Assembly: GCF_024228315.1 (NCBI RefSeq) | Contig: NZ_CP100455.1 | Location: forward strand, 434,001 to 498,000 | Direction of reading: 5' to 3' | DNA from: Halomarina pelagica | Lineage (GTDB): Archaea > Halobacteriota > Halobacteria > Halobacteriales > Haloarculaceae | DNA: 64,000 nt | Shown here: positions 1 to 64,000 of the stretch, one piece after another | How positions within the stretch are numbered: the first letter of the stretch is position 1 | How the letters are laid out: every line of letters starts with the position of its first letter | Program-made: the position numbers and the translations under genes | The notes under the pieces: model-generated | What the model saw: the letters and a program-made list of their open reading frames with translations, nothing else | What the model was told of the DNA's origin: nothing | The model's database searches: none

Positions 1-741
1 CGACAAAACGAACTTCAAGGGCGATTGGAGAGTCGGTTTTCCGCCGGGTCCTCAACATTTGAATTCCTCCAATCCAACATTAATGGGAAATCGTTGCTTG
101 ATACCGTGTATGTGACTGCAAATCCTCAATTTTACCATCACCGAGAGCGAATTTCGGGACAATTCCATGCAGTTGTAAACGTGTGGATGGATGATGGTTG
201 GGACGACGCTTGTAATACCGTACTCCCCGAGACGACTACTAAATATGCAAAGAAAGCTACAGAACAGTATCCAAATAAACGTCTCATCATACACTATATT
301 CAACCTCACTATCCTTTTTTAGACGAGTCAGTAGATTTTGATAAACAGCAACTTCATGAAGAAGGGGAGAAACGGGCTTTCTGGAACGAGATCTTCACAG
401 GGGACCTTGAGGTATCCAGAGAGGTTGTTTGGGACTTATATACCCAAAATTTGAATCGGGTACTACAGTCCGTAGCTGGTCTAAAAGATGACTTAGAAGG
501 GAAAACAGTCATCACATCTGACCATGGAAATATGGTCGGTGAACGGTCATTTCCGTTACCAATCCGCGAGTGGGGTCATCCACCGGGTATTCACACTACT
601 ACTCTGACTAAGGTCCCTTGGTTAATAATCAACGATGGTCCGCGAAAAGAGATCATCTCTGACCGACCAAGTAAAGAGAGGAATCCAGCAGCCAACGACG
701 ATACAGTCAGAGGGCATCTTGAGGATCTCGGTTACTTATAA
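1..741 (+). CDS. Sulfatase/alkaline-phosphatase-fold protein, 5' end outside window
   Basis: The reading frame is open from base 1 to the stop at 739-741, so the gene begins upstream of the window. The TTG at 25 lies inside the fold and is not a credible start. The product parallels the broken gene at 2102-4007 over its whole length: the DTVYV-ANP/Q strand, the PNKRLI-HY-QPH-PFL segment, a DHG motif (TSDHGNMVGERS) and a WGH/FGH histidine before the C-terminal PW. DHG and GH are the late metal-ligand motifs of the alkaline phosphatase/sulfatase superfamily. In haloarchaea such proteins are common in surface-polysaccharide or N-glycan loci, but the substrate cannot be read from sequence. GC is clearly lower than in the rest of the window. 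Confidence 0.75.
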   Translation, partial: RQNELQGRLESRFSAGSSTFEFLQSNINGKSLLDTVYVTANPQFYHHRERISGQFHAVVNVWMDDGWDDACNTVLPETTTKYAKKATEQYPNKRLIIHYIQPHYPFLDESVDFDKQQLHEEGEKRAFWNEIFTGDLEVSREVVWDLYTQNLNRVLQSVAGLKDDLEGKTVITSDHGNMVGERSFPLPIREWGHPPGIHTTTLTKVPWLIINDGPRKEIISDRPSKERNPAANDDTVRGHLEDLGYL

Positions 742-888
742 ATGTACTGCTAGAGTAGTGTCATGACGACCCTGTTTAGACACAGATGACAACGGCTCAT
801 ACCGGTAGACTAACCACTATTAGCAACAGATCCGAGTAGTATGCCCTCTCGTCTTTCCCGATTCACAGATTATCTCGTTAGGCTCTGT

Positions 889-1629
889 GGCACTGTCTAG
901 TTAAGCCAGTTTGAGAAGCGAGCAGGTCGTTGAGTCGATCGACCAAGATGCTCGACCTGCTCAGCGAGTGCTATGGGGCGGATGTAGAAGAAGCGTGGGA
1001 GCGTGAGCGGACGGCGGTTGCGTCAGGGCGGTCGCCGTCCGGCTCCACGCGACCGGGTGTTCGCTCAGAGAAATAACGTCGATCCTCGCTGACTTAGCCG
1101 TTGGACGCTCGCACGGAGTGGTTTGGAACTCGGTGCATCGAATTTCTGACAGCGTTCCTGACCCGCCGACGGTGAGACCGTCGCGGGTCGCGGTCGACAA
1201 GACCGCTGTCAAAATCAACGGTGAGTGGTCTTGGTTGTACGCTACAATAGACCTCGACACAAAGTTGATTCTAGACGTGGCGTTGTTTGGACGGCACGGC
1301 ACCGATCCGGCAGCTGCATTTCTGTCCGGCCTCGCCGAGAAACACGATCTCTCGGACACCGTGTTTCTCGTTGACCAGTTCGGCTATCGGACTGCCCTCT
1401 CACGACTTGGACTGAGCGGTCAGGTCGACGACACCGACCGGAACCGCATCGAAACGTGGTTTCACACCCTCAAAATGCGCGTTGACCGCTTCCACAACTC
1501 GTGGGTGGGCAGTCGGCGGAGCGTCCGCCAATGCCTTGTGCTGTTCACACATTACTACAACCATCTCAGACCGCACCAATCGCTCGACGGACGAACCCCG
1601 ATCGAGGAGGTGCTAAACTAGACAGTGCC
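889..1629 (+). mobile_element. IS6-family-like insertion sequence, decayed
   Basis: Perfect 14-bp terminal inverted repeats bound the element: GGCACTGTCTAGTT at 889-902 and AACTAGACAGTGCC at 1616-1629. Its 741 bp fits the usual IS6 length. The flanks GGCTCTGT and GGTACGTC do not match, so no 8-bp target duplication remains. The transposase inside is frameshifted (see next entry). A more decayed relative lies at 4414-4800 and keeps one matching terminus. Confidence 0.8.
948..1621 (+). pseudogene. IS6-type DDE transposase, frameshifted
   Basis: The N-terminus starts at ATG 948 (MLDLLSECYGADVEEAWERE) in one frame. From about 1028 the protein continues in another frame (VRLHATGCSLREI, then LADLAVGRSHGVVWNSVHR). 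The rest of the catalytic domain is open to 1621: VAVDKTAV, VFLVDQFGYR, and the C-terminal HYYNHLRPHQSLDG segment typical of haloarchaeal IS6-like transposases. At least one indel lies between about 1010 and 1034, and a stop (TAA 1073-1075) closes the first frame. No intact 5' start exists in the second frame, so the element is probably not autonomous. Confidence 0.8.
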
Positions 1630-1798
1630 GGTACGTCGTATTCTCCGTACCTTGAGACAAAGTAAGATGATGTGCTGGTGAAGTGTGTACTGCCGTTTCG
1701 AGAATTTCGAAGAGTAGTGGGCGACAGCTCGTCGGGCCAAGTGAAACGCCTGTTCCACAAACCGGAGTAACCGCGACTTCGGGAGGGTCTGCATTCGA

Positions 1799-2053
1799 TC
1801 ATATTACCGGCCGAACCTGTATCCCTCTGAGGATTTCAACAGAGCCACGTAACCTAGATGAGAAGCCCTGAAAGAGACCCTTCGAACTGTTCTCTAATTC
1901 ACTAACAATGTCCTTCACAAGAGCGTTCCCTTTGACGGCCAGCAGCGCGCCCGCTATGGCTCCGGTGCTGGCAACTCGCAGAAAGGGAACATCGAGCGCC
2001 GCGAGATCTCCCCCGGATGCTCCTCGACCTACCGCGCCGCGTCGAGGCCGACC
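1799..2053 (-). pseudogene. Possible C-terminal gene remnant, unknown family
   Basis: On the minus strand a stop-free frame runs from the TGA at 2054-2056 to the TGA at 1799-1801. It reads as plausible protein (ALDVPFLRVASTGAIAGA, then ALVKDIVSELENSSKGLF). There is no ATG or GTG at its head, so it would be the tail of a gene cut off at its 5' end. It lies just downstream of, and in the same orientation as, the broken sulfatase-like gene. I do not recognise the family. Chance coding potential is a real alternative. Confidence 0.3.
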
Positions 2054-2889
2054 TCAGTTGGTTTCACCAAATCCATCTTGAAATAGGTGCTAAGTGTGTG
2101 CCTAATAACGATCACTTCGGTATCCCAACGCCTGGAGATGTTGGTTTAGTTCATCTCTATCGAAAGAGGCATCGTCTCTCTGAGGCGTCCCGGGCTGGAT
2201 TGACTTTCGCTCGCCATTCTGGTAGATATGCCATGGGACCTCCAAGAGTTCTTTAAGGTAGATCCCTTGGTAGTGTCCGAAGCTCCGGACTGGGATTGGT
2301 GATTGGCGGCCGCCAAGAAGCTCGCCATGATCTGCCGTTACTACTGTTTTACCGCATAGTTCTGAGAGTATTTTTTCCACCTCCTCCAACACCAGATTCA
2401 GATTCTCGTGGTAGGCCTTTTTGAAATCGTCAGTGGACACGTTATTATATCGCACAAGCTCGTTGGCTCCGATTGCCCTTTTAAATTTCTTACCAGTGGG
2501 TCCCAAGAACGGCGTATGCGGCTGCATATAATGGACAATCAACCGTTTATTTGGGAACTCCGTAGCCGCGTTTAATGCCTCCTCAGTCACAGTCTCGGGT
2601 TTGGTGGTTAGCCCCTCATGGGCATCACGTTCCGTTGCGAGGAATTTGTAGATTTCGGCATCAATTTCATCTCTTAGCCTTGGATACCACTGGTTTGCCG
2701 ACACGTATACCGTGTCGTTTTCCTTCCGGCCTTTAAAATTCGCGGTAATAAACTCCATTGTGGCCGCCCCTTTCGACATTCTCTTTTCGAGAGTGCCAGG
2801 GAGATCAGCGTGATCTCGGAATGAACTGTATCGGCACGCGTCAAGAATTACTAGGTTATCCCAATCTTCATCAAAGACATTTACTCCTT

Positions 2890-3890
2890 CGCTCATCCGT
2901 AGCACATTGTTGATTTCACAGCGTCGCTCGAACAGCGTGTTTGAGAGCGTCTCGACCGGGTTTCCGAAACAGTTCCCGACGTAGTTGGAACGCTCTGAGA
3001 TACTGCGTCAACTTGTCTTTCGAGACGCCTCGATGGGGCGAGAGCCACCGTCGCGTCAGCGACGCGTGGCTCTCGCAGGTGTTGACGTGAACTTCCTCAT
3101 CGGCGTATTCGCCGTCGCCGTGGACGACGTATTCGCGGTCGAATGCGTCGTCGTCTTCGAGCGGTTCGTACGCTCGAAAGCCGTCGGTATAGACCGTGAG
3201 CGACTCCTCTTTGCGGTCAGCAAGGAGGAGTCGAATCGTCGATTCGTCGGCGGCTTTCGCTGGAATCACGTACCGCTGTCCGGTCCCGCGATCAGCGATT
3301 ATGAACACGGGTGGCTTGTCGCCATCGTACGAACCTCGCCCGCGCGTGGACAGGCCACGCGAGCGCGACTCCTGGTCGCGCTCGCGGCCTTTCTTCCCCG
3401 CGTTGACGTACACTTCGTCGATTTCAACCGGACCAACGAGATCGAGGGAAGGCGCATCGAGCGCTCTGGCGAAGCGCTCGATGCGCCGGTGCATCGTCTT
3501 GTGTGTTACCTCGATTTCGCACTGTAGTTGGCGGAGACTGGTGTTAAACCGGAGAAACGCGTAGATCGAGAACAACCACCGGCGGAGCGCGATCTTCGAG
3601 TGAGCAAAGATTGTGCCCGTCTTGTCGTTGAACGTGCGGTCACAATTCTTACAGAGATACCGCTGAAACTCTCTGTAGCTGCCGTTTCTGACCGTTCGGT
3701 CAGAACGGCAGCGAGGACAGGTAACACCGTCACGCCAGCGAACCTGCGCCAACAGGTCCGCTGCGACCGATTCCGACCCAAACACATCTAGCGGAATCAT
3801 TCGTGTCGGGCACCGCTGACGCGGTGCCCTTGTCCTCTTCGACTCCGCAGCGACCGCTCTGCAGTATCAACAATCTCCTACGCAAGAGCG
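2890..3890 (-). mobile_element. Complete IS1595-family insertion sequence
   Basis: The 1,001-bp element is flanked by a perfect 8-bp direct repeat TACTCCTT (2882-2889 and 3891-3898), the target-duplication length expected of IS1595. Its imperfect 25-bp terminal inverted repeats (2890-2914 and 3866-3890) share 21 of 25 positions, with the inner core ATTGTTGAT identical. It carries a single intact transposase gene and disrupts the sulfatase-like gene. Confidence 0.88.
2916..3800 (-). CDS. IS1595-family (ISXO2-like) transposase
   Basis: The 294-aa protein is intact. An N-terminal zinc ribbon has CPRC near residue 29 and CKNC near residue 50. A helix-turn-helix stretch (LRQLQCEIEVTHKTMHRRIE) follows, then an RNase H-fold DDE-type domain with VEIDEVYV (first Asp), VYTDGFRAYE (second Asp) and the HVNTCESHASLTRRWLSPHRG region that carries the third catalytic position. 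The C-terminal segment GVSKDKLTQYLRAFQLRREL is typical of the ISXO2/IS1595 domain. The gene fills the element flanked by TACTCCTT duplications, so it is probably active or recently so. The start at 3800 follows the right terminal repeat closely. Confidence 0.9.
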   Translation of the reverse strand: MIPLDVFGSESVAADLLAQVRWRDGVTCPRCRSDRTVRNGSYREFQRYLCKNCDRTFNDKTGTIFAHSKIALRRWLFSIYAFLRFNTSLRQLQCEIEVTHKTMHRRIERFARALDAPSLDLVGPVEIDEVYVNAGKKGRERDQESRSRGLSTRGRGSYDGDKPPVFIIADRGTGQRYVIPAKAADESTIRLLLADRKEESLTVYTDGFRAYEPLEDDDAFDREYVVHGDGEYADEEVHVNTCESHASLTRRWLSPHRGVSKDKLTQYLRAFQLRRELFRKPGRDALKHAVRATL

Positions 3891-4026
3891 TACTCCTTTG
3901 TAATAGTGATCTCGAAAACCGAGACGCCGGTGATAGAGACTATTGAGTTCTTGAGCAGCTAAATCGGGTTTTTTGACCGCTGTTTTTAATTGCTTTAATC
4001 CATACATGGGAAGATATTACAATACA

Positions 4027-4036
4027 GGGTATAAAA
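4027..4036 (-). promoter_or_regulatory. TATA box of the interrupted sulfatase-like gene
   Basis: The minus strand reads TTTTATACCC here, centred 25 bp upstream of ATG 4007, as expected for a leaderless haloarchaeal mRNA. It supports 4007 as the ancestral start. The MITE-like element begins 7 bp further upstream, at 4043. Confidence 0.55.
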
Positions 4037-4042
4037 CTGTAA

Positions 4043-4363
4043 CGCTCATGGGAAGCACATTGTTGGTGAGTCAGAGCACAGTTCGAACGACTTCTTTGAG
4101 AGCTTCTTGACTTGAGCTACGTAAGATTCGCCGGCGAAGCTGGATGACTCTGAGATAGGGCATGAGATCGTCTTTTGAGACGCCCCAGTGCGGCGAGAGC
4201 TACTGTCGCGCCCGCGAACCTCCCCCAGCAGGTTCGCGGTGCTCGTCACTGAGCAAAAGACTTCAACTGGGAACATAGTCGAGTGATACGTCAGCATCAC
4301 CCTTGCTCGCTACGCTTTCACAGCGCTAGCTCTCTCCGACCAACAATCTGCTAACTCACGGAA
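4043..4363 (-). mobile_element. Internally deleted IS1595 derivative (MITE-like)
   Basis: The termini resemble those of the complete element at 2890-3890: CGCTCAT at 4043 and inner cores GCACATTGTTGGT / ACCAACAAT. On the minus strand the start of an IS1595 transposase (MFPVEVFCSVTSTANLLGEVRG, compare the intact MIPLDVFGSESVAADLLAQV) runs directly into its last 40 codons (LSPHWGVSKDDLMPYLRVIQ) in a different frame. The whole catalytic core is missing. At about 320 bp with both ends kept, it has the form of a non-autonomous derivative that an active IS1595 transposase could mobilise. No clear target duplication is left. Confidence 0.7.
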
Positions 4364-4413
4364 GCTTCAACTCCTTTGATTTAGCGACTCGCCCCGACGC
4401 CGTCTAGTGATTC

Positions 4414-4800
4414 TACACAGCGAGATACCGAGACGAAGTAGATCCTCGATGTCGTGTTGTTTGGGCGTCACGGTACTGATCCGGCGGCTGTGTTTCTCCA
4501 TCGACTCACGGAGAAATATGATCTCTCCGAGGCTGAGTTTCTCATCGATCTATTCAGATACCGGACTGCCATTGCTCAAGTAGGATGAGTGGCCGGATCA
4601 ACTATACCGAGCGAAACCTCATCGAAAAGTGGTTTCACACGCCCAAAATGGGTGTTGACCGCTTCAATAACTCGTGGGTGGCAGTCGGTCGAGTGCCTGC
4701 GAATGGCTTCAGCAGTTCATGCATTACTACAACCGTCAGAGACCGCACTAAGCTTCCAACGGAAAGACACGATTGGGGAGATGCAGAACTGGACAGTGCC
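4414..4800 (+). mobile_element. IS6-type remnant, 5'-truncated
   Basis: The DNA parallels the 3' half of the IS6 copy at 889-1629: the DVVLFGRHGTDPAA stretch, FLIDLFRYRT, KWFHTPKMGVDRFNNSW and the HYYN-RPH region are recognisable but spread over several frames with stops. The right terminus AACTGGACAGTGCC (4787-4800) differs by one base from the intact terminus. The left part is missing, so it is inert. Confidence 0.75.
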
Positions 4801-4892
4801 GTTCACCATATCCTACCGCGAAAGTACCCAAACCCGACGTTTCCCGACGACCTATTCCCTCCCCACGCCGTCCTAGTACGCGGTGAAGAGCG

Positions 4893-5306
4893 ATGTACGA
4901 GACGATCCTCGTCCCGACGGACGGTAGCGACGGAGCGAACCGAGCGGTCGAACACGCGTTGCACCTCGCCGAGCGGGACGGCGCGAGCCTGCACGTGATC
5001 TTCGTCGTGGACGTCGATCGCTACGGGGAACCCGCCCTGAGCAGCGCCGAGATCGTCATCGACGAACTCGAGGACGAGGGCCACGACCTGGTGGAGGGGG
5101 TGGCCGCACGGGCCGACAACCGCGGCGTCGAAGCCACGACGCGGTGCTGTCACGGGACCCCCGACAGCGAAATCGTCGGCTACGCGGACGCGATCGGCGC
5201 GGACCTCATCGTCATGGGGTATCAGGGCCGGTCGCACCGGACGAAGATCGGGAGCGTCGCGAACCGGGTCGTGCAGCACGCCGAACGGCCCGTCATGACG
5301 GTGTAG
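4893..5306 (+). CDS. Universal stress protein, UspA family
   Basis: A single UspA domain of 137 aa, the family's usual length. It opens with the beta strand YETILVPTDGSDGANRAVEHA, and the C-terminal half carries the nucleotide-binding glycines (GYQGRSHRTKIGS) followed by ANRVVQHAERPVMTV. The spacing between the second and last glycine of this loop is two residues shorter than the common G-x2-G-x9-G-S/T form, so ATP binding is likely but not certain. Cytosolic, no signal or membrane segment. It is a stand-alone gene: the IS6 remnant ends 93 bp upstream and the next gene is convergent. It marks the return to ordinary high-GC chromosomal sequence. Confidence 0.85.
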   Translation: MYETILVPTDGSDGANRAVEHALHLAERDGASLHVIFVVDVDRYGEPALSSAEIVIDELEDEGHDLVEGVAARADNRGVEATTRCCHGTPDSEIVGYADAIGADLIVMGYQGRSHRTKIGSVANRVVQHAERPVMTV

Positions 5307-5364
5307 ACGACCGCCCGCCCCGTCGAACCTCTCCCCGCTGGATCCCCCGCCGAGCCGCGGCCCC

Positions 5365-5658
5365 TCAGGCCGACTCGACGAGCGAGTAGAACGCCGCGGG
5401 GTCGTTCCACAGTTCGCCGACCGTGGCCGCCGCCAGGTACCGGGTGGGGGCGGCCACCCACTCTGAGTTCACGTCCGACTCGGGATCCGGTGCCTCCGTG
5501 TCGAACCACCACGCCACGTAGCGCCCGTCCTCGAGCTTTGCGGTCGGGTACATGTCGCCGTTCACCGAGACGTCGACGCGCGTGCCCGACTGAACCGACG
5601 GCGTCTCGGTCGTCCCGTCCGCGACGAGGATGTCGATCTCGATCGGTCGCTCGTTCAT
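5365..5658 (-). CDS. Conserved-looking small acidic protein, function unknown
   Basis: 97 aa with a strongly acidic, haloarchaeal composition. It starts MNERPIEIDILVADGTTETP and has an aromatic centre (GRYVAWWFDTEAP) and the tail GELWNDPAAFYSLVESA. No signal peptide, membrane span or cysteine motif is visible. It is convergent with the universal stress gene (58 bp apart). The plausible coding bias and lack of a better ORF on the other strand make it a real gene. I do not recognise a family. Confidence 0.6.
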   Translation of the reverse strand: MNERPIEIDILVADGTTETPSVQSGTRVDVSVNGDMYPTAKLEDGRYVAWWFDTEAPDPESDVNSEWVAAPTRYLAAATVGELWNDPAAFYSLVESA

Positions 5659-5981
5659 GTCCGCGTCGCCCGACGGGGCACACCCCCGTTCACCTTTCCC
5701 GCGACGATCCGACCTCGATGAGTGACCATAGGACCACCGCGCCGCGCTCCCCCATAAGCGTCCGTCAGGCGTCCGTCCGGCGGGCGTCTGACACTCCCTC
5801 GAAACCCGACCGGTTCGCGGGTCGGTTCCGCGGCCATCCGGTCACGTCCTCGACCGCCGATCGCGTCCGTCGGTCGCGTCCGTCGACGCGTCCCCGCCAC
5901 TCGTGGCCCCGCCGATCGCGTCCTCGCCCCCGTCCCGTCTCACGGATCGCCAACCAAAAAGACCATCTACGGTGACAGTCA
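5659..5981. other. Intergenic, no gene seen
   Basis: This is GC-rich sequence between the 5' end of the minus-strand small gene and the peptidase. It must contain the promoters of both, but I cannot point to a convincing TATA box. An A-rich stretch CCAACCAAAAAGACC at about 5950-5965 is the only departure from composition. Confidence 0.5.
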
Positions 5982-7361
5982 GTGTCAGCCGTGACTCGAC
6001 TCCCCCACGACGTTATCGGTGCCGGGTACGTGAGCACGGCCGGCTGGACGCTCCTCGAAGACCTCGTCGACCTGAACAACCGGATGCCCGGACAGGAGGG
6101 TGAGCGACGGGCCGCAGAGCGGATCGAACGGCAGTTCCGCGAGGACGGCCTCCGCGACGTGACGGTGACGGAGTTCCCCATCCCCGGGTGGTGGCGCGGC
6201 CGCAGCTCCCTCGAACTGCCGGAGCGCGAGCAGCGATTCGGCCGGTCCCACGAGATCGTCGCCCTCCCGGGCACCCCCGCGGGCGAGGTCGCCGGCGAGA
6301 TCGTCGACGTGGGCTACGGACTCGCGGCGGACTTCGAGGGCGTCGACCTCGAGGGGAAGATCGTGATGGCCTCGAGCCTCACGCCCGAGAGCCACGACCG
6401 CTGGGTCCACCGCTGTGAGAAGTACGGGTACGCCGTCGAGGCGGGGGCGAGCGGCTTCCTGTTCTACAACCACCTGGAGGGGAATCTCCCGCCGACCGGC
6501 GACGTCGGCGAGCGGAACGGCCCGGCCGCGATCCCGGCGGTGGGCATCAGCCGCGAACTCGGGAAGCGACTCGTCCGGTACTGCGCCGACGGCCCCGAGC
6601 GGGCGGTCCTCACCGTGGACTGCCGCAACGAACCGGCGACGACGCGGAACGTCGAGGCGGTGGTCGGCCCCGATACCGACCGCGAGGTGCTGTTCACCGC
6701 CCACGTCGACGCGCACGACGTGGGAACCGGCGCGAACGACAACGGCTTCGGCTGCGCGCTCGTCGTCGAGGTCGCGCGGCTCCTCCGGGCCGTCGAGGAC
6801 GACCTCGACACGCGCGTCCGGTTCGTCACCTTCGGCGCGGAGGAGACGGGGCTGTACGGGTCGTACTACTGGACGCACACCCGCGACCTCTCGACGGTGA
6901 AGTGCGTCCTCAACGTCGACGGCGCGGGCTACTCGCGGAGCCTCGACGTGCACCCCCACGGGTTCGACGGGATCGGGGAGGTCTTCGAGGAGGTGAGCGA
7001 CGAGTACGGGGTACCGATCTCGATCGGCGAGCGGCTCCGACCCCACAGCGACCACTGGCCGTTCGTCCAGCGGGGCGTCCCCGGCGCGCAGGGGCGATCC
7101 CTCTCGTCCGACAACAGCCGGGGGTGGGGCCACACCCACGGCGACACGCTCGACAAACTCGACGTCCGCGACCTGCGGGACCTCGCGATCCTCTGTGCCA
7201 GCGGCGTGAAGGAACTGGCCTCGGCCGACCGGGAGTTCGAGCACGTCCCCTCCGAGGCGGTCCGCGAGACGGCCGTCGAGCAGGGGTTCGAGGAGGGACT
7301 GCGACGGACCGGCACCTGGCCCTGGGCGGAGGAGCAGGCCGACTGGCCCTGGGAGGCCTGA
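5982..7361 (+). CDS. M28-family zinc metallopeptidase (aminopeptidase)
   Basis: The 459-aa protein has a PA (protease-associated) domain near residues 90-190 (GEIVDVGYGLAADFEGVD, then a GKIVM strand). An M28 domain with all five expected ligand motifs follows: AHVDAHD, GANDNG, GAEETG, NVDGAG and GHTHGDT. It probably removes N-terminal residues from peptides using a two-zinc centre. No signal peptide is present, so it should be cytosolic. The GTG at 5982 is the first in-frame start and precedes the conserved domain by about 20 residues. It lies just ahead of a peptide-type ABC transporter, which suggests digestion of imported peptides. Confidence 0.85.
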   Translation: MSAVTRLPHDVIGAGYVSTAGWTLLEDLVDLNNRMPGQEGERRAAERIERQFREDGLRDVTVTEFPIPGWWRGRSSLELPEREQRFGRSHEIVALPGTPAGEVAGEIVDVGYGLAADFEGVDLEGKIVMASSLTPESHDRWVHRCEKYGYAVEAGASGFLFYNHLEGNLPPTGDVGERNGPAAIPAVGISRELGKRLVRYCADGPERAVLTVDCRNEPATTRNVEAVVGPDTDREVLFTAHVDAHDVGTGANDNGFGCALVVEVARLLRAVEDDLDTRVRFVTFGAEETGLYGSYYWTHTRDLSTVKCVLNVDGAGYSRSLDVHPHGFDGIGEVFEEVSDEYGVPISIGERLRPHSDHWPFVQRGVPGAQGRSLSSDNSRGWGHTHGDTLDKLDVRDLRDLAILCASGVKELASADREFEHVPSEAVRETAVEQGFEEGLRRTGTWPWAEEQADWPWEA

Positions 7362-7368
7362 CCGCCGG

Positions 7369-7578
7369 ATGGTCGACGTCGCCCGACTCCGGCGACGCGC
7401 CCGCCTCGCGCTGGGCGCGTCGCTCGTCGCGGCCGTGCTCGCCGGAGGATACCTCCTCGCGACGGGACGCCCAGTCGCGGCGGTCGGGCTCGCGGCCCTC
7501 CTCGCGGTCGCCGGCCTCTGGGAGTACCGACAGAAGGTCGCCGAGATCGGGCAGGCGGCGCGACGGGAGCGGCGGTGA
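7369..7578 (+). CDS. Small two-helix membrane protein, unknown
   Basis: 69 aa beginning 7 bp after the peptidase stop. Two hydrophobic helices (LGASLVAAVLAGGYLLATG and VAAVGLAALLAVAGLW) are separated by a short turn, with an Arg-rich N-terminus and a basic C-terminal tail (RQKVAEIGQAARRERR). It is probably co-transcribed with the M28 gene. No family recognised. Confidence 0.6.
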   Translation: MVDVARLRRRARLALGASLVAAVLAGGYLLATGRPVAAVGLAALLAVAGLWEYRQKVAEIGQAARRERR

Positions 7579-7743
7579 CGCGTCCAGGGCGGCGAACGAG
7601 ACGGTGACCTGAGCGGCGAACGGGACGGTGACACGTGCGGCGGCGGACCGTGGGTCGTCGACTCCGTGCCGGGACGTGACGTAGCCGGTACATGACGTAT
7701 TTACAGTACTGTGATTCCGACGGACGTGGCGGTCCAGCTAACG

Positions 7744-7754
7744 AAATATTCATA
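7744..7754 (+). promoter_or_regulatory. TATA box of the peptide transporter operon
   Basis: AAATATTCATA is centred about 30 bp upstream of ATG 7780, in an AT-rich patch within GC-rich DNA. This spacing predicts a leaderless transcript starting at or near 7780 and argues against an in-frame start further upstream at 7711. Confidence 0.6.
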
Positions 7755-7779
7755 TGCACCGGATCTGAGGTTGGTGCGT

Positions 7780-9405
7780 ATGACTCAATCTAACACCACC
7801 CCCCGAAGCCGTCGCGAGTTCCTCGCCCGGGTCGGGGGAGCGAGCGGGCTGGTCGGACTGACGGCGCTGGCCGGCTGCAGCACGACCGAACCGAAGGGCA
7901 ACGGTTCGGGCGGCGACGGGAAGAGCAGCCTCCCGAAGTACACGTACATCAACAACCCCCAGAGCTACTCGCCGGAGCGCCACGACGCGATCAACCTCAT
8001 CGCCGACACGATGAACAAGGCGGGGTTCGACGTCGACGTGAAGGTGATGGAGTGGGGGTCGCTGTACAGCACGGTCACCCAGCAGCACGACTACGGGTTC
8101 GCGACGTGGTGGACGTTCTTCACCATCGACCCGGGGATCCTCCTCCCCGAGTACTTCCACTCCCGGAACACCGGCGAGGGCGAGGGGAACTACTCCGGAT
8201 ACACGAACGAGGACCTCGATCCGAAGCTCGAAGCCCAGTTGCGGACCGCAGACACCGCGAAGCGGACGGGGCTCATCCACGATATCCAGAAGACGCTGAT
8301 GGAGGACGTGCCCACGATGCCCATCGCGCAGATGCCGGACATCATGGCGCACAACAAGGACCAGGTCACCAACTGGAAACACCACATCGCGGGGTTCAAC
8401 TCCTACTACACGATGGTGAACCTGAAGGTGAACAACGAGAACAACGAGCTTCGCGGAACCTGGCCCGAGTCGCTCTCGACGATGAACGTCCTCGGGCACA
8501 ACGACGAGAACAAGCACAACTACCAGTTCAACGTCATCTACGACCGGCTCATCCAGTTCGACGAGAACATGAAGCCGGACCCCGAGTTGGGGCTCGCGAC
8601 CGACTGGAAGCGGGTCGACGAGACCACGATGGAGTACACCGTCCGCGAGTCGACGTGGCACGACGGCGAGCCGCTCACCGCGGAGGACGTGGCGTTCTCG
8701 TTCAACTACATCAAGGACAACGAGATCCCGCTCTACACGCTCCAGAACCAGTACATCGAGGGCGCGGAGGTCACCGGCGAGAAGACGGTGCAGCTCACGC
8801 TGGCACAGAACCTCGGCCCGGTGAACACCATCCTCGGGAGCCAGATCCCGATCATCCCCAAGCACAAGTGGGAGTCGCGCTCGAACCCGGCGAAGGCGAC
8901 GATCTCTAACCCCGTCGGGAGCGGCCCGCTCGTGTTCGACTACTGGGACAAGGGGAGCGAACTGGGGCTGAAGAAGAACCCCGACCACTTCGTCGGCGTC
9001 GACTTCGACAGGCGGTTCTGGCGGATCATCCCCGAGACCTCCACGCAGTGGGAACTGCTGAAGGGCGGGGACCTCAACTACATCCCGTTCGGCGGCATCA
9101 GCCGGCAGTTGAAGCAGAACGAGAAGCTCGACCAGATCGGCGTCGCGAAGGCACAGAGCACCTCGTTCTGGCACTTCACGGCCAACAACCGCAAGGAGGG
9201 GCTCGGGAAGACCGCCGTGCGACAGGCGGCGGTCAACTGCATCCCGCGGACGCAGATCGTCGAGCAGATCCTCTTTGGCTACCCCGACGTCGGCTCCAAC
9301 GTCGTGTCGAAGGCGTTCGGCGACCTCCACACCGACGACGTGAAGACGTACGAGGAGAGCCTCGAAGCCGCGAAAAAGAAGCTGAAGGACGCCGGCTACC
9401 TGTGA
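7780..9405 (+). CDS. Circularly permuted family-5 substrate-binding protein (peptide type)
   Basis: 541 aa with a Tat signal and lipobox at the N-terminus (RSRREFLARVGG, then TALAGCS), so it is a membrane-anchored extracellular protein. Domain order is unusual. Residues about 45-210 match the C-terminal half of DppA/OppA-type proteins: PERHDAINLIADTMNKAGFD, VKVMEWGSLYS, the ATWWTFFTIDP segment and GYTNEDLD. Residues about 240-541 match the family's N-terminal half: VIYDRLIQFDENMKPDPELG, WKRVDETTMEYTVRESTWHD, GEPLTAEDVAFSFN, NPVGSGPLVFDYW. It ends at AKKKLKDAGYL, which in DppA is the mid-protein LLKEAG site. It heads a binding protein-permease-permease-ATPase-ATPase operon. The ligand is probably an oligopeptide, inferred from the family and neighbouring peptidases. 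Confidence 0.85.
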   Translation: MTQSNTTPRSRREFLARVGGASGLVGLTALAGCSTTEPKGNGSGGDGKSSLPKYTYINNPQSYSPERHDAINLIADTMNKAGFDVDVKVMEWGSLYSTVTQQHDYGFATWWTFFTIDPGILLPEYFHSRNTGEGEGNYSGYTNEDLDPKLEAQLRTADTAKRTGLIHDIQKTLMEDVPTMPIAQMPDIMAHNKDQVTNWKHHIAGFNSYYTMVNLKVNNENNELRGTWPESLSTMNVLGHNDENKHNYQFNVIYDRLIQFDENMKPDPELGLATDWKRVDETTMEYTVRESTWHDGEPLTAEDVAFSFNYIKDNEIPLYTLQNQYIEGAEVTGEKTVQLTLAQNLGPVNTILGSQIPIIPKHKWESRSNPAKATISNPVGSGPLVFDYWDKGSELGLKKNPDHFVGVDFDRRFWRIIPETSTQWELLKGGDLNYIPFGGISRQLKQNEKLDQIGVAKAQSTSFWHFTANNRKEGLGKTAVRQAAVNCIPRTQIVEQILFGYPDVGSNVVSKAFGDLHTDDVKTYEESLEAAKKKLKDAGYL

Positions 9406-9446
9406 TCGCGCGACCGGCGACGGCAGACGACTAACACACCACACAC

Positions 9447-10424
9447 ATGGGAAAAGCACAATTCTTCGTCAGACGGGTGCTGCAGCTGGCCGTCACCTTC
9501 TGGGCCGTCGGGAGCGTCCTGTTCCTGCTCTTCCGGTTGATGCCCGGCGATCCGACGTCGTACATCATCTCCGGGCAGATGACCGCGGAGGCGAGACGAC
9601 AGATCATCGCGAGCTACGGCCTCAACGAACCGCTCTACGTCCAGTACGTGAAGTACATGGGGAACGCCCTGACGCTCAACTTCGGTCAGTCGTTCCACTC
9701 GAATCAGCCCGTCTCGGCGGTGCTCGCGACGTACCTCCCCAACACGCTCGTGTTGATGCTCACGGCGTTCGTCATCGCGTACGTCCTCGGCATCCTCCTG
9801 GGCGTGCTCGCCGGTTGGTACCGCGGTTCGCGGTTCGAGCGGAGCACGGTGATCGTCGCCCTCCTCGCGCGGAGCGTTCCGGCGTTCTGGGTCGGGTTGC
9901 TCGTGCTCTGGATCTTCGGCGCGGAGATGGGCCTCATCCCCATGAGCGGCATGACGAGCCTCGGCCACGAGAACACGAGCTTCTGGGGGATGGTCCTCTC
10001 GATCGACTTCCTCAGGCACCTGGCGGCACCGGCGCTCGTCCTCGCGTACTACTACATGGGCTACCCGCTGCTCATCATGCGCAGCAGCATGCTCGAGGTC
10101 CTCCGCGAGGACTTCATCGACGTGTGTCGCGCCAAGGGGCTGAGCGAGCGGAAGGTCATGTTCAACCACGCGGCGCGCAACGCCCTCCTCCCCATCGTCA
10201 CCGCGGCGGCGATCGCCCTCGGCTACGCGGTCGCGGGGAGCGTCCTCATCGAGACGGTGTTCGGCTGGCCCGGCATCGGCCGTGAGATGATCAACGCCGT
10301 GCTCCGGCGCGACTACCCGGTGGCACAGGGGACGTTCATGGTCCTCGCGGCGACGATCATCATCATGAACTTCCTCGCGGATCTGGCCTACGGCTACCTC
10401 GACCCGCGGGTGACCTACGACTGA
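9447..10424 (+). CDS. dppB: ABC permease, DppB/OppB type
   Basis: 325 aa with the family's standard layout. A first helix (FFVRRVLQLAVTFWAVGSVL) leads into the RLMPGDP motif of DppB proteins, followed by a periplasmic-type loop (GLNEPLYVQYVKYMGN) and five further helices. The cytoplasmic EAA loop reads DFIDVCRAKGLSERKVMFNH, which contacts the ATPases. It forms the transmembrane channel with the next gene. It lies 41 bp after the binding-protein gene and 2 bp before dppC. The symbol follows family position; the transported peptide is not determined. Confidence 0.9.
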   Translation: MGKAQFFVRRVLQLAVTFWAVGSVLFLLFRLMPGDPTSYIISGQMTAEARRQIIASYGLNEPLYVQYVKYMGNALTLNFGQSFHSNQPVSAVLATYLPNTLVLMLTAFVIAYVLGILLGVLAGWYRGSRFERSTVIVALLARSVPAFWVGLLVLWIFGAEMGLIPMSGMTSLGHENTSFWGMVLSIDFLRHLAAPALVLAYYYMGYPLLIMRSSMLEVLREDFIDVCRAKGLSERKVMFNHAARNALLPIVTAAAIALGYAVAGSVLIETVFGWPGIGREMINAVLRRDYPVAQGTFMVLAATIIIMNFLADLAYGYLDPRVTYD

Positions 10425-10426
10425 CC

Positions 10427-11473
10427 ATGAGTTCTGAACACTCAACCGACGCCTCGGCCCCCCAGCGGAGTTCGATCTTCGCCGACCTGGACGAGGCCGA
10501 CGCCGACGAGATCGACAAGTGGCAACGCACGCTTCGGCTCTGGCGGGAGACGCTCGCGGAACACTGGTCGCTGCTGACCGACGAGCTGTCGGTCAAGCTG
10601 TCGATGCTGACGCTCGCGTTCTTCATCCTCGTGGCGATCTTCGCCCGGCCGATCGTCGTGCCCGTCCCCCTCCCGGGCGTGGGGGGCGTGATCGTCCAGC
10701 CGTTCTCGTTGGCCCCCTACCCGCCGCTCGAACGGCAGTACACCGACGGTCTGACCATCGCGAAGTCGCTCGAACCCGCCTTCCTGGGCGGGCATCCGGA
10801 CTACCTGCTCGGCACGACCCAGCAGGGGTACGACATCTTCAGCCAGCTGGTCGCCGGCTCCCGCTCGGCGCTGCTCGTCGGCCTGCTCGCGGCCGTCTTC
10901 ACCGCCGGGATCGGGACGATGGTCGGGCTGATCGCCGGCTACTACGGCGGCTACGTCGACGACGCGCTGATGCGGTTCGTCGACTTCCTCTACGGCCTCC
11001 CGCTCCTGCCGACCGTGATCATCCTGGTCGCGGTCCTCGGCCCGAGCCTGTTCAACATCATCGCCGCGGTCGTCATCCTCCAGTGGCGCGCGACCGCGCG
11101 CGTGATCCGGTCGCAGGCGCTCTCGCTGCGCGAACGGCCGTTCGTGAAGGCCGCCCAGGTGGCGGGCGCGAGCGACTGGTACATCCTCACCCGACACCTC
11201 GCGCCGAACGTCCTCCCGATGTCGTTTCTCTACGGCTCCTTCGCGATCGCGTGGGCGATCATCACCGAGGCGGGCGTCTCCTTCCTCGGTCTCGGCGACC
11301 CCAACACGGTGTCCTGGGGGACGATGCTCCAGAGCGCCCGCTCGTACAACGCGCTGACGTTCGGCCAGTGGTGGTGGTTCGTCCCGCCCGGCATCTGCAT
11401 CGCGCTCGTGGTCATCAGCGGCTTCCTCATCGGCCGCGGCTACGAGGAGATCACCAACCCTAAACTTCAGTGA
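10427..11473 (+). CDS. dppC: ABC permease, DppC/OppC type
   Basis: 348 aa. An acidic cytosolic N-terminus of about 50 residues precedes a first helix (LSMLTLAFFILVAIF). A large loop carries LLGTTQQGYDIFSQLVAGSR, the family's GTD-GRD-like signature, and the EAA loop reads FVKAAQVAGASDWYILTRH. Five further helices end in GFLIGRGYEEITNP. The last codon is CAG and the stop TGA (11471-11473) lies in the pentamer TGACA, which borders the inserted TnpB element. Before insertion the TGA would have overlapped a GTG start of dppD. Partner of dppB in the membrane channel. Confidence 0.9.
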   Translation: MSSEHSTDASAPQRSSIFADLDEADADEIDKWQRTLRLWRETLAEHWSLLTDELSVKLSMLTLAFFILVAIFARPIVVPVPLPGVGGVIVQPFSLAPYPPLERQYTDGLTIAKSLEPAFLGGHPDYLLGTTQQGYDIFSQLVAGSRSALLVGLLAAVFTAGIGTMVGLIAGYYGGYVDDALMRFVDFLYGLPLLPTVIILVAVLGPSLFNIIAAVVILQWRATARVIRSQALSLRERPFVKAAQVAGASDWYILTRHLAPNVLPMSFLYGSFAIAWAIITEAGVSFLGLGDPNTVSWGTMLQSARSYNALTFGQWWWFVPPGICIALVVISGFLIGRGYEEITNPKLQ

Positions 11474-11600
11474 CATCCTCACCTGCCCTAAAAGGCGGGG
11501 CTTCCTACAAGGGAAGCCTCGTCGTCGGAGGTTTCAGAACTGAAGTCCCCGAGCGTCATCTGTCGGGATTTCCGACTCGACTCGCGGTGTCCTGTGGTGC
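11471..11600 (-). ncRNA. Candidate TnpB guide RNA (omega/reRNA, sotRNA-like)
   Basis: In the IS200/IS605 group the RNA that programmes TnpB overlaps the 3' end of tnpB and extends through the right-end hairpin into flanking DNA. Here that corresponds to the minus strand from inside tnpB through the hairpin at about 11482-11500 to the right end at 11471. The guide would then begin CTGAAGTTTAGGGTTGG, antisense to the end of dppC. The upstream limit is a guess, and no transcript evidence is available from sequence. Confidence 0.45.
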
Positions 11601-12789
11601 TGTCACGAGCACTCCCGTCCCGAGGCGAGTCATCGTCTGCCGGTTTCCAAGGCAGGCTCTCTCCCCACGGGTTGAGGCGACTGGCGACCTTCGCCGCCGC
11701 GTTGATGTCCGCTTGGTACTCCGTCACCCAACAGTCGTCGTGTGGACAGACGAACGCCGCCTGTGTGCTCCGCCGACCGAGCCGGTTGCAGGCGTGACAC
11801 GTCTGGGACGTGTACGCCGGGTTCACGAACCGCACCGGAATCCCCGCGTCGAGGGCTTTGTCCTCGATGCGTCCGGTGAGCCGGGCGAACGCCCAGGCGT
11901 GAAGCCGGCGGTTCATCCACTTGCCGTAGTCAAGGCGCTCGCGGATGTACGACAGGTCTTCAAGCACAATAACGGGGTTCTCGAACTGTCGAGCATATTC
12001 GACGGCCTCACGGGATGCCTTCTCGACAATGTCCGTGAGGGCGTTCTGGTAGTGCGTGAACCGTTCGTCAATTCGCCACTCGGCGTCTCGCCGTTGAAGC
12101 CGCTGGAGGGTCGTGAACATCTCTTTGCGGAGGTGTCGCGCCCGTCCACCGTCGTAAATGTACGGTTGGGTTGGAGTACCGTCCTTCAGGGCACAGCCCG
12201 TCAGGAGTTTCGATTCACCGATATCGAAGCCGACCGGCGTCGGGTCGTCCGGTTCCGCTGGTTCTGCAACCTCGTACTCGACGGTGACGTGAAGCACCCA
12301 GCTCGTGCGGTACTCTTGGAGTCGGAACTCTCCGACCGACACGTCGCCGTCGAGCAGGTCGCTCCACAACTCCCGCTGAGCGGGGTTGATACGGAGCGGA
12401 ATCCAGAAGGCGTTGCCACGTCCGGCCTGCGGGACGCGCCAGCAGAACTCGTGCGTGCGCTCCTCGGAGTGGTCGAGACGCCACCCTCGGTTCGTGAAGC
12501 GAACGGGGTGGTCGTCGTCCAATTCGGAGGCGTTGTACGTCCGGCGGAGTTGCGGGACGTAGTTTTTGAGCGCGTCCTTCGCGTAGGACGTGAGCGTGTA
12601 CGGCGTGACGACGTCGTTGACCGCCGTCTGCGTGTTCGCGCCGCTCTCGAACGCTTCGGAGAGCGCACGGCGGTACGTCGCCACGGTCCGCTGAAGCCGG
12701 TGCTCTTTGTGCGCCGTTGGTGGCGCGAGCGTGGCTTCGAGCGTTTTCGTGGCGGTGACTGTCACAACAGTATCAACGAATCTATGCAA
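11488..12789 (-). CDS. tnpB: TnpB RNA-guided endonuclease, IS1341 type
   Basis: 433 aa. After an N-terminal helical/wedge region of about 180 residues comes a RuvC-like nuclease with its three acidic positions: Asp in PVGFDIGESK, Glu in VIVLEDLSYI and Asp in YQADINAAA. A zinc ribbon (CHAC then CPHDDC) sits between the last two. A Ser/Asp-rich tail of about 60 residues follows. All catalytic residues are present, so the protein looks competent. TnpB proteins cut DNA matching their guide next to a target-adjacent motif. The start at 12789 is the longest choice; an internal GTG at TVTATKT is possible. Opposite in direction to the dpp operon. Confidence 0.9.
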   Translation of the reverse strand: MHRFVDTVVTVTATKTLEATLAPPTAHKEHRLQRTVATYRRALSEAFESGANTQTAVNDVVTPYTLTSYAKDALKNYVPQLRRTYNASELDDDHPVRFTNRGWRLDHSEERTHEFCWRVPQAGRGNAFWIPLRINPAQRELWSDLLDGDVSVGEFRLQEYRTSWVLHVTVEYEVAEPAEPDDPTPVGFDIGESKLLTGCALKDGTPTQPYIYDGGRARHLRKEMFTTLQRLQRRDAEWRIDERFTHYQNALTDIVEKASREAVEYARQFENPVIVLEDLSYIRERLDYGKWMNRRLHAWAFARLTGRIEDKALDAGIPVRFVNPAYTSQTCHACNRLGRRSTQAAFVCPHDDCWVTEYQADINAAAKVASRLNPWGESLPWKPADDDSPRDGSARDSTTGHRESSRKSRQMTLGDFSSETSDDEASLVGSPAF

Positions 12790-12823
12790 GTTAAGACTAT
12801 CGAAAAACTAAGTTCTGGTAGAG

Positions 12824-12958
12824 ATGCCGAACTTGAACATCGAAGTGAGCGACGAAGAGTACGAACGACTGAGCGAAGTGAAAGACGCACACGGCCTGAC
12901 GTGGCGAGGACTCGTCATACAGGGCGCGAAAGCGTTGGACACCGAGGGGCCACTGTAG
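12824..12958 (+). CDS. 44-aa protein of the TnpB element, divergent from tnpB
   Basis: ATG 12824 to TAG 12956-12958 encodes MPNLNIEVSDEEYERLSEVK, then DAHGLTWRGLVIQGAKALD and a short tail. The EVSDEEYERLSEVKDAHGLT stretch looks like a small ribbon-helix-helix or antitoxin-like DNA-binding protein, which is an inference from pattern only. It sits between tnpB and the left end of the element, pointing away from tnpB, so it is carried by the element. AT-richer DNA just upstream (12781-12815) could hold divergent promoters for both genes. Confidence 0.6.
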   Translation: MPNLNIEVSDEEYERLSEVKDAHGLTWRGLVIQGAKALDTEGPL

Positions 12959-13028
12959 GGCGAGGGGTGGCCGTCACGAACGCGATTCCTCCCCGCCGAA
13001 AACGGCGGGATTTCCTCGCTACCGCAAG

Positions 13029-14075
13029 ATGACAGGTACGCTACTCGACGTCGACGACCTCGAAGTCTACTACGAGACCGAGGACGGTCCCGCGCAGGCG
13101 GTCGACGGCGTGAGCTTCTCGCTCGAGGAGGGCGAGAACCTCGGGATCGTCGGCGAGTCCGGCTGCGGGAAGACGACGCTCGCGAAGGCGATCATCGGCA
13201 TCCTGCCCGACGCCGGCTACGTCAACGGGGGCTCGATCCGGTTCAAGGGCGAGGACCTCACGGAACTCTCCCGCCGGCAGCGACGCCGGTACCAGTGGGA
13301 GGAGATCTCGATGATCGCCCAGTCCGCGATGAACTCGCTCGACCCGGTCTACACCATCCGCGAGCAGATCGTGGAGGCCATCGAGGCCCACCGGCCGGGG
13401 ACGGGCCGGGTCGAGTCGACGCGGATCGTCACCGAGATGTTCGAACTCGTCGGGCTCGACCCCGACCGGGCCGACGACTACCCCCACCAGTTCTCCGGCG
13501 GGATGCGCCAGCGGGCGATGATCGCCATGGCGCTCGCGCTCGACCCCGCGCTGGTCCTCGCGGACGAGCCGACGACCGCCCTCGACGTCATCATGCAGGA
13601 CCAGATCTTGAAGCGCATCGGCGAGATCCAGGACCGCATCAACTCCTCGATGCTGGTCATCACCCACGACGTGAGCGTCGTCGCCGAGACGTGCGACCGC
13701 GTCATCGTGATGTACGCCGGGAAGATCGCCGAGGAGGGCCCCGTCGAGGAGATCTTCGGCTCCCCCTACCACCCCTATACGATCGGGCTCAAGCGGGCGT
13801 TCCCGAACATCAGGAAGCGCGAGCAGGACCTGATGAGCATCGCCGGCTACCCGCCGGAACTCGTCGATCCCCCCTCGGGCTGTCGGTTCGCCGCGCGCTG
13901 CCCGCTCGCCACCGATCGGTGCCGGAGCGAAGCGCCGTCGGCCCACCGGATGGGCGAGCTTCGGACGTACTGCCACTACGCGGAGGAGATCGACGCGGAG
14001 TTCCGCCCCGTCGCCGACCGGCCGGAGACGTGGGAGGGGACCGAGGCGGCGACCGAGGCCGCGGGGGGTGACTGA
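13029..14075 (+). CDS. dppD: ABC ATPase, DppD/OppD type
   Basis: 348 aa with Walker A GESGCGKTT, Q-loop IAQSAMNSLDP, signature FSGGMRQR, Walker B ALVLADEPTTALD and the switch His in VITHDVSV. The C-terminal peptide-transporter extension contains GCRFAARCPLATDRC and a later CHY, the Cys-rich segment of OppD/DppD proteins. The present ATG at 13029 uses an A donated by the TnpB element; the ancestral start was probably GTG in CAGTGACAGG. It overlaps the next gene by 8 bp. Confidence 0.9.
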   Translation: MTGTLLDVDDLEVYYETEDGPAQAVDGVSFSLEEGENLGIVGESGCGKTTLAKAIIGILPDAGYVNGGSIRFKGEDLTELSRRQRRRYQWEEISMIAQSAMNSLDPVYTIREQIVEAIEAHRPGTGRVESTRIVTEMFELVGLDPDRADDYPHQFSGGMRQRAMIAMALALDPALVLADEPTTALDVIMQDQILKRIGEIQDRINSSMLVITHDVSVVAETCDRVIVMYAGKIAEEGPVEEIFGSPYHPYTIGLKRAFPNIRKREQDLMSIAGYPPELVDPPSGCRFAARCPLATDRCRSEAPSAHRMGELRTYCHYAEEIDAEFRPVADRPETWEGTEAATEAAGGD

Positions 14076-15426
14076 CGTGAGCGACGACGAGCCCATCGTC
14101 CGCGTCGAGAACCTGAAGAAGCACTTCTCGGTGAGCGAGGGGTGGCTCGCGAGCCTCGCGCGGTCGGTCACCGGCGAGGAGGCGCGCGTCGTCCACGCCG
14201 TCGACGGCGTCTCGTTCGAACTCAACCGCGGTGAGACGCTCGGACTGGCCGGCGAGTCCGGCTGCGGGAAGACGACCACCGGCATGTCGCTGGTGAAGCT
14301 CCACGAGCCGACCGACGGGGACATCGCCTACCGCGGCACGCGCCTCGGCGAGGCGGACGACGAGGCGCTCGCCGCGTTCAGGCGGAACGCGCAGATGATC
14401 TTCCAGGACCCCTTCGAGAGCCTGAACCCGCGCATGACGGTGTACGACATCGTCGCCGAACCGCTGCGCGTCCACGACCTCCCCGCACAGACCGCCCGGG
14501 TGCGGCGGGCGCTCGAGTTCGCGGAACTCAAACCCGCGGACGCGTACTTCGATCAGTACCCACACGAGCTGTCCGGCGGCCAGCGCCAGCGCGTCGCCAT
14601 CGCCCGCGCGCTCGTGCTCGATCCGGACTTCATCGTCGCCGACGAACCCGTCTCGATGCTCGACGTGAGCCTCCGGGCGGGCGTGCTCTCGCTGCTCGAG
14701 CGGATGACCGACGAGTTCGACCTCTCGGTCGTCTACATCAGCCACGACCTCTCGCTGCTGCGTCACATGTGCGATCGCATCGCGATCATGTACATGGGGA
14801 AGATCGTGGAGATCGGCCCGACCGATCGGATCATCGAGGACCCGAAGCACCCCTACACCCGGGCGCTGGTGGACGCGGTTCCGGTCCCCGATCCCGACGC
14901 CGGCCGCGAGCGGGTCGAACTCGAGGGCGAGGTCGGCGACGTCATCGAGATCCCCTCGGGCTGTCGGTTCCGGACGCGGTGTCCGATGCTCATCGCCCCC
15001 GAGGAGTACGACCTCGGGGCCGAGGAGTGGGAGCGCGTCCGGCGGTTCATGCGCGTCGTCCAGCGGCGGGACGTCGATCACCTGTCCGCCGACGGGGAGC
15101 TCCTCCCGGAACCGGAGATCTCGGCGCGGTGCTTCCCGGAGGGGGGTCCCGCCGGGGACGCCGGGCGCGTCGTCGAGGAGGCGATCTCGCTCCTGGCGGC
15201 CGACCGGTGGGACGACGCGGAGGAACGCCTGACCGGCGCGTTCGAGGAGCGGAGCCCCTGCGCGACGGCCGTGCCGCCGCTCGAGACGAAGGCCGACGTC
15301 GCCGACGCGCGCGAGGTGGCGTGCCACCGCTACGAGGGCGAGGCCGTGGCCGATCCGGCGGGGTCCGACACCCCCGCCGGCGAGGGCGGTCGGGCGGGGA
15401 ACGCCGACGCGTCGGCCGACGACTGA
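14068..15426 (+). CDS. dppF: ABC ATPase, DppF/OppF type, extended C-terminus
   Basis: 452 aa, longer than the roughly 330 aa usual for the family. Walker A GESGCGKTT, signature LSGGQRQR, Walker B DFIVADEPVSMLD and switch SHDLSLL are all present. The peptide-transporter tail starts normally (GCRFRTRCPM). It is then split by a segment of roughly 100 residues (APEEYDLGAEEWERVRRFMR onward) before cysteines reappear in SPCATAV and VACHRYE. The extension ends in a low-complexity acidic tail. It overlaps dppD and completes the five-gene transporter. Confidence 0.88.
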   Translation: MTDVSDDEPIVRVENLKKHFSVSEGWLASLARSVTGEEARVVHAVDGVSFELNRGETLGLAGESGCGKTTTGMSLVKLHEPTDGDIAYRGTRLGEADDEALAAFRRNAQMIFQDPFESLNPRMTVYDIVAEPLRVHDLPAQTARVRRALEFAELKPADAYFDQYPHELSGGQRQRVAIARALVLDPDFIVADEPVSMLDVSLRAGVLSLLERMTDEFDLSVVYISHDLSLLRHMCDRIAIMYMGKIVEIGPTDRIIEDPKHPYTRALVDAVPVPDPDAGRERVELEGEVGDVIEIPSGCRFRTRCPMLIAPEEYDLGAEEWERVRRFMRVVQRRDVDHLSADGELLPEPEISARCFPEGGPAGDAGRVVEEAISLLAADRWDDAEERLTGAFEERSPCATAVPPLETKADVADAREVACHRYEGEAVADPAGSDTPAGEGGRAGNADASADD

Positions 15427-15430
15427 CCCG

Positions 15431-16906
15431 CTACCCGTCGTCCGGCGCGAGCACCGCCGTCAGCCGAACGGCGGGTGCCGTGACCGCGTAGGGAAGCCGC
15501 GAGCGGTGTTTGTCACAGACGCCGGTCGTCGTCTCGCGGACGCTTCCGAGCATCGAGATCCCGCGGAGCGTCGCCGGATCCGACGCGAGGTGCGCGCCGT
15601 CGAGACGACTCGTCCGCTCGCCGCCCTCGACGCGATAGCCCTCCGCGATCGGCCAGTCGACGCGCCCCCGGTCGGGCCGGTCCGATTCCGCCGCCGTCTC
15701 CCGCAGGTCCCGTGCGTAGAGGACGCTCGGCGGCATCCACCCGCTTCGCTTGCGCGCTTCGAGGTCGTCGCGGTAGCGCGGCGGGTCGAACCGCTCGACG
15801 TACGCCGTCGCGCCCGCGAGCAGGTCGGTCTCCGAGGCCGTCCCCGCCTCGACGTCGAGGTGTCGGGCGTGGATCCGCGGCGGCGCGTCGAACCCGAGGC
15901 TCGGGACCGCCGTCCCGGCCGGGAACGCGTCGTGATCCGCCGCGCTTTCGGTGTCGTGTAGCAGCGACGCGACCGCGCCGTCCCTGACGAGCGCGACCGG
16001 CTCGGTCGGTCGGGCCTCGGCGTCGTACGCCATCGCGCCCCACGAGCCGGCGCGGATCGCGTCCTCGACGGCGAGGCCGCCCCCGGCGACCTCGTCCCCG
16101 ACCGCGTGGTTCGGCAGGCCGAGGTAGCCGGCGTCGGCCTCGAGCGCGTGCGAGAGGTGGTGGACGAGCTGGGCGGTCGCCCGCGGGCTCAGGACGACGT
16201 CGGCCTCGCGCTCCTCCGCGAGCGCGTCCGCCGATCGGTCGCGGAGGTCGTCTACACGGGCGAACGCCTCGGCCGCGAGCGACTCGAACTCGTCGAAGAT
16301 CGCCGTCCCGCGCAGGGTTCCCGCGAAGCGACGGACGGTCGGACACGCCGGCGCGTCGACCACGAGGTCGGTCGACGCGCGCTCGAACGTCGTCCGAACG
16401 GCGCTCCCGGTCGTCGTCGTGATCGCGTGATCGACGCTCGCGTCCGCGTAGGTGACGCGGACGCGGTCGACCCCGTCGACGCGCGAGGCGTCGAGCGCGG
16501 ACCGGAGTCGGTCGACCTTCGCCTCCGGTTCGAGGTCGGTCAGTCGCGGGGTCGTCCCCCACCCGCCGTGCACCGCGCGGTGGAGCGTCTCCGTGTCGAC
16601 GCGGGCGGGCCGCGTCTGCGCGAGTTGCGCCGCGGACCGGATCGCCCGGTCGGCCTCGTCGCGCAGGCTCTCCTCGTCGAGCGCCGTGGTGTACCGGTAG
16701 TCGGCGGCGCCGTTCGCGAACACGCGACACCACACCCCGGTCTCCGTGAACGCGGTGGCGTTGCGCGTCCCCTCACGGGTGACCACCGCGTCCGTCTTGT
16801 ACTGAACGACGCCGCCGACCTCGGCGTAGGCGACCTCGTCCCGGTCCTCGAGGTACGCCGTGAGCACCTCCATCGCCGCCAGCGTCTCGTCGCGATCCGT
16901 GGGCAT
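15431..16906 (-). CDS. TldD/PmbA-family protein with degenerate metal motif
   Basis: 491 aa from ATG 16906 (MPTDRDETLAAMEVLTAYLE). Longer upstream readings lack conserved sequence. The overall architecture (N-terminal mixed domain, then VVLSPRATAQLVHHLSHALE, a GSWGAMAYDAEARPTEPVAL beta segment and the IAEGYRVEGGERTS C-terminal region) is that of TldD/PmbA proteins. At the place of the TldD protease motif HExxxH the protein reads HHLSH, one residue shorter and without the catalytic Glu. It may therefore be a PmbA-like non-catalytic partner or an altered peptidase. It is convergent with dppF, 4 bp apart. No second TldD/PmbA gene is visible in the window. Confidence 0.75.
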   Translation of the reverse strand: MPTDRDETLAAMEVLTAYLEDRDEVAYAEVGGVVQYKTDAVVTREGTRNATAFTETGVWCRVFANGAADYRYTTALDEESLRDEADRAIRSAAQLAQTRPARVDTETLHRAVHGGWGTTPRLTDLEPEAKVDRLRSALDASRVDGVDRVRVTYADASVDHAITTTTGSAVRTTFERASTDLVVDAPACPTVRRFAGTLRGTAIFDEFESLAAEAFARVDDLRDRSADALAEEREADVVLSPRATAQLVHHLSHALEADAGYLGLPNHAVGDEVAGGGLAVEDAIRAGSWGAMAYDAEARPTEPVALVRDGAVASLLHDTESAADHDAFPAGTAVPSLGFDAPPRIHARHLDVEAGTASETDLLAGATAYVERFDPPRYRDDLEARKRSGWMPPSVLYARDLRETAAESDRPDRGRVDWPIAEGYRVEGGERTSRLDGAHLASDPATLRGISMLGSVRETTTGVCDKHRSRLPYAVTAPAVRLTAVLAPDDG

Positions 16907-17025
16907 TCTGCCACGAGATGTGACGGGGGGACCTTCAACGTCGCGATAGTGGTGCGCTCGACGCCGCGGTCGATCGCCTCCGGCCACCGCACTTATCCCG
17001 ATCGGGCCAGTCCCACCGCGTAGAC

Positions 17026-17172
17026 ATGGGACGTAAGCGGCACATCTGCCCGGACTGTTCGGAACCACGCGTCGTCGTGCTGATCGAGGCGACTGGAGAG
17101 GAGCGCCGCGAGTGCGCGGAGTGCGGATGGCGAGACTTCGAGACGCTCGCCGAGCGAGAACTCACAGACTGA
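17026..17172 (+). CDS. 48-aa zinc-ribbon protein
   Basis: ATG 17026 to TGA 17172: MGRKRHICPDCSEPRVVVLI, then EATGEERRECAECGWRDFET and a short acidic end. Two CxxC pairs 22 residues apart form a single zinc ribbon, typical of the abundant small zinc-finger proteins of haloarchaea. A TATA-like CACTTATCCC lies about 28 bp upstream, fitting a leaderless mRNA. Role unknown; a regulatory or protein-interaction function is only an inference. Confidence 0.7.
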   Translation: MGRKRHICPDCSEPRVVVLIEATGEERRECAECGWRDFETLAERELTD

Positions 17173-17342
17173 CGTCGTCGCATCCTCCTCGACGCGCGGA
17201 CTCCCGGACCGATCACGACGCGACCGTCGCCGCCGTCCGTGACGGCGAATCGACACTTCTCGGCGGGCCGAATCCGTTGACTTCCGGACGACGAATGGTA
17301 AGAGCTATCGTGTTACGGTAAATTCATCGTTTCACGATTGTC

Positions 17343-17738
17343 ATGGAGGGAAGCGAATCTCGGGACGAGCGGTGGCGTGCGGCGAGGTGCATCGCGTGCG
17401 GGCGGGACGCGGGGTTCAACCGGGCCGTGCTGGACGTCGTGACCGACGAGGTCGTCGGCGGGTTCTGCGTCCGGTGTGAGCGGCGCGACTTCGGGAGGAG
17501 CCTCGCCCGTGGCGACTGGGGGCGGGTCGAGGGGTGCGCGCTCTGCGACCGGGACGGGTTCTACGCCCTGCCGCTCTGGCTGCCCTACACGGAGGATCGC
17601 GGGGGCGATACGGTCTGTCGGGTCGCGATGGAGGGGCGCGAGTCGACGCCCCGCCTCTGTGACGGACACGTCGCGACGATCGAGGGGAGTCGCGAGCGCT
17701 CGCGACCGGAAGCGACGCGGCGAGCGAATCGGGTGTGA
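17343..17738 (+). CDS. Cysteine-rich (zinc-finger-like) protein, unknown
   Basis: 131 aa with three CxxC knuckles (CIAC near 16, CVRC near 42, CALC near 65) and further cysteines in VCRVAME and RLCDGH. It probably binds two zinc ions. No membrane segment. A trailing Arg-rich tail (GSRERSRPEATRRAN) is basic, which is rare in halophile proteins and may contact nucleic acid. It overlaps the next gene by 4 bp (GTGA), so the two are co-transcribed and perhaps functionally paired. Confidence 0.65.
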   Translation: MEGSESRDERWRAARCIACGRDAGFNRAVLDVVTDEVVGGFCVRCERRDFGRSLARGDWGRVEGCALCDRDGFYALPLWLPYTEDRGGDTVCRVAMEGRESTPRLCDGHVATIEGSRERSRPEATRRANRV

Positions 17739-18064
17739 CCGGGATGGCCGCACGCGACCTGCGCGACGCGTCCGCGGACGGGATGCGGAGGCACGCCGAG
17801 TGGATGGGGAAGGCCGACGACCGCATCCTCGAACTGTTGCGGGCCGACGGTCCGGCGACGCCGCGGGCGCTCCGCGACGGGATGGCGGCCCGCGGCACCG
17901 GCACCGTCTATCGACGGACGGACGTCGAGCGGCGGTGCGAACGCCTCGCGGCCCACGGGTTGATCGCGTTCGACGGCTACGGGCCGTGCGAACTCACGCC
18001 GCTCGGCGACCGGTACCTCCGCGGCGACCTCGACGCGAACGAACTGGATCGGTCGGACGGGTGA
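17735..18064 (+). CDS. Winged-helix DNA-binding protein (phage-repressor-like)
   Basis: 109 aa. The core from ADDRILELLRADGPATPRAL through RRTDVERRCERLAAHGLIAF to YGPCELTPLGDRYLRGDLDA has the helix-helix-wing pattern of haloarchaeal winged-helix regulators related to phage PhiH1 repressors. It probably acts as a transcriptional regulator of unknown target. The GTG start at 17735 overlaps the stop of the cysteine-rich gene; an ATG at 17744 is an alternative three codons later. Confidence 0.7.
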   Translation: MTGMAARDLRDASADGMRRHAEWMGKADDRILELLRADGPATPRALRDGMAARGTGTVYRRTDVERRCERLAAHGLIAFDGYGPCELTPLGDRYLRGDLDANELDRSDG

Positions 18065-18166
18065 TCCTCGGCCCGCGTCGACGGCCACCGACCCCGGCGA
18101 GCGAGCGGACCGTCCGGCGGAACGCCGGCGTCGGGTGCGCTCGTCCGCGCCGCGCGAGCGGGTAGG

Positions 18167-21100
18167 CTACGCGCTCACGTCTCGGAGTCCGGCGACCACG
18201 TCGATGGAGGTGTTGGTCGCGCCGGTGAGCGTGGTGGCGAGTCGCCCCCACGGCACGTCGGCCAGCGCCTCGCGCAGTTCCCCCCCGGCGGGCACCGTGT
18301 AGGTCGTATCGCCCTCCGTCTCCACGACGAGAGCCGCCAGCGCACCCTCGCCCTCGGACGACTCGTCGGTAGCGAGGGAGATGCCGGCGCGCTCGCCCGG
18401 CTCGCCGACGAAGACGCCGTCGGCCGTCGAGAGGTCCGTGACGTTCCGATCGGCACCGTTCTCGAAGACGTAGACCGCCCCCGCGTCCACCCCCGCGAGG
18501 TCGCTACGGGGCACGCCGACGACGAGATCCTCGCGTCCCGAGCCGGTCAGGTCGGTTCGGAGGACGTTCCAGCCGGGGCGTTCGTCCGGCGTCAGCCCCA
18601 TCTTCTTCGCCATCGCCGGTAGCGGTTGCATCGGGGTCTCGAAGTCGCCGGGGTCCTCCCGCACGCGGAAGATGCCCCAGAAGCCGGCCTCGAGGCGGCG
18701 GCGCTCCTTGAGTTCGGCGTAGAGGAAGTCCCCGGTGCTCTCCGCGAGGCCGCCCGCGTCGCTGACCAGGTCGAGGTCCTCCGCCTTTCCGACCTCGAAG
18801 CGGTCGTCCGCCCCGATGATGGGCGACTCGGGTATTCCGCGGAACCGCCGCCACTGGTGGCTCGCGAGGTGGAACGTCATCCCGCGGGACTTGTCGGAAC
18901 TCTTCTGGACCAGGAACTTGATCGGATCGCCGAGCAGCGCCTCCGGGATCGGCGTCGCGGGATCGCCGTGCGTCTCCGAGTCGAAGACGAGGTGCTGGTC
19001 GTCCGGGCCGGTCTGGAAGCGCCGGATGAACGGCTCCGCGCGGTTGTTGATCGCGACGTACCCCTGATCCTCGGGGTCACCGATCTGGTTGCACGGCGCG
19101 TTCGGATCCTGCTCGGGATCGTCCAGGTTCACCGGTACCACACAGTCGTCCGGGTCGTTCTCGTTGACGATGTACCGCCCGTCGCTGAACGAGAGGGTGA
19201 ACTCCCGCGTGTCGGTCCCGTTGGGGGTCGCGATCATCGCCTCGCTACCGGCGAGCAGGGGTTCCGCGGTGTTCGGATCGAGCCACGTCGCGTTCCTCGG
19301 TTCGACGATGAGGGTACCGAACGCGCCGTGGTGGCGGTGGCTCCGGACGTCCGCCTCGTCCCAGAGCGCCACGTTGCTGGGCACCTCCTCTGCGTACCAC
19401 CGATAGGTGATGGTCTCGCCGGGCGCGACCGTCTGATCGAAGTTGAATCCGACGGTCGCGCCGTCTGAGGCGGTCACGTCGTAGGTGATCCGCGTCGGGT
19501 GGAGCGAGATCCGATCGGAGGCGTCCCACGGCTGGGAGACGCGCATCTTCGGGTGCGCGTGGTCCTCGACGCCGTCGTCCGGATCCCGTAGTCGCTCGAG
19601 GAGGTCGCGAACCAGCGCCTTGATCCGCTCGACGAGGTCGTCGTCGAGGTCGTCGAGGAACTCCTCGACGATCCGCCCGACCTCCGAGCGGGTCAGCCCG
19701 TCCTCGATCGCCGCCTCGAGTTTCTTTCGGAGTTCGTCGTGTCGTACGTCGACGTCCCCGAGCAGGTCGTCGAGGAGGTCCCGCAGTTCGTCCTCGACGT
19801 CCTCGACGTCCTCGACGTCCCCGGGTAGCCCGTTCGTGAGGTTGATCTCGACGCAGTCGCCGCGGTTCGCCCGGATCGCGAGGGGCTCGGCGGGTCGATC
19901 GCCGCACTTGACGTCCTCGACGTGTTCGTCGAGCGCGTAGACGATCCCGAACGGGTCGTGATCGCCGTACTCGTTGAACTCGATCTCCGTCCGGAACGCC
20001 GTGACGTCTATCTGTCGTACCGGCGCGTCGTCCGGGCAGGGATCGCCTGGGTCGGGCGCTTGCGGCGGCACCTCGCCGACGTTCCTGTTCTGGCGGGCGT
20101 CCTTGTCCGGCGGGAAACAGCGGTTGTCGTCCTCGTCGTACAGCAGGAGCGCGTCCCGGCCGAGGCGCTCGAGGCGCTCGAGGCCGAGGAAGGGCGCGAA
20201 GTGGCCCATCCGCTCGAGGTCCCTCTTCGTGATCTTCTTCCCCTTCGGCGGGCCCCGATCGGGGAGCGGTGCGAGGTGGGGGGTCTCGGCGTCGAAGACG
20301 CGGTGGATCCCCCACATCCCCGTCCAGCGGTCGTCGATGATGCCCGTCCCGTAGAGGTGGTCCCGGACGGGCAGGCCGAACGGGTTGTCCATCCGTTCGA
20401 AGTCCTGTCCGCTCTCCTCGTCCGGATCGATCAGGAACGTGAACTGCTCAGACGTCCCGATGTGCTCCGAGACCGCGTCCTGGATGTCCAATCCTTCGCT
20501 CTCGAAGGGACGCCCGTGGAGCAGGAAGTTGTGCTGTTCCTCCCACGCACCCTGGATCACCCGGATGCGGATCGGGTCGTTCGAGTAGGCTTCGAGCAGC
20601 GGCGTCGGCGGGTCGCCGTGGACCGCGGAGCTGTAGGCGTACGCCGCGTCCGGATCGTTGCGCTGGTAGAGCGGCGCGTTCCGGTAGTTGATCGCCATCG
20701 TCCCCGCGTTCTCGTTGTGCTGGACGTCGGGGTTGACGAACTCGCCGTTGCGCTTCACGAGCTGGGCGAAGTCGTGGAGGTGGAGCGCGAACTCCCGGAA
20801 GTCGTTCTTGCCCTCCGGCGTCTTGATGATCGCCTGCGAACCGCTTCGGATGGGCTCACCCGAGTACGGATCGAGGTACTCAGAGCCCTGGGGCTCGACG
20901 ATGAGCGCGCAGAACTCGCCGTGCATCACGTCGTCGATGCCGAAGATGTGGTCGTGGAAGTAGATCGGCCCCTCCTCGTCCGCGTACCATCGGTAGGCCC
21001 GCTGCTCGCCGGGTTCCGTGTACTGCTCGTAGTTGTAGCCGTTGGCGAGCGAGTCCGACCCCAGCAGGTCGTAACTCACGAAGTGGGGGTGGATCGACAT

Positions 21101-23272
21101 CGCGCGCTCGGTCTCGTTCTTGAGGGTGAGTTCGACGCAGTCGCCGACGTTCGCGCGGATGAACAGCGGCTCGGGGTTCATCTCGCCGTTTCGAATGGCT
21201 TCGGCGTCCTCCTCGAGCGCGTAGACGATCCCGTCGGGATCGTGGTCGCCGTTGTCGTTGTAGACGATGTCCGCCGGCAACGCGACGATCGTGTACTCCT
21301 TGACGGGCGCGTCCTTGCCGGCGGGCGGGCCGCCGAACTCCGTGTTGTCGAGCCAGGGATCGCACGGGTCGACGTACGGCGCGCCGGGGACGATCTCGCC
21401 CAGTGCCTCCTCCTCCTCGGGCGTGGGCTGGCGACCCGTTTCCGGCGGGTTCGGCCCGGTCGCCCCGGGCGATTCCGGCGGCGGACTGCCGACCTCGTTC
21501 GGGATGAAGTCCGGAAAGCCGGGGATCGGCGAGTCTTCGGGCAGGATACCCCGCGGGAACGGCACCTCGTCGGGCACCGGGTCGTCCGCGATGGTCGTGT
21601 TCGGCAACGGCTGAAGGCCGCACTGCTCCTTGTCGAAGATACGCAGACTCCCCCACATCCCCTCGCCGTAGTGGGGGAACAGGTGGCAGTGGAAGAGGAC
21701 GTCGCCGGCGGTGCCGTGTGCGCCGCCGGCACCGATCTCGAACGCCTCCTCGAACGTCATCTCCGGTCGCACCGTCTCGCTGGGACCGGAGGCTTCCGAT
21801 CCCTGCGCCTCGCCGTGGGCCACGACGAAGTAGACGGGGAACGACGCGCCCAGCCCGACCGTCTGGGAGTCGATCGTGTCCGAGTCGGACCGGTTCGGGA
21901 TCGTCTTCCAGCGGTGGGCGTGGAGGTGGTGGACGTGATTCTCCTCGATAGAGGCCCCGACCGCGACGAACTTGATCGGGTCGCCCTTGTAGACGGGGTA
22001 GGTGTTGTCCCCGCCGCCCGGATCGCCGTTCAGCCACGAGTTGTAGAAGAACTCCTCCAGGGCGTCGGGTTCGACGCCGAGTTCCTCGGCGCGGTCGGGA
22101 TCGGCCCGCTGTGCCGTCGGGTCGGCACGGTAGTTGATCGCGTGGACGTTCTGCGGTTCGTCGGAGTTCGGATAGGTGAGATCCGGCTTCAGCCCCTCGG
22201 GTGTGTGGTAGTGGACGACGATCTCGCGGTAGCTCGTCCCCAGCATCTCGGGGTCGTGGATGTCGGCCTGGACGCCGCTTCTGAGTTCCCCGCCGGTGAA
22301 CGGGTCGGTCCAGGTCGCGCCCGCGGGCTCGACCATCATCGTCCCGAACAGGCTCTTCGACAGGAGGTTGACCTCCTCGGGGGGCTGTTCGGCGCTGTCG
22401 TACGCCGGATTCGCGAGGTCGTAGAAGAAGTGGCCGCCCTGGTGGGCGGCGAACCAGCGGTAGGTGATCGACTCGCCCGGCGCGACCGTCGTGTCCGGAT
22501 TGTACCCGACGTTCGCGCCGTCTGACTCCTTCACGTCGTAGGGCAACCCGACTTGATGCATCGACGCCCGTCGATCGAGGTGATTGATGAACTCGATCTC
22601 GACGATGTCGCCCTCGTTGGCGCGGATGACGAGCGGGCGAAGCACCGACGTGTCGATCCCGTCGTCGTGCGGATCGCCGGCGGGGTGGTCGTCGCCGCCG
22701 TGGTGGTGGCTGCCCCGCTCGTGGTCGTGCCCGCCGTCCTTTCGGTGGCGGTGGTGCTGATCGGTCCCGTCGGGGTGGTGGTGGTCGTGGTCGGCTCCCT
22801 TCGGGTGCTGGTGGTGTTTGTGGCCGTCGATGTCGATGTGGGCGGTGTCCTCGCACTGCTCCTTGGCGTCGGAGCCCGAGTAGAAGTCGAGGCGTTGTTC
22901 GTCGCCGTCGACCGCCTCGAACGCGTCGTTCGGGAACGTCCCCGACGCCTTGCGCGCGGCCTCCAGGTCCTCGTCGAGGACGTACATGACGCCTCGGGGC
23001 TGGTGGAGGCCGAACTGGTTGTACGGAATGTCTACCTCGATGGCGTGGACCGTGAACTTCCGGACCTTTCCGTCCTTCTTCGGTTCGTCGGGGACGTGTC
23101 TCTCGTCGCCGTCGAGGACGCCGAACGCGCCGCCGCCGAGGGCCATCCCCGACGCGAGCGCGCCGCCACCCGCCAGGAACGATCGACGGGTGGCCTCGAA
23201 GCCGCCCCCGCCGTCGGTCCGCGTCGCGTCGCCGTCGTCGGTGTCGCTCTGGTTCGTCCGCTTCTCAGTCAT
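18167..23272 (-). CDS. Giant exported multicopper oxidase, three cupredoxin modules plus FG-GAP tail
   Basis: 1,701 aa from ATG 23272. A Tat signal (TRRSFLAGGGALASGMALGG) predicts folding in the cytosol before export. A segment at residues about 145-202 contains some 19 histidines (HKHHQHPKGADHDHHH and similar). Three homologous oxidase modules follow at roughly 65-560, 650-1060 and 1080-1555, each with a repeated D-P-GIVYALDE opening. Module 1 ends in the type-1/trinuclear copper signature HCHLFPHYGEGM and has NHVHHLHAH. Modules 2 and 3 keep only scattered histidines (IHPHF, HDHIFG, RHHGAFG). Module 3 contains an acidic helical insertion (about 1147-1237). The last 140 residues carry an FG-GAP-like repeat (DLTGSGREDLVVGVPRSD). 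It may oxidise Mn(II), Cu(I) or phenolics at the surface; the substrate is not readable. Single gene. Confidence 0.85.
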   Translation of the reverse strand: MTEKRTNQSDTDDGDATRTDGGGGFEATRRSFLAGGGALASGMALGGGAFGVLDGDERHVPDEPKKDGKVRKFTVHAIEVDIPYNQFGLHQPRGVMYVLDEDLEAARKASGTFPNDAFEAVDGDEQRLDFYSGSDAKEQCEDTAHIDIDGHKHHQHPKGADHDHHHPDGTDQHHRHRKDGGHDHERGSHHHGGDDHPAGDPHDDGIDTSVLRPLVIRANEGDIVEIEFINHLDRRASMHQVGLPYDVKESDGANVGYNPDTTVAPGESITYRWFAAHQGGHFFYDLANPAYDSAEQPPEEVNLLSKSLFGTMMVEPAGATWTDPFTGGELRSGVQADIHDPEMLGTSYREIVVHYHTPEGLKPDLTYPNSDEPQNVHAINYRADPTAQRADPDRAEELGVEPDALEEFFYNSWLNGDPGGGDNTYPVYKGDPIKFVAVGASIEENHVHHLHAHRWKTIPNRSDSDTIDSQTVGLGASFPVYFVVAHGEAQGSEASGPSETVRPEMTFEEAFEIGAGGAHGTAGDVLFHCHLFPHYGEGMWGSLRIFDKEQCGLQPLPNTTIADDPVPDEVPFPRGILPEDSPIPGFPDFIPNEVGSPPPESPGATGPNPPETGRQPTPEEEEALGEIVPGAPYVDPCDPWLDNTEFGGPPAGKDAPVKEYTIVALPADIVYNDNGDHDPDGIVYALEEDAEAIRNGEMNPEPLFIRANVGDCVELTLKNETERAMSIHPHFVSYDLLGSDSLANGYNYEQYTEPGEQRAYRWYADEEGPIYFHDHIFGIDDVMHGEFCALIVEPQGSEYLDPYSGEPIRSGSQAIIKTPEGKNDFREFALHLHDFAQLVKRNGEFVNPDVQHNENAGTMAINYRNAPLYQRNDPDAAYAYSSAVHGDPPTPLLEAYSNDPIRIRVIQGAWEEQHNFLLHGRPFESEGLDIQDAVSEHIGTSEQFTFLIDPDEESGQDFERMDNPFGLPVRDHLYGTGIIDDRWTGMWGIHRVFDAETPHLAPLPDRGPPKGKKITKRDLERMGHFAPFLGLERLERLGRDALLLYDEDDNRCFPPDKDARQNRNVGEVPPQAPDPGDPCPDDAPVRQIDVTAFRTEIEFNEYGDHDPFGIVYALDEHVEDVKCGDRPAEPLAIRANRGDCVEINLTNGLPGDVEDVEDVEDELRDLLDDLLGDVDVRHDELRKKLEAAIEDGLTRSEVGRIVEEFLDDLDDDLVERIKALVRDLLERLRDPDDGVEDHAHPKMRVSQPWDASDRISLHPTRITYDVTASDGATVGFNFDQTVAPGETITYRWYAEEVPSNVALWDEADVRSHRHHGAFGTLIVEPRNATWLDPNTAEPLLAGSEAMIATPNGTDTREFTLSFSDGRYIVNENDPDDCVVPVNLDDPEQDPNAPCNQIGDPEDQGYVAINNRAEPFIRRFQTGPDDQHLVFDSETHGDPATPIPEALLGDPIKFLVQKSSDKSRGMTFHLASHQWRRFRGIPESPIIGADDRFEVGKAEDLDLVSDAGGLAESTGDFLYAELKERRRLEAGFWGIFRVREDPGDFETPMQPLPAMAKKMGLTPDERPGWNVLRTDLTGSGREDLVVGVPRSDLAGVDAGAVYVFENGADRNVTDLSTADGVFVGEPGERAGISLATDESSEGEGALAALVVETEGDTTYTVPAGGELREALADVPWGRLATTLTGATNTSIDVVAGLRDVSA

Positions 23273-23661
23273 GGAACGGACAAACACACGAGGGAACGTG
23301 TGTTAGTTACGGAGCGAAATAAGCGTCTGAACGTCCTGTTAACCACTAATACAGCGGTTCTCGAATTAGACAACTCGATGAATATTACTCGTTCTCTATG
23401 TAACGAATGTCGTACCGACGAGAACGCGAGAATCGCCCCCGCCGACGGATCTCCACCGCGGTACTAGTCTCCGGTTAACGTGACAGTGGAGGGTCGCCCA
23501 CCGTCACGTACCCGGGAACGCTCGGGAGAGCGAACGGACGACGCGGCGTTCGCGCTCGGTGGCTCGTCGATCGGTCCCGACGCCGACCGGGAGCGATCCC
23601 CCTCGGCGGGCTCGTACGCCGACGCTAACCGTCGTCGTCGCGGCGGTTATACCGCGCTTAC
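23273..23661. other. Intergenic with promoter region of the multicopper oxidase
   Basis: The part next to the oxidase start is AT-rich. The minus strand reads CGCTTATTTCG at about 23315-23325, well placed as a TATA box ahead of ATG 23272 with a short leader. Further out (23337-23405) lies more AT-rich sequence without an ORF. I see no repeat or RNA gene here. Confidence 0.5.
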
Positions 23662-25008
23662 TCACGAGTCACGAGCGCGCCCCCACCGATCGAGCGACCC
23701 GAGGTACTCCCGGAGGTCGGTCGCGGTGAGCACGTCGATCTCGCCGGCCCGCTCCCGCCGGCGGACGTGCTCGACCAGTTCCTCGAACGCCGCCGGGTCG
23801 AAGTGGTGAAAGAGGGGCACCGAGAGCGATCGATACTCGGCGGCGAGGTCGACCAGTTCCTTCGCGCCGGCGAGGTCGCCGTCGACGCCCTTCGACCCGA
23901 CGCACATCGGGTTGGTAAGCGCGTAGTTCGTCGGCGCGCCGCCGCCGAAGGCGAGGTCGAAGTGCTCGGCGAGCGCGTCCATCGACCGCCCGTCGTAGGC
24001 ACCGTACGGGTAGACCATGACGTCGGCTCGCTCGCCGGCGATCTTCCGGAAGAACATGTCCATCTCGGCGACGTCGGCCGCCAGTTCGTCGGCGGAGAGT
24101 TCGGTCACGTTCTGGTGGGCCGTCGTGTGGTAGCAGAGATCCCACCCGGCGTTCGACAGCTCGCGGAGCTGGAGCCCCGAGAGCCGCGACGGCCGGCCGA
24201 CGTGGTTCAGGACGACCGCCTCGATGGCCGGATAGCCGTACTCCCGGAGTACGGGGAAGTACTCCGTGTAGTGGTGCTCGTGGGTGTCGTCGAACCGGAA
24301 GATCAGCTTCCCGCGATCGGGCCGGGGGTGCGCGCGGACGTCGTCGAGCCAGAAGCGCACGAGGCGGTCGCCGGGGTTCATCGAGAGGACCAGCGCCCGG
24401 ACGTCCGAGAGATCCGGCGATCCCTTCGTCCGCGTCGGCGCGACGTCGAACCGCTGCCACCCGGCGTTCTTCAGCCCGAGATACGGATGTTCGAACCGGA
24501 TCCAGTTGTCGCGGTCCGGCGCGAGCGCGGTCACGTAGAGCGTCGGCTCGACGTCGTCCGGTTCGTGGAAGTACGCCGCGAACGAGAGCGTCGCGTCCGA
24601 GAGGTCGATCGGGTCGTCACTGTAGTCGCCGGTCAGGGCGACGCGACCCCGGGCCTCGTAGCGTAGCGACCGCGGCCCGTCGAAGTAGATCCGATCGTCG
24701 GCGGCGACCTCCTCCCCGGACCAGCGCGAGAGGTCGCGCATGTCGTCGACGAGTCGACCGCCGGCGACGAACCGCCCGAGGTACTCCGGGCTGACGCCGC
24801 GGGGGCCGGGACCCGGCTCCGGAAGCGGCTTCGCGTCGTCCCGCTCCCCGTTGCGTCTCCGCGGCGTCGCCGTCTCGTTCCGTCGCCGCACGGGGGCCCC
24901 CGACGGCGGCGATTCCGTAGCGGATGGCGCGCTGCACCCCGCTCCGATCGCGATCGCGCCCGACGCCAGGAACGCACGACGTGTCGCACTTCGAGGATCG
25001 TCCGTCAT
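23662..25008 (-). CDS. Secreted polysaccharide deacetylase-family protein
   Basis: 448 aa with a Tat/lipobox N-terminus (SATRRAFLASGAIAIGAGCS), so it is probably an anchored extracellular protein. Residues about 85-215 resemble a beta-sandwich carbohydrate-binding-like domain (VALTGDYSDDPIDLSDATLS). From about 240 comes a NodB-type domain with FRFDDTHEHH (catalytic/metal Asp pair), LCYHTTAHQN (metal His pair) and MVYPYGAYD. Family members remove acetyl groups from surface or storage polysaccharides. A close run of TATA-like sequence lies immediately upstream. Not obviously in an operon. Confidence 0.8.
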   Translation of the reverse strand: MTDDPRSATRRAFLASGAIAIGAGCSAPSATESPPSGAPVRRRNETATPRRRNGERDDAKPLPEPGPGPRGVSPEYLGRFVAGGRLVDDMRDLSRWSGEEVAADDRIYFDGPRSLRYEARGRVALTGDYSDDPIDLSDATLSFAAYFHEPDDVEPTLYVTALAPDRDNWIRFEHPYLGLKNAGWQRFDVAPTRTKGSPDLSDVRALVLSMNPGDRLVRFWLDDVRAHPRPDRGKLIFRFDDTHEHHYTEYFPVLREYGYPAIEAVVLNHVGRPSRLSGLQLRELSNAGWDLCYHTTAHQNVTELSADELAADVAEMDMFFRKIAGERADVMVYPYGAYDGRSMDALAEHFDLAFGGGAPTNYALTNPMCVGSKGVDGDLAGAKELVDLAAEYRSLSVPLFHHFDPAAFEELVEHVRRRERAGEIDVLTATDLREYLGSLDRWGRARDS

Positions 25009-25346
25009 CTATAATTCAGATTTATATCTATTGTATAAATAACGTACTACTTCGAGAACTGTCCGGGCGAGCGGTCGCCGTCCTGCCGAACCGGCGCGGA
25101 ACGAGGGGACGAGGAACCGCCCGCCCTCGAGCGGTCGACCGGATCGACGACCAGGGACTCCCCCGGAGCGGGTGCCATATCGAGCGCACCGTTCCGGGTA
25201 TATTCCAGAATTATTGAGAGATAAAAAAGTGGCGAGAATCCACGACCGCGGACGACGAACTCCTCATCGGACGGCACCGAAGGTGACGGGGGCGTCGAAC
25301 GCGGAGCCGACGCTCCTCCGGGCGGTCGGCGGGGCGACGGTCGCCG
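25009..25346. other. Intergenic with deacetylase promoter
   Basis: On the minus strand GTTATTTATACAATAG (about 25025-25045) gives a strong TATA candidate, with a second GATATAAATC closer in, upstream of ATG 25008. The remainder down to the ferritin-like gene is GC-rich with one AT patch (25195-25230, ATTATTGAGAGATAAAAAAG). No gene seen. Confidence 0.5.
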
Positions 25347-25805
25347 TTACTCCTCGGAGATGTACTCCTTCCGGTAGCCCCTGAACTCGGTGCGGTGGGC
25401 CTCCTCGTCGGTGAGGATCGTGACGGCCAGGTCCTCGGTCACCGGATCGTCGTCCTCGCGGGCGGCCGAGACGAGCGACCGGTACGTCTCGATGGCGTCC
25501 TCCTCGGCGTCGAGGACGCCCTCGATCACGCCGATGACGTTCGTCGTGTCCTCCGGGGGCTGGAGGCTGTGCTGGCGGGCTTCGAAGCTCTCCGATCCGG
25601 GCAGGCGCTCGTCGAGTTGCTTCAACCGCTCGCCGATCATCTGCGCGTGCGAGAGTTCCTCCTGGATGTCCGCTTGCAGGGAGTCCTTGATCTCCTCCGC
25701 GCGGACCCCGTCGAGCACGATGGAGTTCGTCAGGTAGTTCATCACCGTCTCGAGTTCGTCCGTGTACGCTTTCCGGAGTAGCTCGGTCACCTCTTCGCCG
25801 GTCAT
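25347..25805 (-). CDS. Ferritin-like (bacterioferritin/rubrerythrin fold) protein
   Basis: 152 aa, almost entirely four amphipathic helices. Putative di-iron ligands occur in the expected order: Glu in TDELETVMNY, Glu/His in EELSHAQMIG, Glu in LDAEEDAIETY and Glu/His in LTDEEAHRTEF. It probably stores iron or scavenges peroxide in the cytosol. Stand-alone. Its position two genes from the copper oxidase could reflect metal or redox stress but is not proof of a link. The assignment to a subfamily (Bfr-like or Dps-like) is open. Confidence 0.8.
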   Translation of the reverse strand: MTGEEVTELLRKAYTDELETVMNYLTNSIVLDGVRAEEIKDSLQADIQEELSHAQMIGERLKQLDERLPGSESFEARQHSLQPPEDTTNVIGVIEGVLDAEEDAIETYRSLVSAAREDDDPVTEDLAVTILTDEEAHRTEFRGYRKEYISEE

Positions 25806-26865
25806 GTCAGTCGGTAGGACCGCCGGCGTAATAGTGTCCCGGCTGGCGTGCGCTACCGGGTTTTCACGCGGGTGGTTCGATCACCGGACGCCGTCCGGGC
25901 GGGTAACTGCGTATCGATGGGTGACGGTAGGGCGAGGGAGACGCGTCGCGGGGTGAACTGAACGTTTACACTGATTAGTATAACTGACTCATAATACCTC
26001 GCTCCGTCCCTCGACGGTCGATCGAAGTCGAACCGCCGCGTCGCGATCCGTCGATCACGCGCTCGCCGCCGCACTCGACGTAGCGGCGGCCGTCGAACTC
26101 GTGTGAGCGCCGGGTGGTGCAGCCGACGGTCCGCCGTCTACGTCGCGGCATATGCAGTGGTTAACTCGACGGTGGGCGGTGAGAGATCGCCGGTACTCTC
26201 GGCCGTCGACGCGTCGTCGATGGGTCGCTGGACGTGACTGGGAGGCACGCTCGCGGGGGAAGCGTCGCTCGTCGTCGAGCGCCCCGAAAAAACGGACACA
26301 GGTGGGGATGATACCCGGCATCGTGGGGAACGCCGAGCGGAATCCGCGGACGGATCGTTCGATCCGTCCGGGACCCGATGATACGTACAGCATCGATTAA
26401 CAAAAGTAGAACCCGACTACCCGTATACTTTCGAAGAGTTATATTTGGAATTAACGCGTTGGACGCGATCCGAGGTGGAGGGACGGCCCGGGGGACGAGT
26501 ACGTGAGGGGAACGTACGGATCGACGAGTCGGGTGAGTATCCGAGAGTCGCCGCTCTCTGTGCGTGCTCCCGCTGTCTTCGATCCTCGGGCGGTACGCCG
26601 AAGGGTCCGCCGACCGGACCGGCCACAATTAATTATGCCACCCTTACGGAATTATGATCGTTACTTACCTTTCTGTTGATAACTACTAACTACAAGGGTG
26701 CCCGTCGAGGACCGATTTGGGGCGCACGGCTTCCGGTCGACGGGCCACAGGTGGGGACCTGGTGCGCTCCCGCGGCGACCGACGATTTTCCGGCTGTATC
26801 GCGGACGAGCGATCCCGCCACCTTGCCACGATCGTCGAACGCGTCCTCTCGGTCAGCCGCGCGTC
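25806..26865. other. Long intergenic region, no convincing gene
   Basis: 1,060 bp without a frame that shows haloarchaeal coding character; the open frames here give Arg/Ser/Pro-rich, non-acidic products. AT-rich patches at about 25960-26000, 26395-26460 and 26625-26700 contrast with GC-rich stretches between them. The last includes a run of TAAC/TAAT motifs (AACTACTAACTACAAG). It could hold decayed genes, long 5' or 3' regions or an unannotated RNA. Confidence 0.45.
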
Positions 26866-27171
26866 TCAGGCGGCCGAGGACGCCGAACTCTCGAAGGGGA
26901 GGTAGTTGTCCTCCCAGTCCTGTCGGGCGGTCAGGGCCTCGTGTCCCTCCCCGGAGAGTTCGTAGTAGTTCGTTCGGCGGTCGATCTCCCCCTTGTCGAC
27001 GTACGATCGGTTGACGAGCGTGTCGAGGTTGGGATAGAGCCGTCCGTGCGTGATCTCGCGGCCGGTCGCCGCCTCCAGTTCCTGTTTGATCTGCTGACCG
27101 GACGGTCGATCCAACCCCGCGATCACGTACAGCAGGTCCCGCTGGAACCCGGTGAGGTCGAAGAGTGTCAT
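26866..27171 (-). CDS. PadR-family transcriptional regulator
   Basis: 101 aa from ATG 27171 (MTLFDLTGFQRDLLYVIAGL). The conserved PadR winged helix reads DRPSGQQIKQELEAATGREI, then THGRLYPNLDTLVNRSYVDK with the wing DRRTNYYELSG. It is single-domain and lacks the long C-terminal dimerisation helix, as is usual for haloarchaeal PadR proteins. An in-frame start 69 bp further upstream would add non-conserved residues. Target unknown; the adjacent trpB gene is transcribed in the same direction behind it. Confidence 0.85.
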   Translation of the reverse strand: MTLFDLTGFQRDLLYVIAGLDRPSGQQIKQELEAATGREITHGRLYPNLDTLVNRSYVDKGEIDRRTNYYELSGEGHEALTARQDWEDNYLPFESSASSAA

Positions 27172-27362
27172 CACGTCGGCCCTTCGAAGTGATGGAGTAT
27201 TGTTAGTCCGTCTCTCGTGAAACATCAGTGACTGTTCCACTGACGGTTGCGCGATACAACAGTTCCGAACAGACTACGTTCTCGGCCTCGTGGTGACTCG
27301 TCCGATCCGCGTCGCTAAATACTGGTAGTGAGACGATATTCGTATCACGGAGACATAACTAT

Positions 27363-27382
27363 ACGAACGATAGTACGTTCGT
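27363..27382 (-). terminator. Short hairpin downstream of trpB
   Basis: The perfect 7-bp inverted repeat ACGAACG-ATAGTA-CGTTCGT lies 42-61 bp beyond the trpB stop, in AT-rich DNA. It could end the trpB transcript or be an operator for the PadR gene. No T-run follows, so confidence is low. Confidence 0.3.
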
Positions 27383-27423
27383 CCTGTGGACGCCGGTGGC
27401 GGTCCTCGAGCCCGGAGGGGCGC

Positions 27424-28575
27424 TCAGAGGTCGAACCGGGCCGCGGCCGTCTCCATGTCCTTGTCCCCGCGACCGGAGAGGTTCACGAGGATCGCGTCGT
27501 GCTCGCCCGTCTCGGCCAGTCGGATGGCCCGCGCCACGGCGTGGCTGGATTCGAGCGCCGGGATGATCCCCTCCGTCTCGCTCAGCTCCCGGAAGGCCGC
27601 GAGGGCCTCGTCGTCGGTGACCGCGGCGTACTCACACCGGCCGACGGCGCGGAACATCGCGTGCTCGGGACCGACGCCGGGGTAGTCGAGGCCCGCGGAG
27701 ACCGAGTGCACCTCGACGTCGTCGTCGATGACGCGCGTGCGCATCCCGTGGATCACGTCGTCCCGGCCGCTCGCGAGCGGGGCGGCGTGACGCTTCGAGT
27801 CCGCGCCCTCGCCGCCGCCCTCGGCCCCGTAGAACGCGACGCTGTCGTCGCGGAACGCGTGGAACAGACCGATGGCGTTCGACCCGCCGCCGACGCACGC
27901 GACCGCCGCGTCGGGGAGGCCGCCGGTCCGCTCGCGGAACTGTTCGCGCGCCTCCTCGCCGATCACGCTCTGGAAGTCGCGGACCATCCGGGGAAACGGG
28001 TCCGGCCCGACGACGCTCCCGACGAGGTAGTGGGTGTCCTCGACGTTCCCCGCGAAGTCCTCGAGCGCGGCGTCCACGGCGTCCGCGAGACCCGCATCGC
28101 CCCGGGTGACCGAATTGACCGTCGCCCCCATGAGGCGCATCCGGAACACGTTCATCTTCTGGCGCTCCACGTCCTTTTCCCCCATGTAGATCTCCGTGTC
28201 CAGGCCGAGCAGCGCCCCGACCATCGCGGTCGCGGTGCCGTGCTGGCCCGCGCCCGTCTCGGCGATGAGGCGGTCCTTCCCGGCGCGCTTCGCGAGCAGT
28301 CCCTGCCCGAGGCAGTTGTTAATCTTGTGCGCCCCGCCGTGGAGCAGGTCCTCCCGCTTCAGGTAGAACTCCGCCCCGTAGCGTTCGCTGAGGTTGCGCG
28401 CGTGGTAGAGCGGCGTCGGCCTGCCGGCGAACTCCTCGAGGAGCGCGCGGAATTCGGCCTGGAACTCCTCGCCGGTCCCGACGTCGTCGTACGCGGTCGC
28501 GAGTCGGTCGAGCGGTTCCCGGAGCGGTTCGGGGACGTGGCGTCCCCCGTAGCCGTCGAAGTCGCCTTCGGACAT
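27424..28575 (-). CDS. trpB: Tryptophan synthase beta chain
   Basis: 383 aa from ATG 28575 (MSEGDFDGYGGRHVPEPLRE). The PLP lysine is in HGGAHKINNCLGQ, the ammonia/indole site region is GRPTPLYHARNL and EDLLHGG, and the phosphate loop is VGGGSNAIG; ETGAGQHGTATA is fully conserved. It condenses indole with serine to tryptophan. It resembles the TrpB1 class, which normally pairs with TrpA. Neither trpA nor any other trp gene lies next to it, so this is either a dispersed trp gene or a second copy acting alone. It is divergent from a membrane-protein pair. Confidence 0.88.
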   Translation of the reverse strand: MSEGDFDGYGGRHVPEPLREPLDRLATAYDDVGTGEEFQAEFRALLEEFAGRPTPLYHARNLSERYGAEFYLKREDLLHGGAHKINNCLGQGLLAKRAGKDRLIAETGAGQHGTATAMVGALLGLDTEIYMGEKDVERQKMNVFRMRLMGATVNSVTRGDAGLADAVDAALEDFAGNVEDTHYLVGSVVGPDPFPRMVRDFQSVIGEEAREQFRERTGGLPDAAVACVGGGSNAIGLFHAFRDDSVAFYGAEGGGEGADSKRHAAPLASGRDDVIHGMRTRVIDDDVEVHSVSAGLDYPGVGPEHAMFRAVGRCEYAAVTDDEALAAFRELSETEGIIPALESSHAVARAIRLAETGEHDAILVNLSGRGDKDMETAAARFDL

Positions 28576-28727
28576 GTGGTACCCCTTCGAGGCTCGAGTG
28601 ATACGCCTTACGTACTCGTCGATACCGACGGTCGGACGGCGGGCGTCGGGGAACTCCCCGTCGCCGACCCCGCCGGACCGGCGACATCGGTGTGCTTTTG
28701 TCGACACGAACCGCGGACACGAACCGA

Positions 28728-29420
28728 ATGGCCCGCGACGAAGTCGAGCGACTGGATCCCGCGGCGGCGCTGGCGGCGTTCGGACGGGCGGTCTACTCCG
28801 ATCTCGTCTCGATCGTGGTCCTCAGCGTGCTCTTCTCGCTCGTCTCCCTGCCCCTCGTGACGATCGGTGCCGCGACGATCGCGCTCGTCGAGACGCTCAC
28901 GGACGTCGTCTCGGGCGAACTCGAGGGCGGCGGGGTGAGCGAGCGCGACAGGGTCGTCCACTTCCTCGAGACGTTCCGCGCTAACGTCCGTCGCGGCCTG
29001 CCGCTCAGCGTCCTGCTGCTCGCGGTCGTCGTCGTGACGGGGATCTACTCGACGATCGCGCTCGCGGCGCGGGACGCGTCGTTCCTGCTCGGGGCCGTCG
29101 TCGGACTCTACGCGACCGTGATCGCCGCCGCGCTCTGCCTCCGGACCGCCTCGCTGCTCGTTCGAGCGCCAGCAGACCGGCGACCGGCGATGCGCGCCGC
29201 GCTCCACGACGCCGCCTACCACCTGCTCGAGACGCCCTCCTTCTCCGTCCTCGTCCTCGTCTTCGCGTCCGTCCTCATCGCCCTCTGCGTCGCCCTCCAG
29301 GTCGCGGTCGTCCTCCTCCTCCCGGGACTGCTCGGCCTCCTCGAGGTCGTCTCGTTCGAGGAGACGAGCGGCGAGGGGGCACGCCGCGTCGTCCTGGCGT
29401 ACCGGGGGGATCCGTCGTGA
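28728..29420 (+). CDS. Multi-pass membrane protein (DUF624-like), unknown
   Basis: 230 aa from ATG 28728. An amphipathic start (AAALAAFGRAVYSDLVSIVV) is followed by five to six hydrophobic segments, among them LSVLFSLVSLPLVTIGAATI, LPLSVLLLAVVVVTGIY and VLVFASVLIALCVALQVAV. The N-terminal pattern recalls small membrane proteins of the DUF624/YesL type, a tentative match. It overlaps the next gene by 4 bp (GTGA), implying an operon. A TATA-like TGCTTTTGTC sits about 30 bp upstream. Confidence 0.65.
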   Translation: MARDEVERLDPAAALAAFGRAVYSDLVSIVVLSVLFSLVSLPLVTIGAATIALVETLTDVVSGELEGGGVSERDRVVHFLETFRANVRRGLPLSVLLLAVVVVTGIYSTIALAARDASFLLGAVVGLYATVIAAALCLRTASLLVRAPADRRPAMRAALHDAAYHLLETPSFSVLVLVFASVLIALCVALQVAVVLLLPGLLGLLEVVSFEETSGEGARRVVLAYRGDPS

Positions 29421-29866
29421 CCCGCTACGAGATCCACGTCGCGAGCACCGTCCCGGTCGCCTTCCTCGCCGTCGCGCTCGGCTACCATCCGACCGTCGCC
29501 CTCCCGCTTCTCCTCGGCGCGCTGCTCCCGGAACTCGACGCGCGAACCGAGTCGACCCACCGGTCCTGGGCCCTCCACACGTTCCTCCCGCCGGCGCTCG
29601 TCTACGTCCTCGGACGCCGACTTGAGGCGTTCTCTGCGGTTCCCGCGCTCCTGACGGCGACGAACTTCCTCGCGCTCGGGATGGGCCTCCACTTCCTCGC
29701 GGACTACGTGTACCCGCGGCGGATGACCCACGAGGGGGCGGCGTGGCCGGTTCGGCCGGTCGGCATCTCGGCACCCTGGGGGCTCCTCTGGCTCGGCGTC
29801 TCCTGGACGGTCCAGTGGTTCCTCTACATCGTCCCGGAGTTCGCCCCCTGGCTGGTGGGGCTGTGA
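29417..29866 (+). CDS. Membrane-bound metal-dependent hydrolase-like protein (DUF457/YdjM type)
   Basis: 149 aa. The N-terminus MTRYEIHVASTVPVAFLAVA leads to LLLGALLPELDARTESTHRS, a pattern (E/D-x-D...HR-x-x-x-H) seen in YdjM-like membrane proteins where Asp and His residues bind metal. HTFLPPALV and GLHFLADYVYP contribute further histidines. Four to five membrane helices. The GTG start overlaps the upstream membrane gene. The enzymatic role of this family is poorly defined. Confidence 0.65.
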   Translation: MTRYEIHVASTVPVAFLAVALGYHPTVALPLLLGALLPELDARTESTHRSWALHTFLPPALVYVLGRRLEAFSAVPALLTATNFLALGMGLHFLADYVYPRRMTHEGAAWPVRPVGISAPWGLLWLGVSWTVQWFLYIVPEFAPWLVGL

Positions 29867-29953
29867 TCCTCTTTTCCTCCGCCATCCCGCCACTGCCAGT
29901 CGTACCGGTCGTCGTTGATCTCCTCGATCGTGATCGTCGCCTTTGAGGGGACG

Positions 29954-30451
29954 TCAGTTGCTCGAGTCACAGGGACACTCGTGGCCCTGCGCGGAGCGAC
30001 CGACGATGAAGGCGTGAACTTCTCTCGCAAGCATATACATCTTCTCGGCGCGGTCCGCGGCGGCGAGGCCGTCCTGATAGTACGTCTTCGCCCGGTGGTC
30101 ACGCCAGAGGTCCGCGAGATCCTCGGCGGTCGATTCGGCGAAAATACCGGTCGCGGCTGCTTCCCAGTATACGCCGGGATGCGTGCCGGGCAAGTCGTCC
30201 GGCTGCATCGTCCCCCGCTCCAGCAGCCGGAACTCGACTGTTCGTTCGATAGCGACGAACGACGCCTCGATGACGAGGGTGTAGTAGCCTGCATCGTGGA
30301 GCGACGCGGCACCGGCAAGTAATCGACACGCCTTCCGGAGCTGAAGCAGGGCAGCATCGTCGACGTCGAGGCCGGACTCGATATCGATAGGACGGCGGTC
30401 GAACGCCGCCTGTACGTCGTCGATGTACTGCTCGATTCGGGCACTACTCAT
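29954..30451 (-). CDS. HEPN-domain protein of an MNT/HEPN pair
   Basis: 165 aa from ATG 30451 (MSSARIEQYIDDVQAAFDRR). It is a helical bundle with a conserved polar stretch DLWRDHRAKTYYQDGLAAAD, the region where HEPN proteins carry their active-site Arg and aromatic residues. It overlaps the nucleotidyltransferase gene upstream by 8 bp, the usual MNT-then-HEPN order of these toxin-antitoxin-like modules. HEPN partners are often RNases held in check by nucleotidylation. Whether this member is toxic is not visible in sequence. Confidence 0.75.
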   Translation of the reverse strand: MSSARIEQYIDDVQAAFDRRPIDIESGLDVDDAALLQLRKACRLLAGAASLHDAGYYTLVIEASFVAIERTVEFRLLERGTMQPDDLPGTHPGVYWEAAATGIFAESTAEDLADLWRDHRAKTYYQDGLAAADRAEKMYMLAREVHAFIVGRSAQGHECPCDSSN

Positions 30452-31133
30452 TGGTGAACGCCGCCTTGCGAATCGATTGAAGACGGTCATCGCCGTACAC
30501 CGTAATCCCCTCTACGAAGATTTCACGAAGCTTCTCCCCGGCCCGCTGCGTGCTTTCTTTGGACTCGACGTACGGCTCGAAATCGAACCGGTCCCCGTCG
30601 AACCGTCGCTCGCTGAGCTCGGCGATGACGTCTGTGACGGCCCGCCGTGCGCTCGTTCGGTTGCCGTCGACGACGACGAACAGGTCGATATCACTCTGAC
30701 GGTCGGCTTCGCCGCGGGCAACGCTCCCAAAGACGACGATCCCGAGAACCTCAGCTACATCGTCAGTATCGGCAATGGTTTCGCGAACTCGGTCGATAAA
30801 CGCCCGTACTGGCCCGTGAAACTCCGGTTGCTCGATGGCGAGTATCGGGTCGTCTTTGTGCAACCGACGTGGGTCGATGGAGACGTAGTTGCGCTGTGGC
30901 GTCTCGCGGATGCGAACGGCACCGATACTGTCGAGCAAATCGACGGCCCGCCAGACCGTCGAGCGAGCGACCTCCGTCGCGTCGACGAGTTCGGAAATCG
31001 TAAATTCGGTCTCGTGAGCGTCGGCCAGCAAGCGGAGGATGTCGTCGGCCGCTTCAATCCGGAACGTGCCGGTATCGGCATCCGAATTGACGTCGATGCA
31101 GACAGTTATCCGCTGTTCCGCTATTTCAGACAC
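30444..31133 (-). CDS. MNT-type nucleotidyltransferase fused to a winged helix
   Basis: 229 aa from GTG 31133 (read as MSEIAEQRITVCIDVN). Residues about 20-85 are a winged helix-turn-helix (TEFTISELVDATEVARSTVW, then RAVDLLDSIGAVRI). The nucleotidyltransferase follows, with GSVARGE and SDIDLFVVV holding the catalytic Asp pair. An ATG at 31184 would add 17 residues but lies upstream of the TATA box at 31157-31167. The GTG fits a leaderless transcript and sits in a 13-bp palindrome, suggesting the protein represses its own operon. It partners the HEPN gene downstream. Confidence 0.78.
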   Translation of the reverse strand: MSEIAEQRITVCIDVNSDADTGTFRIEAADDILRLLADAHETEFTISELVDATEVARSTVWRAVDLLDSIGAVRIRETPQRNYVSIDPRRLHKDDPILAIEQPEFHGPVRAFIDRVRETIADTDDVAEVLGIVVFGSVARGEADRQSDIDLFVVVDGNRTSARRAVTDVIAELSERRFDGDRFDFEPYVESKESTQRAGEKLREIFVEGITVYGDDRLQSIRKAAFTNE

Positions 31134-31167
31134 TGTCTGATTTTGTGCAACGAGGTATAAATAAGTG
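31127..31167 (-). promoter_or_regulatory. Promoter and operator of the MNT/HEPN operon
   Basis: The minus strand carries the TATA box CTTATTTATAC at 31157-31167. About 25 bp downstream is the perfect odd-centred palindrome CAGACAGTGTCTG (31127-31139), which overlaps the likely transcription start and the GTG start. This is a classic place for an autorepressor site. Confidence 0.55.
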
Positions 31168-31204
31168 CTGATGGCCGCAGTCAAAACGAGAACGAGGCAG
31201 TCGA

Positions 31205-31405
31205 TTACAGCGACACGGCGGGGGTTAACGAGTCCGAACAGATCGATTCAGCAATCCCGATTGCACTGAACCGGACGTTGACGGCACTGCAGGCCGCGCA
31301 GTCGTCGATGAACGCACAGACCTGTAGCGACGTCTCCATCCCTTCAACCGTACCACATACCGCACATTCATACGCGGTGATGACTCGATCGCGAATGGGA
31401 GCACG
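31205..31405 (-). pseudogene. Small zinc-ribbon ORF, apparently lacking its 5' end
   Basis: The minus strand encodes ITAYECAVCGTVEGMETSLQ, then VCAFIDDCAACSAVNVRFSA and a short tail ending at 31205. The CxxC...C...CxxC layout suggests a metal-binding mini-protein. No start codon is found near the motif, and the DNA just upstream is the remnant of a TnpB-type element. The gene may have lost its start through that insertion. Family not recognised. Confidence 0.4.
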
Positions 31406-31605
31406 TGTGGCGGTGCCACAGGACACCCCCAGTCGAGGGTCGAAACTCGCTCTGCCGACGTCTCGCGATCCTTCGGGTCCCGTGGGCCGCACAAGACCGA
31501 AGATCTTGTAGACGCCGGGAGTGCCAGTCCTGAAACCGAACTGGGGCAACCGGGTTCCTACTGTCATGGGACGCCCCGCCGTGAACGGCGGGCGAGGACG
31601 TCACA
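31385..31605 (+). mobile_element. IS1341-type remnant: TnpB tail and right-end hairpin
   Basis: In one plus-strand frame the DNA reads like the variable C-terminal tail of haloarchaeal TnpB (ANGSTCGGATGHPQSRVETR, then a DLVDAGSASPETE stretch). It leads into a right-end hairpin CCCGCCG-TGAA-CGGCGGG (31575-31592) and GAGGACGTCAC, close to the GAGGATGTCA end of the intact element at 11471-13029. The nuclease body is gone. Confidence 0.5.
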
Positions 31606-31773
31606 CCGCTCCTCGGAACCAATTCACGGTGGATTCGAGCTACTGTTGCGGACAATACACTCAAAATCACGTTCAAAGAGCGCGACGAACACCGCGAGGC
31701 GGCACGCGAGCGACTGCGCCGCGCCTCGACGCGCCCCCACGAGGAGCGACGCTCCGTCCCGTTCAGCCAACAC
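31606..31773 (+). other. Coding-like fragment, unknown
   Basis: One plus-strand frame reads RWIRATVADNTLKITFKERD, then EHREAARERLRRAS, with good acidic/basic coding character. It has no start of its own because the TnpB remnant abuts it, and it runs into the promoter of the sugar ATPase gene. It may be the 3' end of a gene truncated by the insertion element. I do not recognise it. Confidence 0.3.
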
Positions 31774-31789
31774 ACTACTCCAGTAGTAA
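31774..31789. promoter_or_regulatory. Candidate TrmB box ahead of the sugar ABC ATPase
   Basis: ACTACTCCAGTAGTAA contains the perfect half-site pair ACTACT-CC-AGTAGT. The identical 16 bp recur at 37368-37383, between the divergent binding-protein and debranching-enzyme genes of the same locus. The box ends just before CATTTGTAC (31792-31800), a weak TATA candidate about 30 bp from ATG 31827. The related TACT...AGTA pattern is known for TrmB in Halobacterium. Confidence 0.65.
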
Positions 31790-31826
31790 CACATTTGTAC
31801 GTGGGGCCGTAGGTTCGTGGCAGAGA

Positions 31827-32972
31827 ATGGCAATCGCAGAGTACGATCACGTGACGAAGGTCTTCGACTCCGAGGACGGCGACGTCGTCGCGATCGAGGA
31901 CCTGAACGTCGCGATCCGGGACGGCGAGTTCCTCGTGCTGGTCGGTCCCTCGGGGTGTGGAAAGTCGACGACCCTCCGTCTCCTCGCCGGGCTGGAGACG
32001 GTGACCGACGGCGAGATCCGGATCGGCGGGGAGGTGATCAACGACGAGAAACCGAAGGATCGGGACATCGCGATGGTGTTCCAGAACTACGCGCTCTACC
32101 CGCACAAGACGGCCCGCGAGAACATCGCGTTCGGCCTCGAGATGACGACCTCGCTCTCCGGCGAGGAGATCTCCCGGCGCGTCGAGCGGGCGGCGTCGAT
32201 GCTCGACATCGAGGAGTTGCTGGACCGACGGCCCAAGGCGCTCTCCGGCGGGCAGAAACAGCGCGTCGCGCTCGGCCGCGCCATCGTCCGCGAGCCGACG
32301 GTGTTCCTGATGGACGAGCCGCTGTCGAACCTCGACGCCAAGCTCCGGACGGACATGCGCGCCGAACTCCAGCAGCTGCACGACCAGCTCGACGTGGCGA
32401 CCGTCTACGTGACCCACGACCAGACGGAGGCGATGACGATGGGCGACCGCATCGCCGTGATGAACGACGGCGAACTCCAGCAGCTCGGAACGCCCCTCGA
32501 GTGCTACTACGAGCCGGCCAACGAGTTCGTCGCCGGCTTCATCGGCTCGCCCTCGATGAACTTCCTGCGTCTCGAGTTCGACCCGGAGACGGGGCGCGGA
32601 CTCGGCGAGGACCTGTCCTACGAGTTCACCGACGAACAGCGCCGCGAGATACGCGCTGTCACCGGCGGCGAGGGGCGTATCACGCTCGGGATCCGTCCGG
32701 AGGACGTCCAGCTCGCGACGACGGACGGGTCGGACACCGTGCCGGCGACCGTGGACGTCGTCGAGCCGATGGGCCGCGAGAGCATCCTCCACTTCGACGT
32801 GGACGGGACGGAGATGACCGCCGCCGTTCCCGGCGACCTCACCATCGAGCACGGCGACACCCTCCGCTTTCGCTTCCCGCACGACCAGATCCACGCCTTC
32901 GCCGACGACGGCGAGGCGATCTTCACCCGCTCTCGCGAGGGCCAATCGCTCCCCGACGGGGTCAAGCTGTAG
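31827..32972 (+). CDS. Carbohydrate ABC ATPase, UgpC/MsmK/MalK type
   Basis: 381 aa from ATG 31827. Walker A GPSGCGKST, Q-loop VFQNYALYPHKT, signature LSGGQKQR, Walker B VFLMDEPLSNLDAK and switch VTHDQTEA are intact. The C-terminal third is the regulatory beta domain of MalK/UgpC ATPases (TLGIRPEDVQL, VDVVEPMGRESILHFDVDG). It drives uptake by the permeases at 34123-35978, which lie on the other strand across the TrmB gene. It shares the 16-bp box with them, so expression is probably coordinated. Confidence 0.9.
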   Translation: MAIAEYDHVTKVFDSEDGDVVAIEDLNVAIRDGEFLVLVGPSGCGKSTTLRLLAGLETVTDGEIRIGGEVINDEKPKDRDIAMVFQNYALYPHKTARENIAFGLEMTTSLSGEEISRRVERAASMLDIEELLDRRPKALSGGQKQRVALGRAIVREPTVFLMDEPLSNLDAKLRTDMRAELQQLHDQLDVATVYVTHDQTEAMTMGDRIAVMNDGELQQLGTPLECYYEPANEFVAGFIGSPSMNFLRLEFDPETGRGLGEDLSYEFTDEQRREIRAVTGGEGRITLGIRPEDVQLATTDGSDTVPATVDVVEPMGRESILHFDVDGTEMTAAVPGDLTIEHGDTLRFRFPHDQIHAFADDGEAIFTRSREGQSLPDGVKL

Positions 32973-33009
32973 GAAAAGGCTGAAACGCGCCGCCCCCTCG
33001 AACCTCGAC

Positions 33010-34077
33010 ATGGATACCGAAACGCTCCGTGAGACGCTGGAGGGGACGGGACTCACGCAGTACGAGGCGGACGCGTACATCGCCGTCCTGGAGTTAGGGA
33101 GCGCCCCGGCGACGGAGATATCGGACACGTGTGGGGTGCCACAGGCGCGGATCTACGACGTCCTCCGGAACCTCCAGCGGAAGGGGTTCGTCGAGACGTA
33201 CCAGCAGGGGAGTCTGCACGCCCGCGCGCACGAACCGAACCGCATACTGGACGACCTCACGTCCTACGCCGAGACGGTGACCGAGGCGGCGGCCGAGATC
33301 CGGGAGCGGTGGGAGCGCCCGACGATCGAGAACCACCGGGTGAGCGTGTTGAAGCCGCTGTCGTCGATCCTCGACCGCGCGCGCGAGTCGATCGAGCGCG
33401 CGGAGGACGAGGTCAAACTGGCGGTGACGCCGGAAGAGTTCGAGGCGCTCGAGGAGGCACTGGCGACGGCGTACGAGCGCGACGTGACCGTCAAGCTCGC
33501 GCTCACGCCGGACACGAGCGGGGAGCGCGCCGTCGAGGATCTCGACTTCGACGGCGTCGCGACCGAGGTACGATACCGGGACCTGCCGACGCCGCTGCTC
33601 GTCCTCGTCGATCGGATGCACGTCTGTTTCGCCCCCGAGAAACCGCTACACCCGACACACGAGTACAGCCTCCTCGTCAACGACTACTCCTTCTCGCGGC
33701 TCTTCGACTGGTACTTCGCGACGGCGCTGTGGTGGTACTGGACCCCCGTCTACTCGGCCCGCGACGAGACCCTCCCCCGGACGTACACGTCGATCAGGGA
33801 GTGCATCCGCGACATCGATCGGTTTTCGGACGCGAACGAGGTCGTCGTCACGGTGCTCGGCAAGGAGCGCGGCAGTGAGACGGACCTCGAACTCACCGGG
33901 CGCGTCGTCGACGTCGAGTACGCCGGGGGCGACATGAGCGAGCCGCTGCTCGCCACGTTCGTCGAGCGGGCGACGATCTGGCTCGAGACGGACGACGGCA
34001 CGTACGAGGTCGGCGGATGGGGGGCCCTGTTCGAGGAGATCGAGGGACGGCGGTTCGTCGTCGAGGCGATCGACTGA
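33010..34077 (+). CDS. TrmB-family sugar-responsive transcriptional regulator
   Basis: 355 aa. The N-terminal winged helix (GLTQYEADAYIAVLELGSAP, then CGVPQARIYDVLRNLQRKGF) and a short coiled segment (ETVTEAAAEIRERW) are followed by the TrmB effector domain (KLAVTPEEFEALEE, LVDRMHVCFAPE, ECIRDIDRF and the terminal YEVGGWGALFEEIEGRRFVV). It follows the ATPase gene by 37 bp and probably shares its transcript, so it could control its own expression through the upstream palindrome. Its paralogue at 54258 flanks the second sugar operon, which points to one regulator per transporter. Confidence 0.9.
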   Translation: MDTETLRETLEGTGLTQYEADAYIAVLELGSAPATEISDTCGVPQARIYDVLRNLQRKGFVETYQQGSLHARAHEPNRILDDLTSYAETVTEAAAEIRERWERPTIENHRVSVLKPLSSILDRARESIERAEDEVKLAVTPEEFEALEEALATAYERDVTVKLALTPDTSGERAVEDLDFDGVATEVRYRDLPTPLLVLVDRMHVCFAPEKPLHPTHEYSLLVNDYSFSRLFDWYFATALWWYWTPVYSARDETLPRTYTSIRECIRDIDRFSDANEVVVTVLGKERGSETDLELTGRVVDVEYAGGDMSEPLLATFVERATIWLETDDGTYEVGGWGALFEEIEGRRFVVEAID

Positions 34078-34122
34078 TCGAATCGCCCGCGCCTCGAACC
34101 GCGTCCCCGGGGGGTCGTCACC

Positions 34123-34989
34123 CTACCCCTTCATGCCGCTCAGCGACATGCCCCGGATGAAGTAGTTCTGCGCGGCGAGGAACGCGACGATGACGGGTGC
34201 GACGATCACGACGGTCGCGGCCATCATCAGCCCCCACTTCGCGAAGTACTGGTTGCGCACCGCGAAGAGGGCGATCGGGAGCGTGTACATGTTCTGATCG
34301 GTCGCGATGATGAGCGGCCACTGGAAGTTCTTCCACGCCCCCATGAACGTGAAGATGCCGAGGGTCGCGAGCGCCGGCTTCGCCAGCGGGAGATACACCT
34401 TGTAGAACGTCTGTAGCTCGTTGCAGCCGTCGATCTTCGCCGCGTCCCCCAGCGCGCTGGGGAGGCTCTTGAAGTGCTGTCGGAGCAGGAAGATCCCGAA
34501 GGGGTTCGCGATGAGCGGCGCGACGAGCCCCTGGTACGTGTTGATCCACCCGAGTTTCGTGAGGATGAGGTAGACCGGGATCAGCGTCACCATCCCCGGG
34601 ATCATCATCGTCGAGACGAACCCGAGAAAGAGCTTCTCGCGCCCCCAGAAGTCGATCTTCGCGAGGGCGTAGCCGGCGAGGCTGTCGAACGTGAGGTTGA
34701 ACGCCGTGACCGCGCCGGCGAAGATCACCGTGTTGACGAACCAGCGGCCGATCAGCACGTCGTCGCGTTCCCAGAGGGTGACGAAGTGGTCGAGCGTCAC
34801 GCCGTTCGGGACGAACGCGACCGTCGCCGCGGAGGGGTCAACGGAGATCGACGTCGACAGCGCCCACCAGAACGGCAGCGTCATCCAGAGCGCGCCCGCG
34901 GTCACCGCCCCGTACAGCAGCGCCGTCTTCGACCAGTACCCGGCCCCCGACCGGTCGTAGCCGGGGTACTCGTAGCTCGAGCGGGCCAT
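34123..34989 (-). CDS. Carbohydrate ABC permease, MalG type
   Basis: 288 aa from ATG 34989, with the start overlapping the end of the MalF-type gene by 1 bp. Six helices; the first is LYGAVTAGALWMTLPFWWAL. The MalG hallmark region FVNTVIFAGAVTAFNLTFDS is present, and the EAA loop reads LPSALGDAAKIDGCNELQTF, which docks on the ATPase. The C-terminal FIRGMSLSGMKG is typical of CUT1 permeases. A long upstream extension in the same frame overlaps the MalF gene and is not real. Confidence 0.9.
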   Translation of the reverse strand: MARSSYEYPGYDRSGAGYWSKTALLYGAVTAGALWMTLPFWWALSTSISVDPSAATVAFVPNGVTLDHFVTLWERDDVLIGRWFVNTVIFAGAVTAFNLTFDSLAGYALAKIDFWGREKLFLGFVSTMMIPGMVTLIPVYLILTKLGWINTYQGLVAPLIANPFGIFLLRQHFKSLPSALGDAAKIDGCNELQTFYKVYLPLAKPALATLGIFTFMGAWKNFQWPLIIATDQNMYTLPIALFAVRNQYFAKWGLMMAATVVIVAPVIVAFLAAQNYFIRGMSLSGMKG

Positions 34990-35978
34990 CAGTAGTCGAC
35001 CTCCTGCTGATCCCGGTGGCGGTACTGGTAGTAGCTGAACACGAAGATGATCAGGAAGAGGACGAACGCCATGGCCGCGGCGGCGCCCATCTCCCCCTCC
35101 TGGAAGGCCCGCTCGTAGATGAGCAGGACGATCGTCGTCGTCGCGTAGTACGGCCCGCCCTTCGAGAACACGAGCGCGATCCCGAACACCTGGAACGCCG
35201 AGATGATCGCCATGACGATGACGAAGAAGTTCGTGTTCCCGAGGCTCGGCCACGTGACGTGTCGGAAGCGGTGCCACGCGCTCGCCCCGTCGATGCGGGC
35301 GGCCTCGTACAGCTCCTCGGGGATGTTCTGTAACCCGGCGAGGAAGAAGATCATGTTCGATCCGATGCCGCCCCAGATCGCCATCAGCATGACGCCGCCG
35401 AGGGCGTACGTGGGGGTCCCCGCCCAGTTGTGCTCGAGGAACGTCGGCAGCAGCGCGTTGAGGATGCCGTCGGCGGACAGGACCCACCGCCAGATGACGG
35501 CGCTCGCCGCGCCGGACAGCATCACGGGCATGAAGTAGGCCGCCCGGTAGGCCTTCTTCATGCGGACGCGCTTGTCGAGCATCAGCGCCACCGCGAGTCC
35601 GCCGTAGATCTGGAGGGGGACGGTTCCGATGGCGTAGATCGCCGTCGTCTTCAGCGACCACCAGAAGGTGTTCGCCGTCGGGACCCGAAGCGGCTTCCAG
35701 TTGTTCGCCCACGGCAGGGGGGTGAGCACCTGCACGTAGTTCTGCAGGCCGACGAACGTCCCCGCACCGACGAGGATGTTCCAGTTCTGAAACGAGATGT
35801 AGAGGGCGTACAGGACCGGTCCGAGGAGGAAGAGGGAGAACACGACCAGGTTCGGGAGGACGAACAGGTAGCCGATCAGGTTGTCCTGCTCGCTCCGGTA
35901 GCCCAGACGCTCGCGGAGGGTCGCCTCCTGTACCGCCTCCTGAAACGTGCCGTCGCCCCGTTGGCTGTCTGTCGCCAT
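34989..35978 (-). CDS. Carbohydrate ABC permease, MalF type
   Basis: 329 aa. The cytosolic N-terminus is followed by YLFVLPNLVVFSLFLLGPVL, the MalF-type first helix. Five more helices follow, and the EAA loop reads IPEELYEAARIDGASAWHRF. It ends with a charged YYQYRHRDQQEVDY tail. Tight spacing (10 bp from the binding protein, 1-bp overlap with the MalG-type gene) shows one operon. Forms the channel with the MalG-type permease. Confidence 0.9.
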   Translation of the reverse strand: MATDSQRGDGTFQEAVQEATLRERLGYRSEQDNLIGYLFVLPNLVVFSLFLLGPVLYALYISFQNWNILVGAGTFVGLQNYVQVLTPLPWANNWKPLRVPTANTFWWSLKTTAIYAIGTVPLQIYGGLAVALMLDKRVRMKKAYRAAYFMPVMLSGAASAVIWRWVLSADGILNALLPTFLEHNWAGTPTYALGGVMLMAIWGGIGSNMIFFLAGLQNIPEELYEAARIDGASAWHRFRHVTWPSLGNTNFFVIVMAIISAFQVFGIALVFSKGGPYYATTTIVLLIYERAFQEGEMGAAAAMAFVLFLIIFVFSYYQYRHRDQQEVDY

Positions 35979-35988
35979 CCGTTCGGGG

Positions 35989-37317
35989 TTACCCGAATAC
36001 CTCCGAGTTGAGCTTCTGCTGTGCGGTCTCGAGCGCCTCGCGCGCGGACTTCTTTCCGAGCATCACGGCCTCGAGTTCGGGGTTCACCCTGTTGATGATC
36101 TCCTCGCTGTGCGGGCCGAACGCGACGGGATGGGACCACTCGCCCGCCTCGAGCATCGTCTTGCGGCGCGGATGGGAGTCGTAGTACTCGATGGTCTGGA
36201 GGTCCTTGCGCGCCGGCAGCGCGAGTCCCTTCTTCGCCCAGCGCTTCGCGCCGTCCTTGTCGGTGAGGTTGTGGATGAGCTTCCACGCCGCCTTCGGGGC
36301 CTCCGTGTTCGCCGACGCGCTGTACGAGACGGTGTAGGCCGCGGTCGCCTTCCGGCCGCCGCTCGGGATCGGCAGGTGGGCGCACCCCGTGACCTCGTTC
36401 AGCTTCTGCTTTCCGTCCTCCAGGTAGGGGAAGATCCACGGGCCGATGATCGTCGCCGCTGCCTTTTCGGCCCCGTAGGCGGCCCCCGGCCAGTCGACGC
36501 CGAACTCGCTCGGGTTGCCGAACAGGTCGTCCGCCGCGAGGCCGCCGAGGAACTCGAGCGTCTCGACGTTCGCCTCGGAGGCGATGACGACCTTCGATCC
36601 GTCCGCGTTCAGGACCTGCCCGCCGTTCTGCCAGAGCATCGCCCAGAAGGCGCGCGCCGTCGGCATCCCCGCGAGCGGGTACGTCACGTCGGTCCCCTCC
36701 TTGAGCTTCCGCAGGACGGACCTGAACTCGGACCAGTCCTTCGGGGGCTTCGCCCCGACCTGCTCGAACAGCTCCTCGTTGTACACCAACTGGAGCGTCG
36801 AGAAGTCCTTCGGGACGCCGTAGAGCGCCCCGTCGAACCGAAACGCGTCGATGAGGGGTTCGAAGAAGTTCTCGGGATCGAACGCCGAACTGTCGGCGAC
36901 GTACTGGTCGAGGTTGAGGAGTACGCCCGAGGACGCGAACGAGCCGAAGTACTTCGCGTCGACGTAGAAGACGTCGGGCGCGTTGCCGGCACCGAGCTGC
37001 GTCTTCAGTTTCTGTTTGTACTTCGCCTGGATGGCGTTGTAGTCGACTGCGATCCCCCCGTGGTTCTTCTCGAATTCGGAGACCAGGCTCCGCACGAGCT
37101 TCGCCTCGGCGTTGTTCGCGGCCCACCCGGACAGCGTCAGGCTCGCGGAACCGTCGCCCGAACCGTTCCCGTTTCCGTCTCCGTTTCCGTTCCCGGAGCC
37201 GTCGCCGGAGCCGCCACCGCCGATACACCCCGCGAGGGCGGTCGTCGCGCCCGCCGCGGTGACCGCCTGGACGAACCGCCGCCGCGTGTACGCACCTCGC
37301 GTGCTATCTCTTCTCAT
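35989..37317 (-). CDS. Sugar-binding lipoprotein of ABC transporter (family 1)
   Basis: 442 aa. Tat plus lipobox N-terminus (TRRRFVQAVTAAGATTALAG then C), followed by a low-complexity Gly/Asn/Asp linker that keeps the domain off the membrane. The body shows family-1 binding-protein features: SLTLSGWAANNAEAKLVRSL, DVFYVDAKYFGSF, GVPKDFSTLQLVYNEELFEQ and a late TIEYYDSHPRRKTM segment. It probably captures an oligosaccharide outside the cell; the neighbouring debranching enzyme suggests malto-oligosaccharides or glycogen/starch fragments. First gene of the minus-strand operon; the promoter element TTTATTA is at about 37345-37351. Confidence 0.88.
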   Translation of the reverse strand: MRRDSTRGAYTRRRFVQAVTAAGATTALAGCIGGGGSGDGSGNGNGDGNGNGSGDGSASLTLSGWAANNAEAKLVRSLVSEFEKNHGGIAVDYNAIQAKYKQKLKTQLGAGNAPDVFYVDAKYFGSFASSGVLLNLDQYVADSSAFDPENFFEPLIDAFRFDGALYGVPKDFSTLQLVYNEELFEQVGAKPPKDWSEFRSVLRKLKEGTDVTYPLAGMPTARAFWAMLWQNGGQVLNADGSKVVIASEANVETLEFLGGLAADDLFGNPSEFGVDWPGAAYGAEKAAATIIGPWIFPYLEDGKQKLNEVTGCAHLPIPSGGRKATAAYTVSYSASANTEAPKAAWKLIHNLTDKDGAKRWAKKGLALPARKDLQTIEYYDSHPRRKTMLEAGEWSHPVAFGPHSEEIINRVNPELEAVMLGKKSAREALETAQQKLNSEVFG

Positions 37318-37367
37318 GTACGACCGGGAATGATTAACTATAGAGTAATAAACGTTAGGGATACTAA

Positions 37368-37383
37368 ACTACTCCAGTAGTAA
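37368..37383. promoter_or_regulatory. Candidate TrmB box between divergent sugar promoters
   Basis: ACTACTCCAGTAGTAA is identical to 31774-31789. It lies about 12 bp upstream of TTTTATA (37395-37401), the TATA box of the plus-strand glucosidase (ATG 37427). It is about 17 bp upstream of the minus-strand TATA of the binding-protein operon. Lying upstream of both core promoters suits an activator, or one site acting on both directions. Confidence 0.7.
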
Positions 37384-37426
37384 GTAGGGTCAGATTTTAT
37401 ACCCTCGACTTCGACAGTCGGGGACG

Positions 37427-39358
37427 ATGAAGACGGACAGCGCCGTCGTGGATGGGAGCACCTACCTCGTCACGGACACCGACGGACGGTCGACGCGCGA
37501 ACACGACGGGTTCTACCACCGGGACACCCAGCACCTCGATCGGTACGACCTGGACGTGGACGGGAGGACGCTCGAATCCCTCGAGATAGGCGCGCCGCGC
37601 CCGAGCGAGCGGACGGTCCACCTCGCGACCGCGCTCTCCGGCGGCGCGCGGTCGCTGTACGTCCGTCGCCGGCAACTCGTCTCCGACGGGCTCTACGAGC
37701 GACTCCGCGTGAGGAACCTCGCGACGAACGCGCGCTCGGAGACGCTCTCGCTGTCGCTCGGGACTGCGTTCAGGGATCTCTTCGAGGTGCGCGGCCACGC
37801 GGCGACGCGCTCTCGGCCGGTAGACGTCGAGATCCGCGCAGACGGCGTCACGTTCCGGTACGACCCCGACGACCTGTCCCGGGGCTGGGAGACGACGGTC
37901 ACGGCCACGCGCGGGACGTTCAGCGACGCGCGGCGGGCCCCCCACCGGGGCGACGTCACGCTCGATCTCGACCTCGACCTCGACGCGCGGGCTGAGACCG
38001 TCGTCACGCTCGCGGTCGAACCGGACGCGTCGGCCGTCGATCCCGTCCGGGCGTTCGACGCCGCTCGCGGCGCGGTCCGCGAGCGCGAGCGCGACTGGGA
38101 TCGGACGACGACCGAACTGACGCGGTCCGGCTGGGACCGCGTCCTCGCGGAGAGCCGGGAGAACCTGGCGACGCTCCGCCTCGAGACGGACCACGGACCG
38201 ACCGTCGCCGCCGGCGTCCCGTGGTTCGCGACCGCCTTCGGTCGCGATTCGCTCATCGCGGCCTACCAGGCGCTTCCCCTGACGACGGACCTGGCGAAGG
38301 GGACGTGTCGCTACCTCGCGGCGCGGCAGGCGACGTCGGTCGACGAGTTCCGGGAGGCGGAGCCGGGGAAGATCATGCACGAGGTCCGCCACGGGGAGGC
38401 GGCGCTCCGCGGGACCGTCCCGCACTCCCCCTACTACGGGTCGATCGACGCGACGGCGCTGTTCGTCACGCTCGTCCACGAGACGTGGCGGCTGACGGGG
38501 GACGCGGCGTTCGCGACGGAGCTGTGGGAGCACGTCGAGCGCGCCCTCCGGTGGTGCGACGAGTACGGCGACCGCGACGGCGACGGCTTCCTCGAGTACC
38601 CGACCGACCGCGCGGGCGGCGGGCTGGTCCACCAGGCGTGGAAGGACAGCGGCGACGGGATCACCCACCCGGACGGGCGACACCCCGACGGTCCGCTCGC
38701 CGCCGCCGAGGTACAGGGGTACTACTACGACGCGAAGCGCCGCGCGGCGGACCTCGCGCGCCAGGTCGTCGGCGACGCGGAGCGGGCCCGGCGACTCGAC
38801 GCCGAGGCGGCGGACCTCGCGGCCGCCTTCGACGACGCGTTCTGGCTCCACGGGGAGTCCTTCTACGCGATCGCCCTCGACGGGAACGGCGACCCGATCG
38901 AGACCGTCGCGTCGAACCCGGGCCACTGCCTCTGGAGCGGACTCGTCCCCGAGGAGCGGGCGGACGCCGTCGTCGACCGCCTCCTCGGGGACGACATGTT
39001 CTCCGGGTGGGGGATCCGGACGATCTCCAGCGCCCACCGCGCGTACAACCCGGAGAGCTACCACCTCGGCAGCGTGTGGCCCCACGACACCTCGCTCGTC
39101 GCGCTCGGGATGGCCCGGTACGGCCGGCGGGACGCGGCGGCGACCGTCTCCCGGGCGCTGATCGACGCCGCGATCGCCCGCGGGAACGACCGGCTCCCGG
39201 AGCTGTTCGCCGGATTCGATCGCGAGGCGACGTCCGTCCCGCTCCCCTACGGGTCGGCCTGCGAACCGCAGGCCTGGGCCGCGGGCGCGCCGATCGCCTG
39301 CCTCCGGGCCGTCGAGGGCGAGGACCTGTGGTCGGGGTCGGTCGCCCCCGACGGGTGA
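37427..39358 (+). CDS. Amylo-alpha-1,6-glucosidase / glycogen-debranching-type enzyme
   Basis: 643 aa. The N-terminal beta domain (GDE_N-like; SAVVDGSTYLVTDTDGRS, then HDGFYHRDTQHLDRYDLDVD) is followed by an (alpha/alpha)6 barrel of the GDE_C type. Catalytic-region motifs include GVPWFATAFGRDSLI, RHGEAALRGTVPHSPYYGSI, DGFLEYP and HQAWKDSGDGI, ending in YHLGSVWPHDTSLVALGMAR. It cleaves alpha-1,6 branches or short oligosaccharides, probably in the cytosol since no signal is seen. It diverges from the sugar transporter and shares its palindromic box, so import and breakdown are likely co-regulated. Confidence 0.85.
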   Translation: MKTDSAVVDGSTYLVTDTDGRSTREHDGFYHRDTQHLDRYDLDVDGRTLESLEIGAPRPSERTVHLATALSGGARSLYVRRRQLVSDGLYERLRVRNLATNARSETLSLSLGTAFRDLFEVRGHAATRSRPVDVEIRADGVTFRYDPDDLSRGWETTVTATRGTFSDARRAPHRGDVTLDLDLDLDARAETVVTLAVEPDASAVDPVRAFDAARGAVRERERDWDRTTTELTRSGWDRVLAESRENLATLRLETDHGPTVAAGVPWFATAFGRDSLIAAYQALPLTTDLAKGTCRYLAARQATSVDEFREAEPGKIMHEVRHGEAALRGTVPHSPYYGSIDATALFVTLVHETWRLTGDAAFATELWEHVERALRWCDEYGDRDGDGFLEYPTDRAGGGLVHQAWKDSGDGITHPDGRHPDGPLAAAEVQGYYYDAKRRAADLARQVVGDAERARRLDAEAADLAAAFDDAFWLHGESFYAIALDGNGDPIETVASNPGHCLWSGLVPEERADAVVDRLLGDDMFSGWGIRTISSAHRAYNPESYHLGSVWPHDTSLVALGMARYGRRDAAATVSRALIDAAIARGNDRLPELFAGFDREATSVPLPYGSACEPQAWAAGAPIACLRAVEGEDLWSGSVAPDG

Positions 39359-39370
39359 ACGCTCGCCGGT

Positions 39371-39403
39371 TCGTCTCGTCTCGTCTCGTCTCGTCTCGTC
39401 TCG
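39371..39403. repeat. Pentamer tandem repeat TCGTC x6.6
   Basis: Six full copies and a partial copy of TCGTC lie between the stop of the debranching-type gene and the convergent GMC gene. It is non-coding in both annotated genes and is a likely replication-slippage tract. Confidence 0.8.
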
Positions 39404-39472
39404 CGCCGCCGTGCGACCGACGTTCGTCGGAGATCGGGGACCGGAAATCGTGCCCCCGGGATCGGGGGAGCG

Positions 39473-41227
39473 TCAGAAGTAGAGGCTGGCGATCCGGTCC
39501 GCGGTCCGTAGCGCGAGCGCCTGCCCGCTGTTCGTCGGGTTCGGTCCGCCGACGCCGTTCGCCAGCGCGGAGTGATCGGCGACGAACAGCCGATCGACGT
39601 TGTAGGCCTCCGCGTTCGAATCGAGGACGCGGCCCATTCCCATCGAGGACTGCATGTGCAACAGGAGCGGCGGCCAGTCGCACCGGTGGACGTGCTCCGC
39701 GCCGGCCGCCCGGTGGATGCGCGCCGCGATGCGGGCGAGTTCGTCGCGCTTCGCGTCGTCGTCCGGGTGCGGTTCCCACCTGACCTTCGGGACCGCCCCG
39801 TGCTCGTCGGAGAAGGTGCCGTCGAGCGAGACGCCGTTGTCCTGGCGGGGCAGGTCGTCGGTGAGTATCAGGAGCGCCTTCGTCTGCCGGTAGTTCGACA
39901 TCCGGCGCTTGAGTTCCTCGCCGACGACGTAGCCACGGGTGTCCCACGGCTCGTCCGGATCGACCTCGACGTCGAAGCTGTAGCCCGCCCGCGTGAACAG
40001 GTAGTCGGCGTAGGAGACCAGCCCGGGCGACATCCCGATGTCCTCCATCCCGCCGACGCCGGGCTTGTCGAACCGGACGGCGGAGTTCTGTCCGACGTAC
40101 GGGTCCATGTGCCGCGCCTCCGGGTTGATCTCCGCGATCGTCTCGTCGGAGTAGACGCCGACGACCCAGTCGAACCAGTGGGTGGTGAGGCCCTTGCCGA
40201 CCCAGCCGTCGTCCGGCAGGCCAGAGTTGAGCCACAGCCGGGGCGACTCGATGCAGCCCGCGGCGAGGACGACCGCGTCGGCCTCGATGGTGCCGGTCTT
40301 CCCCGACCACGTGTCGCGGTAGTCGACGCCGGTGGCCTCGAGCGCGCCCGCCCCCTCGACCGTGTTGACGTTCGTGACGAACGTGTTCGGCCGCAGCGCC
40401 ACGTTCCCCATCTCGGGGTCCGCGGTGGCGTCGAGCGCCCGCGGCACCCAGCCCACGTTGCTCGACTTGCGCGCCTTGTCGCGGACCGGGGCGTCGACCG
40501 GCGTTGAGGAACCCTGGAAGTGGTCGCCGACGAGGGTGTCGCCGCGGAAGCCGTCGTCGTAGCTGAACGAGCCGTCGTACTCCGAGTCGAGCGGCTGTCC
40601 GTTCGACGTCTCCCGCCCCGGCACCTCGACGGAGTTGATCTGGGGCCGCCACCCCGTCTCGGTGACGTTCTTCGTGTCGATGCGGTCGTACCCGGCGTTC
40701 TTCGCGCCCTCGATGAACACCTCCTCCTTGGCCGTGATGGGTGCCTGCTGGCTGCTCGTCACCTCCTCGTTGAGCTGGTAGTACGGGACGAGTTCCTCGT
40801 AGGAGATGGGCCAGTGGGGCTGTTCGTCGACGGCGTAGGGGTACGCGCGGGGGTGGTTCCCGAAGTAGTGGACCGAGGTGCCGCCGACGGCGGACACCTG
40901 CCAGATGAACGCGTTCTGGTGGAGGTTCCGGAACCAGGGGGCCCGCGAGTGGTCGGCGGGCCCGACGCGGAGGTACCCCCACGTGGGGTCGTTGGCGTCG
41001 GCCTCGCGGTGGGTGAACTGCTCGTCCATCAGCTTCCCGTCGAGGTCGTCCGGGTCCGTGCTCACGGTGCCGCCGGCGTCGGCGTGCGGTTTCGGCCACT
41101 TCGAGTTGCCGTGCCACGGCCCCGCCTCGAGCACGAGCACGTCCAGGCCGTGTTCGCGGGCCAGACGCGCGGCGGCGGCCGGCCCGTCGGCACCCGCGCC
41201 GACGATGACGACGTCGGGATCCTCCAT
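39473..41227 (-). CDS. GMC-family flavoprotein dehydrogenase (gluconate 2-dehydrogenase type)
   Basis: 584 aa. It opens with an FAD-binding dinucleotide fold (VVIVGAGADGPAAAARLARE, then DVLVLEAG) and closes with the GMC C-terminal signature (LFVADHSALANGVGGPNPTN, SGQALALRTADRI). HPDDDAKRDELARIA and HRCDWPPLLLHMQSSMGMGR form the substrate-domain end with active-site His/Asn candidates. It is paired with a subunit-3-like gene that starts the operon and overlaps it by 1 bp. By family it oxidises a sugar, sugar acid or polyol and passes electrons to the respiratory chain. The flavoprotein has no signal and would need to be exported with its Tat-bearing partner. Confidence 0.85.
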   Translation of the reverse strand: MEDPDVVIVGAGADGPAAAARLAREHGLDVLVLEAGPWHGNSKWPKPHADAGGTVSTDPDDLDGKLMDEQFTHREADANDPTWGYLRVGPADHSRAPWFRNLHQNAFIWQVSAVGGTSVHYFGNHPRAYPYAVDEQPHWPISYEELVPYYQLNEEVTSSQQAPITAKEEVFIEGAKNAGYDRIDTKNVTETGWRPQINSVEVPGRETSNGQPLDSEYDGSFSYDDGFRGDTLVGDHFQGSSTPVDAPVRDKARKSSNVGWVPRALDATADPEMGNVALRPNTFVTNVNTVEGAGALEATGVDYRDTWSGKTGTIEADAVVLAAGCIESPRLWLNSGLPDDGWVGKGLTTHWFDWVVGVYSDETIAEINPEARHMDPYVGQNSAVRFDKPGVGGMEDIGMSPGLVSYADYLFTRAGYSFDVEVDPDEPWDTRGYVVGEELKRRMSNYRQTKALLILTDDLPRQDNGVSLDGTFSDEHGAVPKVRWEPHPDDDAKRDELARIAARIHRAAGAEHVHRCDWPPLLLHMQSSMGMGRVLDSNAEAYNVDRLFVADHSALANGVGGPNPTNSGQALALRTADRIASLYF

Positions 41228-42360
41228 CAGGTGTCACCTCCGATCCCGTCGAGCACGTCGTCGCCGGTCAGGTCGTCCGGAAGGGTCAACTCCTCCGCCG
41301 GCGGGTCCTCGAACCCGCCCGGAACGGCGTGCCGCCAGTCGGCGGCGTACCCGGGGGCCGGACCGGGGTACCCGCTCTGCTTCCGGCTCTGTACCTCGCC
41401 GGCCGGCGTGATCAGCCGCCGGTCGTTGGGCGTGTCCGTCTTCGTCCCGCCGTAGCCCGACCACTCCGTGTAGTAGCCGAAGCCGTGGAGCCCGTTGACC
41501 GCCATCACGACGAACTTCAGGATGCCGAGCTGGGGCAGGAACGGCGACAGGAGTTCGTCCAGTCGGTCGACGGTACCTCCCTCGACGATCGTCCAGAGGC
41601 ACCGCAGCCGGTCCTCCCGGGAGAGCTGGACGAACGTTCCGCCGGCGGGGAACCGCTCGTTCCCCCGCGAGACGGCGTCCTCGTTCTCCCCGCGGGCGAT
41701 GAACTCCGCGGCGACGACGTCGAACACGAGGGTGAACACGGGCGCGTACGGGTAGTTCTGGAGCACCCGGTGGTACCGTTCGTCCCCGGTCTCGACGGTC
41801 ACCTCGAACGCGGCCGGCCCCTCGGCGGCGGTGTCGAGGTCCGCGAAGGCGACCTCGAACCGCTCGACGGGGCCGAACGTGAGGTGCTCCTCCAGCGCGT
41901 CCCCGTCGAGGCCGAGGTCGACGAGGTCGAGGAGGTCGAGCCCGGCGAGGTCGAGCACCGCGTCGAGGTCAGAGCCGAGTCCGGTCGCGTCGAGGGTGAC
42001 CTCGAACATCCCTCGCGGCATCTCCGGACCCGACGCTCCGCCGGCCTTCTCGGTGATCATCTCGGAGCGGACCTCCTGGAAGTGGTTGAAGTCCCAGATG
42101 AGGAACTTCTCCAGTTCGACGTCGAGTCCGCCGGGGACGTGCTCCGGTCCGAGTTCCTCCTCCAGCTGGGGCGTTCGGGGGACGATCGCGTCGACGATCG
42201 ATCGATACGTGTCGGCCGTGTGTGGGTCGCTCGGGAGCGAGTCCGTTATCGCCGCCTGTGCATCCGCGATGGTCGCGTTCGACATCGACAACGCGGCGAT
42301 GCCGCCGACGCCCTTCATCACGCCTCGCCGCGTCATCGATGGTGTGTCGCGTTCTTCCAT
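41227..42360 (-). CDS. Gluconate 2-dehydrogenase subunit 3-like protein, Tat-exported
   Basis: 377 aa, longer than bacterial subunit 3 proteins (about 200-250 aa). The N-terminus MTRRGVMKGVGGIAALSMSN has a twin-arginine-like signal. The YRSIVDAIVPRTPQLEEELG segment is the start of the subunit-3 fold, and VVMAVNGLHGFGYYTEWSGY near the end is its conserved close. It probably escorts the GMC flavoprotein through the Tat system. An acidic middle segment (DLAGLDLLDLVDLGLDGDAL) is an unusual Leu/Asp repeat. An alternative start eight codons downstream (ATG of MTRRG) is possible. Confidence 0.8.
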   Translation of the reverse strand: MEERDTPSMTRRGVMKGVGGIAALSMSNATIADAQAAITDSLPSDPHTADTYRSIVDAIVPRTPQLEEELGPEHVPGGLDVELEKFLIWDFNHFQEVRSEMITEKAGGASGPEMPRGMFEVTLDATGLGSDLDAVLDLAGLDLLDLVDLGLDGDALEEHLTFGPVERFEVAFADLDTAAEGPAAFEVTVETGDERYHRVLQNYPYAPVFTLVFDVVAAEFIARGENEDAVSRGNERFPAGGTFVQLSREDRLRCLWTIVEGGTVDRLDELLSPFLPQLGILKFVVMAVNGLHGFGYYTEWSGYGGTKTDTPNDRRLITPAGEVQSRKQSGYPGPAPGYAADWRHAVPGGFEDPPAEELTLPDDLTGDDVLDGIGGDT

Positions 42361-42778
42361 GATTGTTGCTATCGTGCTGCGCGTGGTATTATCGGCATTC
42401 GGGACTTAACGACGTTGCTGGCCATACGCGGGTATTTAAGTCAGTCGCAAAAATGGTAAAAATACTGTCTATTGATCCTACGATACACCGTCAATCGGCC
42501 CGTACCGAGTGTGTCGAGAGGGGCGTATCCGGGAATCGTCTCGAAACCTATATTGACGTTTCAGGTCCTGAAACGCGAGTCTATTGGCTCATTCGGGTTA
42601 TCGAATGTGCGTACGTACCGCCGGGGAGTATTAACAATTAACTGTTATTATTGTGGGAGACACCAGTATCACTAAACTGACTAATGGGGAAAATACCGCC
42701 CCGTGGTCACGGGGGAAACCGGGGGCGTTTCCCACATCGTGGAACAGAGCTAAGTGATCGCTCCTCGAGGGGCGGGCC
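42361..42778. other. Divergent intergenic region between dehydrogenase and IclR genes
   Basis: 418 bp of AT-richer DNA with patches such as GGTATTTAAGTC (42430-42441) and TATTAACAATTAACTG (42630-42645). It holds the promoters of the dehydrogenase pair (minus) and the IclR gene (plus). A short dyad TTTCAGGTCCTGAAA (42560-42574) is a good candidate operator. No gene seen. Confidence 0.5.
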
Positions 42779-43564
42779 ATGGACGACCCGGCGGTCCCGA
42801 TCAACTCGGTGAAACGCTCCTACCGGGTGGTCGACGCGATCCGCGAACGCGGGCGGGCCGGCGTGACGGAACTCGCGGCGGCGCTCGACCTGCCCAAGAG
42901 CACCGTCCACAACCACCTCCGGACGCTCGAACGGCTCGGCTACCTGGTCGAGGACGGGGGGCGATATCGGCTCGGCGTCGAGTACCTGCGGCTCGGCCGG
43001 GAGTCGCGCAACAGCCGCGAGGTGTTCGTCCACGGTCGCGAGGCGGTCAACCGCCTCCAGGAGCGGACGGACGCACACGCATTGCTCGTCGTCGAGGAGA
43101 ACGGAATGGGGGCCATCCTGCTCGCGACACGCTGGGAGTACGGGGACCTCCCGCCGACGGCTCGACACGTCTATCCGACCCACGAACACCTGCACTCGAA
43201 CGCACCCGGGAAGGCGATCCTCGCACACCTCCCCGACGAGCGCGTCGACGAGATCGCGGAGCGCCACGGCCTGCCGGCGCGAACGAATCGCACCGTGACC
43301 GACGTGGACGCGCTCCGCGAGGAACTCGAGGCCGTCCGTCGGCGCGGCTACGCGGTCGACTGGGGCGAACTCATCGAGGGCATGGTCGGCGTCGCCGCGC
43401 CCATCGTCACCGGGGAGCGGGTGCACGGTGCCCTCGCCGCCTACGGTCCCACGGCCGAGATCCAGCCCGGCATCGCCGCCGGCGAACTCACCTCGACCGT
43501 CGCGGAGATGGCCGACACCGTCCGCGCCGACATCGTCTTCGCCGACTCCGACTACTCCGACTAG
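42779..43564 (+). CDS. IclR-family transcriptional regulator
   Basis: 261 aa. The N-terminal winged helix is GRAGVTELAAALDLPKSTVH then NHLRTLERLGYLVEDGGRYR. The effector domain contains HEHLHSNAPGKAILAHLPDE, the RRRGYAVDWGELIEGMVGVA stretch and a final EMADTVRADIVFADSDY. It is divergent from the GMC/subunit-3 operon and followed 159 bp later by an acyl-CoA ligase gene, so either could be its target. Typical effectors of the family are small organic acids. A second IclR gene lies at 61059. Confidence 0.88.
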   Translation: MDDPAVPINSVKRSYRVVDAIRERGRAGVTELAAALDLPKSTVHNHLRTLERLGYLVEDGGRYRLGVEYLRLGRESRNSREVFVHGREAVNRLQERTDAHALLVVEENGMGAILLATRWEYGDLPPTARHVYPTHEHLHSNAPGKAILAHLPDERVDEIAERHGLPARTNRTVTDVDALREELEAVRRRGYAVDWGELIEGMVGVAAPIVTGERVHGALAAYGPTAEIQPGIAAGELTSTVAEMADTVRADIVFADSDYSD

Positions 43565-43723
43565 TCGACGCCGCGTGCGACCGCCGTTCGACGATGTGGG
43601 ACGCCGCCCGTCGGCGCGTCGAGCCGCGATCGGTTCCCGCCGTCGCGCGTTCGTGAGGTTGCCGATCCTCGACACGTCGCCCCGGAGGAAAGTGAGATAC
43701 CGCTAGAGTCCGTAGCGCGTCGC

Positions 43724-45250
43724 ATGAATTTCGCGAACTTCGTCGACCTCGCGGCGCGGAACGCGGCGATGAAGCCCGCCGTGGGCGACGAGACGGAGTT
43801 GCTGACGCACGCCGAACTCTCGGCGCGGACGGCCGCCGCGGCCGACGCGCTGGCGTCGCTCGGCGTCGAAGCCGACGACCGCGTCGCCGTCTGCCTGCGG
43901 AACGGCGTCCCCTTCCTGACCGCCCACCTCGGCGCGATGAGACTGGGCGCGGTACCCGTCCCGATCAACACCGAGTTCGACGCCCGGCAGATCCGGTACG
44001 CGCTCGACACGAGCGACGTCTCCGTCCTCGTCACCGACGCGGCGTTCGCGGACGTCGCCGCGGACGTCGAGACGGCCGTCACCGTCGACGGGAGCGCCGG
44101 CCACGACTTCCGCGAGCTGCTCGACGACGCGAACGGGGGGTTCGCGGTCGAACCGCGCCGGAGCGACGAACTCGCGGCGGTCGTCTACACCAGCGGGACG
44201 ACCGGCCGTCCCAAGGGGGTCCGACACACGCACGGCAACCTCGTGGCGAACGCGCTCGGCATCGTGACGTACTTCGACCTGACGCGCGACGCCGTCGGCC
44301 TCACGGCCTGCCAGTGTTTCCACGTCACCGGGCTGAACGTCACGACGACGCCGCTGCTCGTCGCGGAGGCCGAAAACCGCCTGCTCCCTTCGTGGGATCC
44401 CGAGGCCGCGCTCGCCGCGATCGAGGACCACGGCGTCACCTGCACGTTCCTCACCCCCGGCATGCTCCTCGACCTCGTCGATCACGACGCCGTCGACCGC
44501 TACGACACGTCCGCGCTCGAGATCGTCTGCGTCGGCGGTGCCCCCATGCCGACGGCCCGGATCGACGACGCCGAGGCCGCGCTCGGCTGTCCCGTCCTGG
44601 AGGGCTACGGCATGACCGAGACGACGCCGCTCGCGGCGTTCAACCGCCCGGGCGACGCCCGGAAACCGGGGAGCGTCGGCCCGCCGGCCAGGGAGGTCGT
44701 CGAGGTCCGCGTCGAGGACTTCGAGACGGGCCGCGAGGTGGATCGGGGCGAGCGCGGCGAGTTGACGTGGCGCGGCGACACCGTCACGCCCGGCTACGAG
44801 CGCTCCCGGCACGACCGCGAGGCGTTCGTCGAGCGGCGCGGCCGCCGGTGGCTCCGCTCAGGCGACGTCGGCTATCTCGACGACGAGGGCTTCCTCTACG
44901 TCGTGGACCGCCGCGAGGACATGTTCACCACCGGCTGCGGGAACGTCTTCCCCCGCGAGATCGAGGACGTCCTCTACGACCTCGACGTCGTCGCCGGCGC
45001 GGCGGTGATCGACGCCCGCGACGACGTCCGCGGGGCGGTCGTCACGGCCATCGTCCGCCCCGTCGACGACCTCGCCCCCGGCGACCGCGACCTCGCGGCC
45101 GAACGGGTGCGGGAGGCGTGCGAGGAACGCCTCGAAGCCCACGAGGTACCGCGGCGCGTCGAGTTCGTCGACGAGATCCCGACGACCGCCACCGGAAAGG
45201 TCGACCGCGTGGCGTTGCGCGAGGCGTTCGGCGCGGCGAACTCGCGCTGA
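43724..45250 (+). CDS. AMP-forming acyl-CoA synthetase/ligase
   Basis: 508 aa with all adenylation-family motifs: VVYTSGTTGRPKGVRHTHGN, GYGMTETTPLAAF, RSGDVGYLDDEGFLYVVDR and the C-terminal PTTATGKVDR with its catalytic Lys. It activates a carboxylic acid to acyl-AMP and then acyl-CoA. Chain-length specificity cannot be read off; the short substrate-pocket region LTACQCFHVTGLN is compatible with medium-chain or aromatic acids. It lies downstream of an IclR gene that may regulate it. Its stop precedes a convergent operon end by 81 bp. Confidence 0.88.
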   Translation: MNFANFVDLAARNAAMKPAVGDETELLTHAELSARTAAAADALASLGVEADDRVAVCLRNGVPFLTAHLGAMRLGAVPVPINTEFDARQIRYALDTSDVSVLVTDAAFADVAADVETAVTVDGSAGHDFRELLDDANGGFAVEPRRSDELAAVVYTSGTTGRPKGVRHTHGNLVANALGIVTYFDLTRDAVGLTACQCFHVTGLNVTTTPLLVAEAENRLLPSWDPEAALAAIEDHGVTCTFLTPGMLLDLVDHDAVDRYDTSALEIVCVGGAPMPTARIDDAEAALGCPVLEGYGMTETTPLAAFNRPGDARKPGSVGPPAREVVEVRVEDFETGREVDRGERGELTWRGDTVTPGYERSRHDREAFVERRGRRWLRSGDVGYLDDEGFLYVVDRREDMFTTGCGNVFPREIEDVLYDLDVVAGAAVIDARDDVRGAVVTAIVRPVDDLAPGDRDLAAERVREACEERLEAHEVPRRVEFVDEIPTTATGKVDRVALREAFGAANSR

Positions 45251-45331
45251 TCCGGACGGCGTCCGGTTCGTCGGCGGTCAGCACGACGATCGTCCCGGAC
45301 GCCGTCTACGGCTCCCCGATCGCCCGCCCGG

Positions 45332-46354
45332 TCAGCCACCCTCCGGCGAGAAGTGAGCGGCGAGGTGCTCCGCCCAGCGCCGGTTCGCGTCGTCGGTTCG
45401 ACCCGCGATGTGCGGCGTGTGGACGACGTTGTGCCGGTTCAGCAGTGGATCGTCCAGGGGGAGCGGTTCCTCGTCCCAGACGTCCGCGGCCAGCGCGATC
45501 TCGTCGGCGAGGACGCGCTCGCGGACGGCCGCCATATCGCAGATCCCCGCGCGCGTGACGAGCACCACGAGCGCCCCCTCAGGGAGAGACTGGACGTGAT
45601 CGGCGGTGATCAGCCCCCGCGTCGCGTCGGTCAGCGGCACGGTCGGCGCGAAGACCTCCGCGTCCTCGACGAGCGCGGACAGGTCGTGGACGCGGCGCGC
45701 GCCCGCCCGGTGGAAACACGGTTCGTCGGCGTAGGGGTCGTAGGCGGCGACGTCGGCCCCGAGGAAGTCGGCGGCGGCGGCGTAGCGGCTCCCGATGTTT
45801 CCGACCCCGGCGACGCGAACGCGCTTGTCAGCGATCGTCCCGTTGACGAACGCGGGGTCGTCCGCGAACTGGTGTCCGCGAGCCCCGGGGAGGTCGCCGT
45901 CGAGTAGGTCGAGGTCCCACGGGTCGTGGCTCTCGGCCATCGCGCGGTACTTCTGCGGGAGTCGCCGGAGGGCGTTGATCGTCAGCCCGAGGCCGAACTC
46001 GGCGACGGACTCCCCCCAGAACCCCTCGTCGGTGTGGTCGTGGACGGTCACGTCGCGGTCGCGGAGCGCGGCGGCCACCGCCTCGTCGACGGCGTACATC
46101 GAGGTCGTCATCACGAACGCCTCCCGCAGGTCGACGAAGGCGGACAGGCGCTGGTCCTCGACCCTGACGCCGAGCGAGACGAGTTGCGTGACGTCCCCTG
46201 GGTCGGCGATCGCCTCCGCGAGCGGGGTCTCCCGTCTCCCCTCCAGGCGGACGAACTCGACGGGGCCGTCCCGACTCCAGACGCGATGCAGGTGGTCGGC
46301 CGCTCGCGGCCAGACGTCCTCGAACAGCGGATCGACGACGACGTGTCGGGTCAT
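45332..46354 (-). CDS. D-isomer-specific 2-hydroxyacid dehydrogenase (NAD-dependent)
   Basis: 340 aa from ATG 46354, overlapping the preceding isomerase gene's stop by 4 bp (ATGA). The NAD-binding Rossmann motif is VAGVGNIGSRYAAAADFLGA then DVAAYDPY. The catalytic triad is visible as Arg in VTRAGICDMA, Glu in VWDEEPLPLDDP and His in VVHTPHIAGRTDDA. It reduces a 2-keto acid or oxidises a hydroxyacid. As the last gene of the second sugar operon it may act on a product of the imported sugar. Confidence 0.87.
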   Translation of the reverse strand: MTRHVVVDPLFEDVWPRAADHLHRVWSRDGPVEFVRLEGRRETPLAEAIADPGDVTQLVSLGVRVEDQRLSAFVDLREAFVMTTSMYAVDEAVAAALRDRDVTVHDHTDEGFWGESVAEFGLGLTINALRRLPQKYRAMAESHDPWDLDLLDGDLPGARGHQFADDPAFVNGTIADKRVRVAGVGNIGSRYAAAADFLGADVAAYDPYADEPCFHRAGARRVHDLSALVEDAEVFAPTVPLTDATRGLITADHVQSLPEGALVVLVTRAGICDMAAVRERVLADEIALAADVWDEEPLPLDDPLLNRHNVVHTPHIAGRTDDANRRWAEHLAAHFSPEGG

Positions 46355-47175
46355 GGCGTGTGGACCCCGTTCGGCGACGCGTCCTCGAATAGATGGCGGA
46401 GGTTCTCCAGCACTTGCGCCGGCATCCGACGCGGCGACGAACGGTACGGCGGGACCTCGGCGGTGATCCACCCGTCGTATCCGATCCCGTCGAGCGCGTC
46501 GACGACGCTCCGCCAGTCGACGTCGCCCTGGAGGGGGTAGGTCGGACGGTGCGCCTCGGTGAGCCAGTCCTTGACGTGCACCCTGGAGATCAGCGCGCCC
46601 AGCTCCCGTATCCACCGGTCGGGTAGCCCCCACCGGAGGCCGTTACCGACGTCGAAGTAGACGGACACCGGCCCCGCCTCGCCCGCCCGCTCGACGAACC
46701 GCGCGAGTTCGGCGGGCGAGTAGAGAAAACCGTTCTGGACGTTCTCGACCGCGATCCCGACGCCCCGATCGCCGCCGTACCGGGCGAGGTCGCGCACCGC
46801 GTCGAGCGCCCGCTCGTAGCACCGCCCGTAGGACGCGGACGGCTCTACGACCGCCGGGACGATCAGCACCGCGTCGGCACCGAGCGCGGCGGCGGCGTCG
46901 ATCATCCCCTCACCGATCGCGAGACCGCGCCGCCGCGTCTCCTCGTCGGCACTGGAGAGCGGGTACTCCCAGTGGAGGGTGGTCGACACCGCCGGGACCG
47001 AGAGCCCGTTCGACTCGGCCGCGCGCCGCATCGCCCGACGGCCCTCCTCGGTCGCGATCGGGCCGTCCGCCGCGTAGTTCGGTTCGACGCCGTCGTACCC
47101 CGCGGACGCGAGCACCGCGCACGCGTCCGCGAAGTCGTCCGTCGGGAAGCCAACCCCGTTCATTCCGAACGTCAT
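46351..47175 (-). CDS. Sugar-phosphate isomerase/epimerase-like TIM barrel
   Basis: 274 aa of the xylose isomerase-like/AP endonuclease 2 fold. It starts MTFGMNGVGFPTDDFADACA. Metal and active-site segments are GVGIAVENVQNGFLYSP (Glu), VYFDVGNGLRWG (Asp), RVHVKDW (His/Lys) and WITAEVPP (Glu). It probably isomerises or epimerises a keto sugar or sugar acid. It overlaps both neighbours by 4 bp, indicating translational coupling in the eight-gene operon. Confidence 0.82.
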   Translation of the reverse strand: MTFGMNGVGFPTDDFADACAVLASAGYDGVEPNYAADGPIATEEGRRAMRRAAESNGLSVPAVSTTLHWEYPLSSADEETRRRGLAIGEGMIDAAAALGADAVLIVPAVVEPSASYGRCYERALDAVRDLARYGGDRGVGIAVENVQNGFLYSPAELARFVERAGEAGPVSVYFDVGNGLRWGLPDRWIRELGALISRVHVKDWLTEAHRPTYPLQGDVDWRSVVDALDGIGYDGWITAEVPPYRSSPRRMPAQVLENLRHLFEDASPNGVHTP

Positions 47176-48509
47176 GGCGCGGACGAGCGGCGGACGAGCG
47201 CCGTCAGGAACTCTGCGTGACTCCACGCGAGCGGGAGGGCGAAGCGCACCACTGCTCGTTCCTCCAGTTGCGAGGCGAGGTCGCGGTACGCGTCTCGCAT
47301 GTGGCCGAGTTCCTCGACGATGAGGTCGAAGGGGACGTCGCGCAGCACCGCCTCGTCGAACTCCTTCTCGAAATCCTGGCGCGTATGCCACTCGTCCTGC
47401 ATGAAGGCCTCGAAGCGCCGGCGCGTCGTGAGGTGCTCGGGAACGTGGCCGTCCTCGTCCGCGTGGCGGGCGATCGCGCGGAGCACGTCGTCCCCGACCG
47501 CGCGCTCGCCGCGGTCGTATCGGTACTGCGCGTGCCACGCCGTGTACTGCATCCACGGCCCGTTGCCGCCGTGTTGCTGGACCTCGTAATCGCCGTGGAA
47601 CCCGAGGAACCGCTGGAGGCCGCCGAGGACGGGATCCTCGAGCGCGGTCGTCGCGCGTTCGACGGCCGCGTCGAGGGCGTCGCCGAACAGGTCGCCCAGG
47701 TCGTAGTAGTAGGGTGCGAGGAGGGTGACGTCCGGACGCACGTCGACGTCGCCCGTCGGCGAGTACCGCCTCGGGACCTGCGGGTGGCTCGTGAACGCCC
47801 GCCGAACGCCGCCTTCGAGGAGCGTCCGGAACTCGTCGACCGCCTCCTCGACGGCCCGCGTCTCCGCGGGCAGCGCGTCGAGCGCCGCCCGAGCCTGCCG
47901 CAGCGCGGCGACGTAGGTGCAGTTCACCCAGAGGGTGTAGCCCGACTCGATGCGCCCCTCGTGGATGCTCGTCGTGCTCTCGACGAGGTGGGCGTTCGGG
48001 TCGTACAGTTCGTCGCGGACGTGCGAGACGGCGCGGTCGATCGCGTCCGTGACGTTCGACTCGAACGCCCCGTCGATCCCGTCGATCCCGTCGGTCGCGT
48101 CGAGCGCGCGGACCGCGTGGGCGAGGACGCGCAACCCATGGCCGGTGTTGTCCTCCTGGACGTAGATGCCGCGGTCGGACCCGTCCAGCCCGTACCGCTG
48201 CTGCCAGGACCCGTCCTCGCCCTGGACGGCGAGGTGGAATCGAGCGGCGTCGACGACGCGCTCGCGACACGCGTCCGGACGGATGCCCGCCTCGATCGCC
48301 GCGACCCACGCCCGGGTGATGCACGCGACGTCCCGCGGGTAGGCGTAGGGGTAGCGGTTGTCGGGGAAGCTGGCGAGCGGCACCGCGCCGGCGGGGTCGG
48401 TCGCGTGGACCAGTTCGTCCACCACGTCGAGGTGGTGTTCGGGGTCGAGGAGGCGGTTCGAGAGCTGTTCGCTGTCGCTCGAATGCTGGCGTAACGGATA
48501 GTCTGACAT
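47172..48509 (-). CDS. GH15-like glucoamylase/glucosidase
   Basis: 445 aa from ATG 48509 (MSDYPLRQHSSDSEQLSNRL). An (alpha/alpha)6 barrel with glucoamylase-type motifs: ASFPDNRYPYAYPRDVACIT, GSWQQRYGLDGSDRGIYVQE (Glu/Asp candidates), GGLQRFLGFHGDYEV and HLTTRRRFEAF. No signal is present, so it would hydrolyse imported oligosaccharide in the cytosol. It is smaller than canonical GH15 enzymes because it lacks the N-terminal beta domain. It follows the ATPase gene by 15 bp. Confidence 0.78.
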   Translation of the reverse strand: MSDYPLRQHSSDSEQLSNRLLDPEHHLDVVDELVHATDPAGAVPLASFPDNRYPYAYPRDVACITRAWVAAIEAGIRPDACRERVVDAARFHLAVQGEDGSWQQRYGLDGSDRGIYVQEDNTGHGLRVLAHAVRALDATDGIDGIDGAFESNVTDAIDRAVSHVRDELYDPNAHLVESTTSIHEGRIESGYTLWVNCTYVAALRQARAALDALPAETRAVEEAVDEFRTLLEGGVRRAFTSHPQVPRRYSPTGDVDVRPDVTLLAPYYYDLGDLFGDALDAAVERATTALEDPVLGGLQRFLGFHGDYEVQQHGGNGPWMQYTAWHAQYRYDRGERAVGDDVLRAIARHADEDGHVPEHLTTRRRFEAFMQDEWHTRQDFEKEFDEAVLRDVPFDLIVEELGHMRDAYRDLASQLEERAVVRFALPLAWSHAEFLTALVRRSSAP

Positions 48510-48524
48510 GGAGTGGAACATCGG

Positions 48525-49676
48525 TTATTCGGGTGTCGATACGGGTCGGCGCTCGATGGACCGGGCGTCGAGCCCACGCGTCTTCAGTGCCGCACCGGAA
48601 TCGGGATCGAAGAGGTACACGTCCGCGGGGTCGACGGAGACGCCGACCCTCTCGCCCGGCGTCGGATACACCGACGGCGGAACCCGCGCCGTGAGCGTCA
48701 GGTCGTCCGCCGAGAGGTGGACGAAGTTGTCGTTCCCCTGGTACTCAGAGACCACGACCGTCGCCTCGAACCGTCCCTCGCGAGGTGCGTCGTGGAGGTG
48801 GAGGTCCTCGGGCCGAAGGCCGACCCGGACGGGTGCGCCGTCGTCGATGGGAGCCGCGTCGGACGGGATCGTCGCGAACGCCGTCCCGTCGCACCGGAAG
48901 GCGAGTTCGTCGTCGGCCGCCGCGACGGTCGCGTCGAACGTGTTCATCGCCGGACTGCCGAGGAACGTCGCGACGAACTCGTTCGTCGGGTGGTCGTACG
49001 CCGTCTCCGGCGGATCGACCTGCTGGAGTTCGCCGTCGTTCATCACGGCGATCCGGTCGGCCATCGTCATGGCCTCCGTCTGGTCGTGGGTCACGTAGAC
49101 GGTGGTCACGCCGAGGTCGGCCTGTATCCGCTGGAGTTCCGTCCGCATGCGCGAGCGGAGCTTCGCGTCGAGGTTGCTGAGCGGCTCGTCGAGCAGGAAT
49201 ACCGACGGATCGCGGACGATCGCCCGTCCGAGCGCGACCCGTTGTTTCTGTCCCCCGCTCATCTCGGCCGGCACGTCGTCGAGCAGGTCGACGATGTCGA
49301 GCAGGTCGGCGATCTCCTCGACCTTCCGTTCGCGCTCCCGCGCGCTCAGGTCGGTCGAGTGTTTCAAGCCGTAGGCCATGTTCTCCCGGGCGGTCATCTT
49401 CGTGTAGAGCGCGTAGCTCTGGAAGACCATCGCGATCGAGCGCTCGCTCGGCGCGAGGTCCTGCACCTCCCGTCCGTCGATCTCGATCGTCCCGGCCGTC
49501 ACCGTCTCGAGTCCCGCGAGCATCCGCAGAGTGGTGGACTTCCCGCAACCCGAGGGACCGACGAGGACGACGAACTCCCCGTCGTCGACGCGGAGATCGA
49601 GGGAGTCGACCGCGGTCTCCCGGCCCTGTGCGTCGTCGTAGATCTTCGTCACGTCGTTCAGTTCGAGCGTCGCCAT
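48525..49676 (-). CDS. Carbohydrate ABC ATPase 1 of second sugar operon
   Basis: 383 aa from ATG 49676 (MATLELNDVTKIYDDAQGRE). Walker A GPSGCGKST, signature MSGGQKQR, Walker B VFLLDEPLSNLDAK, switch VTHDQTEA. The C-terminal MalK/UgpC domain contains VRVGLRPEDLHLHDAP and a terminal YLFDPDSGAAL. It is one of two adjacent ATPases for a single permease pair, which suggests a heterodimeric motor or one spare/shared subunit. About 60 bp separate it from the second ATPase gene. Confidence 0.9.
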   Translation of the reverse strand: MATLELNDVTKIYDDAQGRETAVDSLDLRVDDGEFVVLVGPSGCGKSTTLRMLAGLETVTAGTIEIDGREVQDLAPSERSIAMVFQSYALYTKMTARENMAYGLKHSTDLSARERERKVEEIADLLDIVDLLDDVPAEMSGGQKQRVALGRAIVRDPSVFLLDEPLSNLDAKLRSRMRTELQRIQADLGVTTVYVTHDQTEAMTMADRIAVMNDGELQQVDPPETAYDHPTNEFVATFLGSPAMNTFDATVAAADDELAFRCDGTAFATIPSDAAPIDDGAPVRVGLRPEDLHLHDAPREGRFEATVVVSEYQGNDNFVHLSADDLTLTARVPPSVYPTPGERVGVSVDPADVYLFDPDSGAALKTRGLDARSIERRPVSTPE

Positions 49677-49740
49677 CACGTACACCTCCGTCGCCGACCG
49701 CTCTCGGTTCGCGGTTCCGCCACCGGCCGCCGGCGCTCGC

Positions 49741-50868
49741 TCATCGGATCGCCTCCCCGCTCGCGTCGAACGCGTGGAGTTCGCCGGCGTCGAAGGCGAC
49801 CTCGACCGTCGCCCCCGGTGCCACCGACGCCGGTAGCTCGCGGAGCCGAGCGACGAAGGGTTCGCCCCCCCGCGTCAGCCCGAGTTCGTAGGCGTTGCCG
49901 AGCGGTTCGATCACCTCGACGGTGCACGCGAACGGTTCGCAGCGGTCCTCTGTCGCCCCCTCACCGTCTCGGTCGCTCACGAGGTGGACGTGCTCCGGGC
50001 GCACGCCGAGGGTCACCGCGGCCGCCGGGACCGACGCGCCGAGTTCGACGGGGTCGTCGGGGAACGCGCGCGCCCCCTCGTCGGCGTCGATCTCGAAGAA
50101 GTTCATCGGTGGATTCCCGATGAAGCCGGCGACGAACTCGTTGACGGGCCGCTCGTAGACCTCCTTCGGCGTGCCGACCTGCTGGAGTTCGCCGTCGGCC
50201 ATCACCGCGATGCGGTCGGCGACGCTCATCGCCTCCTCCTGGTCGTGGGTGACGTAGACGGTCGTCGTCCCGAGGCGTTGCTGGAGTTCGCGTATCTCGA
50301 ACCGGGTCTGGACGCGGAGTTTCGCGTCGAGGTTCGACAACGGTTCGTCCATCAGGAACGCCGTCGGTTCGCGGACGATCGTCCGGCCGACGGCGACGCG
50401 CTGGCGCTGCCCGCCCGACAGCTGACCGGGCTTCTTCTCGAGGAGGTCGGCGATCTCGAGGAGGTCGGCGACGTCCGCGATCTTCCGCTCGCGCTCCTCG
50501 GCGGAGAGATCCATCTTCCCCAGCGGGAACGCGAGGTTCTCCCGGACGGTCTTGTGGGGGTAGAGCGCGTAGCTCTGGAACACCATCGAGAGGTCGCGCT
50601 TCTGCGGGAGCGTCCGCGTGACGTCCTCGCCGCCGAGTTCGATCGTCCCGTCGGTCGGCGTCTCCAGCCCCGCGATCATCCGGAGCGTGGTCGACTTCCC
50701 GCAACCCGAGGGCCCGAGCAGGACGAGGAACTCGCCCGACTCGACCTCGAGTGTGAGCCCGTCGACGGCGACCAGCTCACCGTACTCCTTCCGGAGGCCG
50801 TCGAGGACGATGCCCGCGTCGTCCTCGTCCGATTCGACCGCCGCCTCCCGGTGGGTCTCTACCGCCAC
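49741..50868 (-). CDS. Carbohydrate ABC ATPase 2 of second sugar operon
   Basis: 375 aa. It opens with an acidic leader (AVETHREAAVESDEDDAG), then Walker A GPSGCGKST, VFQSYALYPHKT, signature LSGGQRQR, Walker B AFLMDEPLSNLDAK and switch VTHDQEEA. The C-terminal regulatory beta domain contains VTLGVRPEHVHL and VEVIEPLGNAYELGL. All catalytic motifs are intact, as in its neighbour, so both can hydrolyse ATP. It directly abuts the MalG-type gene. Confidence 0.9.
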   Translation of the reverse strand: MAVETHREAAVESDEDDAGIVLDGLRKEYGELVAVDGLTLEVESGEFLVLLGPSGCGKSTTLRMIAGLETPTDGTIELGGEDVTRTLPQKRDLSMVFQSYALYPHKTVRENLAFPLGKMDLSAEERERKIADVADLLEIADLLEKKPGQLSGGQRQRVAVGRTIVREPTAFLMDEPLSNLDAKLRVQTRFEIRELQQRLGTTTVYVTHDQEEAMSVADRIAVMADGELQQVGTPKEVYERPVNEFVAGFIGNPPMNFFEIDADEGARAFPDDPVELGASVPAAAVTLGVRPEHVHLVSDRDGEGATEDRCEPFACTVEVIEPLGNAYELGLTRGGEPFVARLRELPASVAPGATVEVAFDAGELHAFDASGEAIR

Positions 50869-50869
50869 G

Positions 50870-51769
50870 CTACCCCTCCACCGACCCGAAGGTCAGTCCC
50901 TCGACCATGTACTTCTCTAAGTAGACGAACATGACGACGATCGGGATGCTGGTCATCAGCGACGCGGCCATGATCTGCCCCCACACCTGGTGGAACCCCG
51001 AGGAGAGGGCGTCGAGACCGATCGGCAGCGTGAAGTTGCTCTGCGTGCGCAGGAAGATGCTGGCGAAGAGGTACTCGTTCCAGGCGATCATGAACGTGTA
51101 GATGAACACGGCCACGATCGCCGGGGCGGAGAGCGGGAGCGTGATCCGGAAGACGACCTCGATCCGGGAGTAGCCGTCCATGATCGCCGCCTCCTCGATC
51201 TCCGGGGGCACGCTGCGGAAGTAGTTCCCGAGCATGTACAGCGAGACGGGAAGCGTCTGGACGAGGTACGTGATCACGAGGCTCGACGGTTTGTCGACCA
51301 GCCCCAGCCAGACGACGATCTGGAACAGCGGGACGACGAGCAGGATGCCCGAGAACATGTACACGAGGAGCACGCCCCGCGAGAACAGCCCCCGGCCGCG
51401 GTACTCGAGGCGGGCGAAGCTGTACGCGCCGAACGTGGCCACGAGCACCGACAGCCCGCCCGTGAGCAGCGAGATGATGAGGCTGTTCTTGAAGTAGGTG
51501 ACGAAGGGGAACGTCTCGGGGCTGAACACGCTCTCGTAGTGGTCGAGCGTGAACTCCGTTGGGACGAGCGTCGGCGGGAGCGAGTAGATCGCGCTCTCCG
51601 GCATGAAACTCGTCACGACCATCCAGTAGAACGGGAACAGCGAGACGAGCAGGACGGTGCCGACCGCGAGGAGGAACACCGCCCGCTCCAGGGGGCTCGT
51701 CTCGATCCGCCCGCGTCCGAATGCGGCCCTGAACCCGTCGACCGTCGTAGTGAGTATCGTCTTCAGCAT
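50870..51769 (-). CDS. Carbohydrate ABC permease, MalG type (second operon)
   Basis: 299 aa. The N-terminal cytosolic stretch (TTTVDGFRAAFGRGRIETSP) is followed by FLLAVGTVLLVSLFPFYWMV and five further helices. The family region FKNSLIISLLTGGLSVLVAT is present, and the EAA loop reads VPPEIEEAAIMDGYSRIEVV. The end GLTFGSVEG is typical of CUT1 permeases. Spaced 3 bp from the MalF-type gene and 1 bp from ATPase 2. Confidence 0.9.
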   Translation of the reverse strand: MLKTILTTTVDGFRAAFGRGRIETSPLERAVFLLAVGTVLLVSLFPFYWMVVTSFMPESAIYSLPPTLVPTEFTLDHYESVFSPETFPFVTYFKNSLIISLLTGGLSVLVATFGAYSFARLEYRGRGLFSRGVLLVYMFSGILLVVPLFQIVVWLGLVDKPSSLVITYLVQTLPVSLYMLGNYFRSVPPEIEEAAIMDGYSRIEVVFRITLPLSAPAIVAVFIYTFMIAWNEYLFASIFLRTQSNFTLPIGLDALSSGFHQVWGQIMAASLMTSIPIVVMFVYLEKYMVEGLTFGSVEG

Positions 51770-51772
51770 GGG

Positions 51773-52681
51773 TTACCACTCCAGAATCCAGGTGACGTAG
51801 AGCAGGACGAAGCCCATGAGCGCGAGGAACAGCACCATCGCGATGGCGGCCGCCTGCCCCTGGTTGTAGTTCGCGAACGCCGTCTGGTAGGCGTAGATCG
51901 GCAGCGTCTGGACCTGGCGCGTCAGGAGCCAGATGTCGGCGAACTTGTTGAAGTTCCAGATCCACCGCAGGAGGAACACCGTCCCGAGGACGTACTTGAG
52001 TTCGGGGAGCGTGATGTCCTTGAACTGCGCGAACCGACTCGCGCCGTCGATCTTCGCCGCCTCGTACATGTCCGCTGGGATCGCCTGCAGACGCGCGATG
52101 ATCATCAGGAAGGCGAACGGGAAGTACCGCCAGGCGTCGAAGGCGACGACCGCCCACAGCGCCGTTCCGGCGTTGTTGAGCACGTCGAGCTGACCGATCC
52201 CGAGGCCGAGCAGGTCGCCCAGGACGTACGGGACGAGTCCGTACAGCGGATCCAGCAACCACTGCCAGATGTACGCGACCGCGATCAGCGGCGCGACGTA
52301 GGGGAGCAACATCAGCCCCCGGGCGATCCGCCGACCGCGAAACCGTCGGTTGAACAGCAGCGCGGCGCCGAGTCCGCCCGCGGTGGCGAGCGTGTCGCTG
52401 AAGAACGTGAACACGATCGTGTTCGTCAGCGCGTCCCAGAACGCGCCGCTCGACAGGAGCGTCCGGTAGTGGCGCAATCCCACCCAGGTCGGCGACTGCT
52501 CGGGCGAGATCGGCACCTGCGTGAAGCTCAGGTAGACGTTGTACGCGACCGGGTACAGGATGACCGCCCCGACGAGGAGGACCGCCGGCGCGACCAGCAG
52601 GTATCCGAGGATGGCCTCCTTCTGCTCGATCGTGTAGTCGCCCGACAGCAGGCCCGTCTTGGTCCGTGTCTGTGTAGCCAT
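51773..52681 (-). CDS. Carbohydrate ABC permease, MalF type (second operon)
   Basis: 302 aa. Its first helix is ILGYLLVAPAVLLVGAVILY and its EAA loop reads IPADMYEAAKIDGASRFAQF. It has six helices in total and ends YVTWILEW. Partner of the MalG-type gene. It follows the binding-protein gene by 35 bp. Confidence 0.9.
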   Translation of the reverse strand: MATQTRTKTGLLSGDYTIEQKEAILGYLLVAPAVLLVGAVILYPVAYNVYLSFTQVPISPEQSPTWVGLRHYRTLLSSGAFWDALTNTIVFTFFSDTLATAGGLGAALLFNRRFRGRRIARGLMLLPYVAPLIAVAYIWQWLLDPLYGLVPYVLGDLLGLGIGQLDVLNNAGTALWAVVAFDAWRYFPFAFLMIIARLQAIPADMYEAAKIDGASRFAQFKDITLPELKYVLGTVFLLRWIWNFNKFADIWLLTRQVQTLPIYAYQTAFANYNQGQAAAIAMVLFLALMGFVLLYVTWILEW

Positions 52682-52716
52682 GGATGTCTCGTTCGCTGAC
52701 GCGCTCCACGAGGGAG

Positions 52717-54102
52717 CTACTGCCCCACCACCCGACGCATCTCCTCCGCCTGTTCTCTCGCGACCGTCGCCGCGTCTTCGCCCCCGGCGACGCGGGAAAC
52801 CGCCTCGGCGATGAGGTACTCGTTCGTGATCTTTCCGAGTTCGGGGAACGCTTTCCCCTCGACGTAGCCGAACCGTTCGATGTTCTCGAACGCGTCCGAG
52901 ACGTCCTCAACGGTCGCACCCCACGCCTTCAGCGTCTCGTTGTCCTTGAACGCCTCGCTCCGGGCCGTCGGCTTGAGCACCGGGTTCATCCCCCCCGGTG
53001 CCATGTGGAGCCACTTGACGTACTGCTTCCCGGTCAGGAGGAACTCGGCGTACGTCTTCGCGGCGTCGAGCGCTTCCTTCGACGCGGAGCTGAAGAGGTT
53101 GAGCGCGACGATCTGGCCGAAGGAACTCCTGCGCTTCCGCTCGACGTAGGGCGAGAATCCGGTGTCCTCGACCATCTCGGTCCCCTTCCCGGCGACGTCA
53201 CCCATGATGTACGTCGAGTACTCGATGAGGTGACACTGTCCGTTGAGGTAGGTGTGGTTCGCCGTCTTCCACGTGTCCTTACCCGGTGGCGTGTACTGCG
53301 CCAGCTTCCCGTAGAACTTGAGGGCCTCGATCATCTCCCGGCTGTCGAAGACGATCTCGCCCGCCTCGTCGAACACCCGCGCGCCGTTCGAGCGGGCGAA
53401 CGGGGTGAAACACTGCCGGGCGAACGACGTCTTCTTCGTCCCCACGACGGTCCCGAACTGGTTCTCGTCCGGTCTGTGGAGCGTCTTCGCGGCGTTCAAC
53501 AGGTCGTCCCAGGTCGTCGGCCCATCCAGGCCGTGCTCCTCAAGCACGCTCTTTCGGTACCAGAAGCCCTCCACCCAGCCGTGCATCGGCACCGCGTAGT
53601 GGCCGCCGTCGGGCGCTCTTGTCAGATCGAGCGCACCCTGATAGAACGTGTCCTCACCGACGGCACCGATCACGTCCGCGGCCGCCTGCTTCGAGAGGAG
53701 TCCGCCGCTCCCCAGCTTCTGCATGGGCGAGAGGCCGAACTCCGCGATCGCCGGGAGGGTGCCCGACGCGCGGGCGGAGGCGATGCGCGTCGGCAGGTCG
53801 TCCTCCTTCACCGCGATCATCTCGACGTTCGTCGGGTGGCCCGACTCGTAGCTCCGGATCAACTCCCTGATGACCTGCTTTCGGTCGTTCTCGACCTGCG
53901 TCGTCCAGAACGTGATCCGGGAGGTCCCGCCGCTTCCGCTCCCGTTTCCGTTTCCGGATCCCGATCCGTCGTTCGTTCCTCCCCCACCGCCGCCGTAGAT
54001 GCCGTCCAGACACCCCGCCAGCGCGGTGACGGCGGCCGCACCGCCGATCCCCTCGAGGACGGTCCGCCGCGATACCGCCGGAGTCGTGGATTCCCGGGTC
54101 AT
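52717..54102 (-). CDS. Sugar-binding lipoprotein (family 1) of second operon
   Basis: 461 aa from ATG 54102. Tat plus lipobox (VSRRTVLEGIGGAAAVTALA, then GC) with a Gly/Asn/Ser-rich linker. The mature domain shows SRITFWTTQVENDRKQVIRE, a mid-protein GGHYAVPMHGWVEGFWYRKS and the EFLLTGKQYVKWLHMAPGGM region of CUT1 binding proteins. A TATA box at 54136-54143 favours this start over 54117. It probably binds an alpha-glucoside, inferred only from the GH15-like gene in the operon. First gene of the operon. Confidence 0.88.
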   Translation of the reverse strand: MTRESTTPAVSRRTVLEGIGGAAAVTALAGCLDGIYGGGGGGTNDGSGSGNGNGSGSGGTSRITFWTTQVENDRKQVIRELIRSYESGHPTNVEMIAVKEDDLPTRIASARASGTLPAIAEFGLSPMQKLGSGGLLSKQAAADVIGAVGEDTFYQGALDLTRAPDGGHYAVPMHGWVEGFWYRKSVLEEHGLDGPTTWDDLLNAAKTLHRPDENQFGTVVGTKKTSFARQCFTPFARSNGARVFDEAGEIVFDSREMIEALKFYGKLAQYTPPGKDTWKTANHTYLNGQCHLIEYSTYIMGDVAGKGTEMVEDTGFSPYVERKRRSSFGQIVALNLFSSASKEALDAAKTYAEFLLTGKQYVKWLHMAPGGMNPVLKPTARSEAFKDNETLKAWGATVEDVSDAFENIERFGYVEGKAFPELGKITNEYLIAEAVSRVAGGEDAATVAREQAEEMRRVVGQ

Positions 54103-54135
54103 GTCAGAGGTTCGCATCCACGTTCAGAGTAAAGG

Positions 54136-54143
54136 TATATAAA
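54136..54143 (-). promoter_or_regulatory. TATA box of the second sugar operon
   Basis: The minus strand reads TTTATATA, centred about 37 bp upstream of ATG 54102 and so predicting a leader of about 10 nt. The 16-bp box of the first sugar locus is not present here, so the second TrmB paralogue should recognise a different site. Confidence 0.6.
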
Positions 54144-54257
54144 TGTTGCTCTGTTAGTTGGTACTGCTGTGAACACGAGTGTCGACGGTCGTCGGAGGGT
54201 TCGAGCGGGGGCGGATCGGGCCGAGCCAGGCCGTAGCACCTGGAGGATTCGAAGCGA

Positions 54258-55361
54258 ATGAACGAGGACGAGCTGTACGACGGGTTGAGGGAGGCGGGGC
54301 TGTCGAAGTACCAGATCAGGGCGTACGTCGCGCTCCTGGAACTGGGGACGGCCGCGGCGACGACGCTCGCCGAGGAAGCCGACGTGCCCCGGTCGCGTAT
54401 CTACGACACCCTCCGCGACCTCGAGGAGCGGGGCTACGTCGAGACGTACGAACAGGACACGCTGCGGGCACGCGCTCGCGAGCCGACCGAGATCTTCGAG
54501 GAACTCCGAGAGCGGGCACGGGTGCTCGACGACACCGCCGAGGAGATCAGGGATCGATGGCAGCGCGCGAGCGTCGGGGGACACCGCATCAGCGTCCTCA
54601 AGCGAACCGAGACGGCCTTCGAGCGGGCGGAGTCGGCGATCCGCGAGGCCGAGAACCGCGTCCAGCTCTCCGTCACGCCCGAGCAGTTCGAACGGCTGCG
54701 CCCCGCGCTGTGCGACGCCATGCGCGACGGTCTGTTCGTCATGGTCTCGTTCAACACGTCGCCGGAGCGGCCGACCGAGCCGCCGGGCGACGAGGCGCTC
54801 CGGGGGGCGGTCACGGAGGCGCGACACCGCCACCTGCCCGCCCCGTTCGTCGCGCTCGTCGATCGGAGCGTCACCTGCTTCGCGCCGCACGTGCGTCCCG
54901 TCGGTCAGTACGGCGTCGTCTTCGAGGACGAGACGCTGACGTACATCTTCCACTGGTACTTCCAGGCGGCGCTCTGGGAATCGTGGCCGATCCTCTACAC
55001 GACGCGCGACGACGGTCTCCCGGCCGAGTACGTCGACATCCGCGAGTGCATCCGCGACGTCGCCCCCCTGTTGGCCGACGGCGCTCACGTCACCGCTCGC
55101 GTTCGGGGCACGGAGGTCCGACGGCGCGAACCCTTCGACCGACGGGGCGAGATCGTCGACGCCCTCTACGCGACCGCGCCGGACGACGACCCGACGGCAC
55201 CGCCGACGCTGTCCAGCCTGGCCGGTCAGGCCACGCTCGTTCTCGAAGCCGACGGCGAGGAGTACGGGATCGGCGGCTGGGGAGCGATCCTCGAAGACGT
55301 CGAGGCCCAGCGGGTGATCGTCGAGTCCATCGAGTTCCCCGACGACCGAGAGGCGACCTGA
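54258..55361 (+). CDS. TrmB-family regulator, paralogue 2
   Basis: 367 aa. The winged helix (AGLSKYQIRAYVALLELGTA, then ADVPRSRIYDTLRDLEERGY) and coiled segment are followed by the TrmB effector domain (LSVTPEQFERLRPALCDAM, LVDRSVTCFAPHVRP, ECIRDVAPLL and YGIGGWGAILEDVEAQRVIV). It is co-linear with the paralogue at 33010 throughout. It diverges from the eight-gene sugar operon, which it probably controls. A Shine-Dalgarno-like GGAGG lies 13 bp ahead of ATG 54258, unlike the leaderless genes around it. Confidence 0.9.
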   Translation: MNEDELYDGLREAGLSKYQIRAYVALLELGTAAATTLAEEADVPRSRIYDTLRDLEERGYVETYEQDTLRARAREPTEIFEELRERARVLDDTAEEIRDRWQRASVGGHRISVLKRTETAFERAESAIREAENRVQLSVTPEQFERLRPALCDAMRDGLFVMVSFNTSPERPTEPPGDEALRGAVTEARHRHLPAPFVALVDRSVTCFAPHVRPVGQYGVVFEDETLTYIFHWYFQAALWESWPILYTTRDDGLPAEYVDIRECIRDVAPLLADGAHVTARVRGTEVRRREPFDRRGEIVDALYATAPDDDPTAPPTLSSLAGQATLVLEADGEEYGIGGWGAILEDVEAQRVIVESIEFPDDREAT

Positions 55362-55921
55362 CGGACGAGTCGGACTGTCCCGCTTCGGGCCGCCGTCGAA
55401 CGACGTCTCCCGGATCGCGTCGGACGGCCACCTGCACCGCCCGTCGACCCCGGGGGTCGCCGACATCCTTTTTACAGGTGACACCGGCACCTCGACACCC
55501 CCCCGATCGGCGAAGGGTTCCGTCGCGTCACGCTAACGCGTCCCCGCCTTCGCGAGTGCGTTTACGGAAGACTATGGGTGAGCTTTCTCGCCCGTGAGGG
55601 CGGGGAGGATGTCGAGCCGGAACGCTATCCGATCACCGCCCTCGCTCATCGAGATGTTCGATCGGTGCCGCATAGAAGTAACTGCTCGCTATTTGGGATC
55701 GCCATCGGAACCTGTCCACCGACGTTTACGTCGAACACGTCTTACGTACCAGGTCCCGTCGAACGTCGAGGATTCACGTGGTTCGGGTGGCGATCGCCAC
55801 CGATAATGTACGTTCTCTTATCAACCCGACATTCCGTCGAGGTGTGGATCCGCGTCCCCTACGCTCCCGTCCAGCGTGCGGAATTCTGCGCTCGTCCGAA
55901 CGAGACCCGCACGGACGATGA
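55362..55921. other. Intergenic with an IS1341 right-end relic
   Basis: 560 bp between the TrmB paralogue and the orphan helix-turn-helix gene. The only structure I can identify is the hairpin at 55581-55613 (next entry). The DNA after it (55640-55850) is AT-richer and may be decayed sequence. No gene seen. Confidence 0.5.
55581..55613 (+). repeat. Solo IS1341-type right-end hairpin
   Basis: CTTTCTCGCCC-GTGA-GGGCG followed by GGGAGGATGTC copies the end pattern of the TnpB element (hairpin then GAGGATGTCA). The stem is CGCCC/GGGCG (55589-55593 and 55598-55602). No TnpB sequence lies beside it, so it is a solo end or relic. Confidence 0.5.
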
Positions 55922-56392
55922 TTACGGCGGCATCCACCGGGTGTCGCCGCGTTTCGTCCGGCGGTATCGGAGCCCCGCCTCCTTCATCAGGCGTCGGCAA
56001 CTCGGGATCGAGTAGTCCACGTCGAACCGGTCCCGGACGTGGTCGCGAACGAGCGCCGGCGTCCACGCCGGCGCGTCGTAGCCGGCGGCCTCCGGCGATT
56101 CGCGGAGCGTCCGTCGCAACTCGCGACACTGGTCGTCGGTGAGCTTGCGCGGTCTGCCGGAGCGGTGAGCGTCGTACACGACGCGATCCAGCGACTCGGC
56201 GTCGGCCTCCAGCCGCGTCAGCCAGCTGTAGATCGTCCGCCGTTCGACGTCGAACCACTCGGCGAGTTCCGTCTGCGTGACGCCGTGCTTGTAGGCGATC
56301 GCCGCGAACAACCGGCGAGCCGGGCGACTGTCGTCGAGTTCGTCGAGCGCCTGGCGAAGGGCCGCCGTCGAAACGTCGTCGAGGTGGTCCAT
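55922..56392 (-). CDS. Orphan IS630-type helix-turn-helix protein (transposase N-terminal part)
   Basis: 156 aa from ATG 56392 (MDHLDDVSTAALRQALDELD). The first HTH is RRLFAAIAYKHGVTQTELAE then WFDVERRTIYSWLTRLE. A second, winged domain reads AWTPALVRDHVRDRFDVDYS then IPSCRRLMKEAGLRYRRTKR. This equals the DNA-binding half of haloarchaeal IS630-type transposases. The catalytic DDE half is absent downstream, and no terminal repeats are seen. It is either an orphan ORF A of a decayed element or a domesticated regulator. Confidence 0.7.
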   Translation of the reverse strand: MDHLDDVSTAALRQALDELDDSRPARRLFAAIAYKHGVTQTELAEWFDVERRTIYSWLTRLEADAESLDRVVYDAHRSGRPRKLTDDQCRELRRTLRESPEAAGYDAPAWTPALVRDHVRDRFDVDYSIPSCRRLMKEAGLRYRRTKRGDTRWMPP

Positions 56393-56558
56393 ACACTTCA
56401 CGTGTGAGTACGGGAAGATAGTTCTAACCCTTAGTATCACTGTACTTTCCAGATTGTTCGATAACGTACGAATCTCCGGGCCCTGGACGGGTTTCGACGT
56501 CGGCCGCCCGGGATCCACCGTTACGGGATTCGATAACAGCGCTACGGGTGTTAATCCC

Positions 56559-58505
56559 TCAGATCTCGGTCACGCGGTGGTAGTCGCCGTCGAGCGCGGC
56601 GGCGTCCTCCTCGAGGAGCGCGACGACCAGGTAGTCCGCGTAGTCGGCGAAGTACTCGACGAGCGTGGCGATGCGGTCGGAGTCGATCGCCTCGAGGGAG
56701 TCGAGCAGCATGAACGGGCAGGTCTCGTACACCTCGTGGACCAGGTAGCCCGCCAGCGCGAAGATGAGGCCCGTCACCTCGCGCTCGGACTCGCTCAGGT
56801 GGTCGATCGTGTCCTCGTAGGCCGCACCCGACTCGGACGCCCGGATAACGTGCAGGTCGAACGACGCCTTGGTCACCTTTCGCCTGCCCTCGCGGACGTC
56901 CCGTTCGGTCCGCTCGATCCAGACGCGTTCGAGGTTCGAGTACTCGAGGATGTCGAGCACCGTCTCCATGTGGTCGTTGAACTCGTCGATCGCCCCCTCC
57001 TCGATCGTCTCGATCCGCGTGCGGAGGTCCGTGAGTTCGTGCTGGATCTCCTCGCGCTGGGCCTCGATCTGTTCGCGCTCGTCGAGTCGCCCCTCGATCG
57101 ACTCGGTCTCGTCGTCGATGTCGTCGATGTCGCTCTCGATGCGGTCGATCTCGAACTCGAGCTGGTTCACCTGTTTGTGCAGGTCGAGCACCTCGCTGTA
57201 GTCGGTGCTCTCGAGTTCGTCGACCGCGGTCTCGAGGGACTCGATCTCCTCGTGTAGCTCGTCGCGCTTGGCCTCCAACTCCTCGATCCGCGCTTCGGTC
57301 TCCTCGATGTCGGACTCCAGCCTGTCGACCGTGCGCTCCAGTTGCTCGCGGCGCTGTCGCTCGCGCTCGAGCGTCCGCTTCTCGGACGTGAGGTCGTCCA
57401 GTTCCGACTCGACGTCCCTGACGTCCCCCACCTTGCGCTGAGACAGTTCGCGGAGGCGATCGACCGTCCCCTCGATCTGGTCGGCGTCGACCTCCGAGCC
57501 GCACGTCCAGCACGTGACCGTCTCGTCCGCGAGGAGCTGATCCGTCACCGCCCCGTCGGTCGATCCGTCGTCGGCGTTCAGCGCCTCGAACACCTCGCTG
57601 TTCGCCTCCTCCAGCAGGTCCTGGTTGAACTGGATGATGTTCTGGAGGTCGCTGATGTCCGCCTCCAGACGCTGCTTTCGCTCCCGGAGCGTGCGGATCT
57701 CGGATTCGATGTCGGCCACGTCGCCCGCGGGGGTCTCAGAGAGGTCCTCGAGATCGCTCTCCGCGTCGTCCCTGTCCGCTCGCAGGGACTTCAGGCGCTC
57801 CTGCTGCGTGTCGATGTCGTAGCGGACGTCCTCGAGCCGCGAGCGCGTGTCCCGAAGCTCGTCGAACTTCGCCTCGAGTTCCGATTTCTCCTCTCGCGTC
57901 TCCTCGACGTCCTGGTCCGCCGCCTCGAGTTCCGCCTGCGTTTCCTCGAGTTCCTCGCGCTTGTCCTCGAGGCGCTGTTCGAGACGCGTCCGCTCCTCCT
58001 CGAGTTCCGGCAGGCGCTCGTCGAGCCCCTCGAGTTCGTCGAGTTCCTGCGACAGCTGACGCTTCTCAGCCTCGAGTTGCTCGATCTCGGCCTGCAACTG
58101 GTCCGTGTCGACCGGTCGCATGATGATGTCGCGCAGGTCGTCCTGCCGCGCGACGGCCAGCCGCGCCTCGTTGGATTCGAGCAGGAACGCGAAGAGGTCC
58201 GCGACGTCGGCGTCGTCGAGATACGGGTCCCCGCTGAAGCTGAGCGAACTACCGGTCCGCGAGAGCTGTCTCGTGTACGTCTCGTCGCCCATCGTCAGCT
58301 CGACCGATCCCTCCTCCGCGTCGCCCTTGAGCGACGCGCGATCGCTGCCGCACGCGGCCATGATCGCCTGAAGGAGCGACGTTCGATTCGTCGCGTTTCG
58401 CCCCGAGAGAACGCTCACGCCCGGTGTCAGCGACACCGACGTCGCTTCGATACCTCCTATGTTTCGAACATCGAGGTCGACAGCGGCCTCGGTCTGTTGC
58501 TCCAT
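56559..58505 (-). CDS. Archaea-specific SMC-related protein (Rad50/SMC-like)
   Basis: 648 aa from ATG 58505. It has an N-terminal ATPase half (LDVRNIGGIEATSVSLTPGV), two long coiled coils (about residues 125-330 and 370-560) separated by a CWTCGSE zinc-hook-like CxxC, and a C-terminal half with HLSESEREVTGLIFALAGYL in place of LSGGE and FMLLDSLEAID in place of Walker B. Walker A reads GRNATNRTS, with Arg where Lys is expected, and the catalytic Glu after the Walker B Asp is missing. It pairs with RdfA upstream; in Haloferax volcanii the equivalent pair affects rod formation. It has its own promoter. Confidence 0.85.
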   Translation of the reverse strand: MEQQTEAAVDLDVRNIGGIEATSVSLTPGVSVLSGRNATNRTSLLQAIMAACGSDRASLKGDAEEGSVELTMGDETYTRQLSRTGSSLSFSGDPYLDDADVADLFAFLLESNEARLAVARQDDLRDIIMRPVDTDQLQAEIEQLEAEKRQLSQELDELEGLDERLPELEEERTRLEQRLEDKREELEETQAELEAADQDVEETREEKSELEAKFDELRDTRSRLEDVRYDIDTQQERLKSLRADRDDAESDLEDLSETPAGDVADIESEIRTLRERKQRLEADISDLQNIIQFNQDLLEEANSEVFEALNADDGSTDGAVTDQLLADETVTCWTCGSEVDADQIEGTVDRLRELSQRKVGDVRDVESELDDLTSEKRTLERERQRREQLERTVDRLESDIEETEARIEELEAKRDELHEEIESLETAVDELESTDYSEVLDLHKQVNQLEFEIDRIESDIDDIDDETESIEGRLDEREQIEAQREEIQHELTDLRTRIETIEEGAIDEFNDHMETVLDILEYSNLERVWIERTERDVREGRRKVTKASFDLHVIRASESGAAYEDTIDHLSESEREVTGLIFALAGYLVHEVYETCPFMLLDSLEAIDSDRIATLVEYFADYADYLVVALLEEDAAALDGDYHRVTEI

Positions 58506-58526
58506 GGGTACCGTGACTGCCGAGAC

Positions 58527-58557
58527 GTACTTAAGTGCACCGAAAGGGGGTAACCCC
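58527..58557 (-). promoter_or_regulatory. Promoter and candidate operator of the SMC-related gene
   Basis: The minus strand carries CACTTAAGTA (58527-58536) about 26 bp before ATG 58505. Some 10 bp further upstream is the odd-centred palindrome GGGGTTACCCC (58547-58557). The position upstream of the TATA box suits an activator or a BRE-adjacent regulator. Confidence 0.45.
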
Positions 58558-58636
58558 TCACGGCGATCGAGGCCGGCCAGCGTACGCTCAGCGCGCGTTC
58601 CGGGCGGAGACGGACGGATGCGGATCGTCCCGAGAC

Positions 58637-59251
58637 TCACTCCCCGCAGTTACACCCCCCCGCCGCGAGCAACTCGTTCACCGTGTACTGCGTGTTGCAG
58701 TCCTCGCAGTAGATGCGGATGTCGACCATCGTCCGAAACGAGCCGAGATTCAGCTGTTCGGCGGACCGGAGCTGTTCCAACTGGCTCTCTGTGACCGTGG
58801 ACGTTCGCCCGGCGAGCTTTTCGAGTCGCTGTCTGACCTTCTCGCGCTGGCTGCGCTCGTCTTTGACGCGCTCCGCCTCGCGATACTTAAGCAGGTACGT
58901 CCGGATCGCCTGATACGACACGAAGTCCCGCTGTAGCTCCTCGGGATCGATCCCGGCGCGCTCCAGTCGTCGCTCGATCTGGATGCGCGAGGCGGAACTC
59001 ACCTCGTCGTCGGTCAGGAGCCGATAGAGGTTGTCGAGTTCCTCGTCGACGGTGTCCATCCCGGCGTCCGCCAGCGCGGCCTCCAGCGCCCGCTTGTTGA
59101 ACCACGCGGCGAGATCCCGGAGGCTCCACCGGTCGTCCACCCGCGTCCACCGGACCTCGAGTTCGGCACCGACGCCGTCGAGGCCGTACTTCTCGATGGT
59201 CCGTTTGACCTTCGGTCGAAGCCCCGAAGCGTTCGTTCCTGAATTTGACAT
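58637..59251 (-). CDS. rdfA: Rod-determining factor RdfA family protein
   Basis: 204 aa. Features are the conserved opening LRPKVKRTIEKYGLDGVGAE, WSLRDLAAWFNKRALEAALA, a helical middle (ERVKDERSQREKVRQRLEKL) and a C-terminal zinc knuckle (IYCEDCNTQY and GGCNCGE). This matches RdfA, described in Haloferax volcanii as required for rod-shaped cells and encoded beside the SMC-related gene, the same order as here (131 bp apart). A TATA box GTTTTATCC (59273-59281) precedes ATG 59251 by about 26 bp, fitting a leaderless mRNA. It acts in the cytosol, probably as a regulator with its SMC-like partner. Confidence 0.85.
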   Translation of the reverse strand: MSNSGTNASGLRPKVKRTIEKYGLDGVGAELEVRWTRVDDRWSLRDLAAWFNKRALEAALADAGMDTVDEELDNLYRLLTDDEVSSASRIQIERRLERAGIDPEELQRDFVSYQAIRTYLLKYREAERVKDERSQREKVRQRLEKLAGRTSTVTESQLEQLRSAEQLNLGSFRTMVDIRIYCEDCNTQYTVNELLAAGGCNCGE

Positions 59252-59791
59252 ACGATACGTTCGCGTTCATGGGATAAAACCGTTCGGCTCTCGCGCCGCG
59301 CCGACGATCCTTCGGACGACCGCCGCGGTCCTAACAAATATATCCCTGTTATCTCGTCTCGCCCGCGATCGGATCGGCGAGCCCCGAGAACGCGGGTTCG
59401 CCGGGGCGGAAGGGATCGACTCGCCATTTAACCGTTCGGCCTTCCGGAATAGAGGTCTCCGACGGTTCGAGAACGAGAGCGTCGACCGTCGAGACGGGGG
59501 ATGAACGACGCCGCAGTACGACGCCGTTCCGGACAGCCGAACGGTTACCACGCGCAACCGCACGTCCTCCCTCTTCCGCCCTCCCGGAGAGGAGGAGGAT
59601 CCGGGTCGTCGGGGCCGAACCGCCCCGACGACTATGATTAATCGTGAAGGTATGGTATAACCGTCCGGCTCTCGCGAACCGTTAAGCGGTGAGGGGAGTC
59701 GCCGCCCTCGGCGAGCGTCCGCGGAGCACGACCGGGCCAGACCCCGGCGGGGCGGGGAGGATTTATGGGGGCCGTCCGAGAGGGGAGTGGT
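59252..59791. other. Intergenic with a strong hairpin and two promoters
   Basis: 540 bp between divergent rdfA and the ectoine-hydrolase-like gene. It contains the rdfA TATA at 59273-59281, a perfect hairpin GTCGTCGGGGC-CGAACC-GCCCCGACGAC at 59605-59632 followed by AT-rich DNA, and GATTTAT at 59760-59766 as the TATA box of the next gene (28 bp from ATG 59792). No convincing ORF. Confidence 0.55.
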
Positions 59792-60973
59792 ATGGGTCAG
59801 CTAGTCAGGCGACCGTTCGACGACGCGGAGTACCGGGAGCGACTCCGAGAGACGCAGCTGCGCATGGGAGAACGCGGCCTCGACGTCCTCCTCCTCACCG
59901 ATCCGGCGAACGTCTACTACCTCTCGGGGTACGACGCCTACTCCTTCTACACCCCCCAGATCCTGATCGTCACGGCGGAGTCGGCACAGCCGGTCGGCGT
60001 GTGGCGCGAGCAGGACTACCGGTGTGCGACGGAGACGACGTGGCTCGACGACGAGAACGTCCTCCTCTACACGGACGACTACGTCGACGCCGAACGCCAC
60101 CCCATGGAGTTCGTCGCGGACCTCCTGCGCGACCGGGGCGACGCCGGGACGACCGTCGGCGTCGAGATGGACGCGTACTACCTCTCGGCGCGGGCGTACC
60201 GCGCGCTCCATCGGGCGCTCCCCGAGGCGACCCTGCGCGACGCGACCGGGCTCGTGAACGGCGTCCGCCTCGTCAAGAGCGACCGGGAGGTCGACTACCA
60301 CCGCCACGCCGGGAAGATCGCCGAGCGGGCGATGCGGGTCGGCGTCGAGGCCATCGACGTCGGCGTCAGACAGTCCGAGGCCGCGGGTGCCGTGTACGAC
60401 GCGCTCCTCTCGGGGACGGCGGAGACCGGCGGCGACTACCCCGCCATCGTCCCGCTCATGCCCTCGGGTCGGGGCACGGGATCGCCGCACCTCACGTGGA
60501 CCGACGAGGCGTACGAGGCGGGCGAACCGGTCATCCTCGAACTCGCTGGCGTCGTGAACCGCTACCACTCGCCGCTCGCGCGCACGATGTTCCTCGGGGA
60601 ACCGCCGGCGGAGGCCCGGGAGGCCGCGGCGGTCATCGTCGAGGGGTTGGAGGCGGCGCTGGACGCGGTCGAACCGGGGGTCACCTGCGAGGCGGTCGAG
60701 CGGGCCTGGCGCGAGCGGATCGAGGGGACGCGCGTCGAGAAGGAGTCGCGCATCGGCTACTCCACGGGCATCGGCTACCCGCCGACGTGGATCGAACGGA
60801 CGGCGAACATCCGCCCCGGCGACGAGACGGTCCTGGAGGAGAACATGGTGTTCCACCTGATCCCCGGCGTCTGGTTCGACGACTACGGCATCGAGATCAG
60901 CGAGTCGTTCCGCGTCACCGGCGACGGCGCGGAGACGTTCGCCGACTTCCCGCGCGAACTCATCGTGAAGTAG
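59792..60973 (+). CDS. doeA: Ectoine hydrolase-like protein (DoeA/EutD, M24 fold)
   Basis: 393 aa from ATG 59792. A creatinase-type N-terminal domain (LRMGERGLDVLLLTDPANVY, YLSGYDAYSFY) precedes a pita-bread domain. The M24 metal ligands are absent or changed: ILELAGVVNRYH and SPLARTMFLG replace the usual two Asp, ESRIGYSTGIGYPPTW replaces the GHG-H region, and the final segment is ISESFRVTGDG...FPRELIVK. These segments are what I recall from DoeA/EutD ectoine hydrolases, which open the ectoine ring to N-acetyl-diaminobutyrate. A metal-free Xaa-Pro-peptidase relative is the alternative. It is followed by an IclR gene, and an aminotransferase lies 3 kb away. Confidence 0.75.
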   Translation: MGQLVRRPFDDAEYRERLRETQLRMGERGLDVLLLTDPANVYYLSGYDAYSFYTPQILIVTAESAQPVGVWREQDYRCATETTWLDDENVLLYTDDYVDAERHPMEFVADLLRDRGDAGTTVGVEMDAYYLSARAYRALHRALPEATLRDATGLVNGVRLVKSDREVDYHRHAGKIAERAMRVGVEAIDVGVRQSEAAGAVYDALLSGTAETGGDYPAIVPLMPSGRGTGSPHLTWTDEAYEAGEPVILELAGVVNRYHSPLARTMFLGEPPAEAREAAAVIVEGLEAALDAVEPGVTCEAVERAWRERIEGTRVEKESRIGYSTGIGYPPTWIERTANIRPGDETVLEENMVFHLIPGVWFDDYGIEISESFRVTGDGAETFADFPRELIVK

Positions 60974-61058
60974 TGAGGTCGGGAACGCCGCGCGAGGTCG
61001 ACGACGCCCTGGCCGCCTCGGAGATACTACTTTAGGGTCGGCCAACCGAATACGGCGC

Positions 61059-61856
61059 ATGGTAGCAACCGACCCGTCGCCGGGGCTCAGGACGACCGCC
61101 ATCTCGCTCCAGCTAGTGGACCACATCCTCGAACTCGAAGGTGCCAGCCTGGCCGAACTCGCGGAGGTCTCCGGGCTGGCGAAGAGCACCGTCCACAGCC
61201 ACCTCACCACGCTCGCCGCGTACGGCTACGTCGTCAACGAGGACAACCGCTACCACCTCGGCGCGAAGTTCTGTCACCTCGGCGACTACGTGCGGACGCG
61301 AAAGGAGTACTACCGCATCGCCGAGGAGGCCGTCTCGCGGCTCGCCGCGGAGTCGACCCTGGACGCCGACTTCACCGTCGAGGAGCACGGCCGCGTCGTC
61401 TCGCTGTACGGCAACCTCGACTTCGCTAACTCCCCGCGGTTCCTGATCGACGGGAGCCCATTCCACGTCCACACCACCGCGTCCGGGAAGGCGATCGTCG
61501 CCCAGTACGACGAGGAGCGCGTCCGGGAGATCGTCGACCGCTGGGGCCTGCCGGCCGCGACCGAGCACTCGATCACGACGCGGGCCGAGCTGTTCGCCGA
61601 ACTGGAGCGGGTCCGGGAACAGGGGTACGCAGAGAACCGGGAGGAGGCCATCGGCGGGCTGTGGGCCGTCGGGAAGGCCGTGACGTCGCCCCGCGGGGAG
61701 GTGTACGGCTCGCTCAACCTCAGCGGGCCGGCCTACGCGGTCGACGAGGAGACGAAGGCGGTGCAGGTCGAACTGCTCGAACGGGCGGTCGAGTCGTTCG
61801 AGCGCGAGATCAGGGAGATGTACCGAGCGCCGTCGGCGACCGACGAGGGGGCGTGA
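61059..61856 (+). CDS. IclR-family transcriptional regulator 2
   Basis: 265 aa. HTH: GASLAELAEVSGLAKSTVHS then HLTTLAAYGYVVNEDNRYHL. Effector domain: DADFTVEEHGRVVSLYGNLD, PFHVHTTASGKAIVAQYDEE, EREQGYAENREEAIGGLWAVG-like segment and a closing LERAVESFEREIREMYRAP. It lies 85 bp after the ectoine-hydrolase-like gene with its own TATA candidate (TACTACTTTA at 61025-61034, about 28 bp from ATG 61059). It probably regulates the flanking catabolic genes. It is distinct from the IclR gene at 42779. Confidence 0.87.
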   Translation: MVATDPSPGLRTTAISLQLVDHILELEGASLAELAEVSGLAKSTVHSHLTTLAAYGYVVNEDNRYHLGAKFCHLGDYVRTRKEYYRIAEEAVSRLAAESTLDADFTVEEHGRVVSLYGNLDFANSPRFLIDGSPFHVHTTASGKAIVAQYDEERVREIVDRWGLPAATEHSITTRAELFAELERVREQGYAENREEAIGGLWAVGKAVTSPRGEVYGSLNLSGPAYAVDEETKAVQVELLERAVESFEREIREMYRAPSATDEGA

Positions 61857-61866
61857 GCCACCTCGG

Positions 61867-61906
61867 TCGATCAGTCGATCAGTCGATCAGTCGATCAGTC
61901 GATCAG
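61867..61906. repeat. Tandem octamer TCGATCAG x5
   Basis: Five perfect copies lie between the IclR stop and the convergent aldehyde ferredoxin oxidoreductase gene, overlapping that gene's TGA stop (61903-61905). Each unit contains the palindrome TGATCA shifted by one base. Confidence 0.85.
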
Positions 61907-63564
61907 GCCGGCACGGCCTCCTCCGGGACCACGCCCGCCTCCGTCCACCCCCGGATGTCGTAGTACTCGTCGATCGCCGCGTCGAGCCCCTCGATCCCGT
62001 AGGGGAGGACGTCGTCCGCGCGATCGAACCCGCGCTCGTTGTTGAAGTGGCGCTCGAGCGTGACGACCCGACTCCCGACCGCGAGGAGGTCCTCGAAGTC
62101 CGCGCCGAACAGCGCCTCGTAGCGCTCGGGAGTCATGTAGTCCCGGGAGAACTTACAGACGATCCCGCTGTCGTTGAGCGCCATCAGGTTCTCCTTCTCG
62201 ATCAGTCGCCGGGGCTTTCCCTCCAGTCCGACCGGGTCCATGGCGTCCGACTCGTCGACGAGCGGGTACTCCTGGGCGTAGAAGACCGCGTACATGTGGT
62301 CCGCCCCCCGGTTCGCCACCGCGTAGGAGAGCGCCTGGCCGTGGAGGACGCGCCCCTCGTGGGCGGCGAAGTCGAGTCCCTTCACGGTCCAGTTCTCCAC
62401 GCCGAGGTCGTCGTGGACGCGGGCGATCCCCTCGGCGAGCGCGTCGCCGACCCCCTCGCGGCGGGCGATCTTCCCGACGAGGTCGTGTATCAGGTCCGCG
62501 TTACCGAACTCGTCCTCGCTCGCGAGGTACGCGGCGATGGTGTTTCCCGCCGAGATGGCGTCGAGCCCGTACCGATCGCAGAGTTCGTTCGACCGCATCA
62601 CCTCGACGACGTCGTCGACGCCGGCGTTCGACCCGAACGCCATCGCGACCTCGAACTCCGGGCCCTCGGTCTCGACGCCCGCCGCCTCGTCGCGCGTCGG
62701 AAGCTTGCACGCGAACGCGCAGGCCGAACACGTCCCCTTCTTGTACTTCTTCTCCTCGACGGCGTCGCCGTTGATGCCCTCGACGCCCGCGAACTGCTGT
62801 TCGGAGAAGTAGTAGGAGGGTAGACCGTTCACCTCGTTCGCGAGGTCCATCACCGCGACCGTCCCCTGGCGCTTCATGATGTGGTCGTCGGTAGCGGCCT
62901 CGCGGTGGATCTCCATCTGCGTCGCCGGGATCTCGATCTCGGGCGCGGAGTCGCCGCCGAAGGTGAGCGCCTTCACGTTCTTCGCGCCGAGGACGGCACC
63001 GAGGCCGCCGCGACCGAACGCCCGCTCCCCGCTGGTCATGATCGAGGCGAAGCGGACGCGGTTCTCGCCGGCCGGACCGACGACGGCCGTCTGATCCGCG
63101 CCGATACCGTGCTCGGCGTCGAGGTAGGAGAGGGTCTCGGGGACGGTCGCGCCTTCGAGGTCGGGTACCGGTTCGAACTCGACGCCCTCGTCGGTGACGT
63201 GGACGACGACGAGGTCGTCGCTCGCGCCGACGAGTTCGACCGCCGCGTACCCGGTGTCAGCGAAGTTCCGCGAGAGGAACCCGCCGGCGTTCGACGAGAG
63301 CAGGCCGTCGGTCAGCGGCGAGACTGCGGTGCAGTTCGTCCGCCCCGTGAAACTCATGTTCGACGCCTGCATCGGCCCCGTCGCGAAGTAGAGGCGGTTC
63401 TCCGGGCCGAAGGGATCGGCGTCGAACGGGATGCGGTCGTGGGCGAGCCTCGTCGCGACGCCCCGGCCGCCGACGTACGACTCGAGCACGTCGTCTATCG
63501 CCTCGGTCCGCGTCTCCCGCGCCCCCACGTCCACCGTGAGCAGTCGACCTTGCGTGTGTAGCAT
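61903..63564 (-). CDS. Aldehyde ferredoxin oxidoreductase family (tungsten enzyme)
   Basis: 553 aa from ATG 63564 ([20 protein letters not shown]). N-terminal tungstopterin domain: [13 protein letters not shown] and [20 protein letters not shown]. The [19 protein letters not shown]-type segment reads [20 protein letters not shown]. The [4Fe-4S] cysteines are in [11 protein letters not shown] with the fourth in [11 protein letters not shown]. It is shorter than the roughly 600 aa of characterised enzymes but keeps both domains. It oxidises an aldehyde to an acid with ferredoxin as acceptor. Near the aminotransferase and the ectoine-hydrolase-like gene, it could process a semialdehyde, which is an inference from position. 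Confidence 0.87.
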
Positions 63565-63618
63565 TGGCGTGAGCGTCGTCCGCGAACCGTCAAATCGGTT
63601 GCGGTTCACGCGCCGATC

Positions 63619-63667
63619 GCGGTTCACGACTGCGGTTCACGACTGCGGTTCACGACTGCGGTTCGCG
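63619..63667. repeat. Tandem 13-mer GCGGTTCACGACT x3.7
   Basis: Three exact copies (63619-63631, 63632-63644, 63645-63657) and a degenerate fourth lie upstream of the aldehyde ferredoxin oxidoreductase gene and about 120 bp from the divergent aminotransferase. GGTTC-type sequences recur on both sides (63585-63615 and 63683-63690). It could be regulatory iterons or simple slippage. Confidence 0.7.
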
Positions 63668-63750
63668 CACCCGCGGGACGGACCGCGGTTCGCCATCCCC
63701 GCGTCGACGGGTGTGGCCCCTGCGTCCATCCGCCGCGGGAGTCGTGGACA

Positions 63751-63760
63751 AACTATTTAC
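63751..63760 (+). promoter_or_regulatory. TATA box of the aminotransferase gene
   Basis: AACTATTTAC is centred about 28 bp upstream of ATG 63784, the usual distance for a leaderless mRNA. It supports the chosen start. Confidence 0.6.
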
Positions 63761-63783
63761 GACTGTTTCTCATGCTCTCGGAC

Positions 63784-64000
63784 ATGGCCGCAGGCCCACC
63801 GATAGACGAACTCCACTACGACGACGCGCCGAGCGTGGACGCGGTTCCTGGTCCGAAGTCCCGTGCGCTACTGGAGAAACAGCGGCGGATCGACAGCAGC
63901 GCGGTCGCGTACCCCGAGGACCTCCCGATCGCGTTCGAGGAGGGGAGGGGCGCGACGGTCCGCGACGTCGACGGCAACACGTTCATCGACATGTTCGCCG
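63784..64000 (+). CDS. Class III (PLP) aminotransferase, 3' end outside window
   Basis: Only the first 72 residues are visible, running off the right edge. [20 protein letters not shown], then [20 protein letters not shown] and FIDMFA are the standard opening of class III aminotransferases of the 4-aminobutyrate/diaminobutyrate/ornithine group. In ectoine breakdown the matching enzyme (DoeD) converts 2,4-diaminobutyrate to aspartate semialdehyde. The visible part cannot distinguish these. The PLP lysine lies outside the window. Confidence 0.8.

Follow-up and report, generated by a model that had tools for sequence, protein, structure and literature searches.

Few nutrient receptors of microbes are as common as the family-5 substrate-binding proteins. 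The cluster C proteins of this family, such as E. coli DppA, OppA and NikA and the B. anthracis protein 5u4o, are homologous to both halves of a binding protein encoded in the 64,000-nucleotide stretch of DNA analyzed here (the window), and their systems share with the window BPD_transp_1 permeases and oligo_HPY ATPases in the operon and the same predicted elements. Compared with these proteins, the halves of the window protein are swapped and its new termini lie in the loop after the LLxEAG motif. The five-gene cassette architecture of E. coli DppABCDF (PMC12136057) is common to the window, and the two DppB permeases are homologous (205 bits), but the binding protein of the window is permuted and the permeases of permuted cassettes form a group of their own.

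Another natural circular permutant has been described among ABC binding proteins. TpMglB-2 (Tp0684) of Treponema pallidum, a glucose-binding protein reported in 2016, was termed “cluster Bc,” and a permuted sub-cluster was proposed alongside it (PMC4990184). It resembles the window protein as a natural, circularly permuted and lipid-anchored ABC binding protein, represented in several bacterial groups, but it belongs to cluster B, binds a sugar, and has the first strands of its N-lobe moved to the C-terminus (PMC4990184). The window protein has a permuted topology and does not have the cluster B fold; no cluster B match was found for it in Pfam or among the listed PDB matches. The permutations of TpMglB-2 and of cluster C are separate events. 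No earlier report of a permuted cluster C binding protein was found in the open-licence papers searched, and the variant is apparently unrecorded so far.

A cluster C binding protein with its halves in reversed order

The binding-protein gene lies directly 5' of dppBCDF-like importer genes (Table 1) and thus next to BPD_transp_1 permeases and oligo_HPY ATPases. Its open reading frame (ORF) extends over 7711-9405 (+) when started at GTG, and the true start is the ATG at 7780, from which the protein reads MTQSNTTPRSRREFL...TALAGC, including the RR of a Tat motif and the lipobox LAGC with Cys33. R11, R12, G32 and C33 are invariant in 13 of 13 aligned haloarchaeal permuted proteins.

Table 1 Features of the binding-protein gene and its neighbors, in positions of the window
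Feature	Position	Strand	Basis or remark
M28 family metallopeptidase, PA domain, signal peptide not evident	5982..7361	+	recurs beside cassettes with a permuted binding protein
Circularly permuted family-5 (SBP_bac_5, cluster C) substrate-binding lipoprotein, 541 aa	7780..9405	+	Pfam, PDB, linear profile, DppA rotation
Tat signal (SRREFL) and lipobox LAGC, predicted lipidated Cys33	7780..7878	+	translation read directly; residues invariant in relatives
Canonical C-terminal half, placed first, residues 57-210	7948..8409	+	linear profile columns 396-544
Join of canonical C-terminus to canonical N-terminus, residues 211-238	8410..8493	+	linear profile; strand 223-228 in AF2 model
Canonical N-terminal half, placed last, residues 239-540, up to the end of the LKDAGY helix	8494..9399	+	linear profile columns 85-385
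DppB-like permease (BPD_transp_1 and BPD_transp_1_N)	9447..10424	+	
DppC-like permease (BPD_transp_1)	10427..11473	+	
TnpB-bearing insertion element	11474..13028	.	exactly between dppC stop and dppD start
DppD-like ATPase (ABC_tran and oligo_HPY)	13029..14075	+	
DppF-like ATPase (ABC_tran and oligo_HPY)	14068..15426	+	

The Pfam model SBP_bac_5 matches the protein at 184.5 bits, above the family threshold of 32.4, in two separate stretches, the best of which aligns residues 291-563 of the GTG-started ORF to positions 2-278 of the 368 in the profile. NCBIfam models match in pieces or over one half, and the protein reaches none of the NCBIfam cut-offs, equivalog models included. When a profile built from ten linear family-5 proteins was compared with the stop-to-stop ORF, columns 396-544 matched at residues 85-238 (61 bits) and columns 85-385 at residues 267-568 (145 bits), while linear paralogues from the same genome, used as controls, each gave one continuous match. 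The best sequence match in the PDB, 5u4o, shows the same reversal, residues 249-540 aligning to positions 71-359 of the chain and residues 69-194 to positions 377-501. The canonical order of the two halves is thus absent by 5u4o, the linear profile and the DppA rotations described below, which makes the protein a permuted variant and not an ordinary member of SBP_bac_5: its C-terminal half stands before its N-terminal half. A simple N- or C-terminal fusion is ruled out, since each half is present once and the overall length is normal.

An earlier note, made from the window alone, had read the gene as a circular permutation cut at an LKEAG site, with the Tat signal and lipobox added to the new N-terminus, and had proposed alignment to a doubled DppA. 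When E. coli DppA was doubled, the local score rose from 261 to 337. The first 210 residues do not match the N-terminal half of DppA; past the signal and linker, residues 57-210 correspond to the C-terminal half. In a rotation scan of DppA, the best cuts fell at precursor residues 368-386 (LLKEAG/LEKGFS...PVQ/RPYNPN), and the best rotation scored 355 against 240 for the unrotated protein (scan mean 258, sd 44). The doubled and rotated DppA, the linear profile, the PDB matches and the structural model with its linear control concur on a circular permutation. The proposed cut agrees with the peak of the rotation scan and with the end of the protein at the end of the LKDAGY helix, and the export signal can be read directly in the translation (SRREFL and LAGC).

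In linear relatives the segment past the LLxEAG helix resembles LLDEAGYKDADGDGIREKDGQKLTLQL. Most permuted proteins have a C-terminal end resembling DAGYEWDSDGRLYFPEE and start, past signal and linker, at the strand that follows the cut loop; therefore the cut lies in one surface loop. The window protein stops at GYL, with a longer tail in most relatives, and the tails of three long proteins (L098-L100) extend further than the shared cut loop. As judged from these alignments, the cut falls in the loop that joins the LLxEAG helix to the strand opening the canonical C-terminal half, immediately ahead of that strand. By textbook domain boundaries, we take both the cut and the new N-terminus to lie in the C-lobe.

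Predicted structure

An AF2 model computed on 13 permuted proteins (pLDDT 83, pTM 0.82) was compared with that of a linear paralogue modelled likewise as a control (pLDDT 81). Elements 53-192 of the permuted model (E H E H E H H H E) correspond to the series 422-554 of the linear model, and elements 223-537 track 88-415. The elements therefore stand in a rotated series, not in the linear topology that would have spoken against the permutation. Foldseek, which aligns sequentially, matched the linear control to family-5 entries of the PDB over 488-531 columns with TM scores (by target) up to 0.88, whereas the permuted model aligned over 221-377 columns, about two thirds, with TM scores of at most 0.55 (among the matches listed in both cases). 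A short alignment with a low TM score is what would be expected if the order is broken and the fold kept. None of the PDB entries among the Foldseek matches listed has the permuted order. The folded permuted protein is predicted from these models to keep the two-lobe clamshell of cluster C.

The permuted order is widespread

Close permuted relatives in the same taxonomic family as the window genome (G040/G041 and G129) show 49-50% identity over the first half. Of 391 Halobacteria genomes, at least 121 gave a match to a permuted-order profile built from six permuted proteins. The matches number at least 150, and each aligns without a break to the greater part of the model; the query itself has the permuted order, and independently permuted lineages could escape it. 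All binding proteins of loci L051-L107 that were given the linear-profile test are permuted. Three kinds of permuted protein were found: the kind seen in the window, an orphan kind and a long kind. The orphan kind (L010/L097) is a second permuted family-5 protein of this genome (G000:C1:2805401-2807038), and no permease genes were found near it. Relatives of the orphan kind occur in several haloarchaea (L031, L032, L034, L037, L038 and L048). The long kind (L098-L100) is of about 640 aa, and its neighbors look like fused DppD-DppF ATPases.

Searches of plasmids with tblastn gave continuous matches in the archaea Haladaptatus, Haloprofundus, Halorussus, Natrialba magadii and Halalkalicoccus and in the bacteria Nitratireductor, Microvirga, Neorhizobium, Ketogulonicigenium and Roseomonas, the Alphaproteobacteria being sampled through plasmids only. 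The permuted order was confirmed with the linear profile in L101-L107. The Paenibacillus phylum was represented by 149 genomes, of which 8 gave a match at E<=1e-55 and at least 5 encode proteins that are clearly permuted; the genes of these are located in cassettes or on short contigs. The earlier note had suggested a search for the same order in haloarchaeal genomes; it is indeed present in many others, and its spread is wider than was guessed, so that it is no peculiarity of one genome. Being found in many haloarchaea and at least two bacterial groups, the permuted protein is a widespread variant and not a one-off. Its standard annotation is “ABC transporter substrate-binding protein,” and profile searches match these proteins in two pieces because the lineage is permuted.

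Origin and interpretation

In a tree of proteins whose halves had been restored to linear order, 43 permuted proteins were split from 24 linear ones by one branch (SH-aLRT 98). Trees of the single halves require 2 and 3 changes and do not recover one permuted clade, but a single permuted clade is not rejected in either (p-AU 0.385 and 0.666). The trees of DppB (support 88) and DppC (support 85) each separate permuted from linear cassettes by a single change, and they do so across archaea and bacteria. Because the permeases split like the binding protein, the genes of the cassette seem to have moved together. The best reading of these trees is one old permutation carried along with its transporter, which the half-trees neither prove nor reject.

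Circular permutations usually arise by tandem duplication followed by loss of the outer halves, a route that requires an A-B-A'-B' fusion. Such an arrangement was found at L152:6810-9887 (G681:C18), where two linear family-5 binding proteins, each complete, are joined in frame in a 1026-codon ORF with halves A-B-A'-B'. This fusion demonstrates that duplication intermediates of the required kind do occur, though L152 need not itself belong to the permuted lineage. The double protein, from the Paenibacillus phylum, has one signal peptide in front, and permease and ATPase genes adjoin it.

The window protein is very probably the receptor of a Dpp/Opp-type importer, a cluster C protein permuted after LLxEAG that has kept its fold, arose once and spread with its cassette. 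An in-frame tandem duplication and subsequent trimming would have produced the permutation, most likely once. In the product, a short linker connects the two canonical termini, and the new N-terminus carries the export signal, in this case Tat and lipobox. The whole transporter cassette would then have spread among haloarchaea and bacteria. The protein would act as an ordinary clamshell receptor whose two lobes close on the ligand, the ligand complex would dock on its own DppB/DppC-type permeases, and ATP hydrolysis by the two ATPases would drive import, as suggested by the cassette and by the E. coli system (PMC12136057). More tentatively, and less likely than not, the proteins may constitute an old, multi-phylum class, “cluster Cc,” derived from one permutation, with co-inherited permeases, an exchanged lobe at the start of the chain and altered docking. 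The lineage lends itself to a natural test of whether ABC import depends on the order of the chain, the position of the anchor and the pairing of lobes with permeases. It also supplies many naturally occurring circular permutants, and the fused double-protein ORF is a plausible intermediate form.

Several other explanations were considered. Insertion elements lie nearby (11474-13028 and the transposase-like ORF 2916-3800), as might be seen if the gene were a misassembly, a pseudogene or the product of two gene fragments fused together, but it is a single uninterrupted ORF with conserved residues in both halves, and the same order occurs in over 100 other genomes and on complete plasmids. The independent genomes refute misassembly, and an artefact of any of these kinds has a negligible probability. 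The halves might also fail to close on themselves and instead form a domain-swapped dimer, which a permutation with a join as short as about 28 residues can favor. This is very unlikely given the confident single-chain AF2 model with its canonical series of elements and the ordinary look of the cassette and its permeases. Repeated origin of the permuted order among family-5 proteins could be read from the 2-3 changes required by the half-only trees and from the long branches of the orphan L010 and the long L098-L100. Yet the cut loop is shared (the tails of L098-L100 run further), the full tree has a single change with support of 98, the permeases co-segregate, and one clade is not rejected, all of which make more than one origin improbable.

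With the new N-terminus in the C-lobe, anchored members would be tethered via the other lobe, and the permutation could be an adaptation that moves the anchor from N-lobe to C-lobe and so fixes the seat of the receptor on its permeases. The lipobox on the new N-terminus of the haloarchaeal members and of some members from the Paenibacillus phylum agrees with this, as does the cut in the C-lobe, which we place there from textbook domain boundaries. Tethering was likewise proposed as the driver of the unrelated TpMglB-2 permutation by its authors (PMC4990184). However, the alphaproteobacterial proteins L102-L105 have the same order with cleavable signal peptides and without the lipobox Cys, and linear paralogues are present in the same genome. 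Since these alphaproteobacterial members have no anchor, tethering is no general reason for the permutation, and anchor relocation as a universal cause is ruled out. The earlier note had suggested that permutation displaces the anchor with respect to the ligand cleft and could change docking on the permeases; for the same reason, it is not established that this displacement is what the permutation is for. We regard an adaptation for tethering as unlikely, and the permutation may at least equally well reflect history, with no strong function behind it.

The cassette, its neighbors and the cargo

With the exception of the orphan kind and two genes on short contigs, all inspected permuted genes belong to a B-C-D-F cassette; the binding-protein gene comes after dppF at two of the loci from the Paenibacillus phylum. 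Of 31 permuted cassettes whose flanks were long enough, 13 have a homolog of the M28 peptidase nearby, against 0 of 20 linear ones (P = 0.0006, Fisher's exact test). This association is only indicative, given the relatedness of the loci and a query that favors permuted cassettes. The peptidase homolog neighbors 9 of the 12 cassettes in the window's own clade and all four alphaproteobacterial permuted cassettes. Genes for hydantoinase/oxoprolinase, M20 or racemase are further neighbors of alphaproteobacterial cassettes. In DppA, the residues that hold the ligand charges are R383 and D436 (PMC12136057). The corresponding columns of the window protein hold Q and F, with an uncertain alignment at 436. 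Without conservation of R383 and D436, a dipeptide as the ligand is unsupported, and this candidate, modelled on DppA, was rejected. We consider it likely, though weakly so, that the cargo consists of short peptides or amino-acid derivatives that would later be cut by the neighboring M28 peptidase.

The insertion element of the window contains TnpB at 11488-12789 (-) and a small ORF at 12824-12958 (+). Relatives lack the element, D directly following C in them, and it is foreign to the ancestral cassette. By splitting dppC from dppD, it might alter expression. Further upstream in the window, the ORF at 2916-3800 (-) resembles an IS1595-type transposase.

Follow-up and report, generated by a model that had tools for sequence, protein, structure and literature searches.

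SMC-family proteins are usually regarded as ATP-driven machines, and the locus described here raises the question of what such a protein does when the standard residues of its ATP site have been replaced. Our study was based upon a window of 64 000 nucleotides of Halomarina pelagica, that is, the whole stretch of DNA analysed, which belongs to a contig of 617 kb. In this window a gene for an SMC-related protein lies next to rdfA, as the earlier note had stated. We put the chance at somewhat below even (about 0.45) that the two form an RdfA–Sph module whose ATP site has been remodelled and is held by selection, and which would serve as a clamp or scaffold without an ATP cycle in support of rod shape. 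The pair, the archaea-specific SMC-related protein (ASRP) family and the rod-shape role are already published; the state of the ATP site is the subject of our study.

Judged from its sequence, the product of the SMC-like gene is an ASRP of the Sph type, and the family model NF045487 was covered from end to end (positions 1–593 of 593). The open reading frame called by the program begins at a GTG at 58640, an alternative upstream start. The ATG at 58505 was preferred because it coincides in the alignment with the start of the closest relative of the protein (L014, 83 % protein identity), and because the family match starts at residue 15. A plasmid of Halomarina halobia carries the nearest named relative at the locus (83 % identity). 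The other neighbours were assigned by Pfam as an HTH protein and an M24 peptidase. All features are located in Table 1.

Table 1. Positions of the features of the rdfA and SMC-like genes within the window
Feature	Position	Strand	Basis or remark
ASRP/Sph-type SMC-like gene, 648 aa	56559..58505	-	NF045487, 713.7 bits (cut-off 300)
Walker B/D-loop LLDSLEAID, residues 600–608	56682..56708	-	Asp602 and Asp608 kept
Ser603, in place of the catalytic Glu	56697-56699	-	
ABC signature-like LSESE, residues 570–574	56784..56798	-	Ser571 in 130/131 Arg-type members
CWTC motif of the predicted zinc hook, residues 332–335	57501..57512	-	CxxC in 131/131 Arg-type members
Remodelled Walker A GRNATNRTS, residues 35–43	58377..58403	-	sequence and alignment
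Arg41, in place of the Walker A Lys	58383-58385	-	
TATA-like CTTAAG, upstream of the SMC-like gene	58530-58535	-	read from sequence
GGGGTAACCCC palindrome	58547-58557	+	1 found against 0.01 expected; pattern chosen post hoc
rdfA, rod-determining factor A homologue, 204 aa	58637..59251	-	PF21811, 244.5 bits (cut-off 27)
C-terminal zinc-ribbon-like Cys cluster of RdfA (C182, C185, C200, C202)	58646..58708	-	
TATA-like TTTTAT, upstream of rdfA	59274-59279	-	read from sequence

In SMC and Rad50 heads, the Walker A Lys and the Mg2+ ligands hold ATP, a Glu activates the water and the signature serine closes the dimer. The Walker A, Walker B and signature motifs of the H. pelagica protein sit at the expected N- and C-terminal places, but Arg and Asn replace Lys and Gly, and the Glu is absent. 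The two residues by which an active SMC/Rad50-type ATPase is recognized, the Walker A Lys and the catalytic Glu, are thus represented by Arg41 and Ser603. These readings, together with the persistence of the CxxC hook, agree with the earlier note. A further replacement, that of the second P-loop Gly (now Asn40), is absent from that note. The Mg2+ ligands (Thr42 and Asp602), the signature Ser, the D-loop Asp and the predicted zinc hook were all retained. Rad50 of the same genome carries the standard motifs GLNGSGKSS, LSGGER, LILDEPT and SHDEEL, and a general sequencing fault was excluded on this ground. A sequencing error or a misread frame was likewise rejected as the source of the altered residues, since these are repeated across 131 proteins.

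ASRPs were found at E ≤ 1e-60 in 342 of the 391 genomes of the class. Conservation was measured on 176 distinct aligned ASRPs, a non-random sample for which high-ranking and low-ranking search matches were both picked, and which comprised 131 proteins of the Arg type, 24 of the Gly-Lys or Sph1 type (including H. salinarum Sph1, L200), 7 NK-nested and 5 NK-basal proteins (both Asn-Lys), and 9 non-haloarchaeal proteins. An unselected subset, all 56 full-length matches above 195 bits from 43 haloarchaeal genomes, divides into proteins with Arg (45), Gly-Lys (8) and Asn-Lys (3). Excluded from the 176 were Rad50-like proteins (L084–L086), other ATPases (L087 and L088), a 244-aa fragment of the Lys type (L114), a duplicate of L200 (L092), open reading frames of <500 aa or <40 bits, and further loci of the genome that matched RdfA, SMC or Rad50. 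Two Arg-type genes (L159 and L179) are truncated or lose their frame ahead of Walker B, leaving 129 readable rows there, in which L169 is odd. A search of viral contigs for relatives found none.

Within the Arg type, which is defined by Arg41 (131/131), the altered site was found to be almost uniform. Ser603 occurs in 127 of the 129 readable rows and Asn40 in 126 of the 131 proteins; Thr or Ser at position 42 and both hook Cys occur in every protein, Asp602 and Asp608 in every readable row and Lys60 in 127/131, with Ser43 and the signature Glu574 kept as well. Arg41 is one of 18 invariant columns among the 648 of this type, and it is encoded by all six Arg codons (CGA 54, CGG 45, CGC 11, AGG 9, AGA 7 and CGT 5), which argues that the residue is kept by selection. 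Ser603 likewise draws upon both the TCN and AGY codon families. Mere decay of the ATP site through relaxed selection could be argued from the Sph1 type, in which several residues occupy the Glu position (G 14, R 3, E 2, N 2, S 2 and Q 1; n=24). This explanation is very improbable, and for the Arg type it is ruled out, as the changed residues there rank with the best-conserved positions of the protein despite extensive synonymous change.

The altered positions also appear to change together. The NK-nested proteins fall into two groups, all seven with Lys41 and Ala603. Of the 648 columns, only 39, 41 and 603 show one and the same residue throughout both groups while that residue is rare (<10 %) in the Arg type. 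All three columns are located in the ATP site. This suggests that the altered ATP-site positions evolve together, although loosely, as there are exceptions to the coupling of 41 and 603: L177 combines Arg41 with Ala603, and Lys41 is joined in the NK-basal proteins by Ser (four) or Thr (one). FastTree and IQ-TREE disagreed on the deep order and on the placement of the Lys41 groups, and in AU tests a single clade was rejected neither for the seven Lys41/Ala603 proteins (p 0.185) nor for all Arg types (p 0.239). The joint change at 41 and 603 may have been a single event; repeated convergent change is not claimed here, given the differing trees, the non-rejecting AU tests and an independent-pairs test with only three pairs. 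The FastTree tree is consistent with loss of Glu first, then Gly to Asn and finally Lys to Arg, whereas the IQ-TREE tree leaves the order undecided.

The other ASRP types place these changes in context. The Sph1 type kept the Walker A Lys in 24/24 proteins, and its D-loop Asp has become Ala in 16/24. Among the nine non-haloarchaeal ASRPs the Lys is universal, and the Glu position holds Glu in six, Asn in two and Asp in one. RdfA adjoins the ASRP gene in 22/24 Sph1-type, 5/5 NK-basal and 4/7 NK-nested cases and in 109/131 of the Arg type, a count in which four Arg-type genes flanked on one side by <900 bases, and L190, whose RdfA readings fall slightly past the 700-base limit, were scored as lacking it. 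A further 3/9 non-haloarchaeal ASRPs have an RdfA or RdfA-like neighbour with weaker scores. On the question raised earlier of whether the substitutions are fixed in all RdfA-linked homologues, our study gave a negative answer, as the 143 ASRPs of the sample with such a neighbour divide into 109 with Arg and 34 with the Walker A Lys. Both Lys and Glu were kept in three non-haloarchaeal and two Sph1-type RdfA-linked proteins. In particular, an annotated RdfA that scores above the Pfam cut-off adjoins an ASRP with Lys and Glu on Methanohalobium evestigatum pMETEV01, and Methanomethylovorans hollandica pMETHO01 and a genome of the same family (G574) have RdfA-like neighbours scoring 26.3 and 22.0 bits against the Pfam cut-off of 27. 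Pairing with RdfA is therefore not tied to loss of the standard ATP-site residues, since Lys-type and Lys-plus-Glu Methanosarcinaceae pairs are linked to it as well. The pairing may predate that loss; the pair could be old, or could have moved between lineages on plasmids.

The pairing itself was found to be close. In the 43 sampled haloarchaeal genomes RdfA and ASRP were both present in 35 and both absent from 8, and neither occurred alone. Next to Arg-type genes RdfA lies upstream on the same strand (69), downstream on the same strand (17), downstream on the opposite strand (15) or upstream on the opposite strand (8), and as all four arrangements occur, the adjacency outlives operon structure. 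The distance matrices of the two proteins correlated with r 0.846 over 139 pairs out of 143, where permutations reached 0.212 at most, and with r 0.837 over the 108 Arg-type pairs alone, where they reached 0.184 at most; shared species history contributes to both values. The closest RdfA belonged to the same ASRP type in 138/139 cases. The four columns of the RdfA Cys cluster are Cys in 133, 132, 133 and 109 of the 139 partners.

At the locus itself, 131 nt separate rdfA from the SMC-like gene and a TATA-like element stands ~25 nt upstream of each ATG, an arrangement that makes separate leaderless promoters for the two genes plausible. L014 has a TTTAT-containing stretch aligned with the element of the SMC-like gene. 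The palindrome to which the earlier note drew attention is present upstream of this gene, but the region aligned with it in L014, the closest relative, lacks it, and a role as a conserved operator is therefore unsupported. The Haloferax CsmR motif had no matches in the window when up to two mismatches were allowed.

The AlphaFold model of the SMC-like protein is poor in the heads (pLDDT of 31–68 in the N-terminal and 40–77 in the C-terminal head blocks), and with such low values the geometry of the ATP pocket is unreadable from it. The best Foldseek match of this model, with its low-confidence heads, was Rad50 (7zr1, E 2.2e-11), and the VIA-align rows mostly cover residues 160–480 of the coiled coil. 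A sequence search of solved structures gave nothing at E ≤ 0.001 (best 0.005). Among the matches listed, the SMC-like protein scored at most 62 bits against NCBIfam Rad50 models with cut-offs of at least 700, and it scored 49 bits against 860 for the arcadin-4 model. The model of RdfA (mean pLDDT 74.6) returned nothing at E ≤ 0.001 from Foldseek and nothing at Z ≥ 5 from VIA-align, a result that does not establish a new fold for the predicted structure. A defence system was also considered and provisionally rejected: among the matches listed (25 of 36), those to the PADLOC families LmuB, JetC, DruC, PbeC and DndD were confined to the coiled coil, the LmuB (Lamassu) matches falling within residues 133–546, and only one weak match, to HEC-02A (residues 11–73, 19.9 bits), reached the head. 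Lamassu would call for LmuB similarity outside the coiled coil and for LmuA and LmuC nearby. RdfA matched no PADLOC family.

Because the general base is gone and the Lys is changed, normal ATP hydrolysis would be very unlikely on the basis of known SMC/Rad50 chemistry. The earlier note had proposed binding without hydrolysis, and the second part of this proposal is supported by the loss of catalytic residues, strongly conserved in the Arg type; for the first part, we infer from the residues retained that nucleotide may still be bound and that the protein may act structurally. On this account Arg has replaced Lys and Asn has replaced Gly in the P-loop, Ser has replaced the catalytic Glu, and selection has since maintained the remodelled ATP site. 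With the Mg2+ ligands, signature and D-loop kept, the heads could still engage around a bound ligand, and head engagement together with the hook at the other end would produce a closed clamp or a linkable scaffold. Such a hook-and-head clamp would be static or locked by its ligand, and RdfA and abundance, in place of an ATP cycle, would govern its assembly. Support of rod shape in H. pelagica is assumed from Haloferax volcanii, where, according to the available portions of PMC10869688, rdfA and sph3 are both required for rods, deletion of either gives the same disk-only, non-motile phenotype with normal growth, and a cytoskeleton-like role was suggested for Sph3. By analogy, these deletion phenotypes fit a structural role.

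It is possible, although unlikely, that no nucleotide is bound at all, with Arg41 filling the phosphate pocket and pairing with Asp602 and Ser603, so that the old ATP site has become a structural core. The tendency of positions 41 and 603, and of 39, to covary (Arg/Ser, and Lys/Ala in the nested groups) would be expected of such a core, and the Asn in place of Gly at position 40 is unusual in a P-loop. However, Thr42, Ser43, Asp602, Ser571, Glu574, Asp608 and Lys60 are kept, and a ligand-free pocket should not require every one of them.

Equally doubtful is the view that the SMC-like protein acts upon DNA, in recombination, gene conversion or the nucleoid, with an indirect effect on shape. Loop extrusion and repair by SMC and Rad50 proteins normally require hydrolysis, which counts against this view. 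The Haloferax deletions described above also speak against it, as loss of sph3 and loss of rdfA have the same effect and cause no growth defect. On the other side, the parts available of PMC11276520 report that each of four sph deletions lowers intermolecular gene conversion in Hfx. volcanii, and that a double deletion of sph2 and sph4 was unobtainable; a DNA role keeps some probability on the first of these grounds, which is a counterpoint to reading the protein as a shape clamp. The related ClsN contributes, in part, to setting chromosome compartments, according to the available text of PMC9389158.

Less probable again is an active but unorthodox ATPase, in which Arg41 does the work of the Lys and Glu605 is a relocated catalytic residue. 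Arg can sometimes substitute for the Walker A Lys, and this possible stand-in and the invariance of Glu605 both count against a clamp. Glu605 was found in 129/129 Arg-type rows and 7/7 NK-nested proteins, against Gly in 5/5 NK-basal and 21/24 Sph1-type proteins; however, it lies two residues from the standard place, and its side chain should miss the attacking water. The aligned switch-His position is Leu in 128/129 Arg-type rows, and since Leu also occupies it in all nine non-haloarchaeal ASRPs, which keep the Lys, this is either a family trait or a limit of the alignment, and the missing His alone is no argument against activity.

The reading we prefer, a clamp or scaffold without an ATP cycle, has a wider form that we advance more tentatively: a whole haloarchaeal type of the SMC superfamily, with RdfA as its partner, may have dropped the ATP cycle, fixed an Arg/Ser head site and become a partner-controlled shape clamp. 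If so, the Arg/Ser type would be a natural counterpart of the hydrolysis-blocked mutants used in SMC research. The conversion would then be traceable, because non-haloarchaeal RdfA-linked relatives retain Lys and Glu and intermediates exist. If haloarchaeal rod-shape SMC-like proteins run without hydrolysis, models of shape involving Sph3 and RdfA would move to a scaffold or clamp and away from a motor. Furthermore, the natural series in RdfA-linked relatives (Lys/Glu, Lys/Gly, Lys/Ala, Lys/Ser and Arg/Ser) offers ready swaps for Haloferax volcanii genetics. No mention of the altered ATP site was found in the available portions of PMC9389158, PMC10869688, PMC11276520, PMC5120986, PMC13286277 and PMC12240190, and a literature search whose scope excluded subscription papers, the original Sph1 papers among them, found no other paper with a title or abstract on it.

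In comparison with known systems, the H. pelagica protein stands closest to the Sph/ASRP family (NF045487; PMC9389158, in the portions available; H. salinarum Sph1 and H. volcanii Sph1–4), with which it shares a full-length match, the coiled coil, the predicted zinc hook, a haloarchaeal distribution and a gene adjoining rdfA; the family filter described there is an N-terminal Walker A with a C-terminal Walker B and signature. It has Arg and Ser where H. salinarum Sph1 has retained the Lys of Walker A (ASNFQGKSS) and shows Gly at the Glu position. The RdfA–Sph3 pair of Haloferax volcanii, as presented in the available text of PMC10869688, likewise consists of an adjacent rdfA and SMC-like gene and determines rod shape, a likeness of gene arrangement and, presumably, of role. 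In the same source, arcadin-4 and coiled-coil SMC-domain shape proteins are also SMC-like with a proposed shape role, although they form a different subfamily. Rad50 of the Mre11–Rad50 complex shares the head, the antiparallel coiled coil and the CxxC hook, but its Walker A Lys, its LSGGE and DE motifs and its switch His are all missing from the H. pelagica protein. The Methanosarcinaceae plasmid pairs (M. evestigatum pMETEV01 and M. hollandica pMETHO01) likewise have an ASRP followed by RdfA or an RdfA-like protein, but these ASRPs keep Lys and Glu (e.g. APNASGKTS and LDELTYLD). Plasmid-borne relatives in Haloferax (H. gibbonsii and H. mediterranei), by comparison, carry GRNATNRTS and DSLEAID in identical form.

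Among the 131 archaea-specific SMC-related proteins (ASRPs) of the Arg type, to which the SMC-like protein studied here belongs (Arg41, and mostly Ser603 in place of the catalytic Glu), Glu605, two residues past the lost Glu, was found to be invariant (129/129). In the Sph1-type proteins, the group that includes H. salinarum Sph1, this position was occupied by Gly in 21 of 24. In two Sph1-type proteins, L181 and L193, the standard positions are occupied by Lys and by Glu, and both proteins were seen to nest among Gly-bearing relatives in the tree; these residues may have been either retained or regained.

Positions of the features discussed (within the window unless a locus is named)
Feature	Position	Remark
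Glu605 codon, SMC-like gene	56691-56693	
AACCGTTCGGC repeat cluster	59278-59669	between rdfA and divergent M24 peptidase gene
L007, second ASRP of the genome, with RdfA neighbour	L115 (G000:C2:314000-326000), 7146-8227	
Orphan HTH protein (HTH_32/HTH_33/HTH_29)	55925-56395	downstream of SMC-like gene

The second ASRP, L007, also has GRNATNRTS as its Walker A motif. Its RdfA partner looks broken, because the reading is divided over two frames; in L015, the Halomarina halobia relative, this reading runs through unbroken. A single 617-kb contig carries both ASRPs over the cut-off and all five RdfA matches (L001-L005), and therefore three RdfA copies are without an ASRP partner.

Upstream of rdfA, four copies of AACCGTTCGGC lie inside 400 bp (three exact and one with a mismatch), and the whole window holds nine copies (≤1 mismatch) versus 2.7 expected. 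No exact copy was found in L014, the closest relative of this locus. The cluster is possibly an operator or a remnant repeat. On the other side of the pair, the orphan protein's HTH types are frequent in transposase N-termini.

Reports on Sph3 and cell shape are at odds, as Sph3 is said to promote the plate shape (PMC13286277), whereas sph3 deletion is said to yield disks only (PMC10869688).
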